Positions 1 to 64,000 of a stretch of DNA of 64,000 bases are shown here, in pieces (within the stretch, counting starts at the first letter, position 1; each line of letters opens with the position of its first letter). This DNA is from an uncultured Rubrobacteraceae bacterium. GTDB taxonomy: Bacteria > Actinomycetota > Rubrobacteria > Rubrobacterales > Rubrobacteraceae. Below the pieces are notes generated by a model. That model was not told where the DNA came from. It saw only the letters and a list, made by a program, of their open reading frames with translations, and did no database searches. The stretch spans positions 62,001 through 126,000 of the forward strand of contig CADCVF010000024.1 in assembly GCA_902806095.1 (NCBI GenBank), in the 5' to 3' direction. A program made the translations under genes and the position numbers.

Positions 1-687
1 TTCGGTGAAGAGATACTCGACGTGCCATACTATTATATGGTGCACAGGGAACTCGACGGGATGGAGCTCGTGATCTCCCGCACCGGGTACTCCGGGGAGC
101 TTGGATACGAACTCTACCTGAAGAACGCGAGCCGCGACGGGCTCGGGCTCTGGGACCGGATGCTCGAGGCCGGCGAGCCGCACGGGATATCCCCGATCGG
201 ACCTTGCCACATCCGCAGGATCGAGGGTGGCATCCTGGCCCTTGGCTGCGACATGTGGTACGACACCAACCCATACGAGGTAGGCTACGGCTACAAGTGG
301 ATGGTCGAGTTGGAGCAGGAGCAGGACTTCGTCGGAAGGGATGCGCTGAAGAGGATCAGCGAGGGGGGCGTTAGCCGCAAGCTGGTCGGCGTCGAGATCG
401 GGGGTGGGAACCTCGGATCGTATAACGACGGCTCCATGATCGACTACTTCCCGGTCCACAAACACGGCGAGAGGATCGGCAAGGTCACCTCGGCCTGCTA
501 CTCGCCGCGTCTCGAGAAGAACATCGGGTTCGCCATGGTGCCCGTCGAGTACAGCGAGATTGGAATCGAGCTCGAGGTCGAGCGGCCCGAGGAGACGGTC
601 GATGCCACCGTGGCTGACCGCGTCTTCTTCAAACCGGAGAAGGCCGAGCAGAATCTGGACGCCACCAGCTCATCTAAAGGGGCCTGA
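1..687 (+). CDS. GcvT-family aminomethyltransferase/demethylase, C-terminal part (5' truncated by window edge)
   Basis: The frame is open from base 1, so the gene begins upstream; 228 residues are visible. The segment GYSGELGYELYL followed by an IRRIEGGILALGCDM stretch is the folate-binding core and C-terminal barrel of the GcvT family, which moves methyl or aminomethyl groups to tetrahydrofolate. The family includes glycine-cleavage T protein, dimethylglycine and sarcosine demethylases, DMSP demethylase DmdA and aromatic O-demethylases. No other glycine-cleavage gene is nearby, and a MetF-like reductase and a cyclodeaminase follow, which argues for demethylation of a methylated substrate rather than glycine cleavage. 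The substrate cannot be read from this fragment. Confidence 0.85.
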   Translation, partial: FGEEILDVPYYYMVHRELDGMELVISRTGYSGELGYELYLKNASRDGLGLWDRMLEAGEPHGISPIGPCHIRRIEGGILALGCDMWYDTNPYEVGYGYKWMVELEQEQDFVGRDALKRISEGGVSRKLVGVEIGGGNLGSYNDGSMIDYFPVHKHGERIGKVTSACYSPRLEKNIGFAMVPVEYSEIGIELEVERPEETVDATVADRVFFKPEKAEQNLDATSSSKGA

Positions 688-705
688 GAAGAGCGACGCG
701 GCCCT

Positions 706-1596
706 GTGGCGGAGAAAGAAGTGCCGACGCAGCAGAGCACCGAAGAGAGGCAGAGGGCGAACCGGAGGCTGGCAGGATTTCTGCGGCATCCCGGCTACGA
801 GGTGATACCCCTCCAGGGGACGGAGGAATCGGTCGTCGAGCATGTCCCGAAGGACGTAGCACTCACGGTCACGGCTTCGCCTGGTAAGGGAACCTGGGCC
901 ACGGTAGAGTTGGCCGAGCGGTTGGCTGGACACGGCTTCGGCGTGGCGCCCCACCTCTCGGCGCGGCTCATTCGTGACAGGCTGGAACTGGGCGAGATCC
1001 TGCAGAGGTTGCGCGAGGCAGGCATAAGGAACGCGTTTGTCGTCGCCGGCGACATCGATGAGCCAGCCGGGGAGTTCGAGGACGCGACCGGCCTGCTCGA
1101 AGTGATGTCGGAGATCGGGCACGACCTCGACGAGGTTGGCATCACAGGCTACCCGGAGAGCCACCCCAAGATCAGCGACGAGATGACGATCCAGGCCATG
1201 TACGAAAAGGCGCCCTACGCCACCTACATCATCAGCCAGATCTGCTTCGACCCCGAGGTGACCTCGGACTGGGCCAGGCGGGTGTGGTCGCGGGGTGTGA
1301 AGCTGCCGATCCGCGTCGGTATGCCAGGCTACGTGAACCGCCAGAAGCTCGTGCGGATCTCCGCGGGCATCGGCCTCGGCGAATCGGCGCGTTTTTTGCA
1401 CAGACAGCGTAACTGGCTGGTAAAGCTGTTGCTGCCTGGTGGCTACAGCCCCGACCGTCTGATCGAAGGCCTGAAGCCAGGCTTTGCAGACCCCAACCCC
1501 AACATCCAGGGCCTCCATATATACACCTTCAACGAGTTGGAGCAGACCGAGGCGTGGCGGCGTAAGATGCTACAGCGTGCCGAACTCTCCTCCTGA
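706..1596 (+). CDS. Methylenetetrahydrofolate reductase-like protein (MetF family)
   Basis: 296 residues with a GTG start 18 bp after the preceding stop. The TIM-barrel pattern of MetF is visible: PHLSARLIRDR (where MetF has its folate-site His-Leu motif), an AFVVAGD strand, and GITGYPESHPKI near residue 145. MetF interconverts 5,10-methylene- and 5-methyl-THF using FAD. Between two GcvT-family genes it most likely works in the oxidative direction, recovering methyl-THF made by demethylation. It is diverged from housekeeping MetF, so I give no symbol. It appears co-transcribed with its neighbours. Confidence 0.8.
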   Translation: MAEKEVPTQQSTEERQRANRRLAGFLRHPGYEVIPLQGTEESVVEHVPKDVALTVTASPGKGTWATVELAERLAGHGFGVAPHLSARLIRDRLELGEILQRLREAGIRNAFVVAGDIDEPAGEFEDATGLLEVMSEIGHDLDEVGITGYPESHPKISDEMTIQAMYEKAPYATYIISQICFDPEVTSDWARRVWSRGVKLPIRVGMPGYVNRQKLVRISAGIGLGESARFLHRQRNWLVKLLLPGGYSPDRLIEGLKPGFADPNPNIQGLHIYTFNELEQTEAWRRKMLQRAELSS

Positions 1597-1611
1597 CAGG
1601 CCGGCAGAAGG

Positions 1612-2220
1612 ATGGACTTGTCACCACAAAACACCACCCCGGATTATCTGGATCTCTCACTAAGAGAATTCCTCGACCGCGTGGCCTCGGACGGGCCTGC
1701 TCCCGGCGGAGGCTCTGTAGCCGCAGTAGCCGTTGCCTTCGCCGCAGGGCTGTCAGGCATGGCCGCCCGCCTCTCCGCCGACCAATTAGCCGACGCCACA
1801 GTGTTGGCCGACCGCGCGGACGCCTCGAGGCTGAGGGTCGCACCCCTCGCCAGGGCCGACGCAGAGTCCTACGGGCGCGTCCTCGCCGCTCGCCGCGAGC
1901 CTGACTCCGAGACCCGTGCGGAACGCGTCAGGGATGCCCTCTCGGGGGCCGCCGACGTGCCGCTGGCCGTCGCCGTGGCCGGCAACGAGGTCGCTGACAT
2001 CGCGGCCCGGCTGCTGGAGGAGGGGAATCCAAACCTCGAGGGAGACGCGATGACCGCGGTCTTACTCGCTGACGCAGGGGTACGCGCTGCTGCGGCACTG
2101 GCCAAGATCAATCTGTCTTCGGCAAATGTGAATGACGACCGGCTCGGGCGGGCGAACGAACTCGTCGATATGACCGCAGCGACCGTGCGGCGGGCCACTC
2201 AAGGCGATGGACGAGGATGA
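1612..2220 (+). CDS. fchA: Formiminotransferase-cyclodeaminase / methenyl-THF cyclohydrolase family protein (FchA-like)
   Basis: 202 residues. The N-terminal LREFLDRVASDGPAPGGGS followed by an alanine-rich helix is the signature of the cyclodeaminase fold; the GGGS loop binds folate. Family members open the methenyl-THF ring, either as part of histidine breakdown (formimino-THF cyclodeaminase) or as stand-alone methenyl-THF cyclohydrolase (FchA). No histidine-degradation genes are near, and the MetF-like gene lies 15 bp upstream, so the cyclohydrolase role in oxidising one-carbon units to formyl-THF is more likely. The ATG is used as start; a TTG at 1618 sits better behind an AAGGA sequence and is possible. 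Confidence 0.8.
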   Translation: MDLSPQNTTPDYLDLSLREFLDRVASDGPAPGGGSVAAVAVAFAAGLSGMAARLSADQLADATVLADRADASRLRVAPLARADAESYGRVLAARREPDSETRAERVRDALSGAADVPLAVAVAGNEVADIAARLLEEGNPNLEGDAMTAVLLADAGVRAAAALAKINLSSANVNDDRLGRANELVDMTAATVRRATQGDGRG

Positions 2221-2278
2221 CCTTGACGGGGACTTGCAGTATAGTTTACAAACAGTGTTACTAAGAGAGGGGTAGTTC

Positions 2279-3574
2279 ATGCCGGAGAGAAGGACACCGT
2301 TCTACGACTTCCACCGCCGTTCGGCCAGGAACCTGATCAAGGGCGGCGGGGATTTCATGTTCCCCACCTCCTACGCCTCCTCTTTAGAAGAGCACATGAA
2401 CGTGCGCAGAAACGTCGGGATGCAGGATCTCTCCACTATGGGCGAGGTGGACATCAAGGGGCCAGGTGCCGAACGGCTGGTGAGGCGACTGCTTGTCAAC
2501 GAAGTCCAGGACATGGAGCCTGGACAGCTCAGGTACTCGACGATGTGCAACGAAGACGGCGGCATCGTCGACGACGTCACGGTCTACAAGTTCGACGACG
2601 AGCACTTCATGATCGTCACCGGTTCAGGACCGCGCGAAAAGGCTTGCCGTTGGATCTCCGAGCACGCCGTTGGCTCGAGCGCCTACGTGACCGACATGAC
2701 TGCGGCCGTCGCCCTGCCTGTGATCCAGGGCCCACGCTCGCGGGCCTTCCTCAAGACCGTGATCGAAGGCGTAAATCTGGATTCCTTGCGCTTCTTCAGG
2801 TTCGCGCCGTGCCGGGTCGGAGACGTTGAGCTGCTGATCTCACGCTCAGGCTACACCGGCGAGCTTGGCTACGAGCTGTACACCCCCGCGGATCAGGCCC
2901 CTGCGCTGTGGGAGCATCTCTTGCAGACGGGTCAGGGGTTCAACCTGAAGCCCTACGGCGTCGAAGCCATGCAGTCCCTGCGCATCGAGAAGGGTCTTCC
3001 TCTCTACGGCCCCGACATAAGCGAGGAAGACACCCCATTCCACGTTGGCCTCGGTCGGTGGGTCCGATTCGAAAAGCGCGACTTCGTCGGCCGCGAGGCC
3101 CTGCTGCGGGTCCAGGAACGTGGCCTCGAGAGGCGCTGGGTCGGCCTGACCCTGGAGAGCGAGGTTCCCGCCGCCGCTGGCGCCGGGGTCTACGGTATCG
3201 CCGACGTGGCCACCTTCAGGGAGGTGGTCGAGACAGGGGCCGAGGCCGGCGAGAACGAGGACGACTTCATGCCTGGCGAAAGGCAGGTCGGACGCGTCAC
3301 CTCGAGCGCAATGGGGCACACTGTAGGCAGGATGCTTGCAATGGCCTATGTCGACACCGCCCACTCCTGGCCCGGCAACAATCTGATCCTCGAGTCGGGC
3401 GGCAGGCCCATCCTCGCCAGGGTCGCCCAGACGCCATTCTTCGACCCCGAGAACGCCCGCGTAAGGGCCAGACCCCATGAAGACGACCAGCTCTCGGAAG
3501 TGGTCCCCGAACCGGCGCGGCTGTCGAACGCCAGGGTGCCTGCGAGACAGTCCCCGAACGGGAACACCAGATAG
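2279..3574 (+). CDS. Aminomethyltransferase, GcvT family, with long C-terminal tail
   Basis: 431 residues; GcvT proteins are usually about 370. The folate-binding segment GGIVDDVTVYKF carries the Asp equivalent to the catalytic Asp of GcvT, followed by SRSGYTGELGYELY and RIEKGLPLYGPDISEEDTPF. A loop of about 30 extra residues near 290-330 (GAGVYGIADVATF...) and a polar tail after about residue 395 are unusual. The ATG follows a GAGAGGGG sequence. Its stop overlaps the start of the flavin oxidase gene by one base, so the pair is translationally coupled: the oxidase would release a methylene group from an N-methyl amine and this protein would capture it on THF. Confidence 0.88.
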   Translation: MPERRTPFYDFHRRSARNLIKGGGDFMFPTSYASSLEEHMNVRRNVGMQDLSTMGEVDIKGPGAERLVRRLLVNEVQDMEPGQLRYSTMCNEDGGIVDDVTVYKFDDEHFMIVTGSGPREKACRWISEHAVGSSAYVTDMTAAVALPVIQGPRSRAFLKTVIEGVNLDSLRFFRFAPCRVGDVELLISRSGYTGELGYELYTPADQAPALWEHLLQTGQGFNLKPYGVEAMQSLRIEKGLPLYGPDISEEDTPFHVGLGRWVRFEKRDFVGREALLRVQERGLERRWVGLTLESEVPAAAGAGVYGIADVATFREVVETGAEAGENEDDFMPGERQVGRVTSSAMGHTVGRMLAMAYVDTAHSWPGNNLILESGGRPILARVAQTPFFDPENARVRARPHEDDQLSEVVPEPARLSNARVPARQSPNGNTR

Positions 3575-4830
3575 TGAACGTCCAGTCCTCCGGTCGCTAC
3601 GACGCTATCGTCGTCGGCGTTGGGGGGATGGGTAGCGCCACCGCCTACTATCTCGCCCGGCGTGGCAAGCGGGTGCTCGGTTTGGAGCGGTTCGGAATAC
3701 CGCACGCGATGGGCTCCTCGCACGGGCACACGCGTATCATCCGCCTGGCCTACTACGAAGATCCTTCCTACGTGCTGCTCCTCCGGCGCGCCTACGAGCT
3801 TTGGCGTGAGATCCAGGGCAAGGCCGGCGAGAAGCTGTTGCACATCACGGGCTCCATAGATTCCGGACCCGGTGAATCCTGGGTCTTCAAGGGCTCCTGG
3901 GAGTCCTGCAAGCTCCACGACCTCCCGCACGAGGTGCTGACGGGCGCGGAGCTCGGGCGGCGCCACCCTGGCTATCACCTCCCCCCCGAACACCTCGCGC
4001 TCGTCCAGCCCGAGGGAGGCTTCCTCACGCCGGAGCGGTGCATCGTCTCCTACGTAATGGCGGCCCAGTCTCTGGGGGCTGAGATCCACGGCCACGAGCG
4101 GGTCCTGGAGTGGGTCCCGCTCGAGGGAGGGGTGCGTGTCCGAACCGACCGCGGCACTTACGAGGCCGACAGGCTCGTGATGACCGCCGGCGCCTGGAAT
4201 GGGGATCTCCTCGATGTACTCGATGGGCTCGCCGTGCCAGAGAGGCAGGTCCTCGCCTGGCTGCAGCCGGCGAGGCCGGATCACTTCCGGCCCGATAACT
4301 TCCCCGTCTTCAACCTGCTCGTGGACGAAGGCCGCTTCTACGGCTTCCCCGTCTTCGGCGTGCCAGGCTTCAAGTTCGGCAAGTACTTCCACCTGGGCGA
4401 GACCGGCAATGCCGACGAGATCGACCGCCAGCCCCGCGACTATGACGAGCATCTCCTCAGGAGCTTCGCCGAACGATACTTTCCTGACGGCTGCGGCCCA
4501 ACGATGGACCTTCAGACCTGCATGTTCACCAATACACCGGACCACCACTTCGTCATAGACCTGCACCCTGAATACCCGCAAGTCTCTATCGCCTCGCCCT
4601 GCTCGGGCCACGGCTTCAAGTTCGCCAGCGTCGTAGGCGAGATCATGGCCGACCTGGCCGAGAAGGGGTTTACCCGCCACGATATCGGCCTCTTCCGCCT
4701 CGACCGGCTGAGGCAACAGGCCTCCGTCCACAAGCCGGGCCAGCCGGTTCGCAACGGGCAAACGGCTGAGCCCCCAGACGGTCGTCCTCGCTCCTTCACC
4801 CGCGTGGAAGACATAAAGACGTTCTGGTAG
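3574..4830 (+). CDS. FAD-dependent N-methyl amine oxidase (monomeric sarcosine oxidase / N-methyltryptophan oxidase family)
   Basis: 418 residues. The N-terminal DAIVVGVGGMGSATAYYLA is the Rossmann GxGxxG motif for FAD. Near the C terminus, TCMFTNTPDHHFVID contains Cys316, the position that carries covalent FAD in monomeric sarcosine oxidase, and SPCSGHGFKF is the second conserved FAD-domain motif. These enzymes oxidise secondary or tertiary N-methyl amines to an imine, giving formaldehyde or methylene-THF and hydrogen peroxide. The GTG start overlaps the stop of the GcvT-family gene. Substrate is unknown; sarcosine, dimethylglycine or another N-methyl amino acid would fit. Confidence 0.9.
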   Translation: MNVQSSGRYDAIVVGVGGMGSATAYYLARRGKRVLGLERFGIPHAMGSSHGHTRIIRLAYYEDPSYVLLLRRAYELWREIQGKAGEKLLHITGSIDSGPGESWVFKGSWESCKLHDLPHEVLTGAELGRRHPGYHLPPEHLALVQPEGGFLTPERCIVSYVMAAQSLGAEIHGHERVLEWVPLEGGVRVRTDRGTYEADRLVMTAGAWNGDLLDVLDGLAVPERQVLAWLQPARPDHFRPDNFPVFNLLVDEGRFYGFPVFGVPGFKFGKYFHLGETGNADEIDRQPRDYDEHLLRSFAERYFPDGCGPTMDLQTCMFTNTPDHHFVIDLHPEYPQVSIASPCSGHGFKFASVVGEIMADLAEKGFTRHDIGLFRLDRLRQQASVHKPGQPVRNGQTAEPPDGRPRSFTRVEDIKTFW

Positions 4831-4837
4831 CCGCAGG

Positions 4838-4960
4838 CTAGCCTCTCGCCAACAGAACGCCGCCGAAGCAGATCACAAGCCCCACAACGGCGAGCACACC
4901 GACGCGCTCTCCGAACATCAGGTAGGCCCAGACCATCGTCGTTGGGGATGGCCGAAGACG
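4838..4960 (-). pseudogene. Remnant of an EamA/DMT-family transporter (C-terminal helix only)
   Basis: The minus-strand frame ending at 4838 reads TTMVWAYLMFGERVGVLAV followed by a hydrophobic helix ending LLARG. A GERVG-type turn plus a last helix with a G-G-V-L-L pattern is typical of the C terminus of EamA drug/metabolite transporters. The sequence upstream in this frame (Arg-rich, to 5029) does not continue the family, and no full-length transporter fits between the oxidase and the IclR gene. I read it as the decayed end of a lost gene. The match is short, so confidence is moderate. Confidence 0.5.
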
Positions 4961-5121
4961 CTGCGCAAAAGGCCAGGCAGATCGCCGCACCTCTCGTCGC
5001 CGATCTCCGGTAGTAAGAGAACGAAACACCCTGATCCTCTACGGGCACGCGTCCATCTCCTCCACGAGGCGGACTGCCCGGGTCGAACCATGATACAGAA
5101 GGTGGTGTAGGATCTGCGCTT

Positions 5122-5895
5122 ATGTGCGCCGTAGTCCGCAGGAGCCCCTCGCTACAGTCGGTCGACAGGGCCGTCTCCGTCATGGAGTTCTTGTCGCGTC
5201 GCGGGTGGTCGGGCGTGACCGAGGTCTCCAGGGAGCTCGGGATCCACAAGTCCACTGCGTACCGGTTGCTAACGACGTTGAGAGACCGGGGACTGGTCGA
5301 GCAGGACGCGGCGACCGAGAAGTACAGGCTGGGCTTCGGGCTGGTGCTACTCGCGAGGGCGGTGAGGGCCGACCTCGACATCCTTCGCTGCGCCAGGCCG
5401 GTCTGCGAGCGTTTGAGCGAGCGTACGAAGGAGACGGTCACAATCGCCGTCCTGGAGCGTGATGATGCTGTTGTAATCCACCAGAGCATCTCGCGGGCGT
5501 CAGCACTCGGCGTCGACTGGACAGGACGTCACACGCCGTTGCACGCCACAGCCGCGGGGAAGATATTCCTGGCGTACATGCCGGAAGATCAACTACTCCG
5601 CATCCTTGAAGGACCGCTGGAGCACTTTACCGAGAACACCATCGTCGACCCGGCAAGCCTGAGTGATCACAGCAAGAAGGTTCGGGCCGAAGGATATGGC
5701 TATACCGTCGAGGAACTGGAGACGGGGTTGAACGCGGTCGGGGCGCCGATCCGCGGCGCCGACGGCGCGGTCGTTGGCGCTGTGAGCGTGTCTGGACCGG
5801 CCTTCCGTCTGCCACAGGAGACTCTCCCCGAGATCGGCGAGCTATGCAGACGGGCCGCCGCCGAGATCTCCCGGTGCCTGGGATTCCAGGGCTGA
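5122..5895 (+). CDS. IclR-family transcriptional regulator
   Basis: 257 residues. Residues about 10-70 form the winged helix-turn-helix (VTEVSRELGIHKSTAYRLL); residues about 85-250 form the GAF-like effector domain, with TPLHATAAGKIFLAYMP and GYTVEELETGLNAVGAPI, both standard for IclR. IclR proteins usually control catabolic genes next to them and sense a pathway intermediate. This one sits between the one-carbon/oxidase cluster and the GH172 gene, all on the same strand, so either could be its target. Upstream is only decayed sequence. Confidence 0.93.
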   Translation: MCAVVRRSPSLQSVDRAVSVMEFLSRRGWSGVTEVSRELGIHKSTAYRLLTTLRDRGLVEQDAATEKYRLGFGLVLLARAVRADLDILRCARPVCERLSERTKETVTIAVLERDDAVVIHQSISRASALGVDWTGRHTPLHATAAGKIFLAYMPEDQLLRILEGPLEHFTENTIVDPASLSDHSKKVRAEGYGYTVEELETGLNAVGAPIRGADGAVVGAVSVSGPAFRLPQETLPEIGELCRRAAAEISRCLGFQG

Positions 5896-5911
5896 ATCGA
5901 AAGGGGAAAGC

Positions 5912-6994
5912 GTGAGTGGTTACGGAGATTTCGGGAGCAGCCTGCGGGATCTCCCGCGCCTGAGAAGCAGTCGCCGCAGACGGACCTCCAGCTGGGACCG
6001 CTCCGGCGGCAACGACGATCGCCTCATCCTAGAGCCTGGCGGGACCGCGACCCTGGCCGAAATGAGCGGAGCCGGCTGTGTGAATCACGTCTGGATCACC
6101 GTCGCCAACGAGCACATGGATAGGACCCCGAACTCTATCGAGCCTGACTTCCTGCGCAGGCTGCTCCTCAAAATGTGCTGGGATGGAGAAAAAGAGCCGA
6201 GCGTACTCGTGCCCGTCGGGGATTTCTTCGGCGTCGGCTACGCCCGCACGAAGAACTTCGTCTCTGCACCCTTGCAGATGAGCCCCGAGAGTGGCAAATC
6301 CTTCAACTGCTTTTTCCACATGCCTTTCGCCGATGGTGCCAGGATAGAGGTCGTGAGCGAGCTGGAGCACGAGAAGGTCCTCTTCTATTACTACGTGGAT
6401 TATGAGGAGTTCGACAGGCTCGAGGAAGGTCTCGGCCGTTTCCACGCCCAGTGGCGTAGAGAGAATCCTACGGACGGCGCCGGGGAGGAAGGTCGGGGCA
6501 ACGAGGAGTTTCTCTTCGGCGGCGAGAACGTCACGGGCGAGAGTAACTATACGATCCTGGAGGCCGAAGGGCGCGGCCACTACATTGGTTGTGTCCTAAA
6601 CGTACACAACCTCCGCGAGACGAACCTGTGGAACTGGTACGGGGAGGGGGACGACATGATCTTCATCGATGGCGAAGAATGGCCGCCCTCCCTGCACGGG
6701 ACGGGCACCGAGGATTACTTCAATACGGCCTGGTGCCCACAAGAGGAGTACTCAGCGCCCTACCACGGCATCACCCTCGGAGGCGGGGACAACTGGGGCG
6801 GACACGTCAGCCTCTACCGGTTCCACGTGGAGGACCCTGTGCCGTTCGAACGCTCCATCAGGGTCACCATCGAGCACGGCCACGCCAACAAGCGCTCAGA
6901 CGACTACTCATCAGTCGCCTACTGGTACCAGGCCGAACCACACAGTCCCTTCTCCATACTCCCCGTCGAACAGCGTATCCCCCGACCTGAGTGA
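5912..6994 (+). CDS. DUF2961 / glycoside hydrolase family 172 protein
   Basis: 360 residues, GTG start after a GAAAGGGGAAAG ribosome site, 16 bp from the IclR stop. The N-terminal WDRSGGNDDRLIL, the central LLLKMCWDGEKEPSVLVPVGDFFG and the GTGTEDYFNTAW motif are hallmarks of DUF2961, now GH172. Characterised members act on fructofuranosyl or arabinofuranosyl residues. There is no signal peptide, so it should be cytoplasmic, acting on an imported oligosaccharide or glycoside. It follows the IclR gene closely and is probably co-transcribed; no sugar transporter is adjacent. Confidence 0.88.
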   Translation: MSGYGDFGSSLRDLPRLRSSRRRRTSSWDRSGGNDDRLILEPGGTATLAEMSGAGCVNHVWITVANEHMDRTPNSIEPDFLRRLLLKMCWDGEKEPSVLVPVGDFFGVGYARTKNFVSAPLQMSPESGKSFNCFFHMPFADGARIEVVSELEHEKVLFYYYVDYEEFDRLEEGLGRFHAQWRRENPTDGAGEEGRGNEEFLFGGENVTGESNYTILEAEGRGHYIGCVLNVHNLRETNLWNWYGEGDDMIFIDGEEWPPSLHGTGTEDYFNTAWCPQEEYSAPYHGITLGGGDNWGGHVSLYRFHVEDPVPFERSIRVTIEHGHANKRSDDYSSVAYWYQAEPHSPFSILPVEQRIPRPE

Positions 6995-7071
6995 TTCAGA
7001 CTACACGGGATCACTTCCGTGGTGTGCGACTCACTCGAGCGCAACTCCTACCCCGTTGCTCACTGCATCAC

Positions 7072-7099
7072 CGTCATTCCCGCGAAAGCGGGAATCCAC
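7072..7099. repeat. Short palindromic intergenic repeat, copy 1
   Basis: ATTCCCGC and GCGGGAAT form a perfect 8-bp stem (7076-7083 and 7088-7095) around a GAAA tetraloop, followed by CCA. This is the widely dispersed palindrome that in one frame reads as a VIPAKAGI-like peptide in many genomes. It lies between the convergent GH172 and LarA-family genes, where the hairpin may act on transcripts from both sides. A second, wobble-paired copy is at 42987-43012. Confidence 0.85.
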
Positions 7100-7163
7100 C
7101 GCTGCAAGCGCTCTGCCGATTCAACCAGAACCAATCTACGGATTACGCCTGATACCTGGAGAG

Positions 7164-8450
7164 TTAAGCGCTCCTGGGAACGATCTCGCCTCCTTCGAAG
7201 CGCATCGGCTGGGGTTCTTCCAGGATCTCCAGCCGCTCGTTGTTCTCGACCTCGCGAAGCAGCGCCTCGGAGACCCAAATCCTCCCGAGTTTGAGGGTGT
7301 TCTCTATGCGGACGACCCTGGCTTCGGCGGGGTCGACGCCCGCGCACATGGTCAGGGCCGCGGCGACCGCCATCTCACCCGTCGGCATGACCATGGGCGT
7401 CTTTACCGGCGCGGGTGTGGTCGAGGTGAGTGCGTTCATGTAGGTAGAGGGACGATCCACCGAGCCGGCGAGGCGCTCGGTAACGACGTCTGCCATGCCG
7501 AGGCCGTTGGCGTTGCCGCCGGTCTCCTCAGTCAAGCCTAGGTAGACCATGCGCTCGACGGAAGGGCCGCCAGAGGCTGCGGTCGTCGGATAGCGGCCCG
7601 TGACGTTGGGGTCGGCGCCGTCACCCGAGATATTCTTCCCGATCTCGTCGACGATGAGCACATCGATCTCGTCGAACGGCAGCCGTGCGAGGTTACGCTT
7701 CGCCTCTTCGAGGAGTGGTGCCTCAGCCTCCTCCAGTTCCCCGGCGGGGATCGCGACTATCTTGCAAGGCTCTTCTTCTGCGTTCTCGACGGTGGCCAGG
7801 CCGAAGGCGACCTTGGCGCTCTCGACGGCGACGCGGGCCGCCTCGGGGATAGTCCGGTGGATATTCTCCCAGCCCGCGGAGTGTATGGAATGCGCCCCCC
7901 GCTGCTTGCCCATCCCGATGGCGAGCATCTTCGTCGGCCCGCTCTCTACGGGTCCTCTGAATGCGGTGTGGGGCTTGACTCTGTTGACCACGATGACCGA
8001 GTCGGCCTCGTAAGCGTTACGGTCCATGTAGACGGCAACGCCAGAGGGTGTCTCCCCGATCCTCACGCTCTCCATCGTCGCCCGCACGGGGCACCCGACC
8101 TTCTCCTCGCTCACGCCCAGATGACCAAGAACCTGTGCCTGGCCCTCCGCGGTCGAGGCGCCGTGGCTCCCCATCGCGGGGACCACGAAAGGCTCGGCGC
8201 CTGACTCCTTCAGGGCCTCAACGAGGGCTGCGACTACCTCCCCAATCCTGGCGACGCCCCTGCTCCCGACGCCAATGGCCACAGAGCCTGAGGGTAGCTC
8301 CACGGAGCTCAGCGCCTCGCGGACGCTCTCCCCGATATTCATGAGCGCCAGCGGAGAATCTATCTGCTGCCCGATGGGCGCGACCCTGGGGAGTTCGATC
8401 GCGCGCAGGATCTCCTGTATCTCCTCGTAGACGGGGTTCTCTGTCTGCAC
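7164..8450 (-). CDS. LarA-family (DUF2088) nickel-pincer hydroxyacid racemase/epimerase homologue
   Basis: 428 residues, GTG start behind AGGTGAGGAA. From family knowledge, LarA of Lactobacillus attaches its nickel-pincer cofactor to Lys184 and uses His108, His174 and His200. Here MGSHGAS gives His96, VKPHTAFRG gives His161, GPTKMLA gives Lys174 and HSIH gives His190; the Lys-His spacing of 16 equals that of LarA and the His-His spacing is 65 against 66. I therefore expect a Ni-dependent racemase or epimerase of a 2-hydroxyacid. It is convergent with GH172 and a little upstream of lutABC. The cofactor genes larB, larC and larE are not in the window. A paralogue is at 40846. Confidence 0.8.
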   Translation of the reverse strand: MQTENPVYEEIQEILRAIELPRVAPIGQQIDSPLALMNIGESVREALSSVELPSGSVAIGVGSRGVARIGEVVAALVEALKESGAEPFVVPAMGSHGASTAEGQAQVLGHLGVSEEKVGCPVRATMESVRIGETPSGVAVYMDRNAYEADSVIVVNRVKPHTAFRGPVESGPTKMLAIGMGKQRGAHSIHSAGWENIHRTIPEAARVAVESAKVAFGLATVENAEEEPCKIVAIPAGELEEAEAPLLEEAKRNLARLPFDEIDVLIVDEIGKNISGDGADPNVTGRYPTTAASGGPSVERMVYLGLTEETGGNANGLGMADVVTERLAGSVDRPSTYMNALTSTTPAPVKTPMVMPTGEMAVAAALTMCAGVDPAEARVVRIENTLKLGRIWVSEALLREVENNERLEILEEPQPMRFEGGEIVPRSA

Positions 8451-8495
8451 TTCCTCACCTCCGTAGAGACCGCCTTTACGACGGCGCTAAGATTT

Positions 8496-8906
8496 CTAAT
8501 CCGGCGGGCCACCCTGCTCGAACCGGGGTAGACCATCGTCGACACCCTCCCAGGCGAGTTTGTCTTCCAACCATAGATGGCGCGTGGGAGAGAACTCGTC
8601 GGGGAGGTCCAGGCTCGCGGCGGTCACGTCGATGGAGTCAGGCTCCTCGTCGTGCCTGTAGGTGAGCGACGTGCCGCAACTCTGGCAGAATGTCCTGCTC
8701 ACCTCATCGGAAGAACGGTAGTCGGCTGGCTCACCATGGACGACTGAGAACCTTTTAGAGGGGAAGGTAAGCCACGCGACCGACTGCGCCCCCGACGTCC
8801 TGCGGCACGAGACGCAGTGGCAGACCGCAGACCGCAGAGGCTCCCCGGCCACCCTGTATCTCACCCTCCCGCAGAAGCACCCGCCCTCGCGGGGATCGCC
8901 GTTCAT
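8496..8906 (-). CDS. GFA-family (Mss4-like) zinc-binding protein
   Basis: 136 residues, ATG start with GAGAAGGG just upstream. The N-terminal GGCFCGRVRY, CHCVSCRRTSG and FCQSCGTSLTY motifs are the cysteine sets of the glutathione-dependent formaldehyde-activating (GFA) fold. Founding members bind S-hydroxymethylglutathione, but most homologues are uncharacterised zinc proteins and actinobacteria usually lack glutathione, so the historic name should not be taken as function. The nearby demethylating oxidase could produce formaldehyde, but no operon link exists. It probably follows the same direction as the LarA-family gene, 45 bp upstream of it. Confidence 0.85.
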   Translation of the reverse strand: MNGDPREGGCFCGRVRYRVAGEPLRSAVCHCVSCRRTSGAQSVAWLTFPSKRFSVVHGEPADYRSSDEVSRTFCQSCGTSLTYRHDEEPDSIDVTAASLDLPDEFSPTRHLWLEDKLAWEGVDDGLPRFEQGGPPD

Positions 8907-9026
8907 CCCTTCTCCCTACCCTTCTCGGTACCAGCGACCATTCTAGCAGCGCAGCGCGGAGTCGGATCTGTTAGCGTTGCTATACTTGGCGTGGGAAGTA
9001 GCCAAAAGGCGGAAAGGTCGTGAATA

Positions 9027-9764
9027 TTGAGGGTAGCCCTGTTCGTGCCGTGTTATGTCGACCAGATCAACCCCGAGGTTGGCGTTAGCGTGGTGCGTGT
9101 ACTGAGGAGGCTTGGGGTGGAGGTGATCTACCCCGAGGGCCAGACCTGCTGCGGGCAGCCCGCCTTCAACTCCGGCTTCTTCGACGAGGCTCGCACCATC
9201 GGGCGCCGCTTCCTGGATGTCTTCGAGGGAGAGCGTTTCGACTATATAGTCTGTCCTTCCGGATCGTGCACCACCATGGTTTCCCACTACTACCCGTTCG
9301 TTTTCGAGAACCAGGCTCTGCCCGACGACCGCGAACGCGCGGAGGCTCTCGGCCATCGGGTCAGGGAGTTCTCGGACTTCGTGGTGAACGTGCTCGGCGT
9401 AAAGGACCTGGGCGCCAGCCATGCTGGGCGCGCGGTCTTCCACACCGGCTGCCACCAGCGGCGGGAACTCGGGATCTTGAACGAGCCGCGAGACCTTCTG
9501 CAAAACGTCTCCGGCCTGGAGCTACTTGAGTGGGAGAACGAGGAACTGTGCTGTGGGTTCGGGGGTATGTTCTCGGTGAAGATGCCGGACGTTTCGACCG
9601 CGATGGCAGATGAGAAGATAGCGGCTCTGGAGAAAAGCGGGGCTGACACGGTAATATCCTGTGACTCGAGTTGTCTGATGCATCTCGGAGGCAGGCTGCG
9701 CCGGACTGGGCACGACACACGTGTCTTGCATCTGGCCCAGATACTCGACTCTGACGGGAGGTAG
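9027..9764 (+). CDS. lutA: Lactate utilisation protein LutA (cysteine-rich iron-sulfur protein)
   Basis: 245 residues. It opens MRVALFVPCYVDQINPEVG and has two CCG domains (TCCGQPAFNSG and LCCGFGGMFSVK) with the preceding Cys residues that bind iron-sulfur clusters. LutA, LutB and LutC together oxidise L-lactate to pyruvate. The TTG start is chosen because GGAAAGG lies 9 bases upstream and the protein family begins here. First gene of a tight lutABC operon. Confidence 0.92.
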   Translation: MRVALFVPCYVDQINPEVGVSVVRVLRRLGVEVIYPEGQTCCGQPAFNSGFFDEARTIGRRFLDVFEGERFDYIVCPSGSCTTMVSHYYPFVFENQALPDDRERAEALGHRVREFSDFVVNVLGVKDLGASHAGRAVFHTGCHQRRELGILNEPRDLLQNVSGLELLEWENEELCCGFGGMFSVKMPDVSTAMADEKIAALEKSGADTVISCDSSCLMHLGGRLRRTGHDTRVLHLAQILDSDGR

Positions 9765-9769
9765 GGCAC

Positions 9770-11236
9770 GTGGAGACCAGCAAGCCCGCGCGCCGGCGCG
9801 ACACCGAAGACCGCAGGCGGGAAGGACTGGAGAGCAAGGTCGAAGGCTTCAATGAGCGTGGGCGGAAGGCGGTCAGGGATCGGAAGCTGCACGACTCGAT
9901 CTCTTTGTTCACCAACAAGACCCTCACCGGACGCAATGCCCAGTTAGGAGCCCATCCCGACGCGCCGGAGTTGAGGGAAAGAGCGTATCGTACCAAGCAA
10001 GAGACGATGGCGAACCTCGACTACTACCTTTCGCAGATGGCCGATGCCATCGAGGAGCGGGGTGGCAACGTGTTCTTCGCAGACGATGGCGAGGACGTGG
10101 TCCGCTACGTCGGGGATCTAGCGCGGAGGTGTGGGGCGAAGATCCTCGCCAAATCCAAGAGTATGGCGACCGAGGAGATCGAGCTAAACCACCGTCTCGA
10201 AGAAGATTACGCGGACCTTGGGCTCGAGATCGTGGAGACAGACCTGGGAGAGTGGATCGCACAGCTCGCCGGAGAGACTCCCTCGCACATCGTCGGACCG
10301 ATCCTTCACATGAACAAGGAGAGGATCACGGAGATCCTCTCCGGTGTCTCCGACGAGGACCTGCCGCCGGACGTGGAGTCTCTGGCCGCCTTCGCCAGAA
10401 AGCGTCTCAGGGAGAAATTCTTGAACGCGGACATCGGTATCACTGGCGCCAACTTCGGGGTCGCCGAGACGGGTACTATCTGCACCGTCACCAACGAGGG
10501 CAACGCGCGGCTGGTAACGAGCGTACCTCCCGTACACGTCGTCGTGATGGGGATAGAGAAGGTGATCCCGAAGTTCGAGGACCTCTCGACGTTCGTGCAA
10601 CTCCTGTCGAGGAGTGGGACTGGGCAGAAGATCACGGTCTACACCAACTTCATCACAGGCCCGCGCGGCGAAGGCGAGCTGGACGGCGCGGAGGAATTCC
10701 ATCTCATCCTCATGGACAACGGCCGCTCGAAGCTGCTGGGCACGGAGTACGAAGAGGCTCTCTACTGCATCCGCTGCGGCTCGTGCCTGAACGTCTGTCC
10801 CGTATACAGGCAGACCGGCGGACACGCCTACGGTTCGACCTACTCTGGTCCCATAGGAGCCGTCATAACGCCGCTGCTCAAGGGAGATAAAGAGGCGAAG
10901 GACCTTCCGTACGCCTCCTCGCTGTGCGGGGCGTGTACGGAGACGTGTCCGGTCGGCATCCCGCTCCACGACCTCCTGCTGAAGCTGCGGAACCGGCAGG
11001 TCGAAGAGGGTATGGCCGGACGCGCTGAGAGCCTGATGTTCAAGGGCTTCGAGAGAACGATGAAGAGTCCTGTCGCTTACAAAGCCGGCGCGAAGGTCGG
11101 CAGGCTTATGCAGAAGCCGTTCGCGAAGGACGGCTCCATCGAGGGCGCGCCTGGAATACGTGGCTGGACGGACTTTCGGGAGCTTGCGCCGCTCGCAGAG
11201 AAGTCGTTCCGAGAGCTGTGGAAGGAAGGCATATAG
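9770..11236 (+). CDS. lutB: Lactate utilisation protein LutB (LUD domain plus 2[4Fe-4S] ferredoxin domain)
   Basis: 488 residues, 5 bp after lutA. An N-terminal LUD domain (residues about 70-300, with GITGANFGVAETGTI) is followed by two 4Fe-4S motifs, CIRCGSCLNVCPVY and CGACTETCPVGI, and a C-terminal helical tail. In the LutABC complex this subunit carries electrons from lactate oxidation. The GTG start is preceded by GGGAGG. It is full length for the family. Confidence 0.94.
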   Translation: METSKPARRRDTEDRRREGLESKVEGFNERGRKAVRDRKLHDSISLFTNKTLTGRNAQLGAHPDAPELRERAYRTKQETMANLDYYLSQMADAIEERGGNVFFADDGEDVVRYVGDLARRCGAKILAKSKSMATEEIELNHRLEEDYADLGLEIVETDLGEWIAQLAGETPSHIVGPILHMNKERITEILSGVSDEDLPPDVESLAAFARKRLREKFLNADIGITGANFGVAETGTICTVTNEGNARLVTSVPPVHVVVMGIEKVIPKFEDLSTFVQLLSRSGTGQKITVYTNFITGPRGEGELDGAEEFHLILMDNGRSKLLGTEYEEALYCIRCGSCLNVCPVYRQTGGHAYGSTYSGPIGAVITPLLKGDKEAKDLPYASSLCGACTETCPVGIPLHDLLLKLRNRQVEEGMAGRAESLMFKGFERTMKSPVAYKAGAKVGRLMQKPFAKDGSIEGAPGIRGWTDFRELAPLAEKSFRELWKEGI

Positions 11237-11238
11237 CG

Positions 11239-11907
11239 ATGGCCGATCGGACTAAGTTCCTGGAGTCCATCCGCCACCGCACCCGCAGAGGACGATACAA
11301 ACCCACCAAGTCGCCCGACTCGGTGTGGACGCCGGGCGTAGACCGTCCGGGACGAGAGGAGATCGAAGACCCTCCGGCCAGGTTTATCGAGGAGCTGGAG
11401 GCGCTGGGTGGGCACGGCGAACGGGCCGAGAGCCTGGAAGAGGCACGGGATTACGTCCTGGATCTGGCGCGGGAGCGGGAAGCGGAGCTACTCGTTCGCT
11501 GGGACGTTGGGTACCTCGACGAGCTTGCCGCGGACGAGCCTCTGCGAGAAGCAGGCGTCGAGGTCGCTCTCTGGCGCGACCTGCCCGGCCTCAGGGAGAT
11601 AGCCGCGCGCGCGGACATCGGGCTTTCGACAGGCACGTGGGCCATCGCCGAGACGGGCAGCCTGGTGCTCGAGCACGGTCCGGGGCGAGGACGCAGCGTG
11701 ACGCTCCTGCCGCCGACTTACGTGGCGATACTTCCGGCAGATAGGGTCTTGCGGGCGGTCCCAGAAGCCATTCAGAAGTATGCTCGCGGCACTCTGCCGG
11801 CGAACGTGTGTTTCCACACCGGGCCGAGCCGTTCGGGGGACATCGAGATGTCGCTCGTGGTGGGGATGCACGGGCCGGGCGACGTGCACGTCATCCTGAT
11901 CGGCTGA
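11239..11907 (+). CDS. lutC: Lactate utilisation protein LutC (LUD domain)
   Basis: 222 residues from the ATG at 11239, two bases after the lutB stop, with GGAAGGCA upstream; a GTG at 11218 would overlap lutB and is less likely. The LUD core is shown by GLSTGTWAIAETGSL and the C-terminal GPSRSGDIEMSLVVGMHGPG. It completes lutABC. A LarA-family racemase homologue is nearby on the other strand, which would allow use of both hydroxyacid enantiomers if its substrate is lactate; that link is an inference. Confidence 0.93.
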   Translation: MADRTKFLESIRHRTRRGRYKPTKSPDSVWTPGVDRPGREEIEDPPARFIEELEALGGHGERAESLEEARDYVLDLAREREAELLVRWDVGYLDELAADEPLREAGVEVALWRDLPGLREIAARADIGLSTGTWAIAETGSLVLEHGPGRGRSVTLLPPTYVAILPADRVLRAVPEAIQKYARGTLPANVCFHTGPSRSGDIEMSLVVGMHGPGDVHVILIG

Positions 11908-12045
11908 GAGCTGCGGAGCCTTACAACATTCTTCGTTCCCCCAACGGAATGCTGGTTCCCTCACCCATTTTGGAGCAGCCTTTCCCCCACCGCCAGGGAC
12001 ACGTACAGCGAGTTCAGGACAAAGACCTCTCCTATCTCCGCGTGG

Positions 12046-13323
12046 TTAGTAGTACCGAACCAGTACGTAGATAGTTGCCACCACAAGGGAGACCAGGGTT
12101 ACGGGAATGCCGTAGAACATGAACTTGACGAAGGAGATCCTCTGTCCGGCGCGCTCGCTCATGCCGGCCGCGACGACGTTGGCTGAGGCGCCGATAAGGG
12201 TGAGGTTGCCGCCGAAATCCGCGCCAAGGGCCAGGGACCACCACAGGGGGCGCACCTCCTTTTCCGAGAGACCCTCTGCCTTCGCGAGGTCCTGTATGAC
12301 CGGGATCATGGTCGCCGTGAACGGGATGTTGTCCACTATGCCCGACGCAATGCCGCTGCCCCAGATCACGACGATGGCTGTGAAGGCAGAAGCCCCGCCG
12401 GCGACGTTCGTGAGAGCCGTGGCTATGCTCCCGACGAAACCCGTCGCCTCGAGTCCGCCCACGAGCACGAAGAGTCCGACGAAAAATAGCAGGGTGGGCC
12501 ACTCGACCTCTCGCAGCACCTCTTCGACGTCGCTGCGCGCGTAGAGCATGAGTGCTGCGGCCCCGAAGAGCGCGATTGTAGCTGCCTCGAGGTGCAGCGC
12601 GCCGTGAAAGAAGAAAGCTACTATTACGATTCCGAGCACGATGAGCGATTTTCGGAGCAAGATAGGGTCGCGGATGCTGGCCGCCGCGTCCATCGCCCCG
12701 ATGGTCTCCTCAGCGTCCTTACTGTGATTGAGGTCCTTTCGGAACATCAGGTAGAGCACGCCGAGCACCGCCGGCAGAGTGAGCAGAACTACAGGGGTGA
12801 GGGCGAAGACGAAGTCCAGAAAGGATAGGTTGGCGGCGCTCCCTATGAGGATGTTTGGCGGGTCACCGATGAGGGTCGCCGCCCCGCCCACGTTTGATGC
12901 CATCACCTGTGTCAGCAGGAAGGGCATGGGCGAGGATTCGAGGGCATCGGCGATCAGGAACGTCACGGGGACCATCAATATCACGGTAGTTACGTTGTCC
13001 AGAAAGGCGGAGAGTAAGGCCGTGACGAGGGAGAGCAGGATGAGAATGCGTCCAGGACGGGCCTTGCCCCACTGGGCACTCTTTATAGCCAGGTACTCGA
13101 AGACGCCTGTCCTCTCGAGAATGGCGACGATCACCATCATCCCGGCGAGAAGTCCTATGGTGTTCCAGTCGACGAACTCTGTGGCCGCCTGCTCCTGATC
13201 CAGGATGCCGAAGGAGATCAACACGGCTGCGCCGAGCAATGCTGCGACTGTACGGTTCAACACCTCTAGTGCGATGAGCACGAGGACCACGACAAACAGC
13301 GCGACGGCGAAGTATTCCTGCAT
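12046..13323 (-). CDS. ArsB/NhaD-type ion transporter (IT superfamily), copy 1
   Basis: 425 residues with about 11 hydrophobic segments. Two inverted-repeat signature regions are visible: FLDNVTTVILMVPVTF with GDPPNILIG, and IVDNIPFTATMIPVI with LIGASANVV. These are typical of ArsB, NhaD and P-protein transporters, which move Na+, arsenite or carboxylates. The substrate cannot be told; no arsenic genes are present. Its ATG is divergent from the CBS gene with 63 bp between them. The copy at 14123 has nearly the same length and motif order, so the two are paralogues. Confidence 0.88.
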   Translation of the reverse strand: MQEYFAVALFVVVLVLIALEVLNRTVAALLGAAVLISFGILDQEQAATEFVDWNTIGLLAGMMVIVAILERTGVFEYLAIKSAQWGKARPGRILILLSLVTALLSAFLDNVTTVILMVPVTFLIADALESSPMPFLLTQVMASNVGGAATLIGDPPNILIGSAANLSFLDFVFALTPVVLLTLPAVLGVLYLMFRKDLNHSKDAEETIGAMDAAASIRDPILLRKSLIVLGIVIVAFFFHGALHLEAATIALFGAAALMLYARSDVEEVLREVEWPTLLFFVGLFVLVGGLEATGFVGSIATALTNVAGGASAFTAIVVIWGSGIASGIVDNIPFTATMIPVIQDLAKAEGLSEKEVRPLWWSLALGADFGGNLTLIGASANVVAAGMSERAGQRISFVKFMFYGIPVTLVSLVVATIYVLVRYY

Positions 13324-13386
13324 CCTGACCCTAGATTATACAATTAGAGCCTGGGTCACATAGTATGAAGTACGAAGGAGGCGGTC

Positions 13387-13857
13387 ATGGACGACGAAGT
13401 TAAATCAGGCGGAGACGTCAAGATCGAAGATGTCATGCGTCCCGCGGACACCGTGCGGCCCGACACACTAGCCCGCGACGCACTCAAGGTGATGAGGGAA
13501 CACAACGTTCCCGGCGTTCCCGTGACAGATGAGGATGGCACCCTCCGGGGCTTTGTCACCGACGGTCAACTACTCGAAGCGGCGCTCCCGAAGTACATGA
13601 AGATGATGGACCGGCTCTCTTTCGTTCCCGAGAACGCAGACAAATGGGTCCATTACCTCACTGAGGCCGCGGACCGGCCAGTGGGAGAGATCATGAGCTC
13701 GAAAGTGTCGAGCATCGAGTTGGGGAGGAGCGAGCTGGCCGTGGCGCACAGGATGGTTCATGATGGTGTCTCCAGCGTGGTCATCACTCGGGACGGCAAG
13801 GTGGAGGGCATCGTGAATCGCCTCGACCTCTACGCCACTATAGTGGGCCTGGAATGA
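13387..13857 (+). CDS. CBS-domain pair protein
   Basis: 156 residues, ATG preceded by a strong GAAGGAGG. Two CBS motifs: residues about 10-65 (VEDVMRP-like start, VPVTDEDGTLRGFVTDG) and about 95-152 (VGEIMSS, VITRDGKVEGIVNRLDL). An insert of about 30 residues separates them. CBS pairs sense adenine nucleotides or SAM. It lies between two ArsB/NhaD-type transporter genes, one divergent and one downstream on the same strand, so it may gate one of them; this is positional inference only. Confidence 0.9.
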   Translation: MDDEVKSGGDVKIEDVMRPADTVRPDTLARDALKVMREHNVPGVPVTDEDGTLRGFVTDGQLLEAALPKYMKMMDRLSFVPENADKWVHYLTEAADRPVGEIMSSKVSSIELGRSELAVAHRMVHDGVSSVVITRDGKVEGIVNRLDLYATIVGLE

Positions 13858-14122
13858 CGGGTAACTTCTCTTCCGTTTCTTCGTGCTGCTCAGACACCGC
13901 ACGCTTCCAGCAAGTGTACCTTCCCGATTTTGCACTAACCCGTAGTGTTGAGGAGAGAGACGTACCTCAGGGAGGTATGGAGCGTGTAATGGCCGCCTGC
14001 TAGGATGGTCGCAGCGAGTGGCTCCGTCGCCAGGAGGTAACGGGAGAGCTTGCGGCCGGACGGATCGGGTATCGAAGGGTCGCCGAAGCTATGACGTCGT
14101 GCGCGGTCGGGAGACCAACGTG

Positions 14123-15397
14123 ATGATCTTCGCCATCGGGGTCTTTCTCGTGGTGCTGGCCGTTTTCGCAGTGGACCTAGTCCACCGTACTCCGGCGGCC
14201 CTCGCTGGCGGCATACTGCTGGTGATGGCAGGCACTATCGGCCAAGAAGAGGCAATCGAAGCTGTCCACTGGGAGACTTTGGGACTCTTGGTAGGGATGA
14301 TGATCCTGGTTGGGATCCTCAAGGATTCGGGCATCTTCGGCTACCTGGCCATCAAGAGCGCCCAGGTAGCTAGGGGCCAGCCTGGGCTAGTGCTGATCTA
14401 CCTGGCTGCGATTACGGCTGTCCTCTCCGCCTTCCTAGACAACGTCACCACCGTGCTCCTGATGTTCCCGGTGACTCTGGTTATCTCCCGGATACTGGAA
14501 GAGGACCCGGTCCCCTTTCTCATTGTAGAGGTAATAGCGTCTAACATAGGGGGGACGGCCACGCTCGTCGGGGATCCTCCCAACATCATCATAGGGACCG
14601 TGGTCGAGGAGCTGACGTTTATGGACTTTATTGTCAACCTCGCGCCACCGATCCTGGTGATCCTGCTCGTCACGTTGGGGATCGTCTGGCTCGTGCACGC
14701 AAGAAAGCTACACACCACCGAAGAGGACCGCAAAGAGATAATGGCCCTTGAGGCGGGTGAAGAGATCAAGGACCGAACGCTGCTCATCCGCTCGGGCGCC
14801 GTGGCGGGCACGACGGTTGTCGGCTTCTTTCTCCAGCAGATCACGGGCTTCAACCCCGCGATCGTGGCGCTCGCCGGGGCAGCCGTAGCCATGCTCGTCT
14901 GCGGTCCCGAGGTCGAGAACGTCTTGCACGAGGTCGAGTGGCCGACGATTCTGTTCTTTGTCGGCCTCTTCGTCATGGTCGGAGCCCTTGAGACCACAGG
15001 ATTCATAGACCTGGTGGCACATTCTTTAGCCTCTGCCTCGAGCTCTTTGGCCGGGACCGCCCTGATAGTAATGTGGGGGAGCGCCTTCGCCTCCGGTATC
15101 GTGGACAACATCCCATTCACGGCGACGATGGTGCCGGTAATAGAGCAGCTTGCCGAAACCCGAGGATACGACGCAGCTACCGTAGAGCCTCTATGGTGGT
15201 CGCTCTCTCTGGGCGCCTGCCTGGGAGGCAATTTCACCCTCATAGGGGCCTCCGCCAATCTCGTCGTCGCCGGGCTAGTGGCGCGGGAGGGGATGACCTC
15301 GTTTACCTTCTGGCGATTCATGCTCTGGGGCTTTCCCCTGACGCTTATCGCGCTAATCCTCTCCAGCCTCTACATCCTAATCTTTCAAGTCGGGTAG
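14123..15397 (+). CDS. ArsB/NhaD-type ion transporter (IT superfamily), copy 2
   Basis: 424 residues from the ATG at 14123 (a GTG directly before it is equally possible); longer upstream frames add a polar stretch not seen in the paralogue at 12046. Motifs match copy 1: FLDNVTTVLLMFPVTL, GDPPNIIIGT, IVDNIPFTATMVPVIE and LIGASANLV. About 11 membrane helices. The roughly 265-bp gap before it holds a small perfect hairpin (TACCTC/GAGGTA, 13963-13977) but no gene. Substrate unknown; two paralogues around a CBS protein suggests related cation or carboxylate flux. Confidence 0.88.
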   Translation: MIFAIGVFLVVLAVFAVDLVHRTPAALAGGILLVMAGTIGQEEAIEAVHWETLGLLVGMMILVGILKDSGIFGYLAIKSAQVARGQPGLVLIYLAAITAVLSAFLDNVTTVLLMFPVTLVISRILEEDPVPFLIVEVIASNIGGTATLVGDPPNIIIGTVVEELTFMDFIVNLAPPILVILLVTLGIVWLVHARKLHTTEEDRKEIMALEAGEEIKDRTLLIRSGAVAGTTVVGFFLQQITGFNPAIVALAGAAVAMLVCGPEVENVLHEVEWPTILFFVGLFVMVGALETTGFIDLVAHSLASASSSLAGTALIVMWGSAFASGIVDNIPFTATMVPVIEQLAETRGYDAATVEPLWWSLSLGACLGGNFTLIGASANLVVAGLVAREGMTSFTFWRFMLWGFPLTLIALILSSLYILIFQVG

Positions 15398-15458
15398 GTA
15401 GGGAAACTGCGACACATCGCGGCACCTGCAGCACGAGAATCGAAGGAGGAGATAGCGC

Positions 15459-15930
15459 ATGATCGATCCCGACCGGGTGATGCAAATGGCTTACCTGCCT
15501 GGGGAGAGGGTGCGGGCCGAGCTTGGCTTCAACTGGGAAGGGGAAATCACGGCGGTTACCGCGCACTTTCGTAGGTTTGTCGGCTCCCGTTTCTCTGCCC
15601 GCAGTTTACAACCGGGGATTGCCCTGTCAGGCAAAGCGCCTCGGCGGGTTGTCGAAGGCGACGAGGCATACCTATCGGGCAAGCCTTTTCGGTTTCAGGT
15701 TCCTAGCGTGAAGGGTTACACTCGAGGACCCTGAAGCACTCGACTTCGTCCGCGAGATGATCCGCCATCGCCCCATCGGCGAGTTTCTCGTTTCTCGACG
15801 TCGCTGTACCGGTAGAGTGTATGGTCCCTTCGCTCGTCTCGACGGGCTGCACGTTTGCTCCTCTCCCCCTACTCGGTCGGGCGCGGGCTCGTCAAGCCGC
15901 GGGACCGCACAGATCTTTACCGACGCCTAA
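15459..15930 (+). pseudogene. Small gene with strong ribosome site, apparently frameshifted; unknown function
   Basis: An ATG at 15459 has GAAGGAGGAGATAG upstream, one of the best ribosome sites here. The frame gives 91 residues (MIDPDRVMQMAYLPGERVRA...) and stops at 15734. The next frame takes over around 15713 and continues VTLEDPEALDFVREMIRHRP to a stop at 15930, with good coding character in its first 25 codons and poor character later. I read this as a broken gene, or one needing a frameshift. I do not recognise the family. The remaining gap to 16044 holds nothing I can identify. Confidence 0.4.
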
Positions 15931-16044
15931 AGTATTGTGGAACCTGCAAATTCGAACGATCTTTGGTACCTATTAGAAGCCTCAAACGACCTCTGGTTCG
16001 GCCGCAATCTATTCGGAGACCGTCCTGGCGAGTCTTGGGAAAGA

Positions 16045-17343
16045 TCACCGGTTCCTTTGACCATCGTGCCCGACAGACGACATGGACCTTGTCTCTCGCG
16101 GCCCGGTCTCAAGGTGAACCTCTAGAAAATTCTGGAGGGTGGAGCGGGTGATCTGGGAGCCCCATCCTCCCCAGAAGAAGTCGAAGGTGTGGTTTGCCCA
16201 CGGCAGCCCGATGAGGCGATGTGGCACGCCGACCTCCCGCAACCGCTCCGCGAGTAGCTCGGACTCTCCCGGTGGCACTATCTGGTCGTCGCCCCCGTGG
16301 GCAAGGAAGGTCGGCGGAGAGCGAGGGTCGACACGGGAAACGGGCGAGAGGAGCCGGTAGCGCTCGGGTACGGCGTCCCGGGTGCCACCGAGGAACCTGT
16401 CCATACCGCCCAGATAGCCCAGGGAGGAGAGACGGGCGAGGTCAGTTGGCGGGTAGAATGCCACCACCGCAGCCACCCCGGTATCCTGGAAGTTACTGAC
16501 GTCGCAGCCGGGCGTCGGGTCGGAGCCCTGCGTGTAGGCTGAAAGCAGGGCCAGGTGCCCGCCGGCGGAGCGGCCCATGAGGGCCACGCGCTCGGGATCT
16601 ACCCCGTAGCGGGCAGCGTTCTCCTTGACCCACCCTACAGCGCATCTCACGTCATCGGGGGCATCTCGCCAGTTGGGTGGTGGCGAAAGCCGGTAGTCAA
16701 TATCGAAGACTACGTATCCCTTGCTGGCGAGCCAGGCGTTCCAGAGGGGGAAGTCGCCGCGTTCCCCCGAGCGCCAACCGCCGCCGTGCACCACGATTAC
16801 TGCTGGACGCCCCATGGCAGGCTCTTCCTCTCCGACAGAGCCTCCTCCGGGCGGTCGCGAGATGTCAGCCTTGAGCTCCTCTCCCCCCGGGCGGGCGTAG
16901 GTCACAATCTCCGGCGACCGGTCCGCCGCGAAAGCGGGACCCGCGAAGTATCCGAGGAGTGAGAGCGATACATCCTCAGCGGAGGCCGCCTTCCATGCCT
17001 GCGCCACAGGCACCAGCGAGACCGCGACCGTGGCGGTGCACAGCACGGTGGCGACTAGCGAGCTCTTGCGGGCGCCGCTACGGCGCGCCAGGGCGGCCAT
17101 AACCAAACCGAAGAGGGCGAAGGCGGTGAGCAGGAGGCTCATCTCCTTGAAGATCATGACGATGAAGCGCTGCGGATGGGTCGAGGACGGAACGTTACCG
17201 AGGAGTTCGGCAAACAAAGGCGGCGGAAGCAGGGGGTTCGGGAGCAAGATCACCTGTGCCCATAGAAGCCCGAGGGTGGCCCACGAGAGCACTGCCGCCG
17301 CACTGAACCACTTCCACCTCACCACGCGTTCGTTGGTGCTCAT
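16045..17343 (-). CDS. Membrane-anchored alpha/beta hydrolase (BD-FAE/carboxylesterase-like)
   Basis: 432 residues. Three hydrophobic segments lie in the first 120 residues (about 12-32, 68-88, 95-115), then an alpha/beta hydrolase domain. The oxyanion motif VVHGGGWRSGE, the nucleophile elbow MGRSAGGHLAL, the acid in HGGDDQIVP and the histidine in PWANHTFDFF form a complete catalytic triad. It should be an esterase with its catalytic domain tethered to the membrane; the side is uncertain. It stands alone, with about 280 bp of unannotated DNA upstream (17344-17623), in which I see no gene. Confidence 0.88.
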   Translation of the reverse strand: MSTNERVVRWKWFSAAAVLSWATLGLLWAQVILLPNPLLPPPLFAELLGNVPSSTHPQRFIVMIFKEMSLLLTAFALFGLVMAALARRSGARKSSLVATVLCTATVAVSLVPVAQAWKAASAEDVSLSLLGYFAGPAFAADRSPEIVTYARPGGEELKADISRPPGGGSVGEEEPAMGRPAVIVVHGGGWRSGERGDFPLWNAWLASKGYVVFDIDYRLSPPPNWRDAPDDVRCAVGWVKENAARYGVDPERVALMGRSAGGHLALLSAYTQGSDPTPGCDVSNFQDTGVAAVVAFYPPTDLARLSSLGYLGGMDRFLGGTRDAVPERYRLLSPVSRVDPRSPPTFLAHGGDDQIVPPGESELLAERLREVGVPHRLIGLPWANHTFDFFWGGWGSQITRSTLQNFLEVHLETGPRETRSMSSVGHDGQRNR

Positions 17344-17623
17344 CGTACGCTACCCGGCAGGTTCTTTCCTCCGAGGGTCGTCTCGCGGTTCGGTACTCTT
17401 CTCAAGCGCAGAGCGTCTCCTTTATGGTTCGGCCGGGTCGTAGAGGAGTGGCTCAATGACTTCACCAGGGCACCCGTTTATCCGAGATCGGGTCCCCGAC
17501 GAGCTAGCTCTCCTCGCGCTCCGAGCCAGAAATTAAGCCGGCAAGACCTCCGCTGCCCTGATTCGGGTCGAGGAGCCAGCCAGGCTCGGTCCAACTAAAC
17601 CTTAAGACGACTTCCCCTGCAAG

Positions 17624-19786
17624 TCAACCCGCCGGCTCAGGTAGCTGATTGCCCAGCCAGGGGGTGAGGGTTCGCACGTACGTCGCCGTGAGGTGGGCGC
17701 CGTTGCGGTAGACGAGCACGTCGCCAACGACGGCCGGGCAAGCCTTCTCGAGGCACACCACGGGCGTCGGGTCGATCAGCCTTACGCCCTCAACCCCCTC
17801 TGCGACGCGGGTGTTGACCTTCGGGTAGTCGAGTGCCTTGCCTTGAGGAATCGCGCATCTCTCCAACTGATCGAGCGAGCGCGAGACACACTCTGGTATG
17901 TTCTTGTCCGGGTGCGGCACGTCTTCGATGAGCGCTATCGGGGCTCCAGTGCTGCGCAGCTTCCTCAAGGTCGAGGCATAGCCCTCGACCATCGCCTCCT
18001 CGCCCGCCTCTCGACGGAGGCGCTTGCCGTCTTCCCTCGGCCTGTAAGTGGGGAGGCTGCTCGTTACGACGAGGCTCGGATCCTCATCCTGCACGATGCG
18101 CTCTAGCATCCGCTCCCGCCACTCGTCGCACTCGCGGTAGGACCTGCGCAAGGTTGCGTTGTAGATGTGCACCTCGGCGGGCGGGCAGGCAGCCTTGGTC
18201 AGCCCGACCAGGCGCCAGTCGCGCTCCTTGGCGAGCTCGTTTAAGGCGGGAAACCATTGCATGGCGTGGGAATCGCCGAAGAGCACCACGGTGGTCTTGG
18301 ATGAGGGGTTGCCGTAGACGCACTCGGGCACCTCCGTCTCCGGAGGATCGAGATGGCAGCCGTCGGCGTACATCTGTGGCCGGTTCTCTTTGGTCTCCGC
18401 CTCGCGCGGGGTGGGGTTGACGGCTTTGGCGCTCTTCTGCAACGAGTGGTCGCTCTGCAACGCCGCGGCGCCAGCGACCTCATTCTCCGGCGCCTCCGGA
18501 ACGCTCGGCGTCACCGCGAAGAGCAGCAAGCCCAGGGCGACCGAGGAGACGGTACACGCCCCACCCAGGGCGAGGGCTTTGCGGGGGAAGCGGGTGAGGG
18601 TCTCAGAGTGGAGGAAGGGCTTCTCGATGAGGTGGTTGGTTAGCACGGCCGGGACGTAGGAGGCGGCGAGGACGCCCAGGCCCTCCAGGGGCGACAGTCT
18701 CCCCCAGATCGCGGCGGCGAAGACAAGCGGCGGCCAGTGCCACAGGTACCAGGAGTAGGAGATCCGCCCGACGTGCCTGACAGGACCCAGGGTGAGCAGC
18801 CGCGCCGGTCCCGCGAAGGTCGCTGTGGCCCCGAACCCTGCCGCGATGATCGCCGCGGTCCCCAGCGTCGGCACGAGCGCCGCGTACCCCGGGAAGAGGG
18901 TGCTGTCGTTGAATCGGAAGGTCGCGAACGCGATAGCGCCAAGCCCCGCCCACGCCAGGACGAAGGCCACCCACCGGGGCAGCCGCCCCAGGCGGGAGGC
19001 CGGCACGATCGCCAGCATCCCGCCGATCGCGAGCTCCCATCCGCGGGTCAGCGTTGAGAAGTAGGCGGCTCCGGCTTGCAGCTCAGTGGAGTAGACGCTA
19101 TAGGCGAGGGACACTATGGTCACGGCCGCGAAGGCTGCGGCAAGGGTCGGCCGCAAGCCCCGGCCTGTTCGCCGGCACCACCACGCGACACCTAGCAGGA
19201 GCGCCGGCCAGATCAGGTAGAACTGCTCCTCGACGGCCAGCGTCCAGAAGTGCTGAACCGGACTCGCCTGCAACCCGGCCGCGAAGTAGTCGGTGGCCCT
19301 GGCGGCGAGCAGCCAGTTCATGACGTAGAGGCCGGATGCGACCACGCCCAGGGAGACCTCGTCCATGCGCACCGGGTCGAACAGCGGCCAAGACACCGCG
19401 ACCACGAACGCCAGCACGACCACGGTCAGCGGTAGCAGGCGCTTGGCGCGCCGCGAGTAGAAGCGTGCGAGAGACACCGTGCCGGTCTTCTCCAGCTCGC
19501 GGACGAGCAGCCCGGTTATGAGGAAGCCCGAGATCACGAAGAAGACGTCCACGCCGACGTAGCCACCCGGCGCGAACGGCACCCCGGCATGGTAGAGAAG
19601 CACGGCCCCGACGGCCACGGCCCTTAGACCCTCTACGTCCGGACGGAATCCCTCCTTCGCCGGCTTCGGGTTCGCTCCCTCAGGCGATCCATCGGGGGCA
19701 TCGGCTGGCTTGTCGTAGGCGACGATACGACCAAAGGTGCTCCGGACGGCGTGAAGGTACGTGGCAACTCTGCTGATGATGCTCAA
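17624..19786 (-). CDS. Membrane O-acyltransferase with C-terminal SGNH domain (OafA/YrhL-type)
   Basis: About 720 residues. The acyltransferase-3 domain starts FRPDVEGLRAVAVGAVLLYH and GGYVGVDVFFVISGFLI, with about ten membrane helices; a C-terminal SGNH domain starts at VVLFGDSHAMQWFPAL. Such proteins acetylate cell-wall or surface polysaccharides, the SGNH domain making the final transfer outside. Near the C terminus the usual Asp-x-x-His is YRNGAHLT, with Asn in place of Asp. I chose the TTG at 19786, which overlaps the stop of the upstream gene in a TTGA arrangement behind AAGG; the frame extends back to a GTG at 19846 with no ribosome site. Confidence 0.85.
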   Translation of the reverse strand: MSIISRVATYLHAVRSTFGRIVAYDKPADAPDGSPEGANPKPAKEGFRPDVEGLRAVAVGAVLLYHAGVPFAPGGYVGVDVFFVISGFLITGLLVRELEKTGTVSLARFYSRRAKRLLPLTVVVLAFVVAVSWPLFDPVRMDEVSLGVVASGLYVMNWLLAARATDYFAAGLQASPVQHFWTLAVEEQFYLIWPALLLGVAWWCRRTGRGLRPTLAAAFAAVTIVSLAYSVYSTELQAGAAYFSTLTRGWELAIGGMLAIVPASRLGRLPRWVAFVLAWAGLGAIAFATFRFNDSTLFPGYAALVPTLGTAAIIAAGFGATATFAGPARLLTLGPVRHVGRISYSWYLWHWPPLVFAAAIWGRLSPLEGLGVLAASYVPAVLTNHLIEKPFLHSETLTRFPRKALALGGACTVSSVALGLLLFAVTPSVPEAPENEVAGAAALQSDHSLQKSAKAVNPTPREAETKENRPQMYADGCHLDPPETEVPECVYGNPSSKTTVVLFGDSHAMQWFPALNELAKERDWRLVGLTKAACPPAEVHIYNATLRRSYRECDEWRERMLERIVQDEDPSLVVTSSLPTYRPREDGKRLRREAGEEAMVEGYASTLRKLRSTGAPIALIEDVPHPDKNIPECVSRSLDQLERCAIPQGKALDYPKVNTRVAEGVEGVRLIDPTPVVCLEKACPAVVGDVLVYRNGAHLTATYVRTLTPWLGNQLPEPAG

Positions 19787-20217
19787 AGGAGCCTTATCAA
19801 CACCCGAGCGTGGTGACGCGCTCTCGCTAACGGGGAGAAGGAGCACGGGCTATCGACGATCCAGCTTACGAACCTCTCCCGGCTTACACTGACCAGGCGG
19901 ATCGTCTCCGCCACCATCTCCGGCGAGGGATCGAGCGCCACCCTCCCCACACCCACGCAGGGCCCATAGAGAATCGAGACGAGCTCCCCGGCGGAGGTCT
20001 CTCTGACCCGCCAGCCATCTTCGAACGCGCCTTTGAGCCAAACGAACATTTCCGCCTCGCCCTCGCCGCTAAAGATCGGCAATGCTTGCTCGCCGCCGCA
20101 GTCCGCGAGGAGCACCCCCGCCCCGAGATTCCCCTCCTTCGCCACAAGCCACCACTTCGAAGCCGGGCGTCTTCCTGGCGGCCACCGGTCCGGCTGCGCA
20201 TTGTTGTCCTCAGTCAT
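19783..20217 (-). CDS. Hypothetical protein, possibly SseB-like
   Basis: 144 residues from an ATG at 20217. I do not recognise it firmly. The middle (QALPIFSGEGEAEMFVWL) resembles the start of SseB-like domains, where an LPVF strand precedes a helix, and a Trp-rich patch KWWLVAKEG is near residue 22. No signal peptide or membrane helix. It lies between a UspA gene (6 bp upstream) and the acyltransferase gene (overlapping), so it is probably in their operon. The tail is rich in Arg and His. Confidence 0.6.
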   Translation of the reverse strand: MTEDNNAQPDRWPPGRRPASKWWLVAKEGNLGAGVLLADCGGEQALPIFSGEGEAEMFVWLKGAFEDGWRVRETSAGELVSILYGPCVGVGRVALDPSPEMVAETIRLVSVSRERFVSWIVDSPCSFSPLARARHHARVLIRLL

Positions 20218-20223
20218 CCGCGC

Positions 20224-21138
20224 TCACCGCGCCGAAGCCTTCTCGGACGGCACTACCAAGACTGGGCCATGCGCCGACCTGAGCACCTTGGTCGAGACGC
20301 TACGCGAAAGGGCACGATCGAGCGCACCCAGCCCACGGCTGCCGACCGCGAGGAGCGTTCGCTCCTCTTCCCTCTTTCCGGCTACCAACGACATAGCGGG
20401 CGCGGCTTTCGTTTCGATCAGCGTGGTCCCGATGCGGTGGTGCGTAAGCGCCGCCAGTTGTTCGGCCCGCTCGTCGAGGTCCTCCCGGCGCCGGCTTAGG
20501 GCCTCGTCGAGTTCGCAGCGGTCCTGAGCGCTCCAGCCTCCCACCGGCTCAGGCGGATTCTCGTAGGCCCGCACCAGTACGACTTCGGCCCCGAAGAGGC
20601 TGGCAATCTCTGCCGCGAGGACATCTGCCCGCTCGGCCGCTTCTGTGCCGTCGTCGCCTACTACGACCCTCGCCGGAGGCCATGCGGCCTTCCCGCCGCG
20701 CACGATCAGGACCGGTCTCGAAGACCCGTGCACCAGGCCCTCTGACACGCTGCCGGTGATGAGCCGCTTCGCCCACCCCACAGCGCGACTGCCGGCGACC
20801 ACGAGGCCGGCGTCCAGCTCTTGGGCGAGGGCGCTTATCTCCTTTGCCGGCTTGCCTTCCCTGACGTGTTCCCCCGCGATTTCCACTCCGTCGACCCGCG
20901 CCTTCCACCCTTGTTTGCGCAGTAGTTCTCTGGCTTCCTCCTCGGCCAGGCGGGAGTAGTCGTCGGAAATCGTCGAGCCGGGGTGGGACGGGGGCAGCAC
21001 TTCCGGAAAGACGTGGACCACGTGCAGCTCCGCACCCATCTTACAGGAGATGTCCGCCGCCGCCCGCATCGCGAGGGTAGCCTCTCGTAAGCCGTCGGTG
21101 GCCAGCAAGATTTTCGTCAGGGAAGCATTCATCATCAA
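20224..21138 (-). CDS. Tandem universal stress protein (two UspA domains)
   Basis: 304 residues. Domain 1 (about 7-150) opens TKILLATDGLREATLAMRAA and ends with VVAGSRAVGWAKRLITGSVSEGL; domain 2 (about 155-300) opens ARVVVGDDGTEAAERADVLA and ends LAVGSRGLGALDRALSRSVS. The G-2x-G-9x-G(S/T) ATP-binding pattern is approximately present in both halves. Usp proteins bind ATP or act in stress survival. Followed 6 bp later by the hypothetical gene at 19783. It is preceded by a GlsB-like stress membrane protein on the same strand after 21 bp, suggesting a stress operon. Confidence 0.9.
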   Translation of the reverse strand: MMMNASLTKILLATDGLREATLAMRAAADISCKMGAELHVVHVFPEVLPPSHPGSTISDDYSRLAEEEARELLRKQGWKARVDGVEIAGEHVREGKPAKEISALAQELDAGLVVAGSRAVGWAKRLITGSVSEGLVHGSSRPVLIVRGGKAAWPPARVVVGDDGTEAAERADVLAAEIASLFGAEVVLVRAYENPPEPVGGWSAQDRCELDEALSRRREDLDERAEQLAALTHHRIGTTLIETKAAPAMSLVAGKREEERTLLAVGSRGLGALDRALSRSVSTKVLRSAHGPVLVVPSEKASAR

Positions 21139-21159
21139 TCACCCCTTCGCACTTTCGCC

Positions 21160-21417
21160 TCAAGCGGTTCGCCTGACGATCAGGCCGTAGAGATACAGTG
21201 ACATGACCGCGCCCAGCGCGGCCACAAGCACGGTCAAGACGTCGAAGCTCGTCGTTCCGGAGCCGCCGAGGACGCCCATAGTGAAGCCCCCCAGGGAGGC
21301 CCCCGCCATCCCCAAGATAACGGTAACGATGAAGCGTCCAGGGTCCGGCCCTGGCACGATCCGCCTGGCCAGCAACCCCGCGATGGCCCCGATGACTATC
21401 CAGCTGATGAACCCCAT
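21160..21417 (-). CDS. GlsB/YeaQ/YmgE-family stress-response membrane protein
   Basis: 85 residues with three hydrophobic helices: FISWIVIGAIAGLLARRIVP, then a glycine-rich ILGMAGASLGGF segment, then LVAALGAVMSLYLYGLIVRR. This matches the transglycosylase-associated family (no enzymatic activity is established). The ATG at 21417 follows GGAGGAGAG, so the longer upstream frame to 21456 is rejected. The partial gene at the right edge of the window belongs to the same family. Confidence 0.88.
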   Translation of the reverse strand: MGFISWIVIGAIAGLLARRIVPGPDPGRFIVTVILGMAGASLGGFTMGVLGGSGTTSFDVLTVLVAALGAVMSLYLYGLIVRRTA

Positions 21418-21568
21418 ATATCTCTCCTCCACGTCGGGCCTCTCGTTTCGGATCACGTACCATTAATAGTGTGGGGGCGGTAGATTGGAGCGGTATTTGG
21501 CCTCCATTAGGATTTTCAAAGGAGTGGTGCTTCCCGCACCATGCTGGAGTAGGATTGCTCCAGAGATA

Positions 21569-22303
21569 ATGATGCGGATATTGATCGTGGAAGACGAGGA
21601 GCACCTAGGCCGGCTTCTCGCCGAGGTCCTGGGCAGAGAGGGCCACGCCGCCGAGACGGCCTCCGACGGTCGCACGGCCCTCGCGCGTGCCCTCGTAGAG
21701 CCGTTCGACCTGCTGGTAGTCGACTGGATGCTGCCCGACCTCGACGGGGTCCAGGTCGTCAAGAGACTCAGGGCGGCGGACGTTCGCGTCCCGGTCTTGA
21801 TGCTCACGGCCCGCGCCCAGGTCGAAGACCGTGTCGAGGGCCTGGATGCCGGGGCCGACGACTATCTTCCCAAGCCCTTCGCCTTTCCCGAGCTTCTCGC
21901 GAGGGTAAGGGCCTTGGCGCGCAGGCCACCCGAAAATGAGACAGGAGAGACGGTGCTGACAGCCGGCGACGTCGCGCTGGATCCGGCGCGCCACGAGGTC
22001 AGGCGCGCCGGAGAACGCGTCGACCTTACGGCCAAGGAGTTTGCCCTGCTCGCCACACTGATGCAGCGACCGGGGCAGGTCTTCACCCGGTCGGTGCTGC
22101 TGGACACCGTCTGGGGCGGCACCACGGGTGCCTACACCAACGTGGTCGACCTATATATTCACTACCTGCGCAAGAAGCTCGACGTGGGTGAAGAACCTTC
22201 CAGGATCCGAACCGTGCACGGCGCAGGCTACACCTTTGACCCGAGACCGGAATACTCGGGACAGGGCTCTCCACAAGGGCCAGAACCGATCCAGGAAACC
22301 TGA
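21569..22303 (+). CDS. OmpR/PhoB-family response regulator
   Basis: About 244 residues. The receiver domain has the acidic pair in RILIVEDEE, the phosphorylation Asp in LLVVDWMLPDLDG and the Lys in DDYLPKPF; the C-terminal winged helix ends TNVVDLYIHYLRKKLD and RTVHGAGYTF. The frame extends to 21485, but the domain starts right at the paired ATG codons 21569/21572. Its stop shares bases with the start of the histidine kinase gene, so the two are coupled. The target genes are not evident. Confidence 0.93.
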   Translation: MMRILIVEDEEHLGRLLAEVLGREGHAAETASDGRTALARALVEPFDLLVVDWMLPDLDGVQVVKRLRAADVRVPVLMLTARAQVEDRVEGLDAGADDYLPKPFAFPELLARVRALARRPPENETGETVLTAGDVALDPARHEVRRAGERVDLTAKEFALLATLMQRPGQVFTRSVLLDTVWGGTTGAYTNVVDLYIHYLRKKLDVGEEPSRIRTVHGAGYTFDPRPEYSGQGSPQGPEPIQET

Positions 22304-23556
22304 TGCTAGAGAGGATGCGCTGGCGCTTGACCATGGGGTACGCGGGCATCTTCGCGCTCATCCTCATCTTTCTAGCGATAGCAGCCGTGGCCGGCTTCTC
22401 GCGAGAGCTGACCAACCAGCAAGACACCCTGCTCAGGCAGGAGGCCGAGGACCAGACGAGAAATCTGCTGGACGGCGAGCACAGGGAGGTTCTGGCAGAG
22501 GGTTCGGCTGAATACAGCTGGGTCGCGCTCGACCCCGCAGGCCACGTCACGGACAGGGATCCCACCGCTGCGACCCTCGGGACCCTGGGTCTCCCCTCCA
22601 AGGAGCTCGCCGAACAGGCCCTAATGGAAGGCGAGGAGGTCTCCGCGACGATCCGCGGGCCGCAGGGTCGGGTGAGGGTCGTGAGCATGCCCATGCGCGA
22701 ATCGGGCGAGGTGGTCGGGGTCATCCAGTACGCGCGTTCCCTCAAGGGGGTGCAGCAGACTATTAGCAGGCTCGTCCTCGTCCTGCTGCCCCTGGCGCTC
22801 GGCGGTCTTGGAGCCGCCCTCCTCGGGGGCCTCTACATGGCCGGCCGGGCCGTGCGCCCGGCGCGCGAGTCCTTCGAGAGGCAGCGCGCATTCATCGCCG
22901 ACGCCTCCCACGAACTCAAGACGCCCCTGACCCTCATCCGGGCCGACGCAGAGGTGGTGCTCTACCGCGGGACGTTGAATGAGGACGACAGGAAACTGGT
23001 GGAGCACGCACTCGCCGAGACTGAGCGGATGGGCGCGATCCTCTCAGACCTCCTCTTGGTCGCCCGGCTGGACGCCGGCAAACTCGAGGTGTCCGAAAAG
23101 CCCTTCGACCTCACTGCCATCCTCTCGGAGGAGGCCGAGCGCTTCGGGGTGCGGGCGGCCGCTAGAGAGATCCGGCTCGAGGTTCGGGTACCCGGCGAGC
23201 TCCCGGCCTTCGGAGACGCGAAGAGAACGGGGCAGGTTCTCGCCGTCCTGCTCGACAACGCAGTGAGATTTACACCGTCGGGGGGTTACATAGCCGTGAG
23301 AGGCCGGTTGCGAGACCGCTGGGTGGAGGTGAGCGTGATGGATTCCGGTCCCGGCATGTCCTCCGAGCACCTCTCCCGGGTCTTCGATCGTTTTTACAGG
23401 GCAGAGGCCGCGCGCACCCGCGGCAGGGCCGGCGGAGGCACGGGCCTCGGGCTCGCCATCGCCCGCGACCTCGCCCGCGCCCAAGGCGGCGACCTCACGG
23501 CCGAGAACGTGGAGGGTCAAGGAGCGACGCTTCGGCTCCGCTTACCCAGAGGGTGA
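22303..23556 (+). CDS. Sensor histidine kinase
   Basis: 417 residues. Membrane helices at about 15-32 and 155-182 enclose a sensor region of about 120 residues. HisKA follows with the phosphoacceptor in ADASHELKTPLTLIR (about residue 205), then the ATPase domain with N box (LLDNAVRF), G1 (DSGPGM) and G2 (GGTGLGLAIA). There is no clear HAMP domain; the second helix runs nearly into HisKA. Its partner is the regulator at 21569. The signal is unknown. Confidence 0.93.
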   Translation: MLERMRWRLTMGYAGIFALILIFLAIAAVAGFSRELTNQQDTLLRQEAEDQTRNLLDGEHREVLAEGSAEYSWVALDPAGHVTDRDPTAATLGTLGLPSKELAEQALMEGEEVSATIRGPQGRVRVVSMPMRESGEVVGVIQYARSLKGVQQTISRLVLVLLPLALGGLGAALLGGLYMAGRAVRPARESFERQRAFIADASHELKTPLTLIRADAEVVLYRGTLNEDDRKLVEHALAETERMGAILSDLLLVARLDAGKLEVSEKPFDLTAILSEEAERFGVRAAAREIRLEVRVPGELPAFGDAKRTGQVLAVLLDNAVRFTPSGGYIAVRGRLRDRWVEVSVMDSGPGMSSEHLSRVFDRFYRAEAARTRGRAGGGTGLGLAIARDLARAQGGDLTAENVEGQGATLRLRLPRG

Positions 23557-24080
23557 GCGATCCGTTCACGCGTGCCAAAAACCCATGAAGCACAGGGATG
23601 TCTCCATCCGCCGCTACGCCTCGCCCGCGCAGCCAAGACCGCGTGCTCGGGTCCCGCGGCCGCACTATTTGCGCTGACCGTTACGAAAGTGGTCGCTCGG
23701 GCGCAGGGTGTCGGGGCCATCGAGGTGGACTTCGTCCACGACATACTCCTCGATCAGGCGCTTCTCTGCGCACCTGGCACCGCCCGGACTCTTCCGTTGC
23801 CCTGAGCGAGAGTCTCCCCTCGCCCGGTGCCACTGGCCTCGCGCACCGTTCGAAGGCTCCGATCACTTCCATGTGCGCTCCTCCCGCTCCCTTCTCTGTC
23901 GGATTCCTGACCTGTCCGCCGCGTAGCAGAGCCGCGCGAACCACCGTCTTCTAACCCCGTAGTTTGTACTCTGCGGGTATGAACTGTATTTGAGAACGAT
24001 CAGGATCTTCAAAGGCCACGGACGCCGCGCAGGGAATGCCGGGCGGCCCACCCTGGGCTACTCCCCGGCGAACGGGGCGG
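23557..24080. other. Intergenic stretch without a supported gene
   Basis: About 520 bp between the histidine kinase and mrpG, which is convergent. Short frames exist on both strands but have no ribosome site, no recognisable motif and broken composition. One minus-strand frame around 23690-23800 (EKRLIEEYVVDEVHLDG) has protein-like character and may be a decayed fragment; I cannot assign it. The mrp transcript probably ends here but I see no hairpin followed by a T run. Confidence 0.5.
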
Positions 24081-24458
24081 CTAACCCCACCGCCCTGACC
24101 CCGGCTCCCGGTTCAGACGTTGCCCGGACTCGTCGACGGCACCCGGCGCCTCCATTCTCTCCCCCCGCCTGTAGGCGGCCCGCGCGATAACGTGGGCCGA
24201 GACGGGGGTGGTGAGCATCAGGAAGACCGCTATCAGCGCCGCGCGTAGGATGATCTCCTCGTCGCCCGTCACGACCGAGGCGACCAGGAGGGAGATAACT
24301 CCCAGGAAGACGGCTTTGCTCGCCGCGTGCAATCGAGTGTAGGTGTCGGGCATTCGGATCACGCCGTAGACCCCGACGGTCATGACGAAGAGGCCAAGGA
24401 CGACGAGGGCGTCCGCCAGGTAGGGGACCGCGAGTGACGGCGCGGATGCGAGGGCCAC
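24081..24458 (-). CDS. mrpG: Na+/H+ antiporter subunit G (MrpG/MnhG)
   Basis: 125 residues. The GTG start overlaps the mrpF stop by one base (TAGTG), with AAAGGAAG upstream; longer frames running into mrpF are rejected. Three helices with GLFVMTVGVYGVIRMPDTYTR and a KAVFLGVISLL segment are the MrpG signature. The tail after residue 105 is charged and probably cytoplasmic. Last gene of the operon, and the smallest hydrophobic subunits F and G are both present, so the complex can be complete. Confidence 0.92.
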   Translation of the reverse strand: MALASAPSLAVPYLADALVVLGLFVMTVGVYGVIRMPDTYTRLHAASKAVFLGVISLLVASVVTGDEEIILRAALIAVFLMLTTPVSAHVIARAAYRRGERMEAPGAVDESGQRLNREPGSGRWG

Positions 24459-24724
24459 TAGAAGATCTTCCTTTCGCCGTGATAGCGAGCCAGGGCCAGG
24501 GTCGCCGCGAAGGCCAGGAGCGAGAGCACGAGCGCGGCATCCATGTAGTACGAGGAACGGTTGGCGTCCGCGTAGAGCACCAGAAGCGCGACAAGTATGA
24601 GGGTCACCGTGTCGAGGGCCAGGATGCGACCCGCGGTGGAGCGCAGCCGGATCACGGCCGCCACGCCGATCACGAGCAGGACGGTCATCCACGCGAAGGC
24701 CGCATAGAAGACTATGTCATGCAA
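24458..24724 (-). CDS. mrpF: Na+/H+ antiporter subunit F (MrpF/MnhF)
   Basis: 88 residues, three membrane helices. The central RLRSTAGRILALDTVTLI is the conserved MrpF motif. The TTG start at 24724 is preceded by GTGGAGG at the right distance; no ATG is in frame. It overlaps mrpG by one base and lies 25 bp after mrpE. Confidence 0.92.
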   Translation of the reverse strand: MHDIVFYAAFAWMTVLLVIGVAAVIRLRSTAGRILALDTVTLILVALLVLYADANRSSYYMDAALVLSLLAFAATLALARYHGERKIF

Positions 24725-24749
24725 CAGAAACCTCCACTTCCATCCGGGT

Positions 24750-25259
24750 TCAAGGGAATACCTTTCTCTGGTAGCGCCTGTAGAACTGCTGGTGCGCCTC
24801 GCGGACCGCGTCCGGGTCCCGAGCGCTTATGGTATGGATCAGCATCACCCCCCGATCTTCGTCCACGTCCACCAGAAAGGTACCGGGTGAGAGCGTCGTG
24901 ACGAGCGCCGAGACCGCGACCCCGGTCGGCGTCCTCTCGCCTACAGGGACCGCGACCACGCCCGGACTCTCGAGCTTTCGGAGGTGCAGGGTGACGAGGG
25001 TCACCTCCCAGGTGCCTTCGATTATGGCCCACACTGTGGCGGCCGCGAAGGGCCCGAAGGCCGCCACTCGCTCCAACAGGCCAGGCCGCCGGACGCGGCC
25101 CTGGCCGGATGCGGGGTCCCCAAAGACGGAGTTACCGAACACGAAGAGCAGCGCCGCCGAGAGGACGCCGCCGAGCAGCAGGTCCCAAGGGTCGAAGCTC
25201 GCCAGCACGAAAGCGTAGGTGAGCGTGAGGAGCGTGGCCGCCAGGAGGTAGCGCCCCAT
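24750..25259 (-). CDS. mrpE: Na+/H+ antiporter subunit E (MrpE/MnhE)
   Basis: 169 residues. Two N-terminal helices (residues about 5-45), then the conserved region with TLSPGTFLVDVDEDRGVMLIH that typifies MrpE. The ATG starts on the base after the mrpD stop codon. A soluble C-terminal domain of about 80 residues faces the cytoplasm in known Mrp structures. Confidence 0.92.
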   Translation of the reverse strand: MGRYLLAATLLTLTYAFVLASFDPWDLLLGGVLSAALLFVFGNSVFGDPASGQGRVRRPGLLERVAAFGPFAAATVWAIIEGTWEVTLVTLHLRKLESPGVVAVPVGERTPTGVAVSALVTTLSPGTFLVDVDEDRGVMLIHTISARDPDAVREAHQQFYRRYQRKVFP

Positions 25260-26678
25260 CTAGGGACCCCCGACCAGGATGTCGGCTGCGGTCTCGCTCA
25301 AGGCGAGAAGCGGCTCGGGCCAGAGTCCCACGGCCAACGCCAGCGCGGCTAAGAGGACCACGACTACGCGCGGCGCCACCGGGCTCGGCTTGCCGCGGTC
25401 CCCTTGGTCGTCCGGTTTCGGCGCCCAGAAGCGGCTCTGGTAGATCTGGAAGGAGTACACGAAAGAGAGCGCGCTTCCGAGAAAGATCAGGACAACCAGG
25501 GCGACGCTCGTGGGGACCGTCCCGGACGCGAGGCCGCTCTCGAAGAGCGCCACCTTCCCGAGGAATCCAGCGGTCGGGGGGACCCCCGCCACGGAGAAGG
25601 CCCCGACGGCGAACGCCGGGCCGACCAGGGGACCGCGCAGGCCGGCGGCCAGGAAGAGCAGCCCCTTGTTCAGTGAGTTCACGACCGCGTAGAGCACGGC
25701 CGCCGCGTAACCGACCGTTCCGCCGACGCCCAGGGCCACGAGGACGTAGCCGGCCTGACCTATCGCTGAGTAGGCGAGGACCTCCGAGGTGTCGCGGCGC
25801 GAGATCGCCTGCAGCGCCCCGTAGATTATGCTCGCGGTCCCGAGGACCACCACGACGGCCGACCCGAACTCGAGCTCCCTGGGTAGCAGGCCGCCGCCGA
25901 AGCGCAGCAGCCCATAGCTTCCGATGTTCGCCAGGGCACCCGAGAGGATGGCGGCTACGGGCGGGTGGCTCCCGACGTAGACCGCCGGCAGCCAGAAGTG
26001 GAACGGGAAGAGTCCGAGCTTCAGGCTGAAAGCCACGAAGATGGCGGCTGCTATGGCGATCACCGAGTTCGGCTGCACGGGATCTATCCGCTCGGCGATG
26101 GTCACCATGTCCAGGCTGCCGGTGACGTGGTAGAGCGCGGCGACCCCTATGAGGAAGACGACCGAGCCCAGCAGGTTTATGACGGCGAAGATGAAAGCCG
26201 CGCGCACCTGGTGGTCTTGCTCCCGATAGCTCGCCAGCACGTACGCCGCGGTCATGGAGACCTCGAAGAACACGTAGAAGTTGAAGACATCTCCCGTCAG
26301 AAACAGTCCCGTGAGCCCCGCGGTCATGAACACGACCAACGCCGGGAATGTCCGCGAGCGCACCCCGCCCAGAACCTCGTAGAGCAGGGAGGCGAAGATC
26401 ACCCCGACGGAGACGAGCGCGAACGTGGCGCCCAGAGCGTCGGCCCTTAACGTTATCCCGACCCCCTCCGGCCATCCTCCCGCGGTCATCTCGACCCTGC
26501 CTCCGCCTACGACCAGCACGGCCAGCCGCGCGAGCGCGGCCAGGGTCGCCCCGAGGCCCGCGACCGCGACCCACCCCACCCACCGCTTGCGGCCGTCGAG
26601 GAGAGAGAGCGCCGCCGCGAGCGCCCACGGGATGCCGACAGCGAGCGCGAGTACCAAGGACTCTGCCGGGACCCTCAC
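25260..26678 (-). CDS. mrpD: Na+/H+ antiporter subunit D (MrpD/MnhD), NuoN/L-like
   Basis: 472 residues with about 14 helices. It belongs to the proton-translocating antiporter family shared with complex I: FFEVSMTAAYVLASY carries the helix-5 Glu, LKLGLFPFHFWLPAVY the helix-7 Lys region, and YSAIGQAGYVLVALG a later helix. The GTG start overlaps the mrpC stop by 4 bases. With MrpA it forms the two ion-moving modules. Confidence 0.95.
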   Translation of the reverse strand: MRVPAESLVLALAVGIPWALAAALSLLDGRKRWVGWVAVAGLGATLAALARLAVLVVGGGRVEMTAGGWPEGVGITLRADALGATFALVSVGVIFASLLYEVLGGVRSRTFPALVVFMTAGLTGLFLTGDVFNFYVFFEVSMTAAYVLASYREQDHQVRAAFIFAVINLLGSVVFLIGVAALYHVTGSLDMVTIAERIDPVQPNSVIAIAAAIFVAFSLKLGLFPFHFWLPAVYVGSHPPVAAILSGALANIGSYGLLRFGGGLLPRELEFGSAVVVVLGTASIIYGALQAISRRDTSEVLAYSAIGQAGYVLVALGVGGTVGYAAAVLYAVVNSLNKGLLFLAAGLRGPLVGPAFAVGAFSVAGVPPTAGFLGKVALFESGLASGTVPTSVALVVLIFLGSALSFVYSFQIYQSRFWAPKPDDQGDRGKPSPVAPRVVVVLLAALALAVGLWPEPLLALSETAADILVGGP

Positions 26679-27118
26679 CGTGTTTCCTCCTCGAGCTCAA
26701 CCTCCGCGGGCTTGCCCTCTGGTTCCTCTTCGCGCTCGGGCTCTTCCTCCCTCTCCAGGGCCTCGGCCTCGCGGGTCTCCGCCTCCGAGATGTCCTCGAC
26801 GTCCACGGTGCGGTGCGCTGCGTAGAGTCGGTAGACTAGCCCTAGGAGCAAGGCGGCCGTGCTGAAGCTTATGACGATGGCTGTCAGGGCCATCGCCTGG
26901 ACCAGCGGATCGCTCGTCCCAGCGTCCAGCAAGCCCCCCTCCGGGAGCGGGTAGATCGGCGCGTCCCCCCGCGACAAGCCGGCGGCGATTATGAAGAGGA
27001 TCGCCGAATTGGAGACAAAGACTATCCCCACGACCACCCGGAGCAGGTCGCGCTGCAAAAGCAGGAACACCCCGGAGCCGAAGATAGCCGAGATCGCGAG
27101 CGAGACGGCCAGGATCAC
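26675..27118 (-). CDS. mrpC: Na+/H+ antiporter subunit C (MrpC/MnhC), NuoK-like
   Basis: 147 residues; the first 115 form three helices with GVFLLLQRDLLRVVVGIVF and the conserved DPLVQAMALTAIVISFS, as in NuoK and MrpC. After these comes an extension of about 35 residues almost entirely Glu, Arg and Ala, which is longer than usual. GTG start overlapping the mrpB stop by 4 bases. Confidence 0.93.
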   Translation of the reverse strand: MILAVSLAISAIFGSGVFLLLQRDLLRVVVGIVFVSNSAILFIIAAGLSRGDAPIYPLPEGGLLDAGTSDPLVQAMALTAIVISFSTAALLLGLVYRLYAAHRTVDVEDISEAETREAEALEREEEPEREEEPEGKPAEVELEEETR

Positions 27119-27678
27119 TCCCTCGTCCCCTCGCCGCTGCGCCCTTCTCCCCGTTCCACGCCTGTTCCGGCCCGATTGTGCCCGCCGCCAGCCTCGCCAG
27201 CGCGGGCGAAAATCGTAACCGTGCCGACCGCGAACCCAAAGACGAGCAGGAAGACGCCGACGTCGAAGAGGACGGCGGTTATCAGCTCGAGCGTCCCCAG
27301 GTAGACGACTTTCGAGCCGGGGGGCGGGTAGTGGGTCAGGACCGCGTCCCCGAAAAGCAGCGGCGCGGCGGCTACGCCGATCGACGCGAGCAGTCCCACG
27401 AACGCCAGGGGCACGGCGTGCCGCACGACCGGTAGCTTCTCCGCCTCTTCGCGACCGAAGGCCAGGTACTGGAGCAGGACGCCGAGGGCCGCCACAACGC
27501 CGGCGGAGAAGCCGTCGCCGGATTCCGCGTAGCCCTTGACGAGGATGCCCGCGGCGACGAGGAGCGCCGGGAGCAGTAGTAGCCTGGCCACCTTGCGCGC
27601 CATGACGCTGGTCGCAGGCTCCGCCCGAGGGTTAGCATCGGGGGTCGCTCCAGGAACGCCCGGCGGACCGGGGCTCAC
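27115..27678 (-). CDS. mrpB: Na+/H+ antiporter subunit B (MrpB/MnhB)
   Basis: 187 residues from a GTG that overlaps the mrpA stop by 4 bases; an internal ATG at 27603 precedes the first helix and could be the true start. Four helices, with KGYAESGDGFSAGVVAALG, the typical MrpB segment. The C-terminal tail is rich in Gly, Glu and Arg. Separate from the MrpB-like domain fused at the end of mrpA, as in other seven-gene operons. Confidence 0.92.
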   Translation of the reverse strand: MSPGPPGVPGATPDANPRAEPATSVMARKVARLLLLPALLVAAGILVKGYAESGDGFSAGVVAALGVLLQYLAFGREEAEKLPVVRHAVPLAFVGLLASIGVAAAPLLFGDAVLTHYPPPGSKVVYLGTLELITAVLFDVGVFLLVFGFAVGTVTIFARAGEAGGGHNRAGTGVERGEGRSGEGTRE

Positions 27679-29990
27679 CGCGTGCCCCCTCGGCCGAGGA
27701 GGGTCGCCACCCCGAGGAGGACCAGCGCGACGACGGTGATCTCGCCCAAGGTGTCCAGCCCGCGAAAGTCCGCGAGGATCGCCGTGACAGCGTCCTTGGC
27801 GTGGGCCTCGGGCGTCAGCCGGAGGAGTTTCCGGGCGACGCTCTCTTCAGCGGCCGGCTGTGATAGCGCCCCCCACACTACCGCAAAGGCGAAGGCCGCT
27901 GCCACCAACGAGATCAGGGCCTTGCGCCGCGGCCTCTGCAGCGGCAGCTCCGCCTGACGGTGTAAGACCTCGTAAGGGATCAGCTTGAGGGTCGCGACGA
28001 ACAGCAGCGTTAGTATGGTCTCGACCAGAACCGCCACGAGCGCCACGTCCGGCGCTCCGAAGAAGGCATAGACCACCGCCAGCATGAAGCCCGCGCCCGA
28101 GAGGACCAGCGCGAGGGTGACGTGTGGTCGCGTGCGGGTCGCCGCGAGCGAGGCGACTGCTGCCGCCGCGAGCGCCAGCAAGAGCGGCGCCTCCCCCGCC
28201 CGGAGCTCCCCCACCCGGTAGGCACCCGCCGAGGGGGTCGCCAGAACCCCAGCGCCGACGAGCACGCCCGCAGGCAAGAGTATGGCCGCGACCCTGCTCC
28301 TGAGGTCGCGCACCTCCGCCCAGTGCGCCCAGTCCGACAGACGGTTGAGCCCCCTCAGGGTCAGATCGTAGATACGCTCGGGCCCCACCCTCTCCCCGAG
28401 CCGGGAGACGCCGAGCGCCGACCGGGACCAGGCCGGCCAGGAGAGAACGATCAGGGCGCCTAACCCGTAAGCCGCGAGCGCCATAAGGTTCTCGGGGCGG
28501 GCGTCGAGGTGGTAGGCAGGCTCCACCGGCGTCGGGGACGCGAAGGAGGCCTTCCCAGCGGCCTCGGCTAGCGCCTCGAACGGCCCGACGAGGATACCCC
28601 CCACTAGCACGAGCGCCCCCAGTACCACAACTGGCGCGACGAGGGCCGCCGGCAACTGGCGCTCCCCGTGCGTCCCCTCGCCAGGGGCGCCGAGGAAGAT
28701 GCCGCTCCAGAAGCGCCAGATGTAGGCGAGCGTCAGCGCCGCCCACAGCACCGCGAGGGCGGCGAGAGCGGGGCCCCGCTCAAGCGCTGCGCCGAAGAGG
28801 AGTTCGTCCTTGAAAAAGCCGATGGTGAGGGGCACCGCTCCCAGCCCCGCAGCGGCGGCCCCGCTCGCCGCCGCCAGTACCGGCATGCGTTTCCTCAGGC
28901 CCCCAAGCCTGCTCAGGCGGTCCTCACCCGTCGCCTCCGTCACTGCGCCGGCGGTCAGGAACAGCGCGCTCTTGGAGAGCGCGTGGGCGATCACGTAGAA
29001 GGAGGCTCCAGCGACGCCGTACTTCCCGCCGAGGCCGAACATATAGACGACGTAGCCGTACTGGCTTATCGTGGAGTAGGCGAGGAGCTGCTTGAGGACG
29101 TCGCGCGTGAGCGCCAGGAAGCCGCCGACGATGACGGACGCGGCGCCAAACAACAGGAAGCTGTCGAGGAGGACCTCACTCTTTTGCAAGAGCGGGTACA
29201 CGCGCCCGATCAGCAAGACCCCGGCGGCGACCATCGCTGCGGAGTGCAAATAGGCGGAGACCGGTGTTGGCGCGGCCATCGCCCGCGGCAGCCAGAAGTG
29301 CAGCGGCGCCTGGGCGCTCTTCGCGAGCCCGGCGACCGCGATCAGGAGGCCCGAGACGGTGAGGAGAGGGCCCGGCTCGACCATGCGGGCGAGCTCCGGG
29401 ACGGAGAAGGTCCCGTATGCAGCGTGGAGCATCAGGGCGCCTATCAGGAGGAGGACCGCCGTGACGCCGGTTACGAGTAGGGCCATGAGCGCCGAGGCAC
29501 GGGCGTCCGGGTCGTGGCGATCAAAGCCGATCAGGTAGTACGAGGCTATGGCCGTCAGGTCCCAGAACACGAAGATCAGAATGAGGTCCTGCGCCATCGC
29601 CAAGCCCACCATCGAGCCCATGAAGAGCAAGATAAAGAAGTAGAAGCCCACGCCGTCGGACTCAGGTCGTCCCTCGTGCCCCAGGTGCAGCGGCAGGTAG
29701 CGTGACGAGTACACCAGTACCGCGAAGCCGATCCCGGTAGCCAGCAGGGCGTAGAGCGCCGCTAGCCCGTCGAACGCCACAGCGAACCGTATCTCCCAAG
29801 TAGGGGCCCACGCCACGTCGATCACGCCGCCGCCCATTCCCCACCCCCAGAGCGAGGCCCCGAAGGCCAGGGCGGCCAGGGTTGCCCCGACCGGCGCCGC
29901 GAGCGAGGGCCGTAAGTACCCGGCGAGCGCCGAGGCGGGGGCTGCGAGGAGGGCTGCGAGAAGTGGAAGGAGCACCCAGAGCGTCGTCAT
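27675..29990 (-). CDS. mrpA: Na+/H+ antiporter subunit A (MrpA/MnhA), NuoL-like with DUF4040/MbhE-type C terminus
   Basis: 771 residues with about 20 helices. The NuoL-like part contains LIFVFWDLTAIASYYLIGFD (helix-5 acidic residue), AKSAQAPLHFWLPRAMAAPT and YSTISQYGYVVYMFG. The C-terminal part (about 590-765) contains the GAPDVALVAVLVETILTLLF motif of DUF4040 and an RGLDTLGEITVVA segment that resembles MbhE. First gene of the operon mrpABCDEFG; all joints but E-F overlap or touch. Mrp complexes export Na+ for protons, giving alkali and salt tolerance. Confidence 0.95.
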   Translation of the reverse strand: MTTLWVLLPLLAALLAAPASALAGYLRPSLAAPVGATLAALAFGASLWGWGMGGGVIDVAWAPTWEIRFAVAFDGLAALYALLATGIGFAVLVYSSRYLPLHLGHEGRPESDGVGFYFFILLFMGSMVGLAMAQDLILIFVFWDLTAIASYYLIGFDRHDPDARASALMALLVTGVTAVLLLIGALMLHAAYGTFSVPELARMVEPGPLLTVSGLLIAVAGLAKSAQAPLHFWLPRAMAAPTPVSAYLHSAAMVAAGVLLIGRVYPLLQKSEVLLDSFLLFGAASVIVGGFLALTRDVLKQLLAYSTISQYGYVVYMFGLGGKYGVAGASFYVIAHALSKSALFLTAGAVTEATGEDRLSRLGGLRKRMPVLAAASGAAAAGLGAVPLTIGFFKDELLFGAALERGPALAALAVLWAALTLAYIWRFWSGIFLGAPGEGTHGERQLPAALVAPVVVLGALVLVGGILVGPFEALAEAAGKASFASPTPVEPAYHLDARPENLMALAAYGLGALIVLSWPAWSRSALGVSRLGERVGPERIYDLTLRGLNRLSDWAHWAEVRDLRSRVAAILLPAGVLVGAGVLATPSAGAYRVGELRAGEAPLLLALAAAAVASLAATRTRPHVTLALVLSGAGFMLAVVYAFFGAPDVALVAVLVETILTLLFVATLKLIPYEVLHRQAELPLQRPRRKALISLVAAAFAFAVVWGALSQPAAEESVARKLLRLTPEAHAKDAVTAILADFRGLDTLGEITVVALVLLGVATLLGRGGTR

Positions 29991-30459
29991 GGCCTCCCCA
30001 CGATCCGACCCGCGCGCCCCGCCTCCCTCACGGGCGACGCCAGTCCGCGACCGCTCGGGAGGACGTTTTCGGGACGCTCCATCGCTCTCTCCAAACCCCG
30101 GACGGCGGCTTCGTCCGGCCGCCGGAGCCGGCGGTCGGCCGTCGCCCCATTCTAATACCTTTTCGCTGACCCTTCGGCGCTCCCTATCGGGCGCCCTGGA
30201 AGGTCGCGGGTCGCTGGGGAGGTCCTTTCGCCCCGCCGCCGATCTCCCGACACGCGCCGGGCTCCCGGGCGGATTTCGACTTTACCGAGGGGCGCTAGGG
30301 AAGCGGGTATCAAGGGCTGGATTTACAGCTGCTTTATTTACCCAGCGAACGTTCATTTGAAAACTCTAACGCTGCTCAAACACACCTCCAATACTCGTCG
30401 CCTAGAATCATCCTAAAGACTCCCGAGAACCTGGGGAGCTACGAGAGAGGAGGCGTTGG
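29991..30459. other. Divergent intergenic region between mrpA and the PRC-barrel gene
   Basis: About 470 bp without a supported gene. The half next to mrpA is GC-rich and would be a long untranslated leader if transcription starts at the candidate promoter near 30338-30364. It holds complementary GC runs around 30105-30150 that could fold. The 30300-30420 part is AT-richer and is the likely promoter zone for both directions. Confidence 0.5.
30338..30364 (-). promoter_or_regulatory. Candidate SigB-type promoter for the mrp operon
   Basis: On the minus strand GTTTTC (30359-30364) and GGGTAA (30338-30343) are separated by 15 bases, close to the general-stress sigma pattern GTTTAA-N(12-14)-GGGTAT known from Gram-positive bacteria. 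It lies about 350 bp upstream of mrpA. A similar pair precedes the RsbW-like gene at 57013. Chance matches are possible. Confidence 0.3.
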
Positions 30460-30918
30460 GTGATGATGCACTCATCACGCGCAGGGATAGGGCTAGTGAG
30501 GCTAGAAGATTCGGACTTCGTGCCCGCAAACCCCGAGAACGAAGTGCGTGGCAAAGTCATCTACGACGCAGAAGGGCAGCGGATAGGCTCTGTGGAGGAT
30601 CTCTACATCGACCCGCAGGAGCGCGAGGTGCGCTTCCTGGAGGTGGGCGCCGGCGGCTTCCTGGGGATAGGGGAGAAGCACTTTCTGGTACCGGTTGAGG
30701 CGGTCACGCAGGTCGCGGAGGATCGGGTTACCATCGAGGTGGGCAGGACGGAGAAGGTGGACGGGTCCTTCCCCTTCGACACCAAAGTAGCGCCCCCTCG
30801 CGTAGACGAGTCGCGCGAGGACCACGCCTCGCTCCCGCGGGGCAACGCCGAGGAAACCGCCGACCGACGACGCGACATCATCCACTCCTCGTTGCCGTAC
30901 GGCAGCTGGCCATACTAG
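30460..30918 (+). CDS. PRC-barrel domain protein
   Basis: 152 residues; GTG at 30460, with ATG codons directly after it at 30463 and 30466, behind GAGAGAGGAGG. The PRC-barrel strand pattern is clear: VRGKVIYDAEGQRIGSVEDL, YIDPQEREVRFLEVGAG and FLVPVEAVTQVAEDRVTI. The last 50 residues are charged and probably disordered. Stand-alone PRC-barrel proteins are common in desiccation- and radiation-tolerant bacteria but their role is not settled. Confidence 0.88.
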   Translation: MMMHSSRAGIGLVRLEDSDFVPANPENEVRGKVIYDAEGQRIGSVEDLYIDPQEREVRFLEVGAGGFLGIGEKHFLVPVEAVTQVAEDRVTIEVGRTEKVDGSFPFDTKVAPPRVDESREDHASLPRGNAEETADRRRDIIHSSLPYGSWPY

Positions 30919-31018
30919 CATGGCGATGGTACTTGTGGAATCCGCCCGTAGGGAAACTGATCGTACCGAAGCCTACGATGGGGCGAGCCCCAACCCAGTG
31001 CGGGGGTCTAAGGAAATT

Positions 31019-31318
31019 ATGGCCATAGATATCTTGCCAGACCAACCCGCCGATCGCCGCAGGAGGAGCAGGCTATGCGCGCTTAGGGCCATGGACAGGC
31101 TGGGGATGCTTGGCGAAGAGAACCTGATCCCCACACTGGCCAGAAGACCGCAGCTCAGATGGCTGGCCGACGAGGAAGGAGCGAGGTGGGCGCTCCTCGC
31201 AGAGCTGGGTCGCATCGGGGAGCCGGATACGTTTGAGAGGGCGGTCGGGTGGGCTCTGGAGAACCGGCCCAGTCCCGAGGGAGCCAAGAGCTACGTCCGC
31301 CGAATCAGGGCCTGTTAG
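31019..31318 (+). CDS. Hypothetical protein, about 99 residues
   Basis: Not recognised. The ATG at 31019 has AAGGA 5 bases upstream; the frame also extends back to 30920, directly after the PRC-barrel stop, but that region has no ribosome site and reads poorly. The protein is helical and charged, with RWLADEEGARWALLAELGRIG and a C-terminal YVRRIRAC; the pattern of paired helices could be a single HEAT-like repeat. Probably in the same transcript as the PRC-barrel gene. Confidence 0.5.
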   Translation: MAIDILPDQPADRRRRSRLCALRAMDRLGMLGEENLIPTLARRPQLRWLADEEGARWALLAELGRIGEPDTFERAVGWALENRPSPEGAKSYVRRIRAC

Positions 31319-31469
31319 GGTCTTGCGCCCGCCGAGCGGATGAGGCGGGCAGAGCGTGAGGGTAGGGGGATAGATCCGGGGGCGTGATGAGGTGCGATAC
31401 AATCACATCGAACCTACGAATTCGCCCATGCCTAACATCCTCACGTCCCGGCCAGAGGGCGCTTTGCCG

Positions 31470-31997
31470 ATGGTGACACTGGCAGCGATCGCGGTGATCC
31501 TTCTCCTTCTCGGGCTCATGTTGTTCGTCGTAGACCTGAGCGTAACCAACCATGGCCTGCCCACCGCGGGGGGCATCGTGACGCTCCTTGCCGGAGGCTT
31601 GGTGCTCCTTGTGGCAGGCGTCCCCTACTCGGGCGTGTTGCTCGGTGCTGTCGTGGTCGTCGCGATAAGCATGGGCGGCGCGCTCTTCGGGGTCCTGGGT
31701 TCTTTGCGCGTCCGCGGAAGGAGGCCAGCTCTTACCGGCAAGGAGGAGATGATCGGTGAGGTTGGCACCGTAAGGAGCCTCGTTGGGGTGAACTCCGAGG
31801 GGTGGGTGTTCGTGCACGGCGAGCTGTGGCGGGCCGTGCTAGCCTACGCCCCCCAGCACACCGACCAGCCAGAGAATGAGGCGGTTACAGCGGTGGGACG
31901 CAAGGTGCGCGTGGTGGGTTTCGGTGAGGGTGGGGTAGTGCAGGTAGTGCCCATCGAATTGCCTGGCCGTGGCCGGGATCTCGAGGGGCCAGGATAA
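31470..31997 (+). CDS. NfeD-family membrane protein
   Basis: 175 residues from the ATG at 31470. Two or three hydrophobic segments occupy the first 90 residues; the C-terminal 75 residues form the OB-fold NfeD domain ([38 protein letters not shown]). This is the short NfeD type without a ClpP-like protease. It is followed 13 bp later by a slipin gene; NfeD and slipin/stomatin form a conserved pair, the NfeD domain binding the SPFH protein at the membrane. Confidence 0.88.
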
Positions 31998-32010
31998 AGG
32001 AGGATTACGC

Positions 32011-32964
32011 GTGTACGCAACCTTAGGATTGTTGCAGGCCGTTGGGGTAGGAATTGGGGCTATCGTGGTGGTGATCATCGCGATATTTGTCGCCTCGGTC
32101 GTAATAAGCGCCATCAAGGTCGTCAAGGAGTACGAGCGGGGTGTGATCTTCCGCCTCGGTAGGGTGCAGGGAGGACCAAAAGGACCAGGACTGTTCATCC
32201 TCCTTCCCATGGTCGACAGGATGGTCAAGATAGACCTTAGGACCGTAACCATGGACGTCCCTCCCCAGGACGTCATAACCCGCGACAACGTCCCAGCCAG
32301 GGTCAACGCCGTAGTCTACTTCCGCGTAGTGGACCCCAACAAGAGCGTCATCGAGGTCGAAAACCATGTGCTTGCCACCAGCCAGATCTCCCAGACCACC
32401 CTTAGAAGCGTCCTTGGACAGAAGGATCTGGATGAGCTCCTGATCAACCGCGAGGAGATAAACGAAGAGCTGCAGACCATAATCGACGAGCAGACCGACC
32501 CCTGGGGGGTGAAGGTAAGCGTTGTCGAGGTCAAGGACGTGGAGATCCCGCAGCAAATGCAGCGGGCGATGGCCCGTCAGGCCGAGTCCGAGCGCGAGAG
32601 GCGGGCCAAGATCATCGCCGCCGAAGGCGAGTACCAGGCCTCCCAGCGCCTGAGGCAGGCCGCAGACCGACTGGAGAGCCCGACGGCGCTCCAGCTAAGG
32701 CTGTTTCAGACGATGGGGGAGATCGCCGTCAACCAGAACTCCACCATCATCCTGCCCGTGCCGATAGACCTCTTCAAGCCATTTCTGGAGTCCCAAAACG
32801 GAGCCTCCGGCTCCTACGGCGAAGAAGTGAGGGCTGCGCGCCTCAAGGAGGAGGAGGAGGAAGAAGCCGAGCGCCTCTACGAAGAGGCCGTCGGAGAGGC
32901 CAAACGCGAGGTGTCGAGCGAGGAGGTTCCTGCCGAGATGCCAGACGGGGAAGCCTCCCGTTAG
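32011..32964 (+). CDS. Slipin (SPFH/band 7 family protein)
   Basis: 317 residues; the GTG at 32011 follows AAAGGAGGA, and the longer frame would overlap nfeD. One N-terminal membrane helix (about 8-32), then the SPFH domain with [35 protein letters not shown] and [13 protein letters not shown]-like segments, then a helix [20 protein letters not shown] that drives oligomer formation. The last 50 residues are Glu-rich. Slipins organise membrane microdomains and act with NfeD. Confidence 0.93.
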
Positions 32965-33091
32965 TTGCCTCTCAGAACCAGATAGAGAAACCATCGAGGA
33001 GCAGGTCAGGTTGATCCTGCCAGATGCCTAATACGAATATTTCGTTACCTCCCCACGGTAGCCACCAGTCGTTGTAAAGCCCTGCAGCTCC

Positions 33092-33120
33092 TTGACGAAG
33101 AGCGCCGCGAGGTGTACTAT
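33092..33120 (+). promoter_or_regulatory. Sigma-70-type promoter of the TetR-P450 operon
   Basis: TTGACG at 33092-33097 and TACTAT at 33115-33120 are separated by exactly 17 bases. The expected transcription start falls within the operator repeats that follow directly, so a repressor bound there would block initiation. The ribosome site TAGGAGG lies at 33155-33161. Confidence 0.7.
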
Positions 33121-33153
33121 GAGTCAACACTCAATATAATGAGCAGTTGCTCA
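33120..33153. promoter_or_regulatory. Tandem TetR-type operators
   Basis: Two 14-bp inverted repeats of the form TGAG(Y)N4(R)CTCA: TGAGTCAACACTCA at 33120-33133 and TGAGCAGTTGCTCA at 33140-33153. Their centres are 20 bp apart, about two helical turns. They overlap the end of the -10 element and the start region of the tetR gene, the normal place for autoregulation. Confidence 0.75.
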
Positions 33154-33169
33154 GTAGGAGGTCTGTGCG

Positions 33170-33805
33170 GTGTCGGGACCACGGAGGGACGAGGTGCGCG
33201 AACTGGTCGTCCGTGCCCGACGGGAGCAGATCGTCGGGGCGGCCACGCGGGTCTTCGCGGAGAAGGGGTTCCGCCGCGCGACCACCAGGGAGGTGGCGCG
33301 GGCGGCGGGTGTCTCGGAGGGGACCATCTACAACTACTTCGAGGACAAGGACGCCCTCCTGCTGGCGATCCTCGACAGGTTGAACGAGACGGAGCGGCGG
33401 GCGGCGGACTTCGAGGAGGGGATGGCCACGGATTTCCGGGGTTTCCTCGAGCACTACCTGCGCCGGCGCATCGCTTGGATCTGGGAGAGCCGGGAGATCT
33501 TTCGGGTCGCCCTCTCGGAGATGCTGGTGAACGCAGAATTGCGCGAACGCTATCTTCGTAGTGTGGTGGATCCGACCATGAAGATCGCCGAGGACAACTT
33601 CCGGACGAGGATGGAACAGGGGGAGGTTCGGGAGACGGAAGCGCCCCTGGCGATGCGGTCCGTGGCCGGGGCTGTACTGGGAATCCTGGTCCTGGGCCTG
33701 CTGGGTGACAAGGAGATAAATTCACGGTCGGACGAGGTGCCCGACGTCCTCGCCGGGCTGCTGATCCACGGCTTCGGCGCGGCTGAGGGGGATCGACGTG
33801 GATAG
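33170..33805 (+). CDS. TetR/AcrR-family transcriptional repressor
   Basis: 211 residues, GTG start behind TAGGAGG. The N-terminal helix-turn-helix reads VFAEKGFRRATTREVARAAG then VSEGTIYNYFEDKD, standard TetR; the ligand-binding helices follow. Its stop lies inside the P450 gene (8-bp overlap), so it controls and is co-transcribed with that gene, most likely repressing both through the repeats at 33120-33153. The ligand is probably the P450 substrate or a related hydrophobic compound. Confidence 0.93.
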   Translation: MSGPRRDEVRELVVRARREQIVGAATRVFAEKGFRRATTREVARAAGVSEGTIYNYFEDKDALLLAILDRLNETERRAADFEEGMATDFRGFLEHYLRRRIAWIWESREIFRVALSEMLVNAELRERYLRSVVDPTMKIAEDNFRTRMEQGEVRETEAPLAMRSVAGAVLGILVLGLLGDKEINSRSDEVPDVLAGLLIHGFGAAEGDRRG

Positions 33806-35051
33806 TAGTGTAAGAGGAGCCAGCCCGACCGGGGTCGTCGCGCCCGACCTAGCCAGCCCGGCATTCAAGGCCAACCCTTACCCGTTCTACACGCGACTGC
33901 GTGCCGAGGCTCCCGTCTGGCGCGCGACCCTTCGCGACCGGCGGACGGCGTGGTTGGTCACCCGCTACGAGGACGTGACAAGGGTGTTGAAGGATGACAC
34001 GTTCGCCAAGGATAAGCTGAACGCTATGGACCCGGAGCAGCGGGCGAAGACGCCGTGGGTACCTGGATTCCTCAAACCGCTCGAACGCAACATGCTCGAC
34101 CTGGACGACCCGGACCACGCGCGGCTGCGGGCCCTCGTCTCCAAGGCGTTCACCCCTCGCCTCATCGAGCGACTACGGGGCCGGGTCGAGGAGATCTGCG
34201 AAGAGCTCCTCGACGCCATGGAACGCGAAAGGGAGCGGAAGGGCGGGACCGATCTGGTCGCCGGCTACGCGCTGCCCCTGCCGGCGACCGTGATCGCCGA
34301 ACTGCTGGGTGTACCGGCGGAAGACCATGCCAGGTTCCACCGGTGGTCGAACAGGTTGGTCTCGGTCTCCTCGGGCCGCGACATGTTGGGTGCTCTCCCC
34401 GCCGCATTCTCGTTCGTGCGCTACCTCCGCAAGCTCGTAGATCGGCGTCGCGCCGACCCCGAGGACGATCTCATCACAGCGCTGATCCGGGCGGAGGAGG
34501 CGGGTGACAAGCTGAGCGAGGACGAGCTCCTGGCCATGGCGTTCCTGCTCCTGGTGGCCGGCCACGAAACCACCGTCAACCTGATCGCCAGCGGCACGCT
34601 CGCCCTCCTGGAGCATCCAGAGCAGTCGGAGAGGCTCAGGTGCGATCCTTCGCTAGTTAAGCCTGCGGTCGAGGAACTCTTGCGCTACACCTCTCCCGTG
34701 GAGATGGCGACCGAGCGCTACGCGCGCGAGGACGTGGAGATCGGGGGCACGACGGTATCGCGCGGCGAACTGGTTCTGGCGGTGCTCGGCTCGGCTAACC
34801 GCGATGAGCGGCATTTCGAGAACCCCGACGCCCTCGACCTCGCGCGCGATCCGAACAGGCACCTCGCCTTCGGGCGGGGCGGCGTGCACCACTGCCTGGG
34901 CGCACCGCTCGCCCGGATGGAAGGACAGATCGGCTTGAACGCTCTCCTGCGACGCTTCCCCGGTGCGCGCCTGGCGGTGACGCCCGAAACCCTGCGCTGG
35001 CGGCGCGGATTGTTCCTTCGTGGGCTGGAGAGGCTGCCGCTCGTTCTCTAG
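33798..35051 (+). CDS. Cytochrome P450 (bacterial class I, soluble)
   Basis: 417 residues. Motifs in order: I-helix LVAGHETTVNLIA (about residue 250), K-helix EELLRYTSPV with E-x-x-R, and the haem loop FGRGGVHHCLGAPLARME whose Cys is the iron ligand. No membrane anchor, as usual for bacterial P450s such as the CYP107-like groups. It hydroxylates a hydrophobic substrate using electrons from ferredoxin and a reductase, neither of which is encoded here. The GTG start overlaps the tetR stop. Confidence 0.94.
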   Translation: MDSSVRGASPTGVVAPDLASPAFKANPYPFYTRLRAEAPVWRATLRDRRTAWLVTRYEDVTRVLKDDTFAKDKLNAMDPEQRAKTPWVPGFLKPLERNMLDLDDPDHARLRALVSKAFTPRLIERLRGRVEEICEELLDAMERERERKGGTDLVAGYALPLPATVIAELLGVPAEDHARFHRWSNRLVSVSSGRDMLGALPAAFSFVRYLRKLVDRRRADPEDDLITALIRAEEAGDKLSEDELLAMAFLLLVAGHETTVNLIASGTLALLEHPEQSERLRCDPSLVKPAVEELLRYTSPVEMATERYAREDVEIGGTTVSRGELVLAVLGSANRDERHFENPDALDLARDPNRHLAFGRGGVHHCLGAPLARMEGQIGLNALLRRFPGARLAVTPETLRWRRGLFLRGLERLPLVL

Positions 35052-35194
35052 GGGAAAAGTTCTTGGCCCCAAGATGCCTTCACTGGCGGTACAGATGAGC
35101 ATCCCGGTTGCGCATCACTATCAAGCGTCCGACGCCTCCCTCGGAAGACAAAGCCCGGCTTTGGGCAGTGCTCCGGTCGTCGGGCGGTCTTCTC

Positions 35195-35644
35195 TTACCC
35201 GCGCACCACGAATACGGGGCAGTGGGCGTGCCTGATCACCGACTCCGAAACACTGCCCATCACCGCCCTGCTTACGGCGCCCAGGCCTCTGCTTCCTATC
35301 ACGATCGTCCCTACACCCAGATCCTCGCTGAGCCTCACGATCTCCTTATCTGGCCGTCCCGCCTTGAGGTGCGTCTCGGCCACCTTACCCCCGGACGCTC
35401 TGACCTGCTCGGCCTGCTCCTCGAGGAACGAACGGGCATCCCCCTCGGCTTGCTCGAGGATCGACCGCATAACCTCCTCAGAGTAGTAGTGATGCCCCCT
35501 GAGCTCCGTAGGAGACGGCAGCACGTAAGCAACGTGCACCTCCGAGCCGGTTTCCTTGGAGAGCTCGGCGGCCGCCTGTGCGGCTTGGCGTGCCTCCTCG
35601 GAACCGTCGGTGGCCAGAAGGATCTTGGTGGGGAAGATACTCAT
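35195..35644 (-). CDS. Universal stress protein (single UspA domain)
   Basis: 149 residues. It opens PTKILLATDGSEEARQAAQA and ends TIVIGSRGLGAVSRAVMGSV followed by SESVIRHAHCPVFVV; the G-2x-G-9x-GS ATP-binding motif of UspA proteins is complete. ATG with AAGGAGG upstream. It is a single gene; the DNA on either side (35052-35194 and 35645-35847) shows no other gene. Confidence 0.93.
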   Translation of the reverse strand: MSIFPTKILLATDGSEEARQAAQAAAELSKETGSEVHVAYVLPSPTELRGHHYYSEEVMRSILEQAEGDARSFLEEQAEQVRASGGKVAETHLKAGRPDKEIVRLSEDLGVGTIVIGSRGLGAVSRAVMGSVSESVIRHAHCPVFVVRG

Positions 35645-35847
35645 CAGGATAACCTCCTTGCTCTACACGTTTCCCTTGGACGCCATAATGCCATGTGGAG
35701 GAACCCGGCGCATCCGTCCAAGGGCTGTTCACCGAGTTGCATAGCAGACGTGTTCTCGGTTCTGTGACGGTGGACCTGAACAGCGACTCCGTACTTGGCC
35801 ACATATTCTCCTTGGGCATCCGGTCGGACAAAGAACCGCTCGGGTCG

Positions 35848-35940
35848 TCACGAGAGCAGCCCAAGCAGGTAGGCCATGGTGGTCAGGACGCAGAAGATCA
35901 CCAAGCCCAAGAGAATGCGCAGCCAGAGTTGTTTAAGCAC
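35848..35940 (-). CDS. Possible 30-residue single-helix membrane peptide downstream of the Nramp-like gene
   Basis: A GTG at 35940 opens a frame of 30 codons ending in TGA at 35848. It begins MLKQLWLRILLGLVIF, a short basic end followed by one hydrophobic helix, and ends LLGLLS. Third positions are mostly G or C, as in real genes here. It lies 39 bp after the transporter stop on the same strand. Some LeuT-fold transporters need a peptide subunit of this kind (MetS with MetP is the known case), so an accessory role is conceivable. The ribosome site is weak, so the call is tentative. Confidence 0.4.
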   Translation of the reverse strand: MLKQLWLRILLGLVIFCVLTTMAYLLGLLS

Positions 35941-35979
35941 CCTGGCTGCGCATTTCCATCAAGAACGTTCGACCTCCAC

Positions 35980-37446
35980 TCAGGCGAACGACCCCGGTCC
36001 CTGGGTCACCATCTGGTAGACGAGTACCAGCGAGAAGCTGACGAAGAATATGGCGATCAGGATCATCACCGGCAGCCGCCAGCCCTTGAGCTTGGCGAAA
36101 TCGGGCAGGGCCCGGCGGTTGAGCAGGATGAGCAGCACCGAGTAGAAGGCCATGACGAATCCGCCCCCCGTCGAGGAGAGGACCAAGAGCACGACCGGCT
36201 CGATTTGCGCCAATACGATTAGCCCACCACCGATTATCAGGAGCCACGCGACCGTGACGTAGATCTTGCTCTCGCTCCAGAACTCGCTCTCCTTCAGGAA
36301 GGTCACCTTGAGCGTGTCGGCGGTCAGCCGGGAGGTGTAGTCCACAACGCCAATGTTGGTGGAGAAGAGCATCAGGAAGCCGGCGATGAGGAAGAACGTC
36401 GAGAACCAGGGCGCTATGGCATTGCCGAGTGCGTCGGCCTCCTCTTGGATGAATATCAGATCCGTCCCGATGTTCGGCCTTACGCCTATGGTCGAGAAGA
36501 CCAGGACCGAGAGGGCGACGAGCAAGAGCGCGCCGATGCCCCAGAAGGTGATGAGCTGCTCCTGGTTGGCGATCTTCCACCACTGCTTCCAGCGGCGCTC
36601 GTTCTCCTCGGTCGACGGCGGCATGTACCCCAGCCCCGGTGCGGCCTCCTCTTCACCGGTGATCGGGGAGACGATGTTGGGGATATGTATCCCCATGCCC
36701 ATCCCCTTGTCCCTGACGTAATTACTCTGGACCAGGTTGTTGGCGCCGCCCGCGCCCGCGAAGGCTATCGCCCCCAGGAAGGTCGCCGCGCCGATCGTGC
36801 TGATGTAGCCGGGCAGGTTGGCGGCTCCCTGGGGCGCCTCGGTGACGACCCCGGCCCAGGCCCCCCCGTCGGTCGCTATGACTATCGCCACCACGATGAA
36901 GACTAGTACGATGGCGATCGCCCCGGCCTGGACCTTCTCGAGGGTCTGGTAGACGACCGGCGAGAGGGTTATCGCTAGTCCTATGGAGATAAGGAATATG
37001 ATGGTGATTATGGGGCTGACCGCGTCGCTGAGGCCGAAGATGAACGTGAACACCTTGGCCCCGCTGGTGGCCCAACCGGGGAAGGCGTTGGGCAGTATGG
37101 CCCCAAGGGCGAAGATTAGGCCCCATCCCACCCACAAACGGCTGAAACCCGTTACGGCGGTCTCGCCGGTGACCAGGGTGTAGCGTTCGATCTCCATGTT
37201 GAGGATGTACTGCATCGTGATCCCGAGCACCGAGAGCCACACGATCCCTATCCCCACCAGCGTGGTGAGGTAGGGCCAGATGATGAGCTCGCCGGAGCCT
37301 AGCGCGGTGGCGGTAATGATCACGCTGGCGCCCGCGTACTTGCGCAGCCCCTGAGGCTCCGGCAGATCCCGGTACTCTACCTGTGGTAGATATTTACTCG
37401 GTAGTTCGGTGGCGAGCTCGCCCCTTGACTCCGTTGCTTCAGCCAT
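35980..37446 (-). CDS. Nramp-fold transporter lacking the canonical metal-binding motifs
   Basis: 488 residues from the ATG at 37446, which has AAGGAGG upstream. About 11 helices. In Nramp metal transporters helix 1 carries DPGN and helix 6 carries MPH, together coordinating Mn2+ or Fe2+. Here the corresponding places read ATALGSGEL (about 45-53) and GAGGANNLVQ (231-240), so the Asp, the Met and the His are absent. A loop of about 45 residues after helix 6 (with TEENERRWKQWWK) is also unusual. It diverges from the four-carbon-acid operon, so it may import that pathway's carboxylate; this is inference. Confidence 0.75.
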   Translation of the reverse strand: MAEATESRGELATELPSKYLPQVEYRDLPEPQGLRKYAGASVIITATALGSGELIIWPYLTTLVGIGIVWLSVLGITMQYILNMEIERYTLVTGETAVTGFSRLWVGWGLIFALGAILPNAFPGWATSGAKVFTFIFGLSDAVSPIITIIFLISIGLAITLSPVVYQTLEKVQAGAIAIVLVFIVVAIVIATDGGAWAGVVTEAPQGAANLPGYISTIGAATFLGAIAFAGAGGANNLVQSNYVRDKGMGMGIHIPNIVSPITGEEEAAPGLGYMPPSTEENERRWKQWWKIANQEQLITFWGIGALLLVALSVLVFSTIGVRPNIGTDLIFIQEEADALGNAIAPWFSTFFLIAGFLMLFSTNIGVVDYTSRLTADTLKVTFLKESEFWSESKIYVTVAWLLIIGGGLIVLAQIEPVVLLVLSSTGGGFVMAFYSVLLILLNRRALPDFAKLKGWRLPVMILIAIFFVSFSLVLVYQMVTQGPGSFA

Positions 37447-37480
37447 GCGCCTCCTCCTTGTCTCCCTAACCTTGCGTGGC

Positions 37481-37509
37481 ATGTTATTGGAATCGTTACA
37501 GCGTGTCAA
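37481..37509 (-). promoter_or_regulatory. Sigma-70-type promoter of the Nramp-like gene
   Basis: On the minus strand TTGACA (37504-37509) and TAACAT (37481-37486) are spaced by 17 bases. The -35 is a perfect consensus. The start would give a leader of under 40 bases to the ATG at 37446. The divergent SDR operon begins at 37664, so both are controlled from this 217-bp gap. Confidence 0.75.
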
Positions 37510-37663
37510 TAGGCATCACCAAGGTGTCTTCACCCCTTCCACCTGCACGTCGCGCGGGTTTGACGGGCCGAGCATCACGGTGATAGGTTGTGGACTAAAT
37601 GCGCAGCTTGCGTCAAAGTGCACAGACGTCTTGCCGCGTGGCATCGGCAGGGATGGAGGTAGT

Positions 37664-38440
37664 GTGACGGAGAGGGCAGCGCGGGAACTCGGCAGGTTGC
37701 GTGGGAAATCCGCGGTCGTCACAGGGGCTGCGAAGGGTATCGGAAGGGCGACCGCCGAGCTCTTCGCCAGGGAGGAGGCGCGCCTCGTCATCACCGACGT
37801 GGACGAAGACGGTCTCTCGCGGCTGCGGGAGCGGCTGGCCAGCTCCGGTGCCGAGGTCGAGTCTGTCGTCGGAGACGTCTCGGTCGTGGAGGACGCGCGA
37901 CGCATGATAAGCGTGGCCGTCGAAGGCTTCGGGCGCATAGACGTGCTCGTTGCCAACGCTGGCATAATCCCGCTGAATACCATCGTGGAGGCGACGCCAG
38001 AGGACTGGGACCACGTGATGGCCGTGGACGGGCGGGGGATGTTCCTCACCTGCAAGTTCGCTGTCGAGGCCATGCTGGGTCAGGCGGAGCCGGGAGGTTC
38101 CATAGTCTGTCTGTCCTCGATCTCGGGTCTCGCCGGGCAGGCCAAACAGTCCACGTACGGGCCAGCAAAGTTCGTCGCGTCAGGGATCACCAAGCACCTC
38201 GCGGTCGAGTGGGCCGCAAGTGGCATCCGCGTCAACGCCGTCGCGCCAGGCACGATAGCGACAGAGGCCGTCGTGGAACTGCCCGAAGAGTACATAGCCC
38301 CGATGCGAGAGGCACACCCCGTAGGCAGGCTCGGCGAACCGGCCGAGGTGGCAAACGCCATCCTCTTCCTCGCCTCGGAGGAAGCCTCCTTCGTCACAGG
38401 CGCGATCCTCTCTGTGGACGGCGGATATATGGCGCAATGA
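37664..38440 (+). CDS. Short-chain dehydrogenase/reductase (SDR, classical)
   Basis: 258 residues from the GTG at 37664, preceded by GGATGGAGG; the frame extends further upstream without coding character. TGAAKGIGRATAELF is the NAD(P) glycine motif, VANAGIIP the NAG motif, and SSISG with STYGPAKF supplies the catalytic Ser, Tyr and Lys. An Asp at the end of the second strand (VITDVDED) predicts NAD preference. First gene of the operon that continues with the DUF1537 kinase, so it probably oxidises a hydroxyl of the sugar acid or a downstream product. Confidence 0.92.
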   Translation: MTERAARELGRLRGKSAVVTGAAKGIGRATAELFAREEARLVITDVDEDGLSRLRERLASSGAEVESVVGDVSVVEDARRMISVAVEGFGRIDVLVANAGIIPLNTIVEATPEDWDHVMAVDGRGMFLTCKFAVEAMLGQAEPGGSIVCLSSISGLAGQAKQSTYGPAKFVASGITKHLAVEWAASGIRVNAVAPGTIATEAVVELPEEYIAPMREAHPVGRLGEPAEVANAILFLASEEASFVTGAILSVDGGYMAQ

Positions 38441-38442
38441 AA

Positions 38443-38658
38443 GCATTTCAGCACGCTACGCCTTCGGGCTCCGCTTGTCAGCACGTCGCCGGGCTTCGCC
38501 AGGCGACTTGTCAGCATTTCAGCCAGTCAGCTAAGTGTAGTGTGGTGAGACGTTCGTGCACCTGAGAGGATGCCAGAGAAGCACCTACTCAGTGAGAGTC
38601 CTTTCAGGTCGTGAGACCTGACAAGCGGAGGCGAAGCCGGAGCGTGCTGTATTGCTGA
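38443..38658. repeat. Dispersed repeat locus A: inverted TCAGCAYTTCAGC copies around a unique payload
   Basis: Forward copies: GCATTTCAGCACGC at 38443, a CTTCGGGCTCCGC spacer, TTGTCAGCAC at 38475, then TTGTCAGCATTTCAGCC at 38509. The inverted copy, ACAAGCGGAGGCG...GGAGCGTGCTG, runs 38620-38658. About 90 bp of payload between them holds a CAGGTC-GTGA-GACCTG hairpin. The inverted copy supplies the GGAG and the TTG start codon of the kinase gene at 38652. Confidence 0.8.
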
Positions 38659-39836
38659 TAGCTATAATCGCCGATGACCTGACCGGTGCGGCGGACACGG
38701 GCGTCCAGTTCGTACACGCCGGTTACAGGACCGCTGTGTTCTTTCGTGATTCCGAGGTTCTTGATGATAACCTCGACGCGGTGTCTTTCGACACCGACTC
38801 CCGCGCCATGCCCGCTGGCTTCGCCGCGAAGCGTGTTCTCGAGGCGGCGCGCGCGGCCAGTGAGGCGCGTATCGTCTACAAGAAGTTGGACTCCACCTTG
38901 CGGGGGAACGTCGCCGCAGAGCTCGCCGCAGCGCTGGGTGGTGCGAGGCGAGATCGTGCCGTCGTCGCGCCTGCGTTTCCGGCCGCCGGGCGTACGACCG
39001 TCGGCGGTGTTCAGCAAGTCCACGGCGTCCCCGTCGATGAGACCGAGATGGCGAATGACCCCGACACCCCCGTTCGGGTGGCCCACCTCCCTGGCCTGCT
39101 CGCTGAGGCGTTCTCCTCGGTCGGCGTGTTGGGCGTTGATGACCTCGCTGACCCAGAGATAGTGCACCGATCTCTGGAGGAGAACGAATGCGTCGTCGCC
39201 GATGCGGACCGCGACGCCGACCTCGAGGCGTTGGTACGGGCCGTGCCAGACCCAGCGCGGGTACTCTGGGCCGGCTCTGCCGGACTCGCGAACGCGCTCG
39301 GGAGCGTCTACTCTGCGCCCCGCGCAGGAGCCGCGGGCGTGCAAAGAGTCCAGGTCCGTCCTGTACTCGTAGTCGTCGGGAGTTTGAGTGGCGTTGCGCG
39401 GGAGCAGGTGCGGGGGCTGGTCGGTGAGTACGGGGAGGTAGACGTCCCTCTCCAGGCAGGCGTGTCGGAAAGGACTGTAGCTGCGGTGCGTGAGGCGCTC
39501 GCGGGGAGGGCGTGCGCCGTCGTCCGCTCGCCCGAGGAGAGAAGCGCTTCCGGCGAATCGGTACTCGGGCCGCTGGCCGAGGTGGCCGCGCTTCTCTCGG
39601 AGAGAGGGTGCTTCGAGGGGCTGGTCTTGACCGGGGGGGCGACGGCGGTCGCGGTGGCGCGGCGGCTCGGGGCCGCTGGGATCAGGCTCGAAGGAGAAGT
39701 GGAGACGGGGGTCCCGATGGGCACCCTGGTGGGGCCCAGGCCTTACCCTGTGGTTACCAAGGCCGGAGGTTTCGGCGGACCGGGTACACTCGTAGGGGCC
39801 GTAGAGGCGCTCAGCGGGGAGGAGAAGAACTCATGA
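38652..39836 (+). CDS. Four-carbon acid sugar kinase family protein (DUF1537)
   Basis: 394 residues. The N-terminal IAIIADDLTGAADTGVQF is the sugar-binding signature; the C-terminal VLTGGATAVAVARRLG and VTKAGGFGGPGTLV form the nucleotide-binding domain. Characterised members (DtnK, LtnK, DenK-type enzymes) phosphorylate D-threonate, L-threonate, D-erythronate or 3-oxo derivatives at O4. The product would be the substrate of PdxA2, encoded next with an ATGA overlap. The only start that fits is the TTG at 38652, with GGAG nine bases upstream, both inside a dispersed repeat. Which acid is used cannot be read from sequence. Confidence 0.9.
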   Translation: MLIAIIADDLTGAADTGVQFVHAGYRTAVFFRDSEVLDDNLDAVSFDTDSRAMPAGFAAKRVLEAARAASEARIVYKKLDSTLRGNVAAELAAALGGARRDRAVVAPAFPAAGRTTVGGVQQVHGVPVDETEMANDPDTPVRVAHLPGLLAEAFSSVGVLGVDDLADPEIVHRSLEENECVVADADRDADLEALVRAVPDPARVLWAGSAGLANALGSVYSAPRAGAAGVQRVQVRPVLVVVGSLSGVAREQVRGLVGEYGEVDVPLQAGVSERTVAAVREALAGRACAVVRSPEERSASGESVLGPLAEVAALLSERGCFEGLVLTGGATAVAVARRLGAAGIRLEGEVETGVPMGTLVGPRPYPVVTKAGGFGGPGTLVGAVEALSGEEKNS

Positions 39837-40843
39837 CACCGCCCCTCATAGCCGTGACGATGGGGGACCCGGCCGGAATCGGGCCGGAGATCATAGTCAG
39901 GACCTTCGACGAAGTGGGCTTCGGGAAACACAACCGGGCCATCGTGGTGGGCGACGCGGGGATTCTGGAGCGCGCCGCGCGCCTGCTCGACCTGCCCCTG
40001 CGCGCACACGTCGTCGCAGAACCCGAGGACGCGAAGTTCGAGCCTGGCACGATAGATGTGATCTCCGAGACCGAACTGCCTGAAAATCTACCTTTCGGCG
40101 AGCTCGACGCGAGGGCTGGCGATGCCGCCTTCCGCTACGTCGAGCGGGCGACGGGACTGGCGGGCGCGGGGCGCGTAGGGGCGATAGCGACAGCGCCGCT
40201 CAACAAGGAGGCCATGCACCTGGCAGGTCACGAGTATCCCGGGCACACCGAGATCCTGGCCGAACTCACGGGCACGAAAGACTACGCGATGATGCTCGTC
40301 ACAGACGAGCTGAAGGTGATCCACGTCTCGACCCACGTCTCTCTCAAGGAGGCCATAGAGCGGACCAGGCCCGAGCGGGAGCTGGCCGTCATACGTCTCG
40401 CCCACGAGTCGTTGAAAAAGCTAGGCGTTGAAAGTCCGAGGGTGGCCGTCGCTGGCCTGAACCCCCACGCCGGGGAGAACGGGCTCTTCGGCACCGAGGA
40501 CGCAGAGCGAATAGCGCCGGCGGTCGCTGCTGCTGTGGAGGAGGGCATCGACGCGACGGGACCGCACCCGCCCGACACCGTGATGATGCGGGCCAGGACG
40601 GGCGCGTTCGACATCGTCGTCGTGCAGTACCACGACCAGGGGCATATTCCCATAAAACTGATGGGCTTCGATACCGGGGTAAACGTGACGGTGGGTCTGC
40701 CGTTCTTCAGGACGAGCGTGGATCATGGCACAGCCTTCGACATAGCCGGTACAGGGGAAGCCGATCCTTCGAGCCTGCGCGCCGCCCTCGGTCTCGCCCG
40801 CAGGCTGGCCGGGGTCGAGGAGCGGGCGGAAGAGAGGAGTTAG
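39833..40843 (+). CDS. pdxA2: PdxA2-type 4-phospho-sugar-acid dehydrogenase (4-hydroxythreonine-4-phosphate dehydrogenase family)
   Basis: 336 residues, ATG in an ATGA overlap with the kinase gene and GGGGAGGAG upstream. IAVTMGDPAGIGPEI is the family start; HEYPGHTEILAELTG, VSTHVSLKEAIE and a late QYHDQGHIPIK carry the His and Asp ligands of the divalent metal. PdxA proper makes pyridoxal phosphate precursor; the PdxA2 branch next to DUF1537 kinases oxidatively decarboxylates 4-phospho-threonate or -erythronate to dihydroxyacetone phosphate. The neighbourhood supports the second role; absence of other vitamin B6 genes agrees. Confidence 0.9.
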   Translation: MTPPLIAVTMGDPAGIGPEIIVRTFDEVGFGKHNRAIVVGDAGILERAARLLDLPLRAHVVAEPEDAKFEPGTIDVISETELPENLPFGELDARAGDAAFRYVERATGLAGAGRVGAIATAPLNKEAMHLAGHEYPGHTEILAELTGTKDYAMMLVTDELKVIHVSTHVSLKEAIERTRPERELAVIRLAHESLKKLGVESPRVAVAGLNPHAGENGLFGTEDAERIAPAVAAAVEEGIDATGPHPPDTVMMRARTGAFDIVVVQYHDQGHIPIKLMGFDTGVNVTVGLPFFRTSVDHGTAFDIAGTGEADPSSLRAALGLARRLAGVEERAEERS

Positions 40844-40845
40844 AA

Positions 40846-42096
40846 GTGGAGTTCCCGAAGGTGGTCAAGGTCAGGCAGAAGTTCCCAAGGCCGCGCGTCG
40901 AAAATGTCGAGGCGGTGCTGCGGGAGCAGTTGGGCCGCGAAGAGATAGCTTCGGCTATCAGGCCGGGTATGAGCGTGGCGCTCACCGCCGGTAGCCGCGG
41001 CATCGCGCAGATAGATGGGATCCTGCACTCTCTCGTCGAGATCCTGAAGGAGATGGAGGCTGAACCCTTTATCGTGCCTTCGATGGGGAGCCATGGTGGG
41101 GCTACGGCCGAGGGGCAGGTCGAGATCCTCGCATCTTTAGGTATCACCGAAGAGTTGTGTGGAGCGCCGATACGCTCTTCGATGGAGGTAGTAGAGCTCG
41201 GAGAGACGGAGCGCGGGGTGCCCGTGTATATGGACAGAATAGCCTCTGAGTCCGACGGCATCGTGCTCGTCAACAGGATCAAAGCCCACACGGACTTCCG
41301 CTCTACGATAGAGAGCGGCCTCATGAAGATGGCCTCCATCGGTCTTGGAAAGCACGAGCAGGCGCTCGCGCTGCACGGCTACGGCGTAGAGGGCATCCGC
41401 GATTTCATGGTCGAGGTCGGTGACGAGGTGCTCGAGTCTGGCCACATCCTCTTCGGCGTTGCGACCGTCGAGAATGCCTACGACGAGCCTGCCATTATCG
41501 AGGCGATACCGGCGGCCGAGATCCACGAGCGCGAGGCCGAGCTGCTCGCCGAGTACATGCGGATGATGCCCGATCTCCCCGTCTCAGATATTGATATGCT
41601 CTACGTCGACGCCCTGGGCAAGAACTACTCGGGGACGGGGATGGACACGAACGTGATCGGACGCTTCCGCATCCTCGGCGTCGATGAGCCTGAGACGCCC
41701 GCCGTCAAATATCTGATCGTCGGGGACATCAGCAAGGAGTCGCACGGCAACGCCCTCGGGGTCGGCCTCGCCGACCTGACGACGCAGCGTCTGGCCGACC
41801 AGATCGAACGCAAAGCCATGAACGCCAACGTCGTCACGAGCACGTTTATCGAGCGGGCCAAGGTGCCAATGGTCCTCGCAAGCGACGAGGAGGCGCTCCA
41901 GACCGCCGTCCGCTGCAACTGGGGTGTCCCACCCGAAGAGACGCGGTTCGTCCGCATCCCCAACACGTTGCACCTGGAGTACCTATACGTCTCCGAGAAC
42001 CTCCTCGACGAAGTGCTCCGCAACGGCGAAACCGAGGTGGTCGGCGACCCTGAAGAGGTGAGCTTCGATGCCGATGGGTATTTCGAAGGGTTTTGA
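40846..42096 (+). CDS. LarA-family (DUF2088) nickel-pincer hydroxyacid epimerase homologue, paralogue 2
   Basis: 416 residues, GTG start 2 bp after pdxA2 behind AGAGGAG. The LarA-type residues are kept: His83 in MGSHGGA, His148 in IKAHTDF, Lys161 in SGLMKMAS and His177 in LALHGYG; spacing His-His 65 and Lys-His 16 matches LarA (66 and 16). LarA homologues include racemases and C2 epimerases of short and sugar acids, gluconate 2-epimerase among them. In this operon an epimerase acting at C2 of a four-carbon acid, such as D-erythronate to D-threonate, would feed the kinase. Clearly related to the protein at 7164. Confidence 0.82.
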   Translation: MEFPKVVKVRQKFPRPRVENVEAVLREQLGREEIASAIRPGMSVALTAGSRGIAQIDGILHSLVEILKEMEAEPFIVPSMGSHGGATAEGQVEILASLGITEELCGAPIRSSMEVVELGETERGVPVYMDRIASESDGIVLVNRIKAHTDFRSTIESGLMKMASIGLGKHEQALALHGYGVEGIRDFMVEVGDEVLESGHILFGVATVENAYDEPAIIEAIPAAEIHEREAELLAEYMRMMPDLPVSDIDMLYVDALGKNYSGTGMDTNVIGRFRILGVDEPETPAVKYLIVGDISKESHGNALGVGLADLTTQRLADQIERKAMNANVVTSTFIERAKVPMVLASDEEALQTAVRCNWGVPPEETRFVRIPNTLHLEYLYVSENLLDEVLRNGETEVVGDPEEVSFDADGYFEGF

Positions 42097-42106
42097 GGGA
42101 GGAGCC

Positions 42107-42910
42107 TTGGACTTCGCATCGCTGGCGGGAGCGAGGATCATGGATCTCTCACTGACCGTATCGGAGCGGTTGCCTGGTACGTGGCCAGGGCACATGACCT
42201 ACGCGCACCACAACTGGAACTGGTTCGCCGAGGTCGAGGGCCCGACGGGCAAGACCAGGAGCGCCGCCCCCTACCAGACCAACTTCCTCGTCATGGACGA
42301 GCATTGCGGCACCCACTTCGACGCCCCGACCCACTTCGTCCCGCCTCCCGACTCGGGCCTGAATCTCGCAGGACCCCTCGGGGATCAGACAGGGGACAGA
42401 GTGCCCCTCGAAGACTTGATGGGACCTGCGGCGGTGATCGACGTCAGGATCCTGGCTGAAGAAGGCGAGCCTGGGGTCAGCCCCTTAATAACCGCCGGGC
42501 ACGTAGAGGATTGGGAGAGAGAAAACGGATCGCTCCGGGCTGGCGAGGTCGTGCTCTTTTTGACAGGCTGGGACCGCTACTACGTCGAGGGCAAGGAGGG
42601 CGAGAGTTACATGCACGGCTCGCTTGTCACGGGTGAGGCTCCAGGCTGGCCCGCCCCTGCTCCGGAGACTGCCATCTATCTGCACGAACGTGGCGTAAAG
42701 ACCATAGGCATCGACGCTCCCAGTATCGGTAGCGCCCACGACGCCATCCCTGTTCACCAGGAGGGGCTGAGCCGTGGGATGCGCTACGTGGAGATCCTGA
42801 CCAACCTTGGCGAGTTGCCGGTGCGTGGCGCCTACTTCATCTTCATGCCGGTCAAGATCGCCGAATCCTCCGGCGGACCAGGTCGGGCCATGGCACTGCT
42901 ACCGGAGTAG
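42107..42910 (+). CDS. Cyclase-family protein (kynurenine formamidase-like metal hydrolase)
   Basis: 267 residues from the TTG at 42107, which lies just after GGGAGGAG; an ATG at 42068 would overlap the previous gene and one at 42140 is also possible. The motif DEHCGTHFDAPTHF is the metal-binding HxGTHxDxPxH signature, and the early IMDLSLTVSERLPGTWPGH segment is typical. Known members hydrolyse N-formylkynurenine, isatin or similar ring or amide substrates, and some act on lactones. As the last gene of the operon it could open a lactone such as erythronolactone or threonolactone; that is inference. Confidence 0.87.
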   Translation: MDFASLAGARIMDLSLTVSERLPGTWPGHMTYAHHNWNWFAEVEGPTGKTRSAAPYQTNFLVMDEHCGTHFDAPTHFVPPPDSGLNLAGPLGDQTGDRVPLEDLMGPAAVIDVRILAEEGEPGVSPLITAGHVEDWERENGSLRAGEVVLFLTGWDRYYVEGKEGESYMHGSLVTGEAPGWPAPAPETAIYLHERGVKTIGIDAPSIGSAHDAIPVHQEGLSRGMRYVEILTNLGELPVRGAYFIFMPVKIAESSGGPGRAMALLPE

Positions 42911-42986
42911 AGTGATACCGAGTCCGTTCGACGGGTCTGCATTCGGGCTCTGCGGGCGAGCACACGTGGGAGAACCTGCCACACAA

Positions 42987-43012
42987 GTCATTCCTGCGAA
43001 AGTGGGAATCCA
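42987..43012. repeat. Short palindromic intergenic repeat, copy 2
   Basis: ATTCCTGC (42990-42997) and GTGGGAAT (43002-43009) pair around GAAA, with two G-T wobbles, followed by CCAG. It is the same element as at 7072-7099, slightly decayed. It lies about 80 bp after the cyclase stop and may end or stabilise the operon transcript. The rest of the 42911-43141 gap shows no gene. Confidence 0.75.
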
Positions 43013-43141
43013 GTAACAGTATCCCGTGGGCGACAGTGTTGCTAACGGAGTAGAAAGCCACCTGAATGTGGGAGAGGTGTTCATGCACGCCCTCCTTTGT
43101 ATGGTAGCGTGTCGGCAGGCAAACGATAGGTTAGTAGAGGT

Positions 43142-44380
43142 GTGAAGGTGCAACTATTCGAGAAGCTGATCGAGTACCCCGAAGCCGAGCGACTAGTGTT
43201 CGAGAGTACGCCCAGGCTTCCCGTCGAGGAGACGCCTCTAGGGGAAGCTCTGGGGCTCGCGCTCGCGCAGGACCTCGCGGCCACCACCGACTCGCCGCCT
43301 TTCGATAACTCGGCGGTGGACGGGTACGCGCTGCGGAGCGAAGACGCCGAGGCCGGACGTGTGTTCGGCGTGGTCGACGAGGCGCCAGCGGGACGCCCGG
43401 CGAAGAGAAGCGTCGGAGAAGGCGAGGCCATCAAGATCTTCACCGGCGGCGTCATCCCTGACGGGGCCGACGCCGTGGTGATGGTCGAGAATACCTCGGG
43501 CTGGGGAGAGGAGTTCGAACTGAAGAAGGTCCCCTCTCCCGGCGACAACATCCGCGCGGCGGGTGAGGATACGCGCAATGGAGACGTCATCCTGGCCGCA
43601 GGAACCGAGGTCGGTGCGCCCGAGATTGCCCTCGCCGCGACTCAGGGCTACGGTTCGCTCCCTGTCTACCGCAGGCCGCAGGTGGTCGTGTTATCGACGG
43701 GAACCGAGCTCGTCGAGCCGGGGACGCGGGATCTCGATCCGGGTGAGATCTTCGACTCCAACTCCTACGCCATCGTCGCAGCGGCCCTCGAGGCCGGCAC
43801 AGACGCCCGCCGCCTCTACGCCGCCTCGGACGACGCGGACACCCTGCGCGCGGCCATAGAGGAGGCGCTGGAGACGGCCGACGTCGTCGTGACGAGTGGC
43901 GGGGTCTCGGTGGGGGAGAAGGATCTCGTCAAGAGCACGATGCTCGACCTTGGGGTGGAGCAGGTCTTCTGGGGCGTAAAGTTCAAGCCAGGCAAGCCCT
44001 TGTTCTACGGTACGCGAGGCGAGACCCGCCTCTTCGGCCTTCCAGGCAACCCCGTCTCCGCGGTGGTCTGCTTCGACCTCTTCGTAAGGCCGGCCTTGAT
44101 GGGTATGATGGGCCGCGAGGACAGGAGGAGACCGCGCGTCCCTGTCTACTTCGAGAGGGACGTCGTCAACAAGTTTGGCAGGCTGCACGCCATGCGCGTC
44201 AGCATAAAGCGGACGGAGAAAGGCTGGCTGGCCGAATCCGTCGGGGCCCAGGGCTCGGGCCTCGTCAGCTCGCTAACAAGAGCCGACGCCCTCGCCCTCG
44301 TCGGTCCTGCCTCCGATGGCATCCCCGCAGGAGAGCCTATCGAGGCAATTGTTTTGCGACAGGAGAAGCTTCTGAGCTAG
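43142..44380 (+). CDS. moeA: Molybdopterin molybdenumtransferase MoeA
   Basis: 412 residues. DSPPFDNSAVDGYALRSED, FTGGVIPDGADAVVMVEN, STGTELVEPG and VVTSGGVSVGEKDLVKS are in canonical MoeA order, followed by FGLPGNPVSAVV and the C-terminal beta domain. MoeA inserts molybdate into adenylated molybdopterin in the last step of molybdenum-cofactor synthesis. The GTG start has a weak AGAGG upstream. It stands alone: no other moa/moe gene or molybdoenzyme is in the window. A gap of about 230 bp separates it from the sugar-acid operon. Confidence 0.95.
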   Translation: MKVQLFEKLIEYPEAERLVFESTPRLPVEETPLGEALGLALAQDLAATTDSPPFDNSAVDGYALRSEDAEAGRVFGVVDEAPAGRPAKRSVGEGEAIKIFTGGVIPDGADAVVMVENTSGWGEEFELKKVPSPGDNIRAAGEDTRNGDVILAAGTEVGAPEIALAATQGYGSLPVYRRPQVVVLSTGTELVEPGTRDLDPGEIFDSNSYAIVAAALEAGTDARRLYAASDDADTLRAAIEEALETADVVVTSGGVSVGEKDLVKSTMLDLGVEQVFWGVKFKPGKPLFYGTRGETRLFGLPGNPVSAVVCFDLFVRPALMGMMGREDRRRPRVPVYFERDVVNKFGRLHAMRVSIKRTEKGWLAESVGAQGSGLVSSLTRADALALVGPASDGIPAGEPIEAIVLRQEKLLS

Positions 44381-44577
44381 TCAGCATTTCAGCCACTCAG
44401 CACGCGCCCTGCGGGCGCTTGTCAGCACTTCAGCCAGTCATCCCGTAGCCTCGCCAACAGCGTAGAACCCGACTGCTGTTGGTAGCGATTCGTCGTGCGC
44501 GGCAGGGCAGGGTCCGGAACGGCAGAAGCTGAATTGCTGACAAGCGGAGGGGTCAGCCGGAGCGTGCTGAAGTGCTA
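44379..44577. repeat. Dispersed repeat locus B: inverted copies around a unique payload
   Basis: Forward part 44379-44439, beginning on the moeA stop codon: AGTCAGCATTTCAGCCACTC, a GC-rich spacer, then TTGTCAGCACTTCAGCC. Inverted part 44526-44577 (AAGCTGAATTGCTGACAAGC, then GGAGCGTGCTGAAGTGC). The 86-bp payload contains CCAACAGC/GCTGTTGG (44453-44460 and 44475-44482), a perfect 8-bp stem. Same architecture as loci A and D with a different payload. Confidence 0.8.
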
Positions 44578-44590
44578 AAATTACCTTCCG

Positions 44591-45658
44591 ATGTTCGAGT
44601 CAGATCTCGAAGATAACGTCTTCCGCAGGCGGCTGATGAAGGAAGTGGCACCGGGGGTTCCGGTTCACTTCTCTTTTTATTCGCCTTCGGTCAAGGTGCA
44701 GGTGATGTACCCCGCGGAGAATCTCCCAGGGGCGAACGGCCGCTACATCGGGGACGCTGTCACCATCGAGTTCGTCCCGGATGACGCTGCGGCCGTCGAG
44801 CGGGTCCGCGAGTACGTCTGGCACTGGGAGGGATACAACGCCTTCACGGCTGTACGCAAGATCGACCACCTCAGACGCGGCGTCTGCCCCGAAGGTGTGC
44901 AGGGCATCCTCGAGAGAGTCCGCGGCGTGGACAAGCGGGCCGCCGCGAAGACGGCCGAGGCTCTGGACCCTGAGGAGTTGGAGGAGATACTCTCCAGGGG
45001 GGATTGCAAGACGTTGGCTCGACTGCCAGGCATGGGTGAGAAACGGGCCCGTGCCGTCGTCGAGTTCTACGAGAACGAGAGGGGCGACCGGCGCTTCCTT
45101 TATGCCGCCAACCGCAACGACCGTTTCCGGGGCAAGCCGGTGATCACGGAGCTGGACCTCGGCAGCGACCTCGAAGAGCAGGTGTGGGACCACGCGGTGC
45201 TGGCGCGGAGGCTCGGCGACCCTGACCCGCTCGGGCCCGACGAGCCTCCAGGCCACACCACCGTTCGCAACGCGAACCTCATGCACCCGCTCCCGATGAC
45301 GCCTTCCCTGATGGGCCGGGGTGTCTACTATCCGGAGCAGGTCGGGCGCTTCGCCGACAGATGTAGACGTGTCCTCGTGGACGGGGAGAGGCTGGCCGGT
45401 GTCGGATCTCTACGCATCCAGCGCGGCAAGCTCTTCCACACCACCAAGATGGCCGGCGTTGGGATGAAGACGCGTGCCAGAGTCCTCGCGAGCGGGTTGC
45501 TCGACGACGAGTACACCTACGAGAGCCTCGTCGCCATCCCCGGCGTGACTGTGGCGCAGGCCAGGACCATCGCAGGGGCCGCGAGGGCCGAGGCTGCGAA
45601 AGAGGAACCTGTCCCAGCTTCGCTCGGGGCGGCGCGGACGGAGGTCCGTGTCTCTTAG
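44591..45658 (+). CDS. Helix-hairpin-helix DNA-binding protein of unknown function
   Basis: 355 residues. Two regions look like paired helix-hairpin-helix motifs: residues about 104-160 (ILERVRGVDKRAAAKTAEAL and LARLPGMGEKRARAVVEF, spaced as in RuvA domain II) and about 293-340 (MAGVGMKTRARVLASGLL and LVAIPGVTVAQARTIAGA). Between them is a region of about 110 residues I do not recognise. No catalytic motif is visible. The gene overlaps the exonuclease/GIY-YIG gene by 11 bp, so the proteins are probably made together and could act on the same DNA structure. Its ATG directly follows a dispersed repeat and lacks a clear ribosome site. Confidence 0.7.
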   Translation: MFESDLEDNVFRRRLMKEVAPGVPVHFSFYSPSVKVQVMYPAENLPGANGRYIGDAVTIEFVPDDAAAVERVREYVWHWEGYNAFTAVRKIDHLRRGVCPEGVQGILERVRGVDKRAAAKTAEALDPEELEEILSRGDCKTLARLPGMGEKRARAVVEFYENERGDRRFLYAANRNDRFRGKPVITELDLGSDLEEQVWDHAVLARRLGDPDPLGPDEPPGHTTVRNANLMHPLPMTPSLMGRGVYYPEQVGRFADRCRRVLVDGERLAGVGSLRIQRGKLFHTTKMAGVGMKTRARVLASGLLDDEYTYESLVAIPGVTVAQARTIAGAARAEAAKEEPVPASLGAARTEVRVS

Positions 45659-47447
45659 TCTCTATGGCTTCGTGAAAGATCACGAGCCCGTGAGTCCGGA
45701 AGAGATCTCCACAGAATTCCTCTCTTTGACGAGCCCGAACGGCGATGCAAGGGCCCTCGTCGAGAGGCTCGTCGAAGGCGACCCGAGGTTTACCTGGGAA
45801 GATGCGGACTTGAGGACCGCGCATGTAGGCTCGCTCGCGCTCGAGGAGGCCCCTTACGTCGTCTTCGACGTCGAGACCACAGGCTCCGCGGCCGGGAAGG
45901 GGGGTGCCATCACGGAGTTCGGCGCCCTCAAGCTCTTGCGCGGGGAGGTGATCGACCAGTTCTCGACGCTCGTCAACCCGGGTCGCCCGATAGACTCCTT
46001 CGTGGTGCGTCTGACAGGCATAACGGACCGCATGGTCTCGGATGCCCCTTCCATCTCCGAGGTAATGCCGCGCTTCGAGGAGTTTGTCGAGGGGTGTATC
46101 CTCGTCGGGCACAATGTCCACTTCGACTGCTCCTTCGTCACGGCTGCAAGAGGTGGGGATCCACTCTCCAACGAAGTCCTCGACACCCTGAAACTCGCCC
46201 GTTGCCTGGTGCCTGGTCTCAAACGCTACCGTCTGGGCGCGCTCGTCAGCCACTTCGGCGTGCGCCAGGCGCCGAACCACAGGGCCCTCTCCGACGCTGC
46301 TGCCACGACGGAGATCTTCCGGAGACTGCTGAAGCTCCTCGGCTCCGCAGGCATAGAGAGCGTAGGTGAAGCGCTCGCTATCCGCGGGGGAAGGGGACGC
46401 ATCAAACCCCAGAAGCAGCACCTCGCAAGCGGGTTGCCGAACACGCCGGGTGTCTACTACTTCGTCGACAAGCACGGCACCACGCTCTACGTCGGCAAGG
46501 CGAAGGACCTGAAGACCCGAGTCAGGACCTACTTCAACGGCGGGGACGGACGCCGCAAGGTAGGGCGTCTCGTCGAAGAAGTCGCCGAGGTACGCGTCAA
46601 GGAGACCGAGAGCGAGCTTCACGCCCTCATCCTCGAGGCCAGGGAGATAAAACGCCTGTTGCCGCGCTACAACTCCGTCGGCAGGGACGACAAGGCCAGC
46701 TGGTTTCTAAGGCTCGACACCAATGAGCCTTACCCTGTACCCGAGCGGGTCTCCGCTAACCCGCCCGAGGGGGGTCTCATCCACCTCGGCCCGTACAGGA
46801 GCGCCGGGGTCCTGGACACCTGCATCGAGGCTCTAGGCAGGATCTTCCCACTCAAGAGGTGCTCGGGTGATGGGGAGGTCTGCTTCTACGGCCAGCTGGG
46901 ACGCTGCGCGCCGTGCCTGGGCATGGGTGAGCAGGAATACCGCAGGGAGGTCGTAGACGAGGTGGTCGCGCTCCTGCGCGGCGAGGGTGGCGAGGAGCAC
47001 CTGAGGGCGCTGGTCAGGGAGCGGGAAAGGATGGCCGCGGCGCTCGAGTTCGAGGCCGCGGCCAGGCTGCGAGACTTGATCTCCGGCATAGAGCGGATAC
47101 GCTTCTCCAGGACCGTAGTAGGCGCTGAGGGTGTTCAGGCCGTCGTCGCCCCATCGACGGAGCCAGGTGTGATCGAGGTGTTCATCCTGAGCGCGGGCCG
47201 TCTAATCGCCCACCGCGGCTTCGACCCTGGCGATGCGAGCGGCCTCGCACGCTTCGCCGAGGAGGTGCTGGAGGGGACCAGGGATAACGGGTCCCGTCCC
47301 GAGAAGGAAGGCACGAACGAGGCGCGAATCGTCGCGGCCTATCTCAGGCGCCGGCAGGCAGTGGTCGAGGCCGTGCGCCTGAAAGAAGCGCGGGATCTCC
47401 TGGAGGCGGCGGAAAGGGTCGGCGAGGCCGCGGTCCCGCTGGAGTGA
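45648..47447 (+). CDS. DEDD 3'-5' exonuclease / GIY-YIG (UvrC N-terminal-like) / UVR fusion protein
   Basis: 599 residues, GTG start inside the previous gene. Residues about 68-235 are a DnaQ-type exonuclease: VVFDVETTG (Asp74, Glu76), GHNVHFDCSF and NHRALSDAAATTEI. Residues about 260-345 are a GIY-YIG nuclease: LPNTPGVYYFVDKHG, TLYVGKAKDLKTRVRTYF. A RCAPCLG cysteine pair and a UVR helix (MAAALEFEAAARLRDLISGI) follow. It resembles the UvrC first half but lacks the RNase H-like second nuclease and the HhH pair of UvrC. Mycobacteria and other actinobacteria have such fusions; the function is unproven, probably DNA repair. Confidence 0.9.
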   Translation: MSLSLYGFVKDHEPVSPEEISTEFLSLTSPNGDARALVERLVEGDPRFTWEDADLRTAHVGSLALEEAPYVVFDVETTGSAAGKGGAITEFGALKLLRGEVIDQFSTLVNPGRPIDSFVVRLTGITDRMVSDAPSISEVMPRFEEFVEGCILVGHNVHFDCSFVTAARGGDPLSNEVLDTLKLARCLVPGLKRYRLGALVSHFGVRQAPNHRALSDAAATTEIFRRLLKLLGSAGIESVGEALAIRGGRGRIKPQKQHLASGLPNTPGVYYFVDKHGTTLYVGKAKDLKTRVRTYFNGGDGRRKVGRLVEEVAEVRVKETESELHALILEAREIKRLLPRYNSVGRDDKASWFLRLDTNEPYPVPERVSANPPEGGLIHLGPYRSAGVLDTCIEALGRIFPLKRCSGDGEVCFYGQLGRCAPCLGMGEQEYRREVVDEVVALLRGEGGEEHLRALVRERERMAAALEFEAAARLRDLISGIERIRFSRTVVGAEGVQAVVAPSTEPGVIEVFILSAGRLIAHRGFDPGDASGLARFAEEVLEGTRDNGSRPEKEGTNEARIVAAYLRRRQAVVEAVRLKEARDLLEAAERVGEAAVPLE

Positions 47448-47543
47448 GGAGCCGCCGAATTCAGGAGGCTTTGTACTCCCTCATGCTAGAATAAGTAAGG
47501 TGAATTAGTGGTTCCTGTGTACAAGAAGAGAGTTTGACCGGGG

Positions 47544-48242
47544 ATGGTACAGGATCTACAGGGTGTGACGCGCAAGATCCTTCTGGTCGACGACGAGCCG
47601 TCGCTCCAGAAGATGCTCACGCATGCCCTCGAGCGCGAGGGATTCCAGGTCCAGGTCGCTGGCGACGGCGAAGCCGCTCTGGAAGCGTTCAAGGCCTTCG
47701 AGCCGCACCTGATCGTGCTCGACATCATGCTCCCCAAGCTCGACGGCACCGAGGTCATAAGGAGGATACGCTCTCAGAGCGACGTGCCCGTCATCATGCT
47801 GACAGCCCGCGACGACGAGATAGACAGGGTCGTCGGCCTCGAGCTCGGGGCTGACGACTATGTCACCAAGCCTTTCGCCGTCAGGGAGCTTGTGGCGCGC
47901 GTCAGGGCGATCATGCGCAGGGCGGCGGTACCGGCGGGCCAGCGCCCTGACGAGCTGACCTACGATAGGCTCAGGATCAACCTGCCGAGCCGCAGGGTGT
48001 CGGCCGACGGTGAAGAAGTCGACCTCACCTACACCGAGTTCGAGCTCCTGGTGACCCTGGCCTCGAGCCCTGGCAGGGTGTTCTCGCGCAGCGCGCTCCT
48101 GCGCAGGGTGTGGGGCGACGAGTTCCGTGACGAACGCACGGTGGACGTCCACATCCGCCACCTCCGCGAGAAGATAGAACGCGACCCCAGGAACCCCGAG
48201 TTCATCCACACCGCGCGGGGTGTCGGATATGTTTTCCGCTAG
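47544..48242 (+). CDS. OmpR/PhoB-family response regulator
   Basis: 232 residues. The receiver domain shows ILLVDDEPSLQ, the phospho-Asp in LIVLDIMLPKLDG and the Lys in DDYVTKPF; the winged helix ends TVDVHIRHLREKIERDPRNP and GVGYVFR. It overlaps the next gene, a PAS-containing kinase, by about 14 bases. Domain order in both proteins resembles PhoPR or WalRK, but no phosphate-uptake gene is nearby. The receiver and DNA-binding halves are full length. Confidence 0.94.
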   Translation: MVQDLQGVTRKILLVDDEPSLQKMLTHALEREGFQVQVAGDGEAALEAFKAFEPHLIVLDIMLPKLDGTEVIRRIRSQSDVPVIMLTARDDEIDRVVGLELGADDYVTKPFAVRELVARVRAIMRRAAVPAGQRPDELTYDRLRINLPSRRVSADGEEVDLTYTEFELLVTLASSPGRVFSRSALLRRVWGDEFRDERTVDVHIRHLREKIERDPRNPEFIHTARGVGYVFR

Positions 48243-50076
48243 AGATAGGTCGACGGGAAGGAGCCCGGATCTAGACCTCAGGCAAAAGGCCAGGAAGCTG
48301 CTCGCTTCGAAGACGGGGGGCGAGTTCAGGCCCCGCCTCAGCATGCGCATCTGGCTCACGGCACTCTTCGTGCTCGTGACCGCCTTCGCGGCGATAACCG
48401 CTTACGAGATCGTGCATCCCATCCTCTATGAGACTGTCAATCGGTCGAGCGAGGCCGCCTTCAAGCAGGTCGGAGACCAGTTCGAGGACCAGGTGCAGCG
48501 GTTGAGGGAACGCGGCGAGCCCGTAACCGAGCAGCGCATCAACGCGTTCGCCCGCTCCCACGGGTTGGAGTGGGGCATAGTCAGGTACGAGGACGGCCAG
48601 CAGACGCGTGGAGAGCTCGACGACTGGTCCCCCAGGCCGGTGAGGCGCGCCGTAGAGGAGCCCAGAAGGCCGAGCGACGACATGGAACAGGTCGAGACGG
48701 GTGTCCACAAAGGACAGTTGCAGGCCACTTACGCCTATCCCATAAACGTGGACGTCAAGGGCATAGCTGAGTCTCAGCCTCGGGCCATAGTCTTCGTCAA
48801 GTACTTCACGGAGAATGACGTCGAGAACGTGCAGGCGGCGCTGAGGAATATAGAGCGATTGGCCCTACTCGCCGGCGTCCTGGCGCTGCTCATTGCCGGG
48901 TTCGCAGGGTACTTCGCAGCGGTCTTGATCTCCAGGCGCGTCAGCCGCCTGGGACTGGCCGCCGATCACCTGGCCGCCGGCAACTTCGACGCGAGGATAA
49001 CTACGCGCGTCGAGGATGAGGTCGGCTCTCTGGGCGCGACGTTCAACGCTATGGCAGTCTCCCTCAAGGGGGCTTTCGACCAGATAGAGCAGGAGAAGGA
49101 GCGTGGGAGCGCCATACTCGACGGCATGACGGACGCGGTCGTCGGTGTGGACAGAAACCTGAATCCCGTCTTTTTGAACCCCCGCGCAAGGAAGCTCCTC
49201 GAGTCTTCCGACCATGCCTTCCACAACCGCCTGCAGGAGGTGCTCGCCAAGACTCGCTACAGCGGTCCCGTGACAGAGTCCGAGGCGAAGGCCGGGGACA
49301 GGGTCATCGAGATAAGGGCCGCCCCCCTCGAGGACGGGGCGCTCGCCATCCTGCGCGACGTTACGGAGGAGCGCCACATGCAGCGCGTCAAGGCTGAGTT
49401 TATCGCCAACGCTTCCCACGAGCTCAAGACACCGCTGACGGCCCTCTCCGGCTACCTGGAGATGCTCGAGGACGAGGAGAATGAAAGGGTCAGGGCTGAG
49501 TTCCTGAACGACATGCGCGTTCAGACCACGCGCCTGCAGAGCCTGGCACGTACCCTGCTCGACCTCTCGCGCCTCGACGCCAACGCCGTCACCTTCCGGA
49601 CGGAGGAGGTCGACGTCGAAGACCTCCTCCACGGGCTTCGCAGGGACTTCGGCTACACGGGCCGCCCACTGAGCATCAGGGTCGAGGAGAATGTGCCGCT
49701 CGTAAGGACCGACCCGAACCAGTTACATAGGGCAATCGCGATCCTAGTGGACAACGCTCTCAAGTACTCGGATGAGAGTTCGCCCGTTGGCCTCGGCCTC
49801 TCTCGCGAAGACGGGCAGATCATTATCAGCGTAACAGACCGCGGCTGCGGCATCCCGGAATCCGAGATACCCTACATCTTCGACCGCTTCTACCGGGCCC
49901 AGGGCTCGTCCCGCGCCGATGGCACAGGACTCGGGCTCGCCCTCGCCCACGAGATCACCGACCATCTCGGAGGTGAGATCCAGGTTCACAGCCGTCCCGA
50001 TGCCGGAAGCATCTTCTCTGTTCTCCTCCCCCTGGCGGCAGACTCCCCTGGCACCAACGGAAGCCGGTCTCTTTAG
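48229..50076 (+). CDS. Sensor histidine kinase with HAMP and PAS domains (PhoR/WalK-like)
   Basis: About 615 residues from the ATG at 48229 (a GTG at 48220 is in frame). A first helix (about 45-65), an extracytoplasmic region of about 135 residues, a second helix (about 205-228), then HAMP (SRRVSRLGLAADHLAAGNFD), a PAS domain (AILDGMTDAVVGVDRNLNPV), HisKA with NASHELKTPLTALSGY and the ATPase domain with DNALKYS, DRGCGIP and GTGLGLALA. The order is that of PhoR and WalK. It is the partner of the regulator at 47544. Confidence 0.94.
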   Translation: MFSARDRSTGRSPDLDLRQKARKLLASKTGGEFRPRLSMRIWLTALFVLVTAFAAITAYEIVHPILYETVNRSSEAAFKQVGDQFEDQVQRLRERGEPVTEQRINAFARSHGLEWGIVRYEDGQQTRGELDDWSPRPVRRAVEEPRRPSDDMEQVETGVHKGQLQATYAYPINVDVKGIAESQPRAIVFVKYFTENDVENVQAALRNIERLALLAGVLALLIAGFAGYFAAVLISRRVSRLGLAADHLAAGNFDARITTRVEDEVGSLGATFNAMAVSLKGAFDQIEQEKERGSAILDGMTDAVVGVDRNLNPVFLNPRARKLLESSDHAFHNRLQEVLAKTRYSGPVTESEAKAGDRVIEIRAAPLEDGALAILRDVTEERHMQRVKAEFIANASHELKTPLTALSGYLEMLEDEENERVRAEFLNDMRVQTTRLQSLARTLLDLSRLDANAVTFRTEEVDVEDLLHGLRRDFGYTGRPLSIRVEENVPLVRTDPNQLHRAIAILVDNALKYSDESSPVGLGLSREDGQIIISVTDRGCGIPESEIPYIFDRFYRAQGSSRADGTGLGLALAHEITDHLGGEIQVHSRPDAGSIFSVLLPLAADSPGTNGSRSL

Positions 50077-50188
50077 TCTCTACCTGAGGTTTAGCTCACG
50101 CTTTAGCGACTTTGAGGGTAGAATACGTGCGGGGCAGCACGGTATCCGTAGATTCTCCCCCCTCCCTACGGACCGCGTTGCCCCGTCT

Positions 50189-50285
50189 ATCAGCACTTCA
50201 GCATTTCAGCACGCTTCGCCCTTCGGGCTCCGCTTGTCAGCACTTCAGCATTTCAGTTAGTCAGCTTTCGCGGGCTTGCTGACTA
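50189..50285. repeat. Dispersed repeat locus C (forward copies with terminal hairpin)
   Basis: Forward copies at 50190 (TCAGCACTTCAGCATTTCAG) and 50235 (GTCAGCACTTCAGCATTTC), joined by a CTTCGGGCTCCGC spacer as in locus A. No inverted partner follows; instead a hairpin AGTCAGC/GCTGACT (50259-50265 and 50278-50284) ends at the stop of the M50 gene. The gap lies between convergent genes. Confidence 0.8.
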
Positions 50286-50287
50286 GC

Positions 50288-50929
50288 TCAGAAAACCACG
50301 GGTAGTCCGAGAATGGTCAGGAGGGGTCGTACTGGGGCGAGCAGGATGCTGAAGATAGGGAGATTCGTCAGGAACGAGACCAGGATGAGACCGAGCAGGA
50401 TCATGGGTCCGTACTGGTTCATGAAGTCTACAAAGCCGTCCAGGGCGCGGGGCAGGAAAGGGAAGATCACCTTCGAGCCGTCGAGCGGGGGGATAGGGAT
50501 GAGGTTGAAGATGAAGAGCAGTGCGTTGGTGAAGGCGACCATGACCACGAGTATGAACAGGTAGCCAGCCTGATCTCTGAACGGTGGCAGCAGATACAGT
50601 ACGGCGCAGAAGACTACGATCAGAAAGTTCGAGACTGGCCCTGCGAGCGCGACGGCCACGGACCCGAACACCCCGCCCCTTAGCTTGGAGGGTACTACCG
50701 GGGTTGGCCTACCCCATCCAAAGCCAGCCATTAAAAGCATTAGGCTGCCCAGCAGGTCGAGGTGCGAGATGGGGTTTAGGGTCACCCTGCCGTCGCGATA
50801 GGCCGTGTCGTCGCCGAGTAGGTAGGCCGAGGTCGCGTGGGACGCCTCGTGCACCGTAATACCGATGACCAGGCCGAGGAGGAAAGCCACAGCGGCGGAC
50901 GCGTTCGATTGGAAGAGGCTCAGGAACAT
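50288..50929 (-). CDS. Site-2 protease family (M50) membrane metalloprotease
   Basis: 213 residues, about five helices. The zinc motif HEASH (residues 27-31) sits in the first helices, followed by NPISHLDLLGSLMLL and FNLIPIPPLDGSK with the third metal ligand Asp. There is no PDZ or CBS domain, so it belongs to the small YwhC/Rv-like group of intramembrane proteases, whose substrates are mostly unknown. It is convergent with the histidine kinase; dispersed repeats lie on both sides. Confidence 0.9.
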   Translation of the reverse strand: MFLSLFQSNASAAVAFLLGLVIGITVHEASHATSAYLLGDDTAYRDGRVTLNPISHLDLLGSLMLLMAGFGWGRPTPVVPSKLRGGVFGSVAVALAGPVSNFLIVVFCAVLYLLPPFRDQAGYLFILVVMVAFTNALLFIFNLIPIPPLDGSKVIFPFLPRALDGFVDFMNQYGPMILLGLILVSFLTNLPIFSILLAPVRPLLTILGLPVVF

Positions 50930-50952
50930 GGATGCTCGTATGATACACGCAG

Positions 50953-51209
50953 GTCAGCATCTCAGCACGCTCAGGCTTCGCCTTCGCTTGTCAGCACTTC
51001 AGCCTGTTGTCGCTCGTAGCCGAATGCGTAATTCGCGGCGTCTGGATACCTCTGCGAATCGCTATAAAGCAGTGCAAGGAGGTCGAACCTTCGTTGGAAG
51101 CGCTGCCAGCTGTCCAGCAAAAACAAAAAGCTGACAAGCTGACAAGCGAAAGCCAAAGGCTTGAGCGTGCTGAAATGCTGACTAGCGCGATCTGCTTTCA
51201 GCAGATCGC
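50953..51209. repeat. Dispersed repeat locus D: inverted copies around a unique payload, with terminal hairpin
   Basis: Forward part 50953-51004 (GTCAGCATCTCAGCACGC ... TTGTCAGCACTTCAGCC); inverted part 51130-51184 (GCTGACAAGCGAAAGCC ... GAGCGTGCTGAAATGCTGAC). Payload about 125 bp, without a gene. After the inverted part, TAGCGCG leads into a hairpin GCGATCTGCT-TTC-AGCAGATCGC (51187-51196 and 51200-51209) that abuts the stop codon of the gene at 51211. Confidence 0.8.
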
Positions 51210-51210
51210 T

Positions 51211-52062
51211 TTAGCCTGTCTTGGAGACAGAGACGGTGACGTGGTTGCCTGCGTCGGCAGTGTAAGAGGAGAGCTGGGGGTCCAAGACCTCCGCCGTGTC
51301 GGCCACGGTGCCCAGTTCGGTCTTACCGGCCGTCACGGAGTCGTTGACGCCCGCATCCCCGTCGCTACGCACTAGGGCGACGCTGAGGCGGACGTCCGGA
51401 TTGACGTCCGGTTTTATCTCTACGATGTTGGCGTTCTGAACCATGGGGTCGGGACGTATCGCCGTGACCGTGCCGGTCACAGGGGCGTAGACGGTGGTAC
51501 CCGGCGTTGCGCCGACGTCGACGGCACCGGTCTCGGGCCCATCCCGCCCTGCGGCGTCCATAACGTAGTAGTGGATCCTCTCCGGCGTCTCTCCCCTCGA
51601 GAGAAGACCAACAAACACGTTGGCCGAGATGTTCTTACCCCGCGGTTCCATAGCAGCGAGGCTCTCGCCCTCGGGATGATAGCCGAGCCCGGTGAGGCTC
51701 GCCGGACGGACCGGGGTGGAAACGCTGACACCGGCGGCCTCCGCCAGCACCGTGTCTGGACCCGCGTTGTTCGGATCGATAGGGACAGCGCGCTCCGCCG
51801 TGTCCGAGGCTCTGGTCTGGACGAAAACCGCGAAGACCAGCGCGACTGCGCCGAGCATCAGCAAGGAAACGGCCATAAAGCGCCGTCTCCTGTAGACCTC
51901 GCCCCTCTTCGCCTTTCTCGCCTCGCGCAGTTCGATGAAGTTGCTCCCGGTGCGATCGCCCGCCCGGTCTGGTCGCGTAGACTTTCTGGTGGCCGGCTGA
52001 TGACCCGGCGCTTCACGCCTATCCCCAAGATGTTGGGCTCTCTGTGCGTTAACCCCTCTCAT
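51211..52062 (-). CDS. Membrane-anchored protein with degenerate LytM/M23-like domain
   Basis: 283 residues. A basic cytoplasmic part of about 62 residues, one helix (FMAVSLLMLGAVALVFAVFV), then about 200 residues outside. The segment VDVGATPGTTVYAPVTGTVT matches the M23/LytM strand where a conserved Asp and His would bind zinc, and the later repeat-like strands also fit, but the zinc His-x-His pair is absent. It is therefore probably an inactive LytM domain, as in EnvC- or NlpD-type activators. The first 40 residues are poorly supported and the start may be further in. Alone, divergent from the AI-2E gene. Confidence 0.7.
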   Translation of the reverse strand: MRGVNAQRAQHLGDRREAPGHQPATRKSTRPDRAGDRTGSNFIELREARKAKRGEVYRRRRFMAVSLLMLGAVALVFAVFVQTRASDTAERAVPIDPNNAGPDTVLAEAAGVSVSTPVRPASLTGLGYHPEGESLAAMEPRGKNISANVFVGLLSRGETPERIHYYVMDAAGRDGPETGAVDVGATPGTTVYAPVTGTVTAIRPDPMVQNANIVEIKPDVNPDVRLSVALVRSDGDAGVNDSVTAGKTELGTVADTAEVLDPQLSSYTADAGNHVTVSVSKTG

Positions 52063-52165
52063 ACTGGGCGGGGATTATACAGAGGGGGATGGGGAGTGTA
52101 AACTCGCGCGTGACCTCGTGCGGGGCTGGTATATTTCGTATCGTAGAGATCCGATCGGAGATCCT

Positions 52166-53338
52166 GTGTCAGCCAGAAAACTGGTCGTCTCGACATACTT
52201 CCAGTACATCGTGCTCGCGGTGGGAGTTGTGTTGCTGGTGTCCTTTGTGCGGCAGATAAGTGGCGTGCTGCTGACCTTCCTGGCCGCCGGCGTCCTTGCC
52301 TACGCCCTCAATCCCCTCGTGCGTCGCCTCGAAGGACTGGGGATACCGAGGGTCATAGCCGTGATCGGGGTTTTCCTCGTCTTGATCATCGTGGTCGTCG
52401 TGACGTTGCTTCTGATAATCGTCCCGTCGGTCGGGCAGGTACAGGTCCTGGTCCGTAACCCGCAAGATCTCGTCGACCAGGTCATCGCTCAGGCCAATCG
52501 GCTCCAGAACATTCCCTACGTCGGCCAGTACGTGTCCGCGCTGGACCAGGATCGAATCCTGCAACTCCTGAAGCAAAACGCGCCGTCGGCGGAACAGGTC
52601 GCGAACGTCGCGACGGGCGTAATCGGTGGGGTGTTCGGGGTCTTCGGAACCATCTTCAACCTGCTCTTGATGGTGATCGTCTCCGTGTACCTGCTGCTGG
52701 AGCGGGAGAGGATCACCCGCGCTCTACTCGGTGCGATTCCCGAGACGGTCCGTGACCAGAGCCTGGAGCTATTCTACGCGGTCGAGCACACTCTCATCAG
52801 ATACCTCAGAGGCCAGTTACTACTGTGCGCGATCATGGGCGTCCTCGGAGCAATGATAATGTACTTCACGGTCGGGGAGTATGCCCTTCCAGTCGGGGCC
52901 TGGGTGGCGGCGACGGAGATCATTCCCGTCATAGGAGCTTTTCTCGGTGCCGTGCCTGCGGTCGCTATCGCGCTCCTAGTCCCCGGCGGCGGGTTCGGCA
53001 AGGCCCTGCTGGTCGCCTTCCTTTTTCTCGTAGCCCAGCAGATCGAAGGCAACCTACTGGTGCCGAGGATACAGGGCGGCTCGGTAGGAGTACATCCGCT
53101 CTGGGTGCTCTTCGCCACGCTAGCAGGGACGGCGCTCTACGGTTTGATCGGCGCGATCTTCGCCGTTCCAATAGTCGCCATCATCGCCGCGACGCTGCGC
53201 TACATGCGGGAGACGCTGGTCTTCGAACGCTGGGGCACACCACCTGTCAAGCCCTCTGAGGAGGGGCCAGGGGCAGCCTCCCAGGCCGCCAGTGTTGGCG
53301 GCACCAGCCCCGACGACAGGAAGGAGGGCGACCAATGA
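52166..53338 (+). CDS. AI-2E family transporter (YdiK/PerM-like membrane protein)
   Basis: 390 residues from the GTG at 52166, with GGAG 5 bases upstream; the frame runs back to 52118 without a ribosome site. About eight helices, the family-typical loop of about 100 residues (PSVGQVQVLVRNPQDLVDQV) after helix 3, and GALPVGAWVAATEIIPVIGAF-like C-terminal helices with QQIEGNLLVPRIQG. Members export autoinducer-2 or act as ion/proton antiporters; which applies is unknown. Overlaps the next gene by 4 bases. Confidence 0.9.
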   Translation: MSARKLVVSTYFQYIVLAVGVVLLVSFVRQISGVLLTFLAAGVLAYALNPLVRRLEGLGIPRVIAVIGVFLVLIIVVVVTLLLIIVPSVGQVQVLVRNPQDLVDQVIAQANRLQNIPYVGQYVSALDQDRILQLLKQNAPSAEQVANVATGVIGGVFGVFGTIFNLLLMVIVSVYLLLERERITRALLGAIPETVRDQSLELFYAVEHTLIRYLRGQLLLCAIMGVLGAMIMYFTVGEYALPVGAWVAATEIIPVIGAFLGAVPAVAIALLVPGGGFGKALLVAFLFLVAQQIEGNLLVPRIQGGSVGVHPLWVLFATLAGTALYGLIGAIFAVPIVAIIAATLRYMRETLVFERWGTPPVKPSEEGPGAASQAASVGGTSPDDRKEGDQ

Positions 53339-53946
53339 CTATCCCTCACCGCGAACCCCAGAAGCCCACCTTCAGAGAGGCTTCGAAGGAGGCGCTCCTT
53401 CTCGTACTGCGCCCGCTCGTCAGGTGGCTCTCCGTCATGCGGGTTCGGCCCGACACGCTCACGGTTATCGGCTGGAGCTTGGCGCTCTGCTCCGCCGTAC
53501 TGTTCGGCCTCGGATACGCCAGGATCGCCGGTGTCGTGATGCTTTTGGGGGGGCTCTTCGACGCGCTCGATGGCGCCGTCGCGCGCGAGTCGAACAGGAT
53601 GAGCTCCTTCGGCGCCTTCCTCGACTCGACCCTGGACCGGCTCTCGGAGTCGGCGGTCTTCGTCGGCCTGATCTTCTTCTACGCCACCATGGCCTACCCT
53701 TACGGGGCTCTGCTCGCCGGTGTCGCGATGACGTTCTCGCTCCTTACTTCTTACGCCCGCGCCCGCGCCGAAGGCCTCAACATAGACTGCGAGGTCGGAC
53801 TTCTGGAGCGCGCAGGGAGGATCGTGATCCTCTCGGTGTTCTCGATCTTCGGCCTGCTGACGGTAGGGCTCGGCCTGGTCGCGGCGGGCGCCCTCGTAAC
53901 CACGGCCCAGCGCATCCTCCACGTCCGCCGTGCGACCCGCGGGTAG
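53335..53946 (+). CDS. CDP-alcohol phosphatidyltransferase
   Basis: 203 residues, about six helices. The catalytic motif D-x2-D-G-x2-A-R-x8-G-x3-D-x3-D is complete in DALDGAVARESNRMSSFGAF and the following LDSTLDR. It moves a phosphatidyl group from CDP-diacylglycerol to an alcohol; in actinobacteria of this size the alcohol is often inositol phosphate or glycerol phosphate. ATG in an ATGA overlap with the AI-2E gene, so they are coupled. Confidence 0.93.
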   Translation: MTIPHREPQKPTFREASKEALLLVLRPLVRWLSVMRVRPDTLTVIGWSLALCSAVLFGLGYARIAGVVMLLGGLFDALDGAVARESNRMSSFGAFLDSTLDRLSESAVFVGLIFFYATMAYPYGALLAGVAMTFSLLTSYARARAEGLNIDCEVGLLERAGRIVILSVFSIFGLLTVGLGLVAAGALVTTAQRILHVRRATRG

Positions 53947-54448
53947 GGAGGCCAGCCAACCCCGCGACGCGGCCGGCGACTACAGGCAGAAGACGGCGTA
54001 CGAGGTCTCCCGTCTCTCCAGCCGCATGAAAGGCGAAGGTCATCCTGCTCCAATCGGAGATCCCACCTCAGGGGTCGTGCTCGTGCTCGAGCAGCCCTTC
54101 GGCCCTCGCACCCTGCAAGCCCTGAAGCTCAGCCTGCAGGCCGTCGGGCTGCACCAAGCCTACGTGACCTACGAGTCGACCGGGCTCCTCGCACATGAGA
54201 TTCAGGCCACCGAGCCATACGTCCTCGTGGCAATAGGTGCCGGCGCCGCCAACTATATCGACGGCATCGACTACCCGCTCGTCAGGCAACCCTTCTCCAC
54301 AACGGAACCCGGTGTGTGGTTCCACTGGACAAGGGGCACGAAAGGCCTCAGGATCCCCGCCCTCGCGCCGGCGCTGGACGACGACGCAGCCAAACGACGC
54401 TTCTGGCTGGCTTTCCTAACGCTGAGAGACCTCGGTCGCAACTCCTGA
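53930..54448 (+). CDS. Hypothetical protein with remote uracil-DNA-glycosylase-like pattern
   Basis: 172 residues from a GTG overlapping the previous gene by 17 bases; an ATG at 54026 removes a polar leader and may be the real start. The core VLVLEQPFGPRTLQALKLSL, then a Gly-Leu-...-Ala-Tyr-Val-Thr strand, then PYVLVAIGAGAANYI recalls the alpha/beta fold of uracil-DNA glycosylases, including the late G-x-G-A-A strand, but the catalytic motif residues are not evident. I would not assign activity. It probably belongs to the AI-2E / phosphatidyltransferase operon. Confidence 0.6.
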   Translation: MRPAGREASQPRDAAGDYRQKTAYEVSRLSSRMKGEGHPAPIGDPTSGVVLVLEQPFGPRTLQALKLSLQAVGLHQAYVTYESTGLLAHEIQATEPYVLVAIGAGAANYIDGIDYPLVRQPFSTTEPGVWFHWTRGTKGLRIPALAPALDDDAAKRRFWLAFLTLRDLGRNS

Positions 54449-54551
54449 ACCGAACTGTAAGCAACACGTCCTTCGGGAGGTATGATCACAACAAGTCCAT
54501 GCATAGGGCTCGAGAACCTTACGCACAACAGACCAGCAGCAACTCAGCAAG

Positions 54552-54583
54552 TACAAAAAGCTGAAGTGCTGACATGCTGACCA
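54552..54583. repeat. Dispersed repeat locus E (inverted copy only)
   Basis: AAAAAGCTGAAGTGCTGACA followed by TGCTGACCAGC matches the inverted copies of loci B and D. It leads through the same CTGACNAGCGCG joint as locus D into a hairpin, here the 36-bp palindrome at 54586. No forward partner with a clear match is present; CAGCAGCAACTCAGCAAG at 54531 may be a decayed one. Confidence 0.7.
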
Positions 54584-54585
54584 GC

Positions 54586-54621
54586 GCGGTATCAGGAAGG
54601 GTCGACCCTTCCTGATACCGC
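54586..54621. repeat. Perfect 36-bp palindrome
   Basis: GCGGTATCAGGAAGGGTC (54586-54603) is followed at once by its exact reverse complement (54604-54621), so 18 bp match without a spacer. No T run follows, so it is not a standard terminator. It could extrude as a cruciform or fold as an RNA hairpin between the 172-residue gene and the NlpC/P60 gene. Confidence 0.9.
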
Positions 54622-54891
54622 TGTATGTAGTGATCCAGATCGCGCCCTACACTCCATGATGCCTTTCAGTCACGTTACAAGTATTAAGTTTCGTTAATAA
54701 TTTATTTCGTGTAGGAAACACAGATCCCCCATACTTAAGCCACTTTCATAAACAGGGAGCAACGCTGGCAACAGCGGCGTGCATTGCACAACATATGGCC
54801 TTCTTCTAGAGTGCCCGCCCTAGGAGGGGGGATTCTCTCTAGCAGGTCCCCTTACAGTGTTTATATAACCTACTGGAAGGAGCCTGGGCGT
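54622..54891. other. Long leader region upstream of the NlpC/P60 gene
   Basis: About 270 bp. The part 54660-54760 is far more AT-rich than the rest of the window (TTAATAATTTATTTCG at 54696) and is a likely promoter zone. NlpC/P60 genes of actinobacteria are often under c-di-AMP (ydaO) riboswitches; I looked for that consensus here and could not find it. No gene is supported. Confidence 0.4.
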
Positions 54892-56778
54892 ATGCCTCGA
54901 AGGGCGAGTATGTTCGTGTTTCTCGGTCTTGCCATTGCGCTTGTGTTCGTAACGGGCATCTCCGCCGGAGCCGAGCCTGACGGCAGCATCAGGGCGAAAA
55001 AGGCTGATGTCGCCGCTGCCCAGGACCGTTTGATGGAGATTCGCATGGAGGCGAGCGCGGCCGAGGCAGCCTACAACAACGCACTCTACGAGATGAACCA
55101 GTTAAACGGGCAGATCATCAGGACGACGGACCATCTCAGGGTCGCCAAAGAGCGGCTCGCCGAGGCCAAAAAAACTCTGGAAGAGCGTGCTGCGCAGGTT
55201 TACAAGAGTGGGAACGTAGCCTTCATGGACGTTCTGGTCGGGGTGGACGACTTCTCCGAGTTCGCCTCGAGGCTGAACCTGTGGGTGAGGCTGCTCGACA
55301 GGGAGAGGGCCGAGTTCTTGGAGGTCCGCGAGGCCAGAAACGAGTTGGCGGCGCGCAGGGACAGGCTCGAGGCCCAGCGTGAACAGAGGGTCGCTGCGGT
55401 CGAGACGGCTATCGCCCAGAAAGAGCGCGCCAACGAGGCCGAAGCGCAGGCCGAGGCCTATCTGAACTCCCTCAACGCCGAGCTCAGGGGGGAGATCCAG
55501 GCTGCGCAGGATCGGCAGGCTGCGCGGGCTCGCGCTGCCGCCGCTGCGATAGTCGAGAGAGCACCGAAGCCCGCTCCGCAGGACGCAGAGCCCGTTCCTG
55601 TTGAGGAGCCCGAGCCGATACCGGAGGTACAGGCCTCCCAGGTCAAGCGGGCCCAGGTGCCGCGGGCCGATCTACAATCCGAACAGGCAGCCGCCGAGCG
55701 CGAGGCCGCCGCACAGGCGGCCGCCGAGAGGGCACAGCGGCTCGCAGAACAGCGCGCCGCCGAGCGACGGGCCGCCAGGAGAGCGGCGGAGCAGGCCGCA
55801 GAACAGGCCGCCGCCGAGAGGCAGGCCGCCAGGCTGGCCAGGCAGGAAGCAAGAGAGGAAGCCGAGAGGCAGGCCGAACTCGCAGAACAGCGTGCCGCCG
55901 AGCGACAGGCCGCGAGGGAGGAGGCAGAACGTGAGGCCGAGCGAGCCGCCCGGCGTGCCGCGATAGAGGAGGCCGCAGCAGAACAGGCCGCCGCCGAGAG
56001 GCAGGCCGCCAGGCTGGCAGCCGAGAGGCGTGCCGAACGGCGTGCCGAGGAGCGGGTGGCCGACAGGCGGGCCGAAGAACGCGCTGAGGCCAGCGCATCT
56101 GCCAGCGCCGCCGCGATAGAGGAGGCCGCAGCAGAACAGGCCGCCGAACGGCGTGTCGAGAAGCGTGCAGAAGCTAGGCAGGAGGCACGCGCCGCCGAGG
56201 CCGGCGCATCCGCGAGTGCTGCCGCCGGTGAGGAGGCCGCCGAACGTGCCGAGGCCAGCGCATCTGCCAGCGCATCTGCTCCCAGTGCGCAAGATTCCGG
56301 GCTAGGCGGCGGTGGTAGGAGCAGCGGCGCAAAAGCATCGTCCTCTGCCAGCGCGACAGCTAGCGCCTCGGCCCCCGCTTCCACATCGCAGCGCGGCGGT
56401 GGGGTGGGTGGTTATGGAGGCGACGTGCTCGCCGTGGCGCAGGAGCACCTGGGGACCCCCTACGAGTTCTCCCCTCCTGGGCCGTGCGTGGCTTTCGAGG
56501 CCGAGGATTGCTCCTGCTTCACGATGCTGGTCTTCCAGGAGTTCGGCATCGCCTTACCTGATTCTCCGGGTGGACAGATGGGCTACGGGATCCCGGTCCA
56601 CGGAGCTCCGCAGGCAGGAGACCTCCTCTTCTGGAGCGAGGACGGCAGCGGATACATCACCCACGTCGGCATAGCCATGGGCGACGGGACCACCATTCAC
56701 GCCCAGATCGGTAGCGAGGTGACCATTACCAGCATCAACTACATAAACGGTTACGTCGGAGCGAGGAGACTCCTCTAG
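54892..56778 (+). CDS. Secreted NlpC/P60 peptidoglycan endopeptidase with coiled coil and Ala/Arg/Glu-rich stalk
   Basis: 628 residues from the ATG at 54892 (AAGGAG upstream). A signal peptide (about 1-30, MPRRASMFVFLGLAIALVFV), a coiled coil (about 35-250), a stalk of about 240 residues of Ala-Glu-Arg-Gln repeats and Ser-Ala tracts, a Gly-rich linker, and a C-terminal NlpC/P60 domain: EDCSCFTMLVFQEFG with the catalytic Cys, THVGIAMGDG with the His, and IHAQIG. The layout matches RipA/PcsB-type hydrolases that cut cell-wall stem peptides. The motif is DCSC where DCSG is usual. Confidence 0.92.
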   Translation: MPRRASMFVFLGLAIALVFVTGISAGAEPDGSIRAKKADVAAAQDRLMEIRMEASAAEAAYNNALYEMNQLNGQIIRTTDHLRVAKERLAEAKKTLEERAAQVYKSGNVAFMDVLVGVDDFSEFASRLNLWVRLLDRERAEFLEVREARNELAARRDRLEAQREQRVAAVETAIAQKERANEAEAQAEAYLNSLNAELRGEIQAAQDRQAARARAAAAAIVERAPKPAPQDAEPVPVEEPEPIPEVQASQVKRAQVPRADLQSEQAAAEREAAAQAAAERAQRLAEQRAAERRAARRAAEQAAEQAAAERQAARLARQEAREEAERQAELAEQRAAERQAAREEAEREAERAARRAAIEEAAAEQAAAERQAARLAAERRAERRAEERVADRRAEERAEASASASAAAIEEAAAEQAAERRVEKRAEARQEARAAEAGASASAAAGEEAAERAEASASASASAPSAQDSGLGGGGRSSGAKASSSASATASASAPASTSQRGGGVGGYGGDVLAVAQEHLGTPYEFSPPGPCVAFEAEDCSCFTMLVFQEFGIALPDSPGGQMGYGIPVHGAPQAGDLLFWSEDGSGYITHVGIAMGDGTTIHAQIGSEVTITSINYINGYVGARRLL

Positions 56779-56797
56779 CAGGCACTTTTAGCGGGAA

Positions 56798-56844
56798 GCG
56801 AGAGGGAGGTCCGTTTTTGGACCTTCCTCTCTCGTGCTTTTTCT
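56798..56844 (+). terminator. Rho-independent terminator after the NlpC/P60 gene
   Basis: GCGAGAGGGAGGTCC (56798-56812) pairs with GGACCTTCCTCTCTCG from 56819, with one or two bulges, around a T-rich loop of six bases; TTTTTCTC follows at 56838. It begins 20 bp after the stop codon. This is the clearest terminator in the window. Confidence 0.85.
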
Positions 56845-56902
56845 CCCTATGGGGAGAGATAAAGGATCTCAAACACTCGCAGCCCGTTGGTCTATGCGGC
56901 GG

Positions 56903-56927
56903 GTTAGCACCGTATACATCTGGGTAA
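56903..56927 (+). promoter_or_regulatory. Candidate SigB-type promoter for the RsbW-like gene
   Basis: GTTAGC (56903-56908) and GGGTAA (56922-56927) are spaced by 13 bases, resembling the general-stress sigma pattern. Anti-sigma genes are often controlled by the sigma factor they bind, which would suit the gene at 57013. The -35 half is a weak match. Confidence 0.3.
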
Positions 56928-57012
56928 GAAGATTCGCGAAGTTGCAAAGTTACGCTTCCGGCAAGCCATCTCGTCAGTTTGCGTGAGGGGAGCCGGATGA
57001 CCGAGAGGTCCG

Positions 57013-57444
57013 ATGGAGCGTGAAACAGCCAGGATAACGGAAGAGGGGAGCGGGCTCTCGGACCCGATCTCACTGACCCTTCCGAGCAGCCCAGAGTACG
57101 TGCTGCTCGCGCGTTTGGTGATGGGCCAGGCCGGACGTCTGGCGGGGCTCGAACCCGAGGAGGTCTACGACCTCAAGCTTGCCGTTACCGAGGCGGTGAC
57201 CAACGTGATCCGCCACGCCTCCGTGGAGAGCTACGAGATCGAGTACAGAGTCTTGCCGTTGGGCGTCGAGGTAAGCGTGACAGACGCCGGCGGCGGTTTC
57301 AGGGTTACGGATCTCACGGGCGAGCCTGACGAGCACGGCGGATTCGGCCTTACCGTGATACGCAATCTAGTGGACGAGCTGGTGCTCGACTCTACGAAGG
57401 GCGGGGGGACACGACTGAAGATGATCCGGCGCGTCCGCAGATAG
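57013..57444 (+). CDS. RsbW-like anti-sigma factor kinase (HATPase_c)
   Basis: 143 residues. The GHKL ATPase motifs are present: N box LAVTEAVTNVIRHAS, G1 box VTDAGGGFRV and G2 box DEHGGFGLTVIRNLV. There is no HisKA or receiver domain; the size is that of RsbW/SpoIIAB Ser/Thr kinases, which bind a stress sigma factor and phosphorylate an antagonist. No sigma factor or STAS antagonist is adjacent. ATG start; upstream terminator isolates it from the NlpC/P60 gene. Confidence 0.9.
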   Translation: MERETARITEEGSGLSDPISLTLPSSPEYVLLARLVMGQAGRLAGLEPEEVYDLKLAVTEAVTNVIRHASVESYEIEYRVLPLGVEVSVTDAGGGFRVTDLTGEPDEHGGFGLTVIRNLVDELVLDSTKGGGTRLKMIRRVRR

Positions 57445-57494
57445 TTCACGAAATGCCAGAAAAAGGACTATCTTCCGACGTTTCGTGAACTATC
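57440..57494. repeat. Perfect 14-bp inverted repeat around the RsbW-like stop codon
   Basis: GATAGTTCACGAAA (57440-57453) and TTTCGTGAACTATC (57481-57494) are exact complements with 27 bases between. The left arm includes the stop codon of the gene ending at 57444. It may be a weak terminator or a binding site upstream of the treT promoter, which begins 4 bp later. Confidence 0.85.
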
Positions 57495-57497
57495 AGG

Positions 57498-57525
57498 TTG
57501 AATCTTCGGTGGACGTTAATATACA
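57498..57525 (+). promoter_or_regulatory. Sigma-70-type promoter of the trehalose operon
   Basis: TTGAAT (57498-57503) and TATACA (57520-57525) with 16 bases between them, about 60 bp upstream of the treT start. The inverted repeat at 57440-57494 ends directly upstream, so a regulator bound there could act on this promoter. Confidence 0.55.
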
Positions 57526-57584
57526 GTTAACCGTGTACGTAGCGGTGTCGTGTGCCAGAATGCTAAGAGACTAGAAGGTATATA

Positions 57585-58835
57585 GTGCAGCAGCGTGTAA
57601 ATCCCGGCAACAAATCGCTCGCCGATTACCGCAGCATAGTTCGTCGGGAGCTCTACGATGAGATAGTGACCCTCGGGGAGCGCCTGAGGGGTAAGCGGGT
57701 ACTGCACGTCAGTGCGACGAGCTTCGGTGGTGGGGTCGCGGAGATCTTGTACACGCTCGTGCCGCTGATGCGGGATGCCGGCCTCGAGACAGAGTGGGAC
57801 ATCATGTTCGGGTCGGAGCCTTTCTTCAACGTCACCAAGAGCTTCCACAACGCCCTGCAAGGCGCCGAGTACGAGCTCACCGTCGAGGACCGGGCGATCT
57901 ACGAAGAGTACAACCGCCTCTCTGCCGAAGCCCTCCAGAAGTCCGGCGAGGAGTGGGACATCATGTTCGTCCACGATCCGCAGCCGGCCCTGCTCAAGCA
58001 CTTCTCGGGCGGCCTTTCGCCGCAGACGAAGTGGATCTGGCGCTGCCACCCTGATCTCTCGACCCCGAACAGGCACGTGCTCGACTACCTCGTGCCACAC
58101 ATAGCGGACTACGACGCGCAGATTTACACCATGGAGGAGTACACCCCTCCCGACGTGCACCTGCCGGGGCTTACCCTCATCCCGCCGGCGATAGACCCCC
58201 TTTCGCCCAAAAACATGGCCCTGAGCGCTGACGACTCCCGCTACATCGTCAGCCAGTTCGGCGTAGACGCGGAGAAGCCTTTCATGGTGCAGGTCTCGCG
58301 CTTCGACCCCTGGAAGGACCCTCTTGGAGTCATAGACGCCTACAGGCTCGTGAAGGAAAAAGTCCCCGAGGTACAGCTCGTCCTGATCGGCTCGATGGCA
58401 CACGACGATCCCGAGGGTTGGGACTACTGGTACAAGACGGTCAACTACGCTGACGGAGACCGCGACATCTTCCTGTTCTCCAACCTCACGAACGTGGGAG
58501 CCATAGAGGTCAACGCCTTCCAGTCCATAGCAGACGTGGTAATCCAGAAGTCCATCCGCGAGGGCTTCGGGCTCGTCGTGACGGAGGCACTCTGGAAGGC
58601 GAGGCCGCTTGTAGCGAGCAGGGTAGGTGGTATCCCCATGCAGGTCGACGCAGGAGGCGGCATGCTGGTGGACACGATCCCCGAGGTGGCCTCCGCGTGC
58701 ACGAAGCTTCTCAAGGACCGCGACTTCGCCCGCGAGATGGGCCGTCTCGGCAAGGAACACGTCAGGACGCACTACCTCACGCCACGACTTCTCCGCGACG
58801 ATCTCCTCCTTTTCGCTAAACTGCTCGGTGTGTAG
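57585..58835 (+). CDS. treT: Trehalose synthase, GT4 family (TreT)
   Basis: 416 residues, GTG start behind GAAGG. A retaining GT-B glycosyltransferase: VLHVSATSFGGGVAEILYTL at the N terminus, QVSRFDPWKDPLGVIDAYRL and the nucleotide-sugar motif KSIREGFGLVVTEALWKARP at the C terminus. TreT links NDP-glucose and free glucose to trehalose in one reversible step, and Rubrobacter xylanophilus is known to have one. It is followed by otsA after 29 bp, so two trehalose routes are encoded side by side. Trehalose serves as compatible solute against heat, salt and drying. Confidence 0.93.
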   Translation: MQQRVNPGNKSLADYRSIVRRELYDEIVTLGERLRGKRVLHVSATSFGGGVAEILYTLVPLMRDAGLETEWDIMFGSEPFFNVTKSFHNALQGAEYELTVEDRAIYEEYNRLSAEALQKSGEEWDIMFVHDPQPALLKHFSGGLSPQTKWIWRCHPDLSTPNRHVLDYLVPHIADYDAQIYTMEEYTPPDVHLPGLTLIPPAIDPLSPKNMALSADDSRYIVSQFGVDAEKPFMVQVSRFDPWKDPLGVIDAYRLVKEKVPEVQLVLIGSMAHDDPEGWDYWYKTVNYADGDRDIFLFSNLTNVGAIEVNAFQSIADVVIQKSIREGFGLVVTEALWKARPLVASRVGGIPMQVDAGGGMLVDTIPEVASACTKLLKDRDFAREMGRLGKEHVRTHYLTPRLLRDDLLLFAKLLGV

Positions 58836-58864
58836 CTGAGCAGGCAGCGTACGAGAGGGGTGAC

Positions 58865-60319
58865 TTGGCGCACGGCGAGGGCAGAAGGACCATCGTGGTC
58901 TCGAACAGGGGGCCTGTAACGTTCACCCGCGGCGAGTCGTCGGGGGAGCGCGAGTACTCCAGGGGGGCAGGGGGTCTCGTCACAGCCCTGAACGCGGTCC
59001 TGAGGCGCGCCGAGAACGCGATCTGGATCGCCTCAGCCCAGAGCGAAGAGGACGTCGCTGTCTCGAAGGAGCCGGCACCCTACGAGGTCGAGGACCTGCG
59101 CATCAGGCTCGTCGAGCACGACCCTACCTCTTACGACCTGATGTACAACGAGCTCGCCAACCCGCTCCTGTGGTTCGTCCAGCACGGGCTCTACGACCTC
59201 CCTTACTCACCGACGCTCGGGGACGAAACGAGGCGGGCCTGGGAGGAGGGCTACGTCCCTGTCAACCGCAACTTCGCCGACGCCATAATCGAGACGGCGG
59301 CCGATGAAGAGTCGCCCACCATCCTCCTCCACGACTACCAGCTCTACATGACCCCGCTCTTCGTCCGCGAGCGTCTCGGGGCTGGCGCCTTTCTCTCCCT
59401 GTTCGTCCACATCCCCTGGCCCGAGCCGGACCTCTGGCGCGTGCTGCCGCACTACATAAGGGAGGGAGTGCTCGAGAGCCTCCTCTCGGCCGACGTCGTC
59501 GCCTTCCACACCCAGCGCTACGCCCGCGCATTCGCCGAGACCGCCTCCGACGTACTCGGAGCCGAGGCCGAGGGCGGTGTGATCCGGCACAGAGGACGCG
59601 ATGTGTGGGTACGGGCTTACCCTATCTCCATAGATCCTGGGGAGTTCGAGGACCTGGCACGCAGCGAGGCCGTGCTCGAAGAAGAGAGGTTCGTCAAGGG
59701 CCTTCCGGGAAAGCTCCTCTTGCGCGTCGACCGCACGGATCTCTCCAAGAACGTCGTCCGCGGCTTTCTGGCCTACGGCAGGATGCTGGAGCGTCACCCC
59801 GAGTTGAAAGGCGAGGTCACCTTCCTCGCCCAGCTCCAGCCCTCTCGTACCGACATTCGTGAGTACGCCGCCTACATGGAAGCCGTGGGAAGAACGGCGG
59901 AGGAGGTCAACGAGCACTGCGGCACGTCTACATGGAGACCCATCGAGCTCTTTATGGAGGACGACTTCCCCCGCTCCGTCGCCGCCTACAAGAACTTCGA
60001 CGTCCTGCTCGTCAACGCCGTCCGCGACGGCATGAATCTCGTCGCCAAGGAGGCTGCCGTAATCAACGAGAAGAACGGCGTCCTCGTCCTCTCCGAGAAC
60101 GCTGGCGCCCACGAGGAGCTGGGCGAGTACGCACTGACCGTCAACCCCTACGACATAGACGAGCAGGCCGAGGCCATTCACGCTGCGCTCTCCATGCCAG
60201 AAGCAGAACGTGAGAGCAGGGCGAAAGGGCTGCGCGAAACGGTCAGGTCCAACACAATAGAAGACTGGGTCGAGGCGCAGATAGAGGATATAGATGCGTA
60301 CCGGGAGCTGCAGGGATAG
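58865..60319 (+). CDS. otsA: Trehalose-6-phosphate synthase (GT20)
   Basis: 484 residues, TTG start behind GAGGGG. VVSNRGPVTF, a GGLVTALNAVLRRAENAIWI segment, HDYQLYMTPLFVRERLG, SLFVHIPWPEPDLWRVLP and the late VRDGMNLVAKEAAVINEKNG are classic GT20 motifs for binding UDP-glucose and glucose 6-phosphate. There is no phosphatase domain; that activity comes from the convergent gene at 60780. Slightly longer than most stand-alone OtsA. Confidence 0.94.
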   Translation: MAHGEGRRTIVVSNRGPVTFTRGESSGEREYSRGAGGLVTALNAVLRRAENAIWIASAQSEEDVAVSKEPAPYEVEDLRIRLVEHDPTSYDLMYNELANPLLWFVQHGLYDLPYSPTLGDETRRAWEEGYVPVNRNFADAIIETAADEESPTILLHDYQLYMTPLFVRERLGAGAFLSLFVHIPWPEPDLWRVLPHYIREGVLESLLSADVVAFHTQRYARAFAETASDVLGAEAEGGVIRHRGRDVWVRAYPISIDPGEFEDLARSEAVLEEERFVKGLPGKLLLRVDRTDLSKNVVRGFLAYGRMLERHPELKGEVTFLAQLQPSRTDIREYAAYMEAVGRTAEEVNEHCGTSTWRPIELFMEDDFPRSVAAYKNFDVLLVNAVRDGMNLVAKEAAVINEKNGVLVLSENAGAHEELGEYALTVNPYDIDEQAEAIHAALSMPEAERESRAKGLRETVRSNTIEDWVEAQIEDIDAYRELQG

Positions 60320-60327
60320 ACGCGGCT

Positions 60328-60783
60328 ATGCGCATCTTCTTGATGGCAGCGGCCGTGCTGATCGCGCTGTCCAACGCTATCCTTTACAGTTTGATCGGCA
60401 ACAACACATTTACCAACCTCTTCGATTTCCATCTCGACCCATGGTCACTGTGCGCGCTGTATGCGCTCTGTGCCATCTTCGCGGGGCTTATGGTCGCGGG
60501 CGTCCTTATAAGCCTTGCGGAGAAAATACTTCGGGAGAGCTTCTTCGCGCGTTACGGTGTGATGGTGCTTGCGATCTGCTTCGGGGGAGCGATACTGGCT
60601 ATCCTCCTGACCACCGTCACTTACCTCTTCGACGACGCGGCCTACGTTCCAAGAGCGACCTCCGAAACCATTTACACGCTCGTTCTGGTCACCATACCTG
60701 GGGCAACCTTGGGCGCGATAGAAGGCGTAATCCTCGCTTTCCCGCTGGCCTGGCTCCTCGGTCTGTTCAAGGAAAGGGACTAG
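60328..60783 (+). CDS. Hypothetical membrane protein, four helices
   Basis: 151 residues; ATG 8 bp after otsA. Helices at about 3-20, 38-60, 78-100 and 120-142, with a short loop DDAAYVPRATSETIY between the third and fourth. I do not recognise the family. Its position at the end of the treT-otsA transcript suggests a link to trehalose, but nothing in the sequence shows it. Its stop codon overlaps that of the convergent otsB gene (CTAG). Confidence 0.7.
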   Translation: MRIFLMAAAVLIALSNAILYSLIGNNTFTNLFDFHLDPWSLCALYALCAIFAGLMVAGVLISLAEKILRESFFARYGVMVLAICFGGAILAILLTTVTYLFDDAAYVPRATSETIYTLVLVTIPGATLGAIEGVILAFPLAWLLGLFKERD

Positions 60784-61577
60784 TCTTCGCCGAGAAGAGC
60801 CATTAGCACTCTGCCGACGCCGTCGACGCCTTCCACCACGATGTCGGCCTCGGTTTCGATCTCCCGCGGTCCCTCTTCGCTCGCCACGCCGACGCGCAGA
60901 ATCTCCCGAAGCTTTCCCACTTCGCGCAACTTCTCCAGCTCGCGAAAAGCGTCGAGATCGGTAGTGTCATCACCTATGAACATAGCCTTCTCCGGACGAT
61001 ACTCCTCGACCAGGGTGCTGACGGCGGTGCCTTTGTCGGCCCGGATGGGGGGACGCGCCTCGACGACGCCGCGTCCTACGGTGACCCTGAGTCCCAGGCG
61101 CTCTCCTTCGCCCTTCACGAACTCTACACAGCGCTCGCCGACCTCCTTCCCCACGTTGCGGTAGTGCACGGAGGCCGTAATGCCCTTCTCCTCGACGAAG
61201 GCGCCCTCTGGGACGAGTTCCTCCCTCGCGAGCTGTTCGAGCTCCTCGACCCTCTCCAGGTAAGGAAGGGCCTCCGGGATCACCTCGACCTCGCCGTCGC
61301 GCAGGATCTCGAAGCCGTGGTTACCGAAGTACACGACGTCTTCGAGCCCTATGAGCCCGAGGGCGTCCTGCGTCTTGCGCCCGCTGATGGCGGCGACCAG
61401 GAGAAACTCCCTGCAAAGTCGCCGCAGCGAGGCCCTGATCTCATCGGAGATCTCCGACATATCCGGTGTCGGCACGATGGGGGCTAGCGTCCCATCTATG
61501 TCCGTGAGTACAGCCACTGAACCAGGCTCCTCGCCCCAGTTCCTCAGACGCTCGTAGGCTTCTCTACCGTCCAGCAT
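60780..61577 (-). CDS. otsB: Trehalose-6-phosphate phosphatase (HAD family)
   Basis: 265 residues. The HAD motif VLTDIDGTLAPIV supplies the nucleophile Asp and general acid; AAISGRKTQDAL is motif II, and AMFIGDDTTDLDAFRELE is motif IV. It removes phosphate from trehalose 6-phosphate made by OtsA. It is on the opposite strand from treT-otsA, so its expression is separate. ATG start; the region upstream to 61738 shows no gene. Confidence 0.94.
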   Translation of the reverse strand: MLDGREAYERLRNWGEEPGSVAVLTDIDGTLAPIVPTPDMSEISDEIRASLRRLCREFLLVAAISGRKTQDALGLIGLEDVVYFGNHGFEILRDGEVEVIPEALPYLERVEELEQLAREELVPEGAFVEEKGITASVHYRNVGKEVGERCVEFVKGEGERLGLRVTVGRGVVEARPPIRADKGTAVSTLVEEYRPEKAMFIGDDTTDLDAFRELEKLREVGKLREILRVGVASEEGPREIETEADIVVEGVDGVGRVLMALLGED

Positions 61578-61738
61578 GACCGTTGGCAGGATACATTCTG
61601 AAGAGGCTCATCCGCAAATCAGCGGAGGTTCGCCGCGCGGGTCGAAGGCATACCCTCCCGCCGGCATCGAGCGAGGAGAAGGCCACCGCACCGACGCTCG
61701 TGGCCGAGGCGAAAAGGCGAAACTGCCGCGATGAAACT

Positions 61739-61939
61739 TTACGTATTATTCTGACGGCCCTGGGCGCGGGCGCGGAGGTCCTCGGTGTCGATCTCCCCGT
61801 CGAGGTACTTGCCGATGATATAGCCGATTATGCCGAAGAGTACTACGACGAGTGTCTGTTCGAACCCGATCAAAAACATCGAGAACAGCACCAGTGCCCC
61901 GATCACAGCGCCCCACTGTTTGTTGGTCCAGGTGGCCAT
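61739..61939 (-). CDS. DUF2273-family small membrane protein
   Basis: 66 residues, two helices, with VVVLFGIIGYIIGKYLDGEI as the family signature; the polar tail ends RARAQGRQNNT. DUF2273 proteins accompany Asp23/Gls24 and AmaP genes and are thought to help anchor Asp23 at the membrane. ATG behind GAAAGGAAGG, 17 bp after the AmaP-like gene; last gene of the cluster. Confidence 0.88.
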   Translation of the reverse strand: MATWTNKQWGAVIGALVLFSMFLIGFEQTLVVVLFGIIGYIIGKYLDGEIDTEDLRARAQGRQNNT

Positions 61940-61956
61940 CTCCTACCTTCCTTTCT

Positions 61957-62517
61957 CTAACTAGCGGTTCCTCTCACCGTCACTTCGACGTCCTTTACGG
62001 GCACGCCCTGATCACCCAGAACTCTCATGATGTTTTCCCTGGCGCGCGCTGCGAGCTCGGTGTAGTTGTCGGACGAAGGGACCTGTATCCCCGTGAACAC
62101 GATGTAGGAGTCGTCGTCAGAGGCGAGCGAGGCGGAGGGGGATTCGGCGCCAGCCTCCCTGGCCGCACTCTCGGCGAGGGTCTTGACGGCGTTGGCCGTT
62201 ATAACAGTCTCTCTACCTGGCGTGTCGTCCATCACGGTGCTCCTCGAGACCCTGCGCCCGAGGGTGAGCTCCCTGAGCAGCAGCAACAGCGCTATCAGGG
62301 CGACGAGGGCGCCGACGACAGCGATCACGGCCCGCGACCCGGTCGTCAGCTCGGAGGCCGAGAAATCGCCGAGGAACTGGACCGCGCCCCTGTAGCCCGT
62401 GTACTGGTCTATGACGTCTGCAGGGATAACCGCAAAGGCTGTGAGTAGCAGCACGACGGGGACCGCCAGAAGCAGAAGGGCCAATATAAGGAGGATGAGG
62501 CGGTTGAAAGCGTTCAC
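61957..62517 (-). CDS. amaP: AmaP-like membrane anchor protein (Asp23 family partner), copy 2
   Basis: 186 residues. Two N-terminal helices (about 5-30 and 62-82) with a short outside loop, then a cytoplasmic domain ending EVTVRGTAS. This is the layout of AmaP, which binds Asp23 and holds it at the membrane. The start overlaps the stop of the similar upstream gene by 4 bases. Its cytoplasmic domain differs from copy 1, so each may hold a different Asp23 protein. Confidence 0.82.
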   Translation of the reverse strand: MNAFNRLILLILALLLLAVPVVLLLTAFAVIPADVIDQYTGYRGAVQFLGDFSASELTTGSRAVIAVVGALVALIALLLLLRELTLGRRVSRSTVMDDTPGRETVITANAVKTLAESAAREAGAESPSASLASDDDSYIVFTGIQVPSSDNYTELAARARENIMRVLGDQGVPVKDVEVTVRGTAS

Positions 62518-63080
62518 TGTACCCTCGTCTTCGTCTGCCTGGGATCTGCTTCGACGAGCTTGACGTTGAGCTTGCTCACAGGCAAGCCCCTCTCGGAGAG
62601 GTGTTCCTGGACTCTGGTGCGCAAGCCCGACCTGATTGTCCCGAGGTCCTCGCCTCGCCTCACCCTGGCTTCGAGGTCTACCCGGGCTCCTGGACTTCGT
62701 CTGGCCCTCACGCCGACCGAGGAACCGAGGACATCAGGGACCTGCTCGGCGACCGTCGAGACCTCCTCCTCGACAACGCCGCGGGTGACGTAGGTGCCGT
62801 TCCCCATACGCACGCGCCTTGGGGCCGAGGGCCTGAGCTCTGCTATAAACCAGATCAAGCCGAGTATCGCCAGGAGTACCAGAATGATTATCGAGACGGC
62901 GGAGAGGCCGCCATTCTCGACACGGGTGAGGAAGTCCTGCAGGCCACCGGAGAAGTCGGAGATGGGCAGGGAGGTCAGGCTACGGCCGAACAGGTCGAAG
63001 CTGTAGACGACCATGTACACGCCGAGCACGAAGAGGCCGGCGAATAGCAGTGTCATTACTATCCTGTTAAAGACTCTCAT
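62514..63080 (-). CDS. amaP: AmaP-like membrane anchor protein, copy 1
   Basis: 188 residues. Helices at about 5-28 and 58-80, with SFDLFGRSLTSLPISDFSGG between them, then a cytoplasmic Asp23-like domain (VDLEARVRRGEDLGTIRSGL, SKLNVKLVEAD). It overlaps the upstream Asp23 gene by 14 bases and the next AmaP-like gene by 4. Two AmaP-like genes in tandem is more than the usual single copy. Confidence 0.83.
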   Translation of the reverse strand: MRVFNRIVMTLLFAGLFVLGVYMVVYSFDLFGRSLTSLPISDFSGGLQDFLTRVENGGLSAVSIIILVLLAILGLIWFIAELRPSAPRRVRMGNGTYVTRGVVEEEVSTVAEQVPDVLGSSVGVRARRSPGARVDLEARVRRGEDLGTIRSGLRTRVQEHLSERGLPVSKLNVKLVEADPRQTKTRVQ

Positions 63081-63369
63081 CTTCGGCCACCTCGAGGTCC
63101 TCGACTACCACCCTGGTCCTGCGCCCGCCGGCCTGTGGTGCCACGCGCTCCCTTATGTTTTCGGCGATCTCTGGTATCGGCCTCGGCAACGGGTACCCGG
63201 CGACGATGTGGATCTCCAGATCCTCTGGACCGACCACCACCCCCGAGACTTTCTCGCTGCCCTCGTAGGTTGCGGCCTCGACGAAGCGCCCGCGCCCCAT
63301 GGAGTGGACCCCTTCGGTCGCGAGGGCCGCGACTGAGGCGGCCCTCGCGAGTTGGATTCCGTCTGCCAA
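63067..63369 (-). CDS. Asp23/Gls24-family envelope stress protein, short form
   Basis: 100 residues from a TTG with no strong ribosome site; a downstream ATG at 63300 would cut conserved sequence. ARAASVAALATEGVHSMGRG, a GVVVGPEDLEIHIVAGYPLP strand pair and the AENIRERVAP helix give the Asp23 fold, which resembles alkaline-shock protein 23 and its cell-envelope relatives. It lacks the charged tail seen in the neighbouring 156-residue protein. Confidence 0.82.
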   Translation of the reverse strand: MADGIQLARAASVAALATEGVHSMGRGRFVEAATYEGSEKVSGVVVGPEDLEIHIVAGYPLPRPIPEIAENIRERVAPQAGGRRTRVVVEDLEVAEDESL

Positions 63370-63399
63370 AATAAACCTAGCTCTCCGGCGAACCGCTCC

Positions 63400-63870
63400 T
63401 TACTGGACCCGCTGTTGTTCCTGCGCCTCCTGCTCGCGACGCTCTTGCTCGAGTTGCTGCTGCCGCTCCTGCTCGGCCTCCTGCTGCGGGAAGAAAATGT
63501 TGGAGACCGTTATGTTTACCTCGGTTACGCGGAGGCCAACCAGGCTCTCGATCCTGTTCGCCACGTTGCGCCGTACGGCCTCGGCGAGCTGGGGTATCGA
63601 CTTGCCGTACTCGGCCGTCAGCGTCAGGTCGAGGGCGGCCTCCTCCTGGCCCACCTCTACAGAGACCCCCTGGGTCTGGCTCCCGCTGCTGCCGCCCGTG
63701 ATGCTGCCTAGGATGCCGCTTACGGCCTGGGAGCCGCCGCTGCCCATCCTGATGCCGTCGACCTCCTGGGACGCGATCCCGGCGATCTTCGAGACTACAC
63801 TGTCCGAGATGCTGGTGGAGCCCCGCTCGGTCTGTAGCGGACTGCCCTGTTGAGACCTCTCCTCGCTCAT
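63400..63870 (-). CDS. Asp23/Gls24-family envelope stress protein with Gln/Glu-rich tail
   Basis: 156 residues. ISDSVVSKIAGIASQEVDGI, EVGQEEAALDLTLTAEYGKS and VRRNVANRIESLVGLRVTEV are in standard Asp23 order. After about residue 122 comes a tail made almost wholly of Gln, Glu and Arg (EQERQQQLEQERREQEAQEQ), probably a coiled coil, not common in the family. ATG behind AAAGGAG. It heads the Asp23-Asp23-AmaP-AmaP-DUF2273 set. Confidence 0.9.
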   Translation of the reverse strand: MSEERSQQGSPLQTERGSTSISDSVVSKIAGIASQEVDGIRMGSGGSQAVSGILGSITGGSSGSQTQGVSVEVGQEEAALDLTLTAEYGKSIPQLAEAVRRNVANRIESLVGLRVTEVNITVSNIFFPQQEAEQERQQQLEQERREQEAQEQQRVQ

Positions 63871-63894
63871 GCTTCTCCTTTCTTCGTTTTCTCG

Positions 63895-64000
63895 CTATAC
63901 CGCCCTGCGTGTGATCAGCCGGTAGATCGCCAGCAAGACTATCGCCCCAAGGGTCGCTATGAGGATGGCCCCGAGGCTTATCCGCGTTATCTCCGGGCCC
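63895..64000 (-). CDS. GlsB/YeaQ-family membrane protein, C-terminal part (truncated by window edge)
   Basis: The minus frame open at the window end reads ISLGAILIATLGAIVLLAIY then RLITRRAV and stop: the last helix and basic end of the transglycosylase-associated family, like the complete gene at 21160. GlsB is a usual companion of Gls24/Asp23 genes. Only about 34 residues are visible. Confidence 0.75.
   Translation of the reverse strand, partial: GPEITRISLGAILIATLGAIVLLAIYRLITRRAV

Follow-up and report, generated by a model that had tools for sequence, protein, structure and literature searches.

Introduction

The closest described relatives of the locus reported here are the Cho-like+Exo nucleases, a named architecture that is specific to Actinobacteria (PMC1564403). 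A proposal of 2002 (Van Houten 2002), cited in PMC1564403 and made for mycobacterial relatives, is that the GIY-YIG domain makes the incision and the exonuclease then degrades the strand from there, past the lesion. In the literature searched we found no test of this nick-and-digest proposal, and a search for the mycobacterial relative by locus tag returned no paper. UvrC carries a C-terminal tandem helix-hairpin-helix domain, (HhH)2, which is needed for binding of single-stranded DNA and for 5' incision and may act in 3' incision in some contexts (PMC7835731). A DEDDh exonuclease also takes part in the repair of DNA adducts in Bacillus subtilis, where MrfB digests in the 3'-5' direction (PMC11194089).

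Here we analyse a gene pair in a 64-kb stretch of DNA from an uncultured member of the Rubrobacteraceae, which we call the window. One gene encodes a fusion nuclease of the Cho-like+Exo type. The new item is its partner, an undescribed, class-restricted and operon-linked double-(HhH)2 protein; no paper was found on this Rubrobacter HhH protein. The genus Rubrobacter includes strongly radiation-resistant species, and for this reason a class-wide putative repair gene outside the known families merits attention.

Results

Layout of the locus

The features of the two genes and their borders are as follows.

44573..44581, + strand: extended -10 promoter TGCTAAAAT, 9 nt upstream of the HhH start codon
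44591..45658, + strand: ORF with ATG start, 355 aa, double-(HhH)2 protein P0001 (the HhH protein), a family restricted to Rubrobacteria
44591..44878, + strand: N-terminal part of P0001, residues 1-96; no family match, alpha/beta model of low confidence
44879..45082, + strand: first (HhH)2, residues 97-164, RuvA domain II-like (HHH_5 3e-8; RuvA Z 8.6-10.2)
45086..45412, + strand: middle region, residues 166-274, with strong conservation and without a family match; motifs NRNDR, EPPGHTTxR and PxPMTP
45413..45604, + strand: second (HhH)2, residues 275-338, DisA/RAD51/UvrC-like (Z 5.1-7.7; HHH 0.0034)
45640..45644, + strand: Shine-Dalgarno GGAGG for the fusion gene, within the last codons of the HhH gene
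45648..45658, + strand: 11-bp overlap (GTGTCTCTTAG) of the HhH gene end and the fusion gene start
45648..47447, + strand: ORF with GTG start, 599 aa, DEDDh exonuclease/GIY-YIG/C4/UVR fusion P0002 (the fusion), Cho-like+Exo type (NF005906)
45648..45833, + strand: N-terminal extension of P0002, residues 1-62, no Pfam match
45858..46319, + strand: DEDDh exonuclease domain, residues 71-224 (Pfam RNase_T, 2e-34)
46449..46673, + strand: GIY-YIG nuclease domain, residues 268-342 (Pfam)
46860..46916, + strand: four-cysteine (C4) region, residues 405-423 (alignment)
47001..47096, + strand: UVR (UvrB-binding) motif, residues 452-483 (Pfam)
47484..47492, + strand: extended -10-like box (TGCTAGAAT; hexamer 47487-47492) before a phoB-like gene, marking the end of the unit

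Neither of the two reading frames is a chance ORF, since both are conserved across the family. Elsewhere in the window, positions 25260-29990 on the - strand form a high-GC, AT-skewed stretch that encodes large membrane proteins resembling subunits of the NADH-dehydrogenase/Mrp-antiporter type, which is ordinary.

The fusion is a member of the Cho-like+Exo class

The fusion scores 584.8 bits against NF005906 (DEDD exonuclease domain-containing protein), where the cut-off is 495. Its DEDDh residues (D74/E76/D160/H211/D216) and GIY-YIG residues (Y270/Y281/R291/E330/N342) are intact, and both sets are invariant in 44 fusions, i.e., 33 family orthologues and 11 proteins of other families. Of the 33 family rows, 32 extend over the C4 region, and each of these has the cysteines 405, 412, 420 and 423. 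Pfam finds neither a UvrC RNase H nor an HhH domain in the protein. Thus, ORFs and Pfam confirm what the preliminary description had read from the letters, an 11-bp overlap followed by a fusion with the N-terminal-type nuclease and the UVR motif of UvrC and without its RNase H or HhH parts.

That description had not included the N-terminal extension of about 62 residues, which is found in all family orthologues and in one of the 11 fusions of other families (L126); nor had it mentioned the promoter or, in the HhH protein, the conserved middle and N-terminal segments. In rubrobacterial UvrC, a serine takes the place of one C4 cysteine (GRSAAPC) in all four proteins read (L116-L119, from the genome of the window and from relatives), while no C4 cysteine is lost from the Cho-like+Exo protein of these genomes. 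A link of the fusion to defence systems was considered and rejected, the matches being limited to the generic DEDDh and GIY-YIG parts.

The gene pair is not a split UvrC

The preliminary description regarded the pair as a UvrC-like module split over two genes. This is ruled out, because the genome of the window has a complete UvrC elsewhere (G000:C53), with GIY-YIG, UVR, RNase H and HhH domains, and because the HhH protein shows no sequence relationship to it. In a BLAST comparison with this UvrC, the HhH protein gives an E-value of 0.5, no kinship beyond chance, and it contains no UvrC_RNaseH domain; the strongest resemblance of its first HhH pair is to RuvA domain II. The genome also has UvrB and its own RuvA elsewhere. 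With complete UvrC and UvrB at hand, basic excision repair does not depend on the pair, which has the look of a lineage-specific addition to DNA repair.

The HhH protein combines two HhH pairs with a conserved middle region

Pfam detects one HhH pair in this protein, HHH_5 at residues 107-158. The second pair, at about 275-338, is weak by sequence, but it is present in structure models, made for the HhH protein and for its C-terminal half, and aligns to the (HhH)2 folds of DisA, RAD51 and UvrC. Searches of Pfam and NCBIfam returned no family beyond generic HhH and no match to a nuclease family. The earlier picture of an upstream protein with two HhH pairs and no nuclease is thereby upheld, the second pair by modelling. 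A fold search with the N-terminal part gave weak matches only. Identities of the protein range from 72 to 89% in the family members sampled; with a mean of 77% it is more conserved than the fusion (69%) and similar to moeA (78%).

By both sequence and fold, RuvA domain II is the nearest match to the first HhH pair, and there are XPF/ERCC1-type matches too. These likenesses would fit a pair that acts on branched DNA (flaps, forks, Holliday-type junctions) and not on lesions: the RuvA-like HhH protein would recognise the branch, the GIY-YIG domain would cut and the exonuclease would trim the 3' end, in a manner comparable to Slx1 and its partner. However, the HhH protein has no recognisable counterpart of OB domain I or RuvB-binding domain III of RuvA, the genome is already served by a RuvA of its own, and the fusion keeps the UVR motif and the C4 region typical of UvrC. 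We consider action on branched DNA unlikely.

The middle region contains many invariant polar residues (N174, R175, N176, D177, R178, E187, D212, E218, H222 and E249). Its model is weak, with pLDDT mostly 40-86, and structure comparison of this weak model gave no match above background. The large size and conservation of the region suggest a role beyond gripping DNA. It could be a catalytic domain held between two (HhH)2 grips, which would make the HhH protein itself an enzyme, for example for a second cut. Invariant Asn, Arg, Asp, Glu and His residues in a region that matches no family, and has no good fold match, are what such an enzyme could present; but the model from which a fold would be read has low confidence, conservation is high all over the protein, and conserved loops may simply bind DNA or a partner. 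An enzymatic HhH protein is improbable in our judgement.

Distribution of the two genes

The HhH gene was found in 37 of 39 Rubrobacteria genomes, including all 22 of good quality. Of the two genomes that lack it, one is 77% complete and the other 60%. One of the two, G014, has its fusion match at the extreme beginning of a contig, which would place the upstream gene beyond the contig's edge. In the 39 genomes of the class, wherever the contig extends far enough, the HhH gene adjoins the fusion, and it is never found apart from it. An HhH gene occurring mostly without the fusion, which the preliminary description named as a refutation, is thus not what is observed. Relatives of the gene, among them named Rubrobacter loci of the GTDB family to which the window belongs, come from Rubrobacter marinus, R. 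taiwanensis and many MAGs of Rubrobacter or other actinobacteria. A contig scan, which reaches close relatives only, returned just Rubrobacter and other actinobacterial HhH loci, and no relatives of the HhH protein were found in plasmids, phages or viral contigs.

In our phylum sample of 296 genomes, the HhH gene is present in 27, all of the GTDB family of the window. The other 269 have none, just RuvA-like HhH matches of 50-60 residues. Counting as a fusion any match that spans both the exonuclease and the GIY-YIG domain, at least 101 of these 269 genomes have the fusion and no HhH gene, among the matches listed. The HhH gene therefore implies the fusion and not the reverse and, judged by gene content, the nuclease does not generally need the HhH gene. 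The surroundings of the fusion in eight of these genomes showed no HhH partner; trpD-like genes are among the neighbours there. In one genome of another actinobacterial family (G037; L126:2719-6200), the fusion is followed by genes for an HhH-GPD (MutY-like) glycosylase and a NUDIX (MutT-like) protein, which hints that the fusion is connected with oxidative base damage in that genome.

Junction, promoter and operon boundaries

The order moeA-HhH-fusion-phoB-phoR-S2P is kept throughout the class wherever contigs reach. Adjacency alone is therefore weak evidence for a pairing, since the whole block from moeA to S2P is syntenic in Rubrobacteria. The junction is more telling. It is nearly constant, at -11 bp in most relatives and with an overlap of 8 or 5 bp in a few (-8 in L065), whereas the gaps that flank the pair vary from 5 to 270 and from 48 to 310 bp. 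The GGAGG of the fusion is also kept at the junction in most relatives. In one sub-group (L003, L005, L006, L075 and L077, also L053 and L057), GGG replaces the GTG start of the fusion, and an in-frame ATT lies two codons on, before a conserved SLY motif; this ATT is possibly a rare start used in termination-coupled translation.

Upstream of the HhH ATG, the hexamer TA[AG]AAT, mostly as TGnTA[AG]AAT, lies 14-16 nt away in 23 of 23 loci, and the extended -10 box is 9-11 nt from the ATG in all of them. On the + strand of the window this hexamer occurs only five times. A Shine-Dalgarno-like match precedes the HhH ATG in one of the 23 loci. Such a spacing from -10 box to ATG is that of leaderless actinobacterial transcripts, and the transcript of the pair is probably leaderless, going by this spacing. 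Nearly all of the relatives inspected carry a box similar to TGCTAGAAT ahead of phoB. The promoter, the near-constant junction and the separate phoB box therefore define a two-gene unit, and the earlier view of the genes as one conserved unit stands on the overlap, the promoter and the constant company of the HhH gene with the fusion. We conclude that the HhH and fusion genes make up a dedicated bicistronic operon of Rubrobacteria, which is probably leaderless. SOS control of this operon was considered and rejected, because the actinobacterial LexA-type site GAACNNNNGTTC is absent nearby.

Such an operon could reflect coupled expression and nothing more. The fusion would then act with UvrAB and no further partner, as it does in other actinobacteria, and the role of the HhH protein on DNA would be unrelated, the overlap and the shared promoter being a compact packing fixed by descent. 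The many genomes with a lone fusion beside unrelated genes fit this reading, as does the full local synteny of the class. So does the co-variation of the two proteins: their distance correlation, r 0.72, is within the range of 0.70-0.77 seen with the other neighbours, and no excess co-evolution of the pair is seen. Against this reading, the overlap hardly changes although the flanking gaps vary, and no HhH gene was observed that lacked the fusion as its neighbour. We regard coupled expression alone as somewhat doubtful.

Discussion

A tentative model for the gene pair

We favour, as a tentative reading of these comparisons, that the HhH protein binds DNA as an accessory of the Cho-like+Exo nuclease and is particular to this class, in an operon for nick-and-digest removal of lesions. 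UvrB, through the UVR motif, would probably bring the fusion to the lesion, and the GIY-YIG domain would nick a few nucleotides 3' of it. The DEDDh exonuclease would then digest 3'-5' from the new 3'-OH back through the lesion. This would leave a primer for repair synthesis and dispense with the 5' cut of the UvrC type. It is established enzymology that a cut on the 3' side of a lesion exposes a 3'-OH and that a 3'-5' exonuclease starting there passes through the lesion; we infer this polarity of nick and digestion for the fusion. The 3'-5' direction of DEDDh enzymes such as MrfB fits it (PMC11194089). The HhH protein, in Rubrobacteria only, would supply the grip on duplex or junction DNA that the fusion is missing, and most likely holds or recruits DNA for it. 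A separate HhH protein is reasonable for an HhH-less, UvrC-like fusion, because UvrC's own (HhH)2 is needed for ssDNA binding and 5' incision and can affect the 3' incision (PMC7835731). DNA binding by the HhH protein, its contact with the fusion, damage as the substrate and the order of the cuts are what we infer in this model. Against it we count the lack of excess co-variation, the wide occurrence of the fusion alone, the presence of complete UvrC and UvrB, the missing LexA-type site, the class-wide synteny and the large conserved middle of the HhH protein.

The suggestion that the exonuclease replaces the second cut has a sound part, since an exonuclease that starts at a 3' nick could remove the need for a 5' cut. 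It has been made before: the Cho-like+Exo architecture has been named and the 2002 proposal published for the whole nuclease class, and so neither the fusion nor a "different excision chemistry" is new. There is also a bolder version, to which we give little credence, in which the two proteins form one excision machine that is specific to Rubrobacteria. The middle domain of the HhH protein would recognise damaged or branched DNA and deliver it to the nuclease, for nick-and-chew repair beside or without UvrA and UvrC.

Cho-like+Exo nucleases are widespread in Actinomycetota, and a class with a dedicated, operon-linked, putative DNA-binding partner offers a handle on the 2002 proposal. The partner opens the question of whether the HhH protein loads, positions or stimulates the nuclease.

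Comparison with known systems

Residues 97-164 of the HhH protein match the tandem HhH domain II of RuvA by sequence as well as fold, but the protein scores 27.8 bits against a ruvA equivalog cut-off of 85 and its other domains differ. Residues 275-338 resemble the C-terminal (HhH)2 of DisA (Z 7.7); unlike DisA, the HhH protein has no diadenylate cyclase domain that Pfam would match. MrfAB shares with the fusion a DEDDh 3'-5' exonuclease, whereas MrfA is a helicase and that system has no GIY-YIG domain and no HhH partner. UvrC has the order GIY-YIG, C4, UVR in common with the fusion and also bears a C-terminal (HhH)2, but its RNase H nuclease is in neither the fusion nor the HhH protein. The fusion is a member of the Cho-like+Exo class, with the N-terminal DnaQ-type exonuclease, GIY-YIG, four cysteines and UVR motif and without RNase H or HhH. 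It differs from the other members in its N-terminal extension, which is rare outside the class Rubrobacteria in the fusions looked at, and in the HhH partner gene to which it is coupled.
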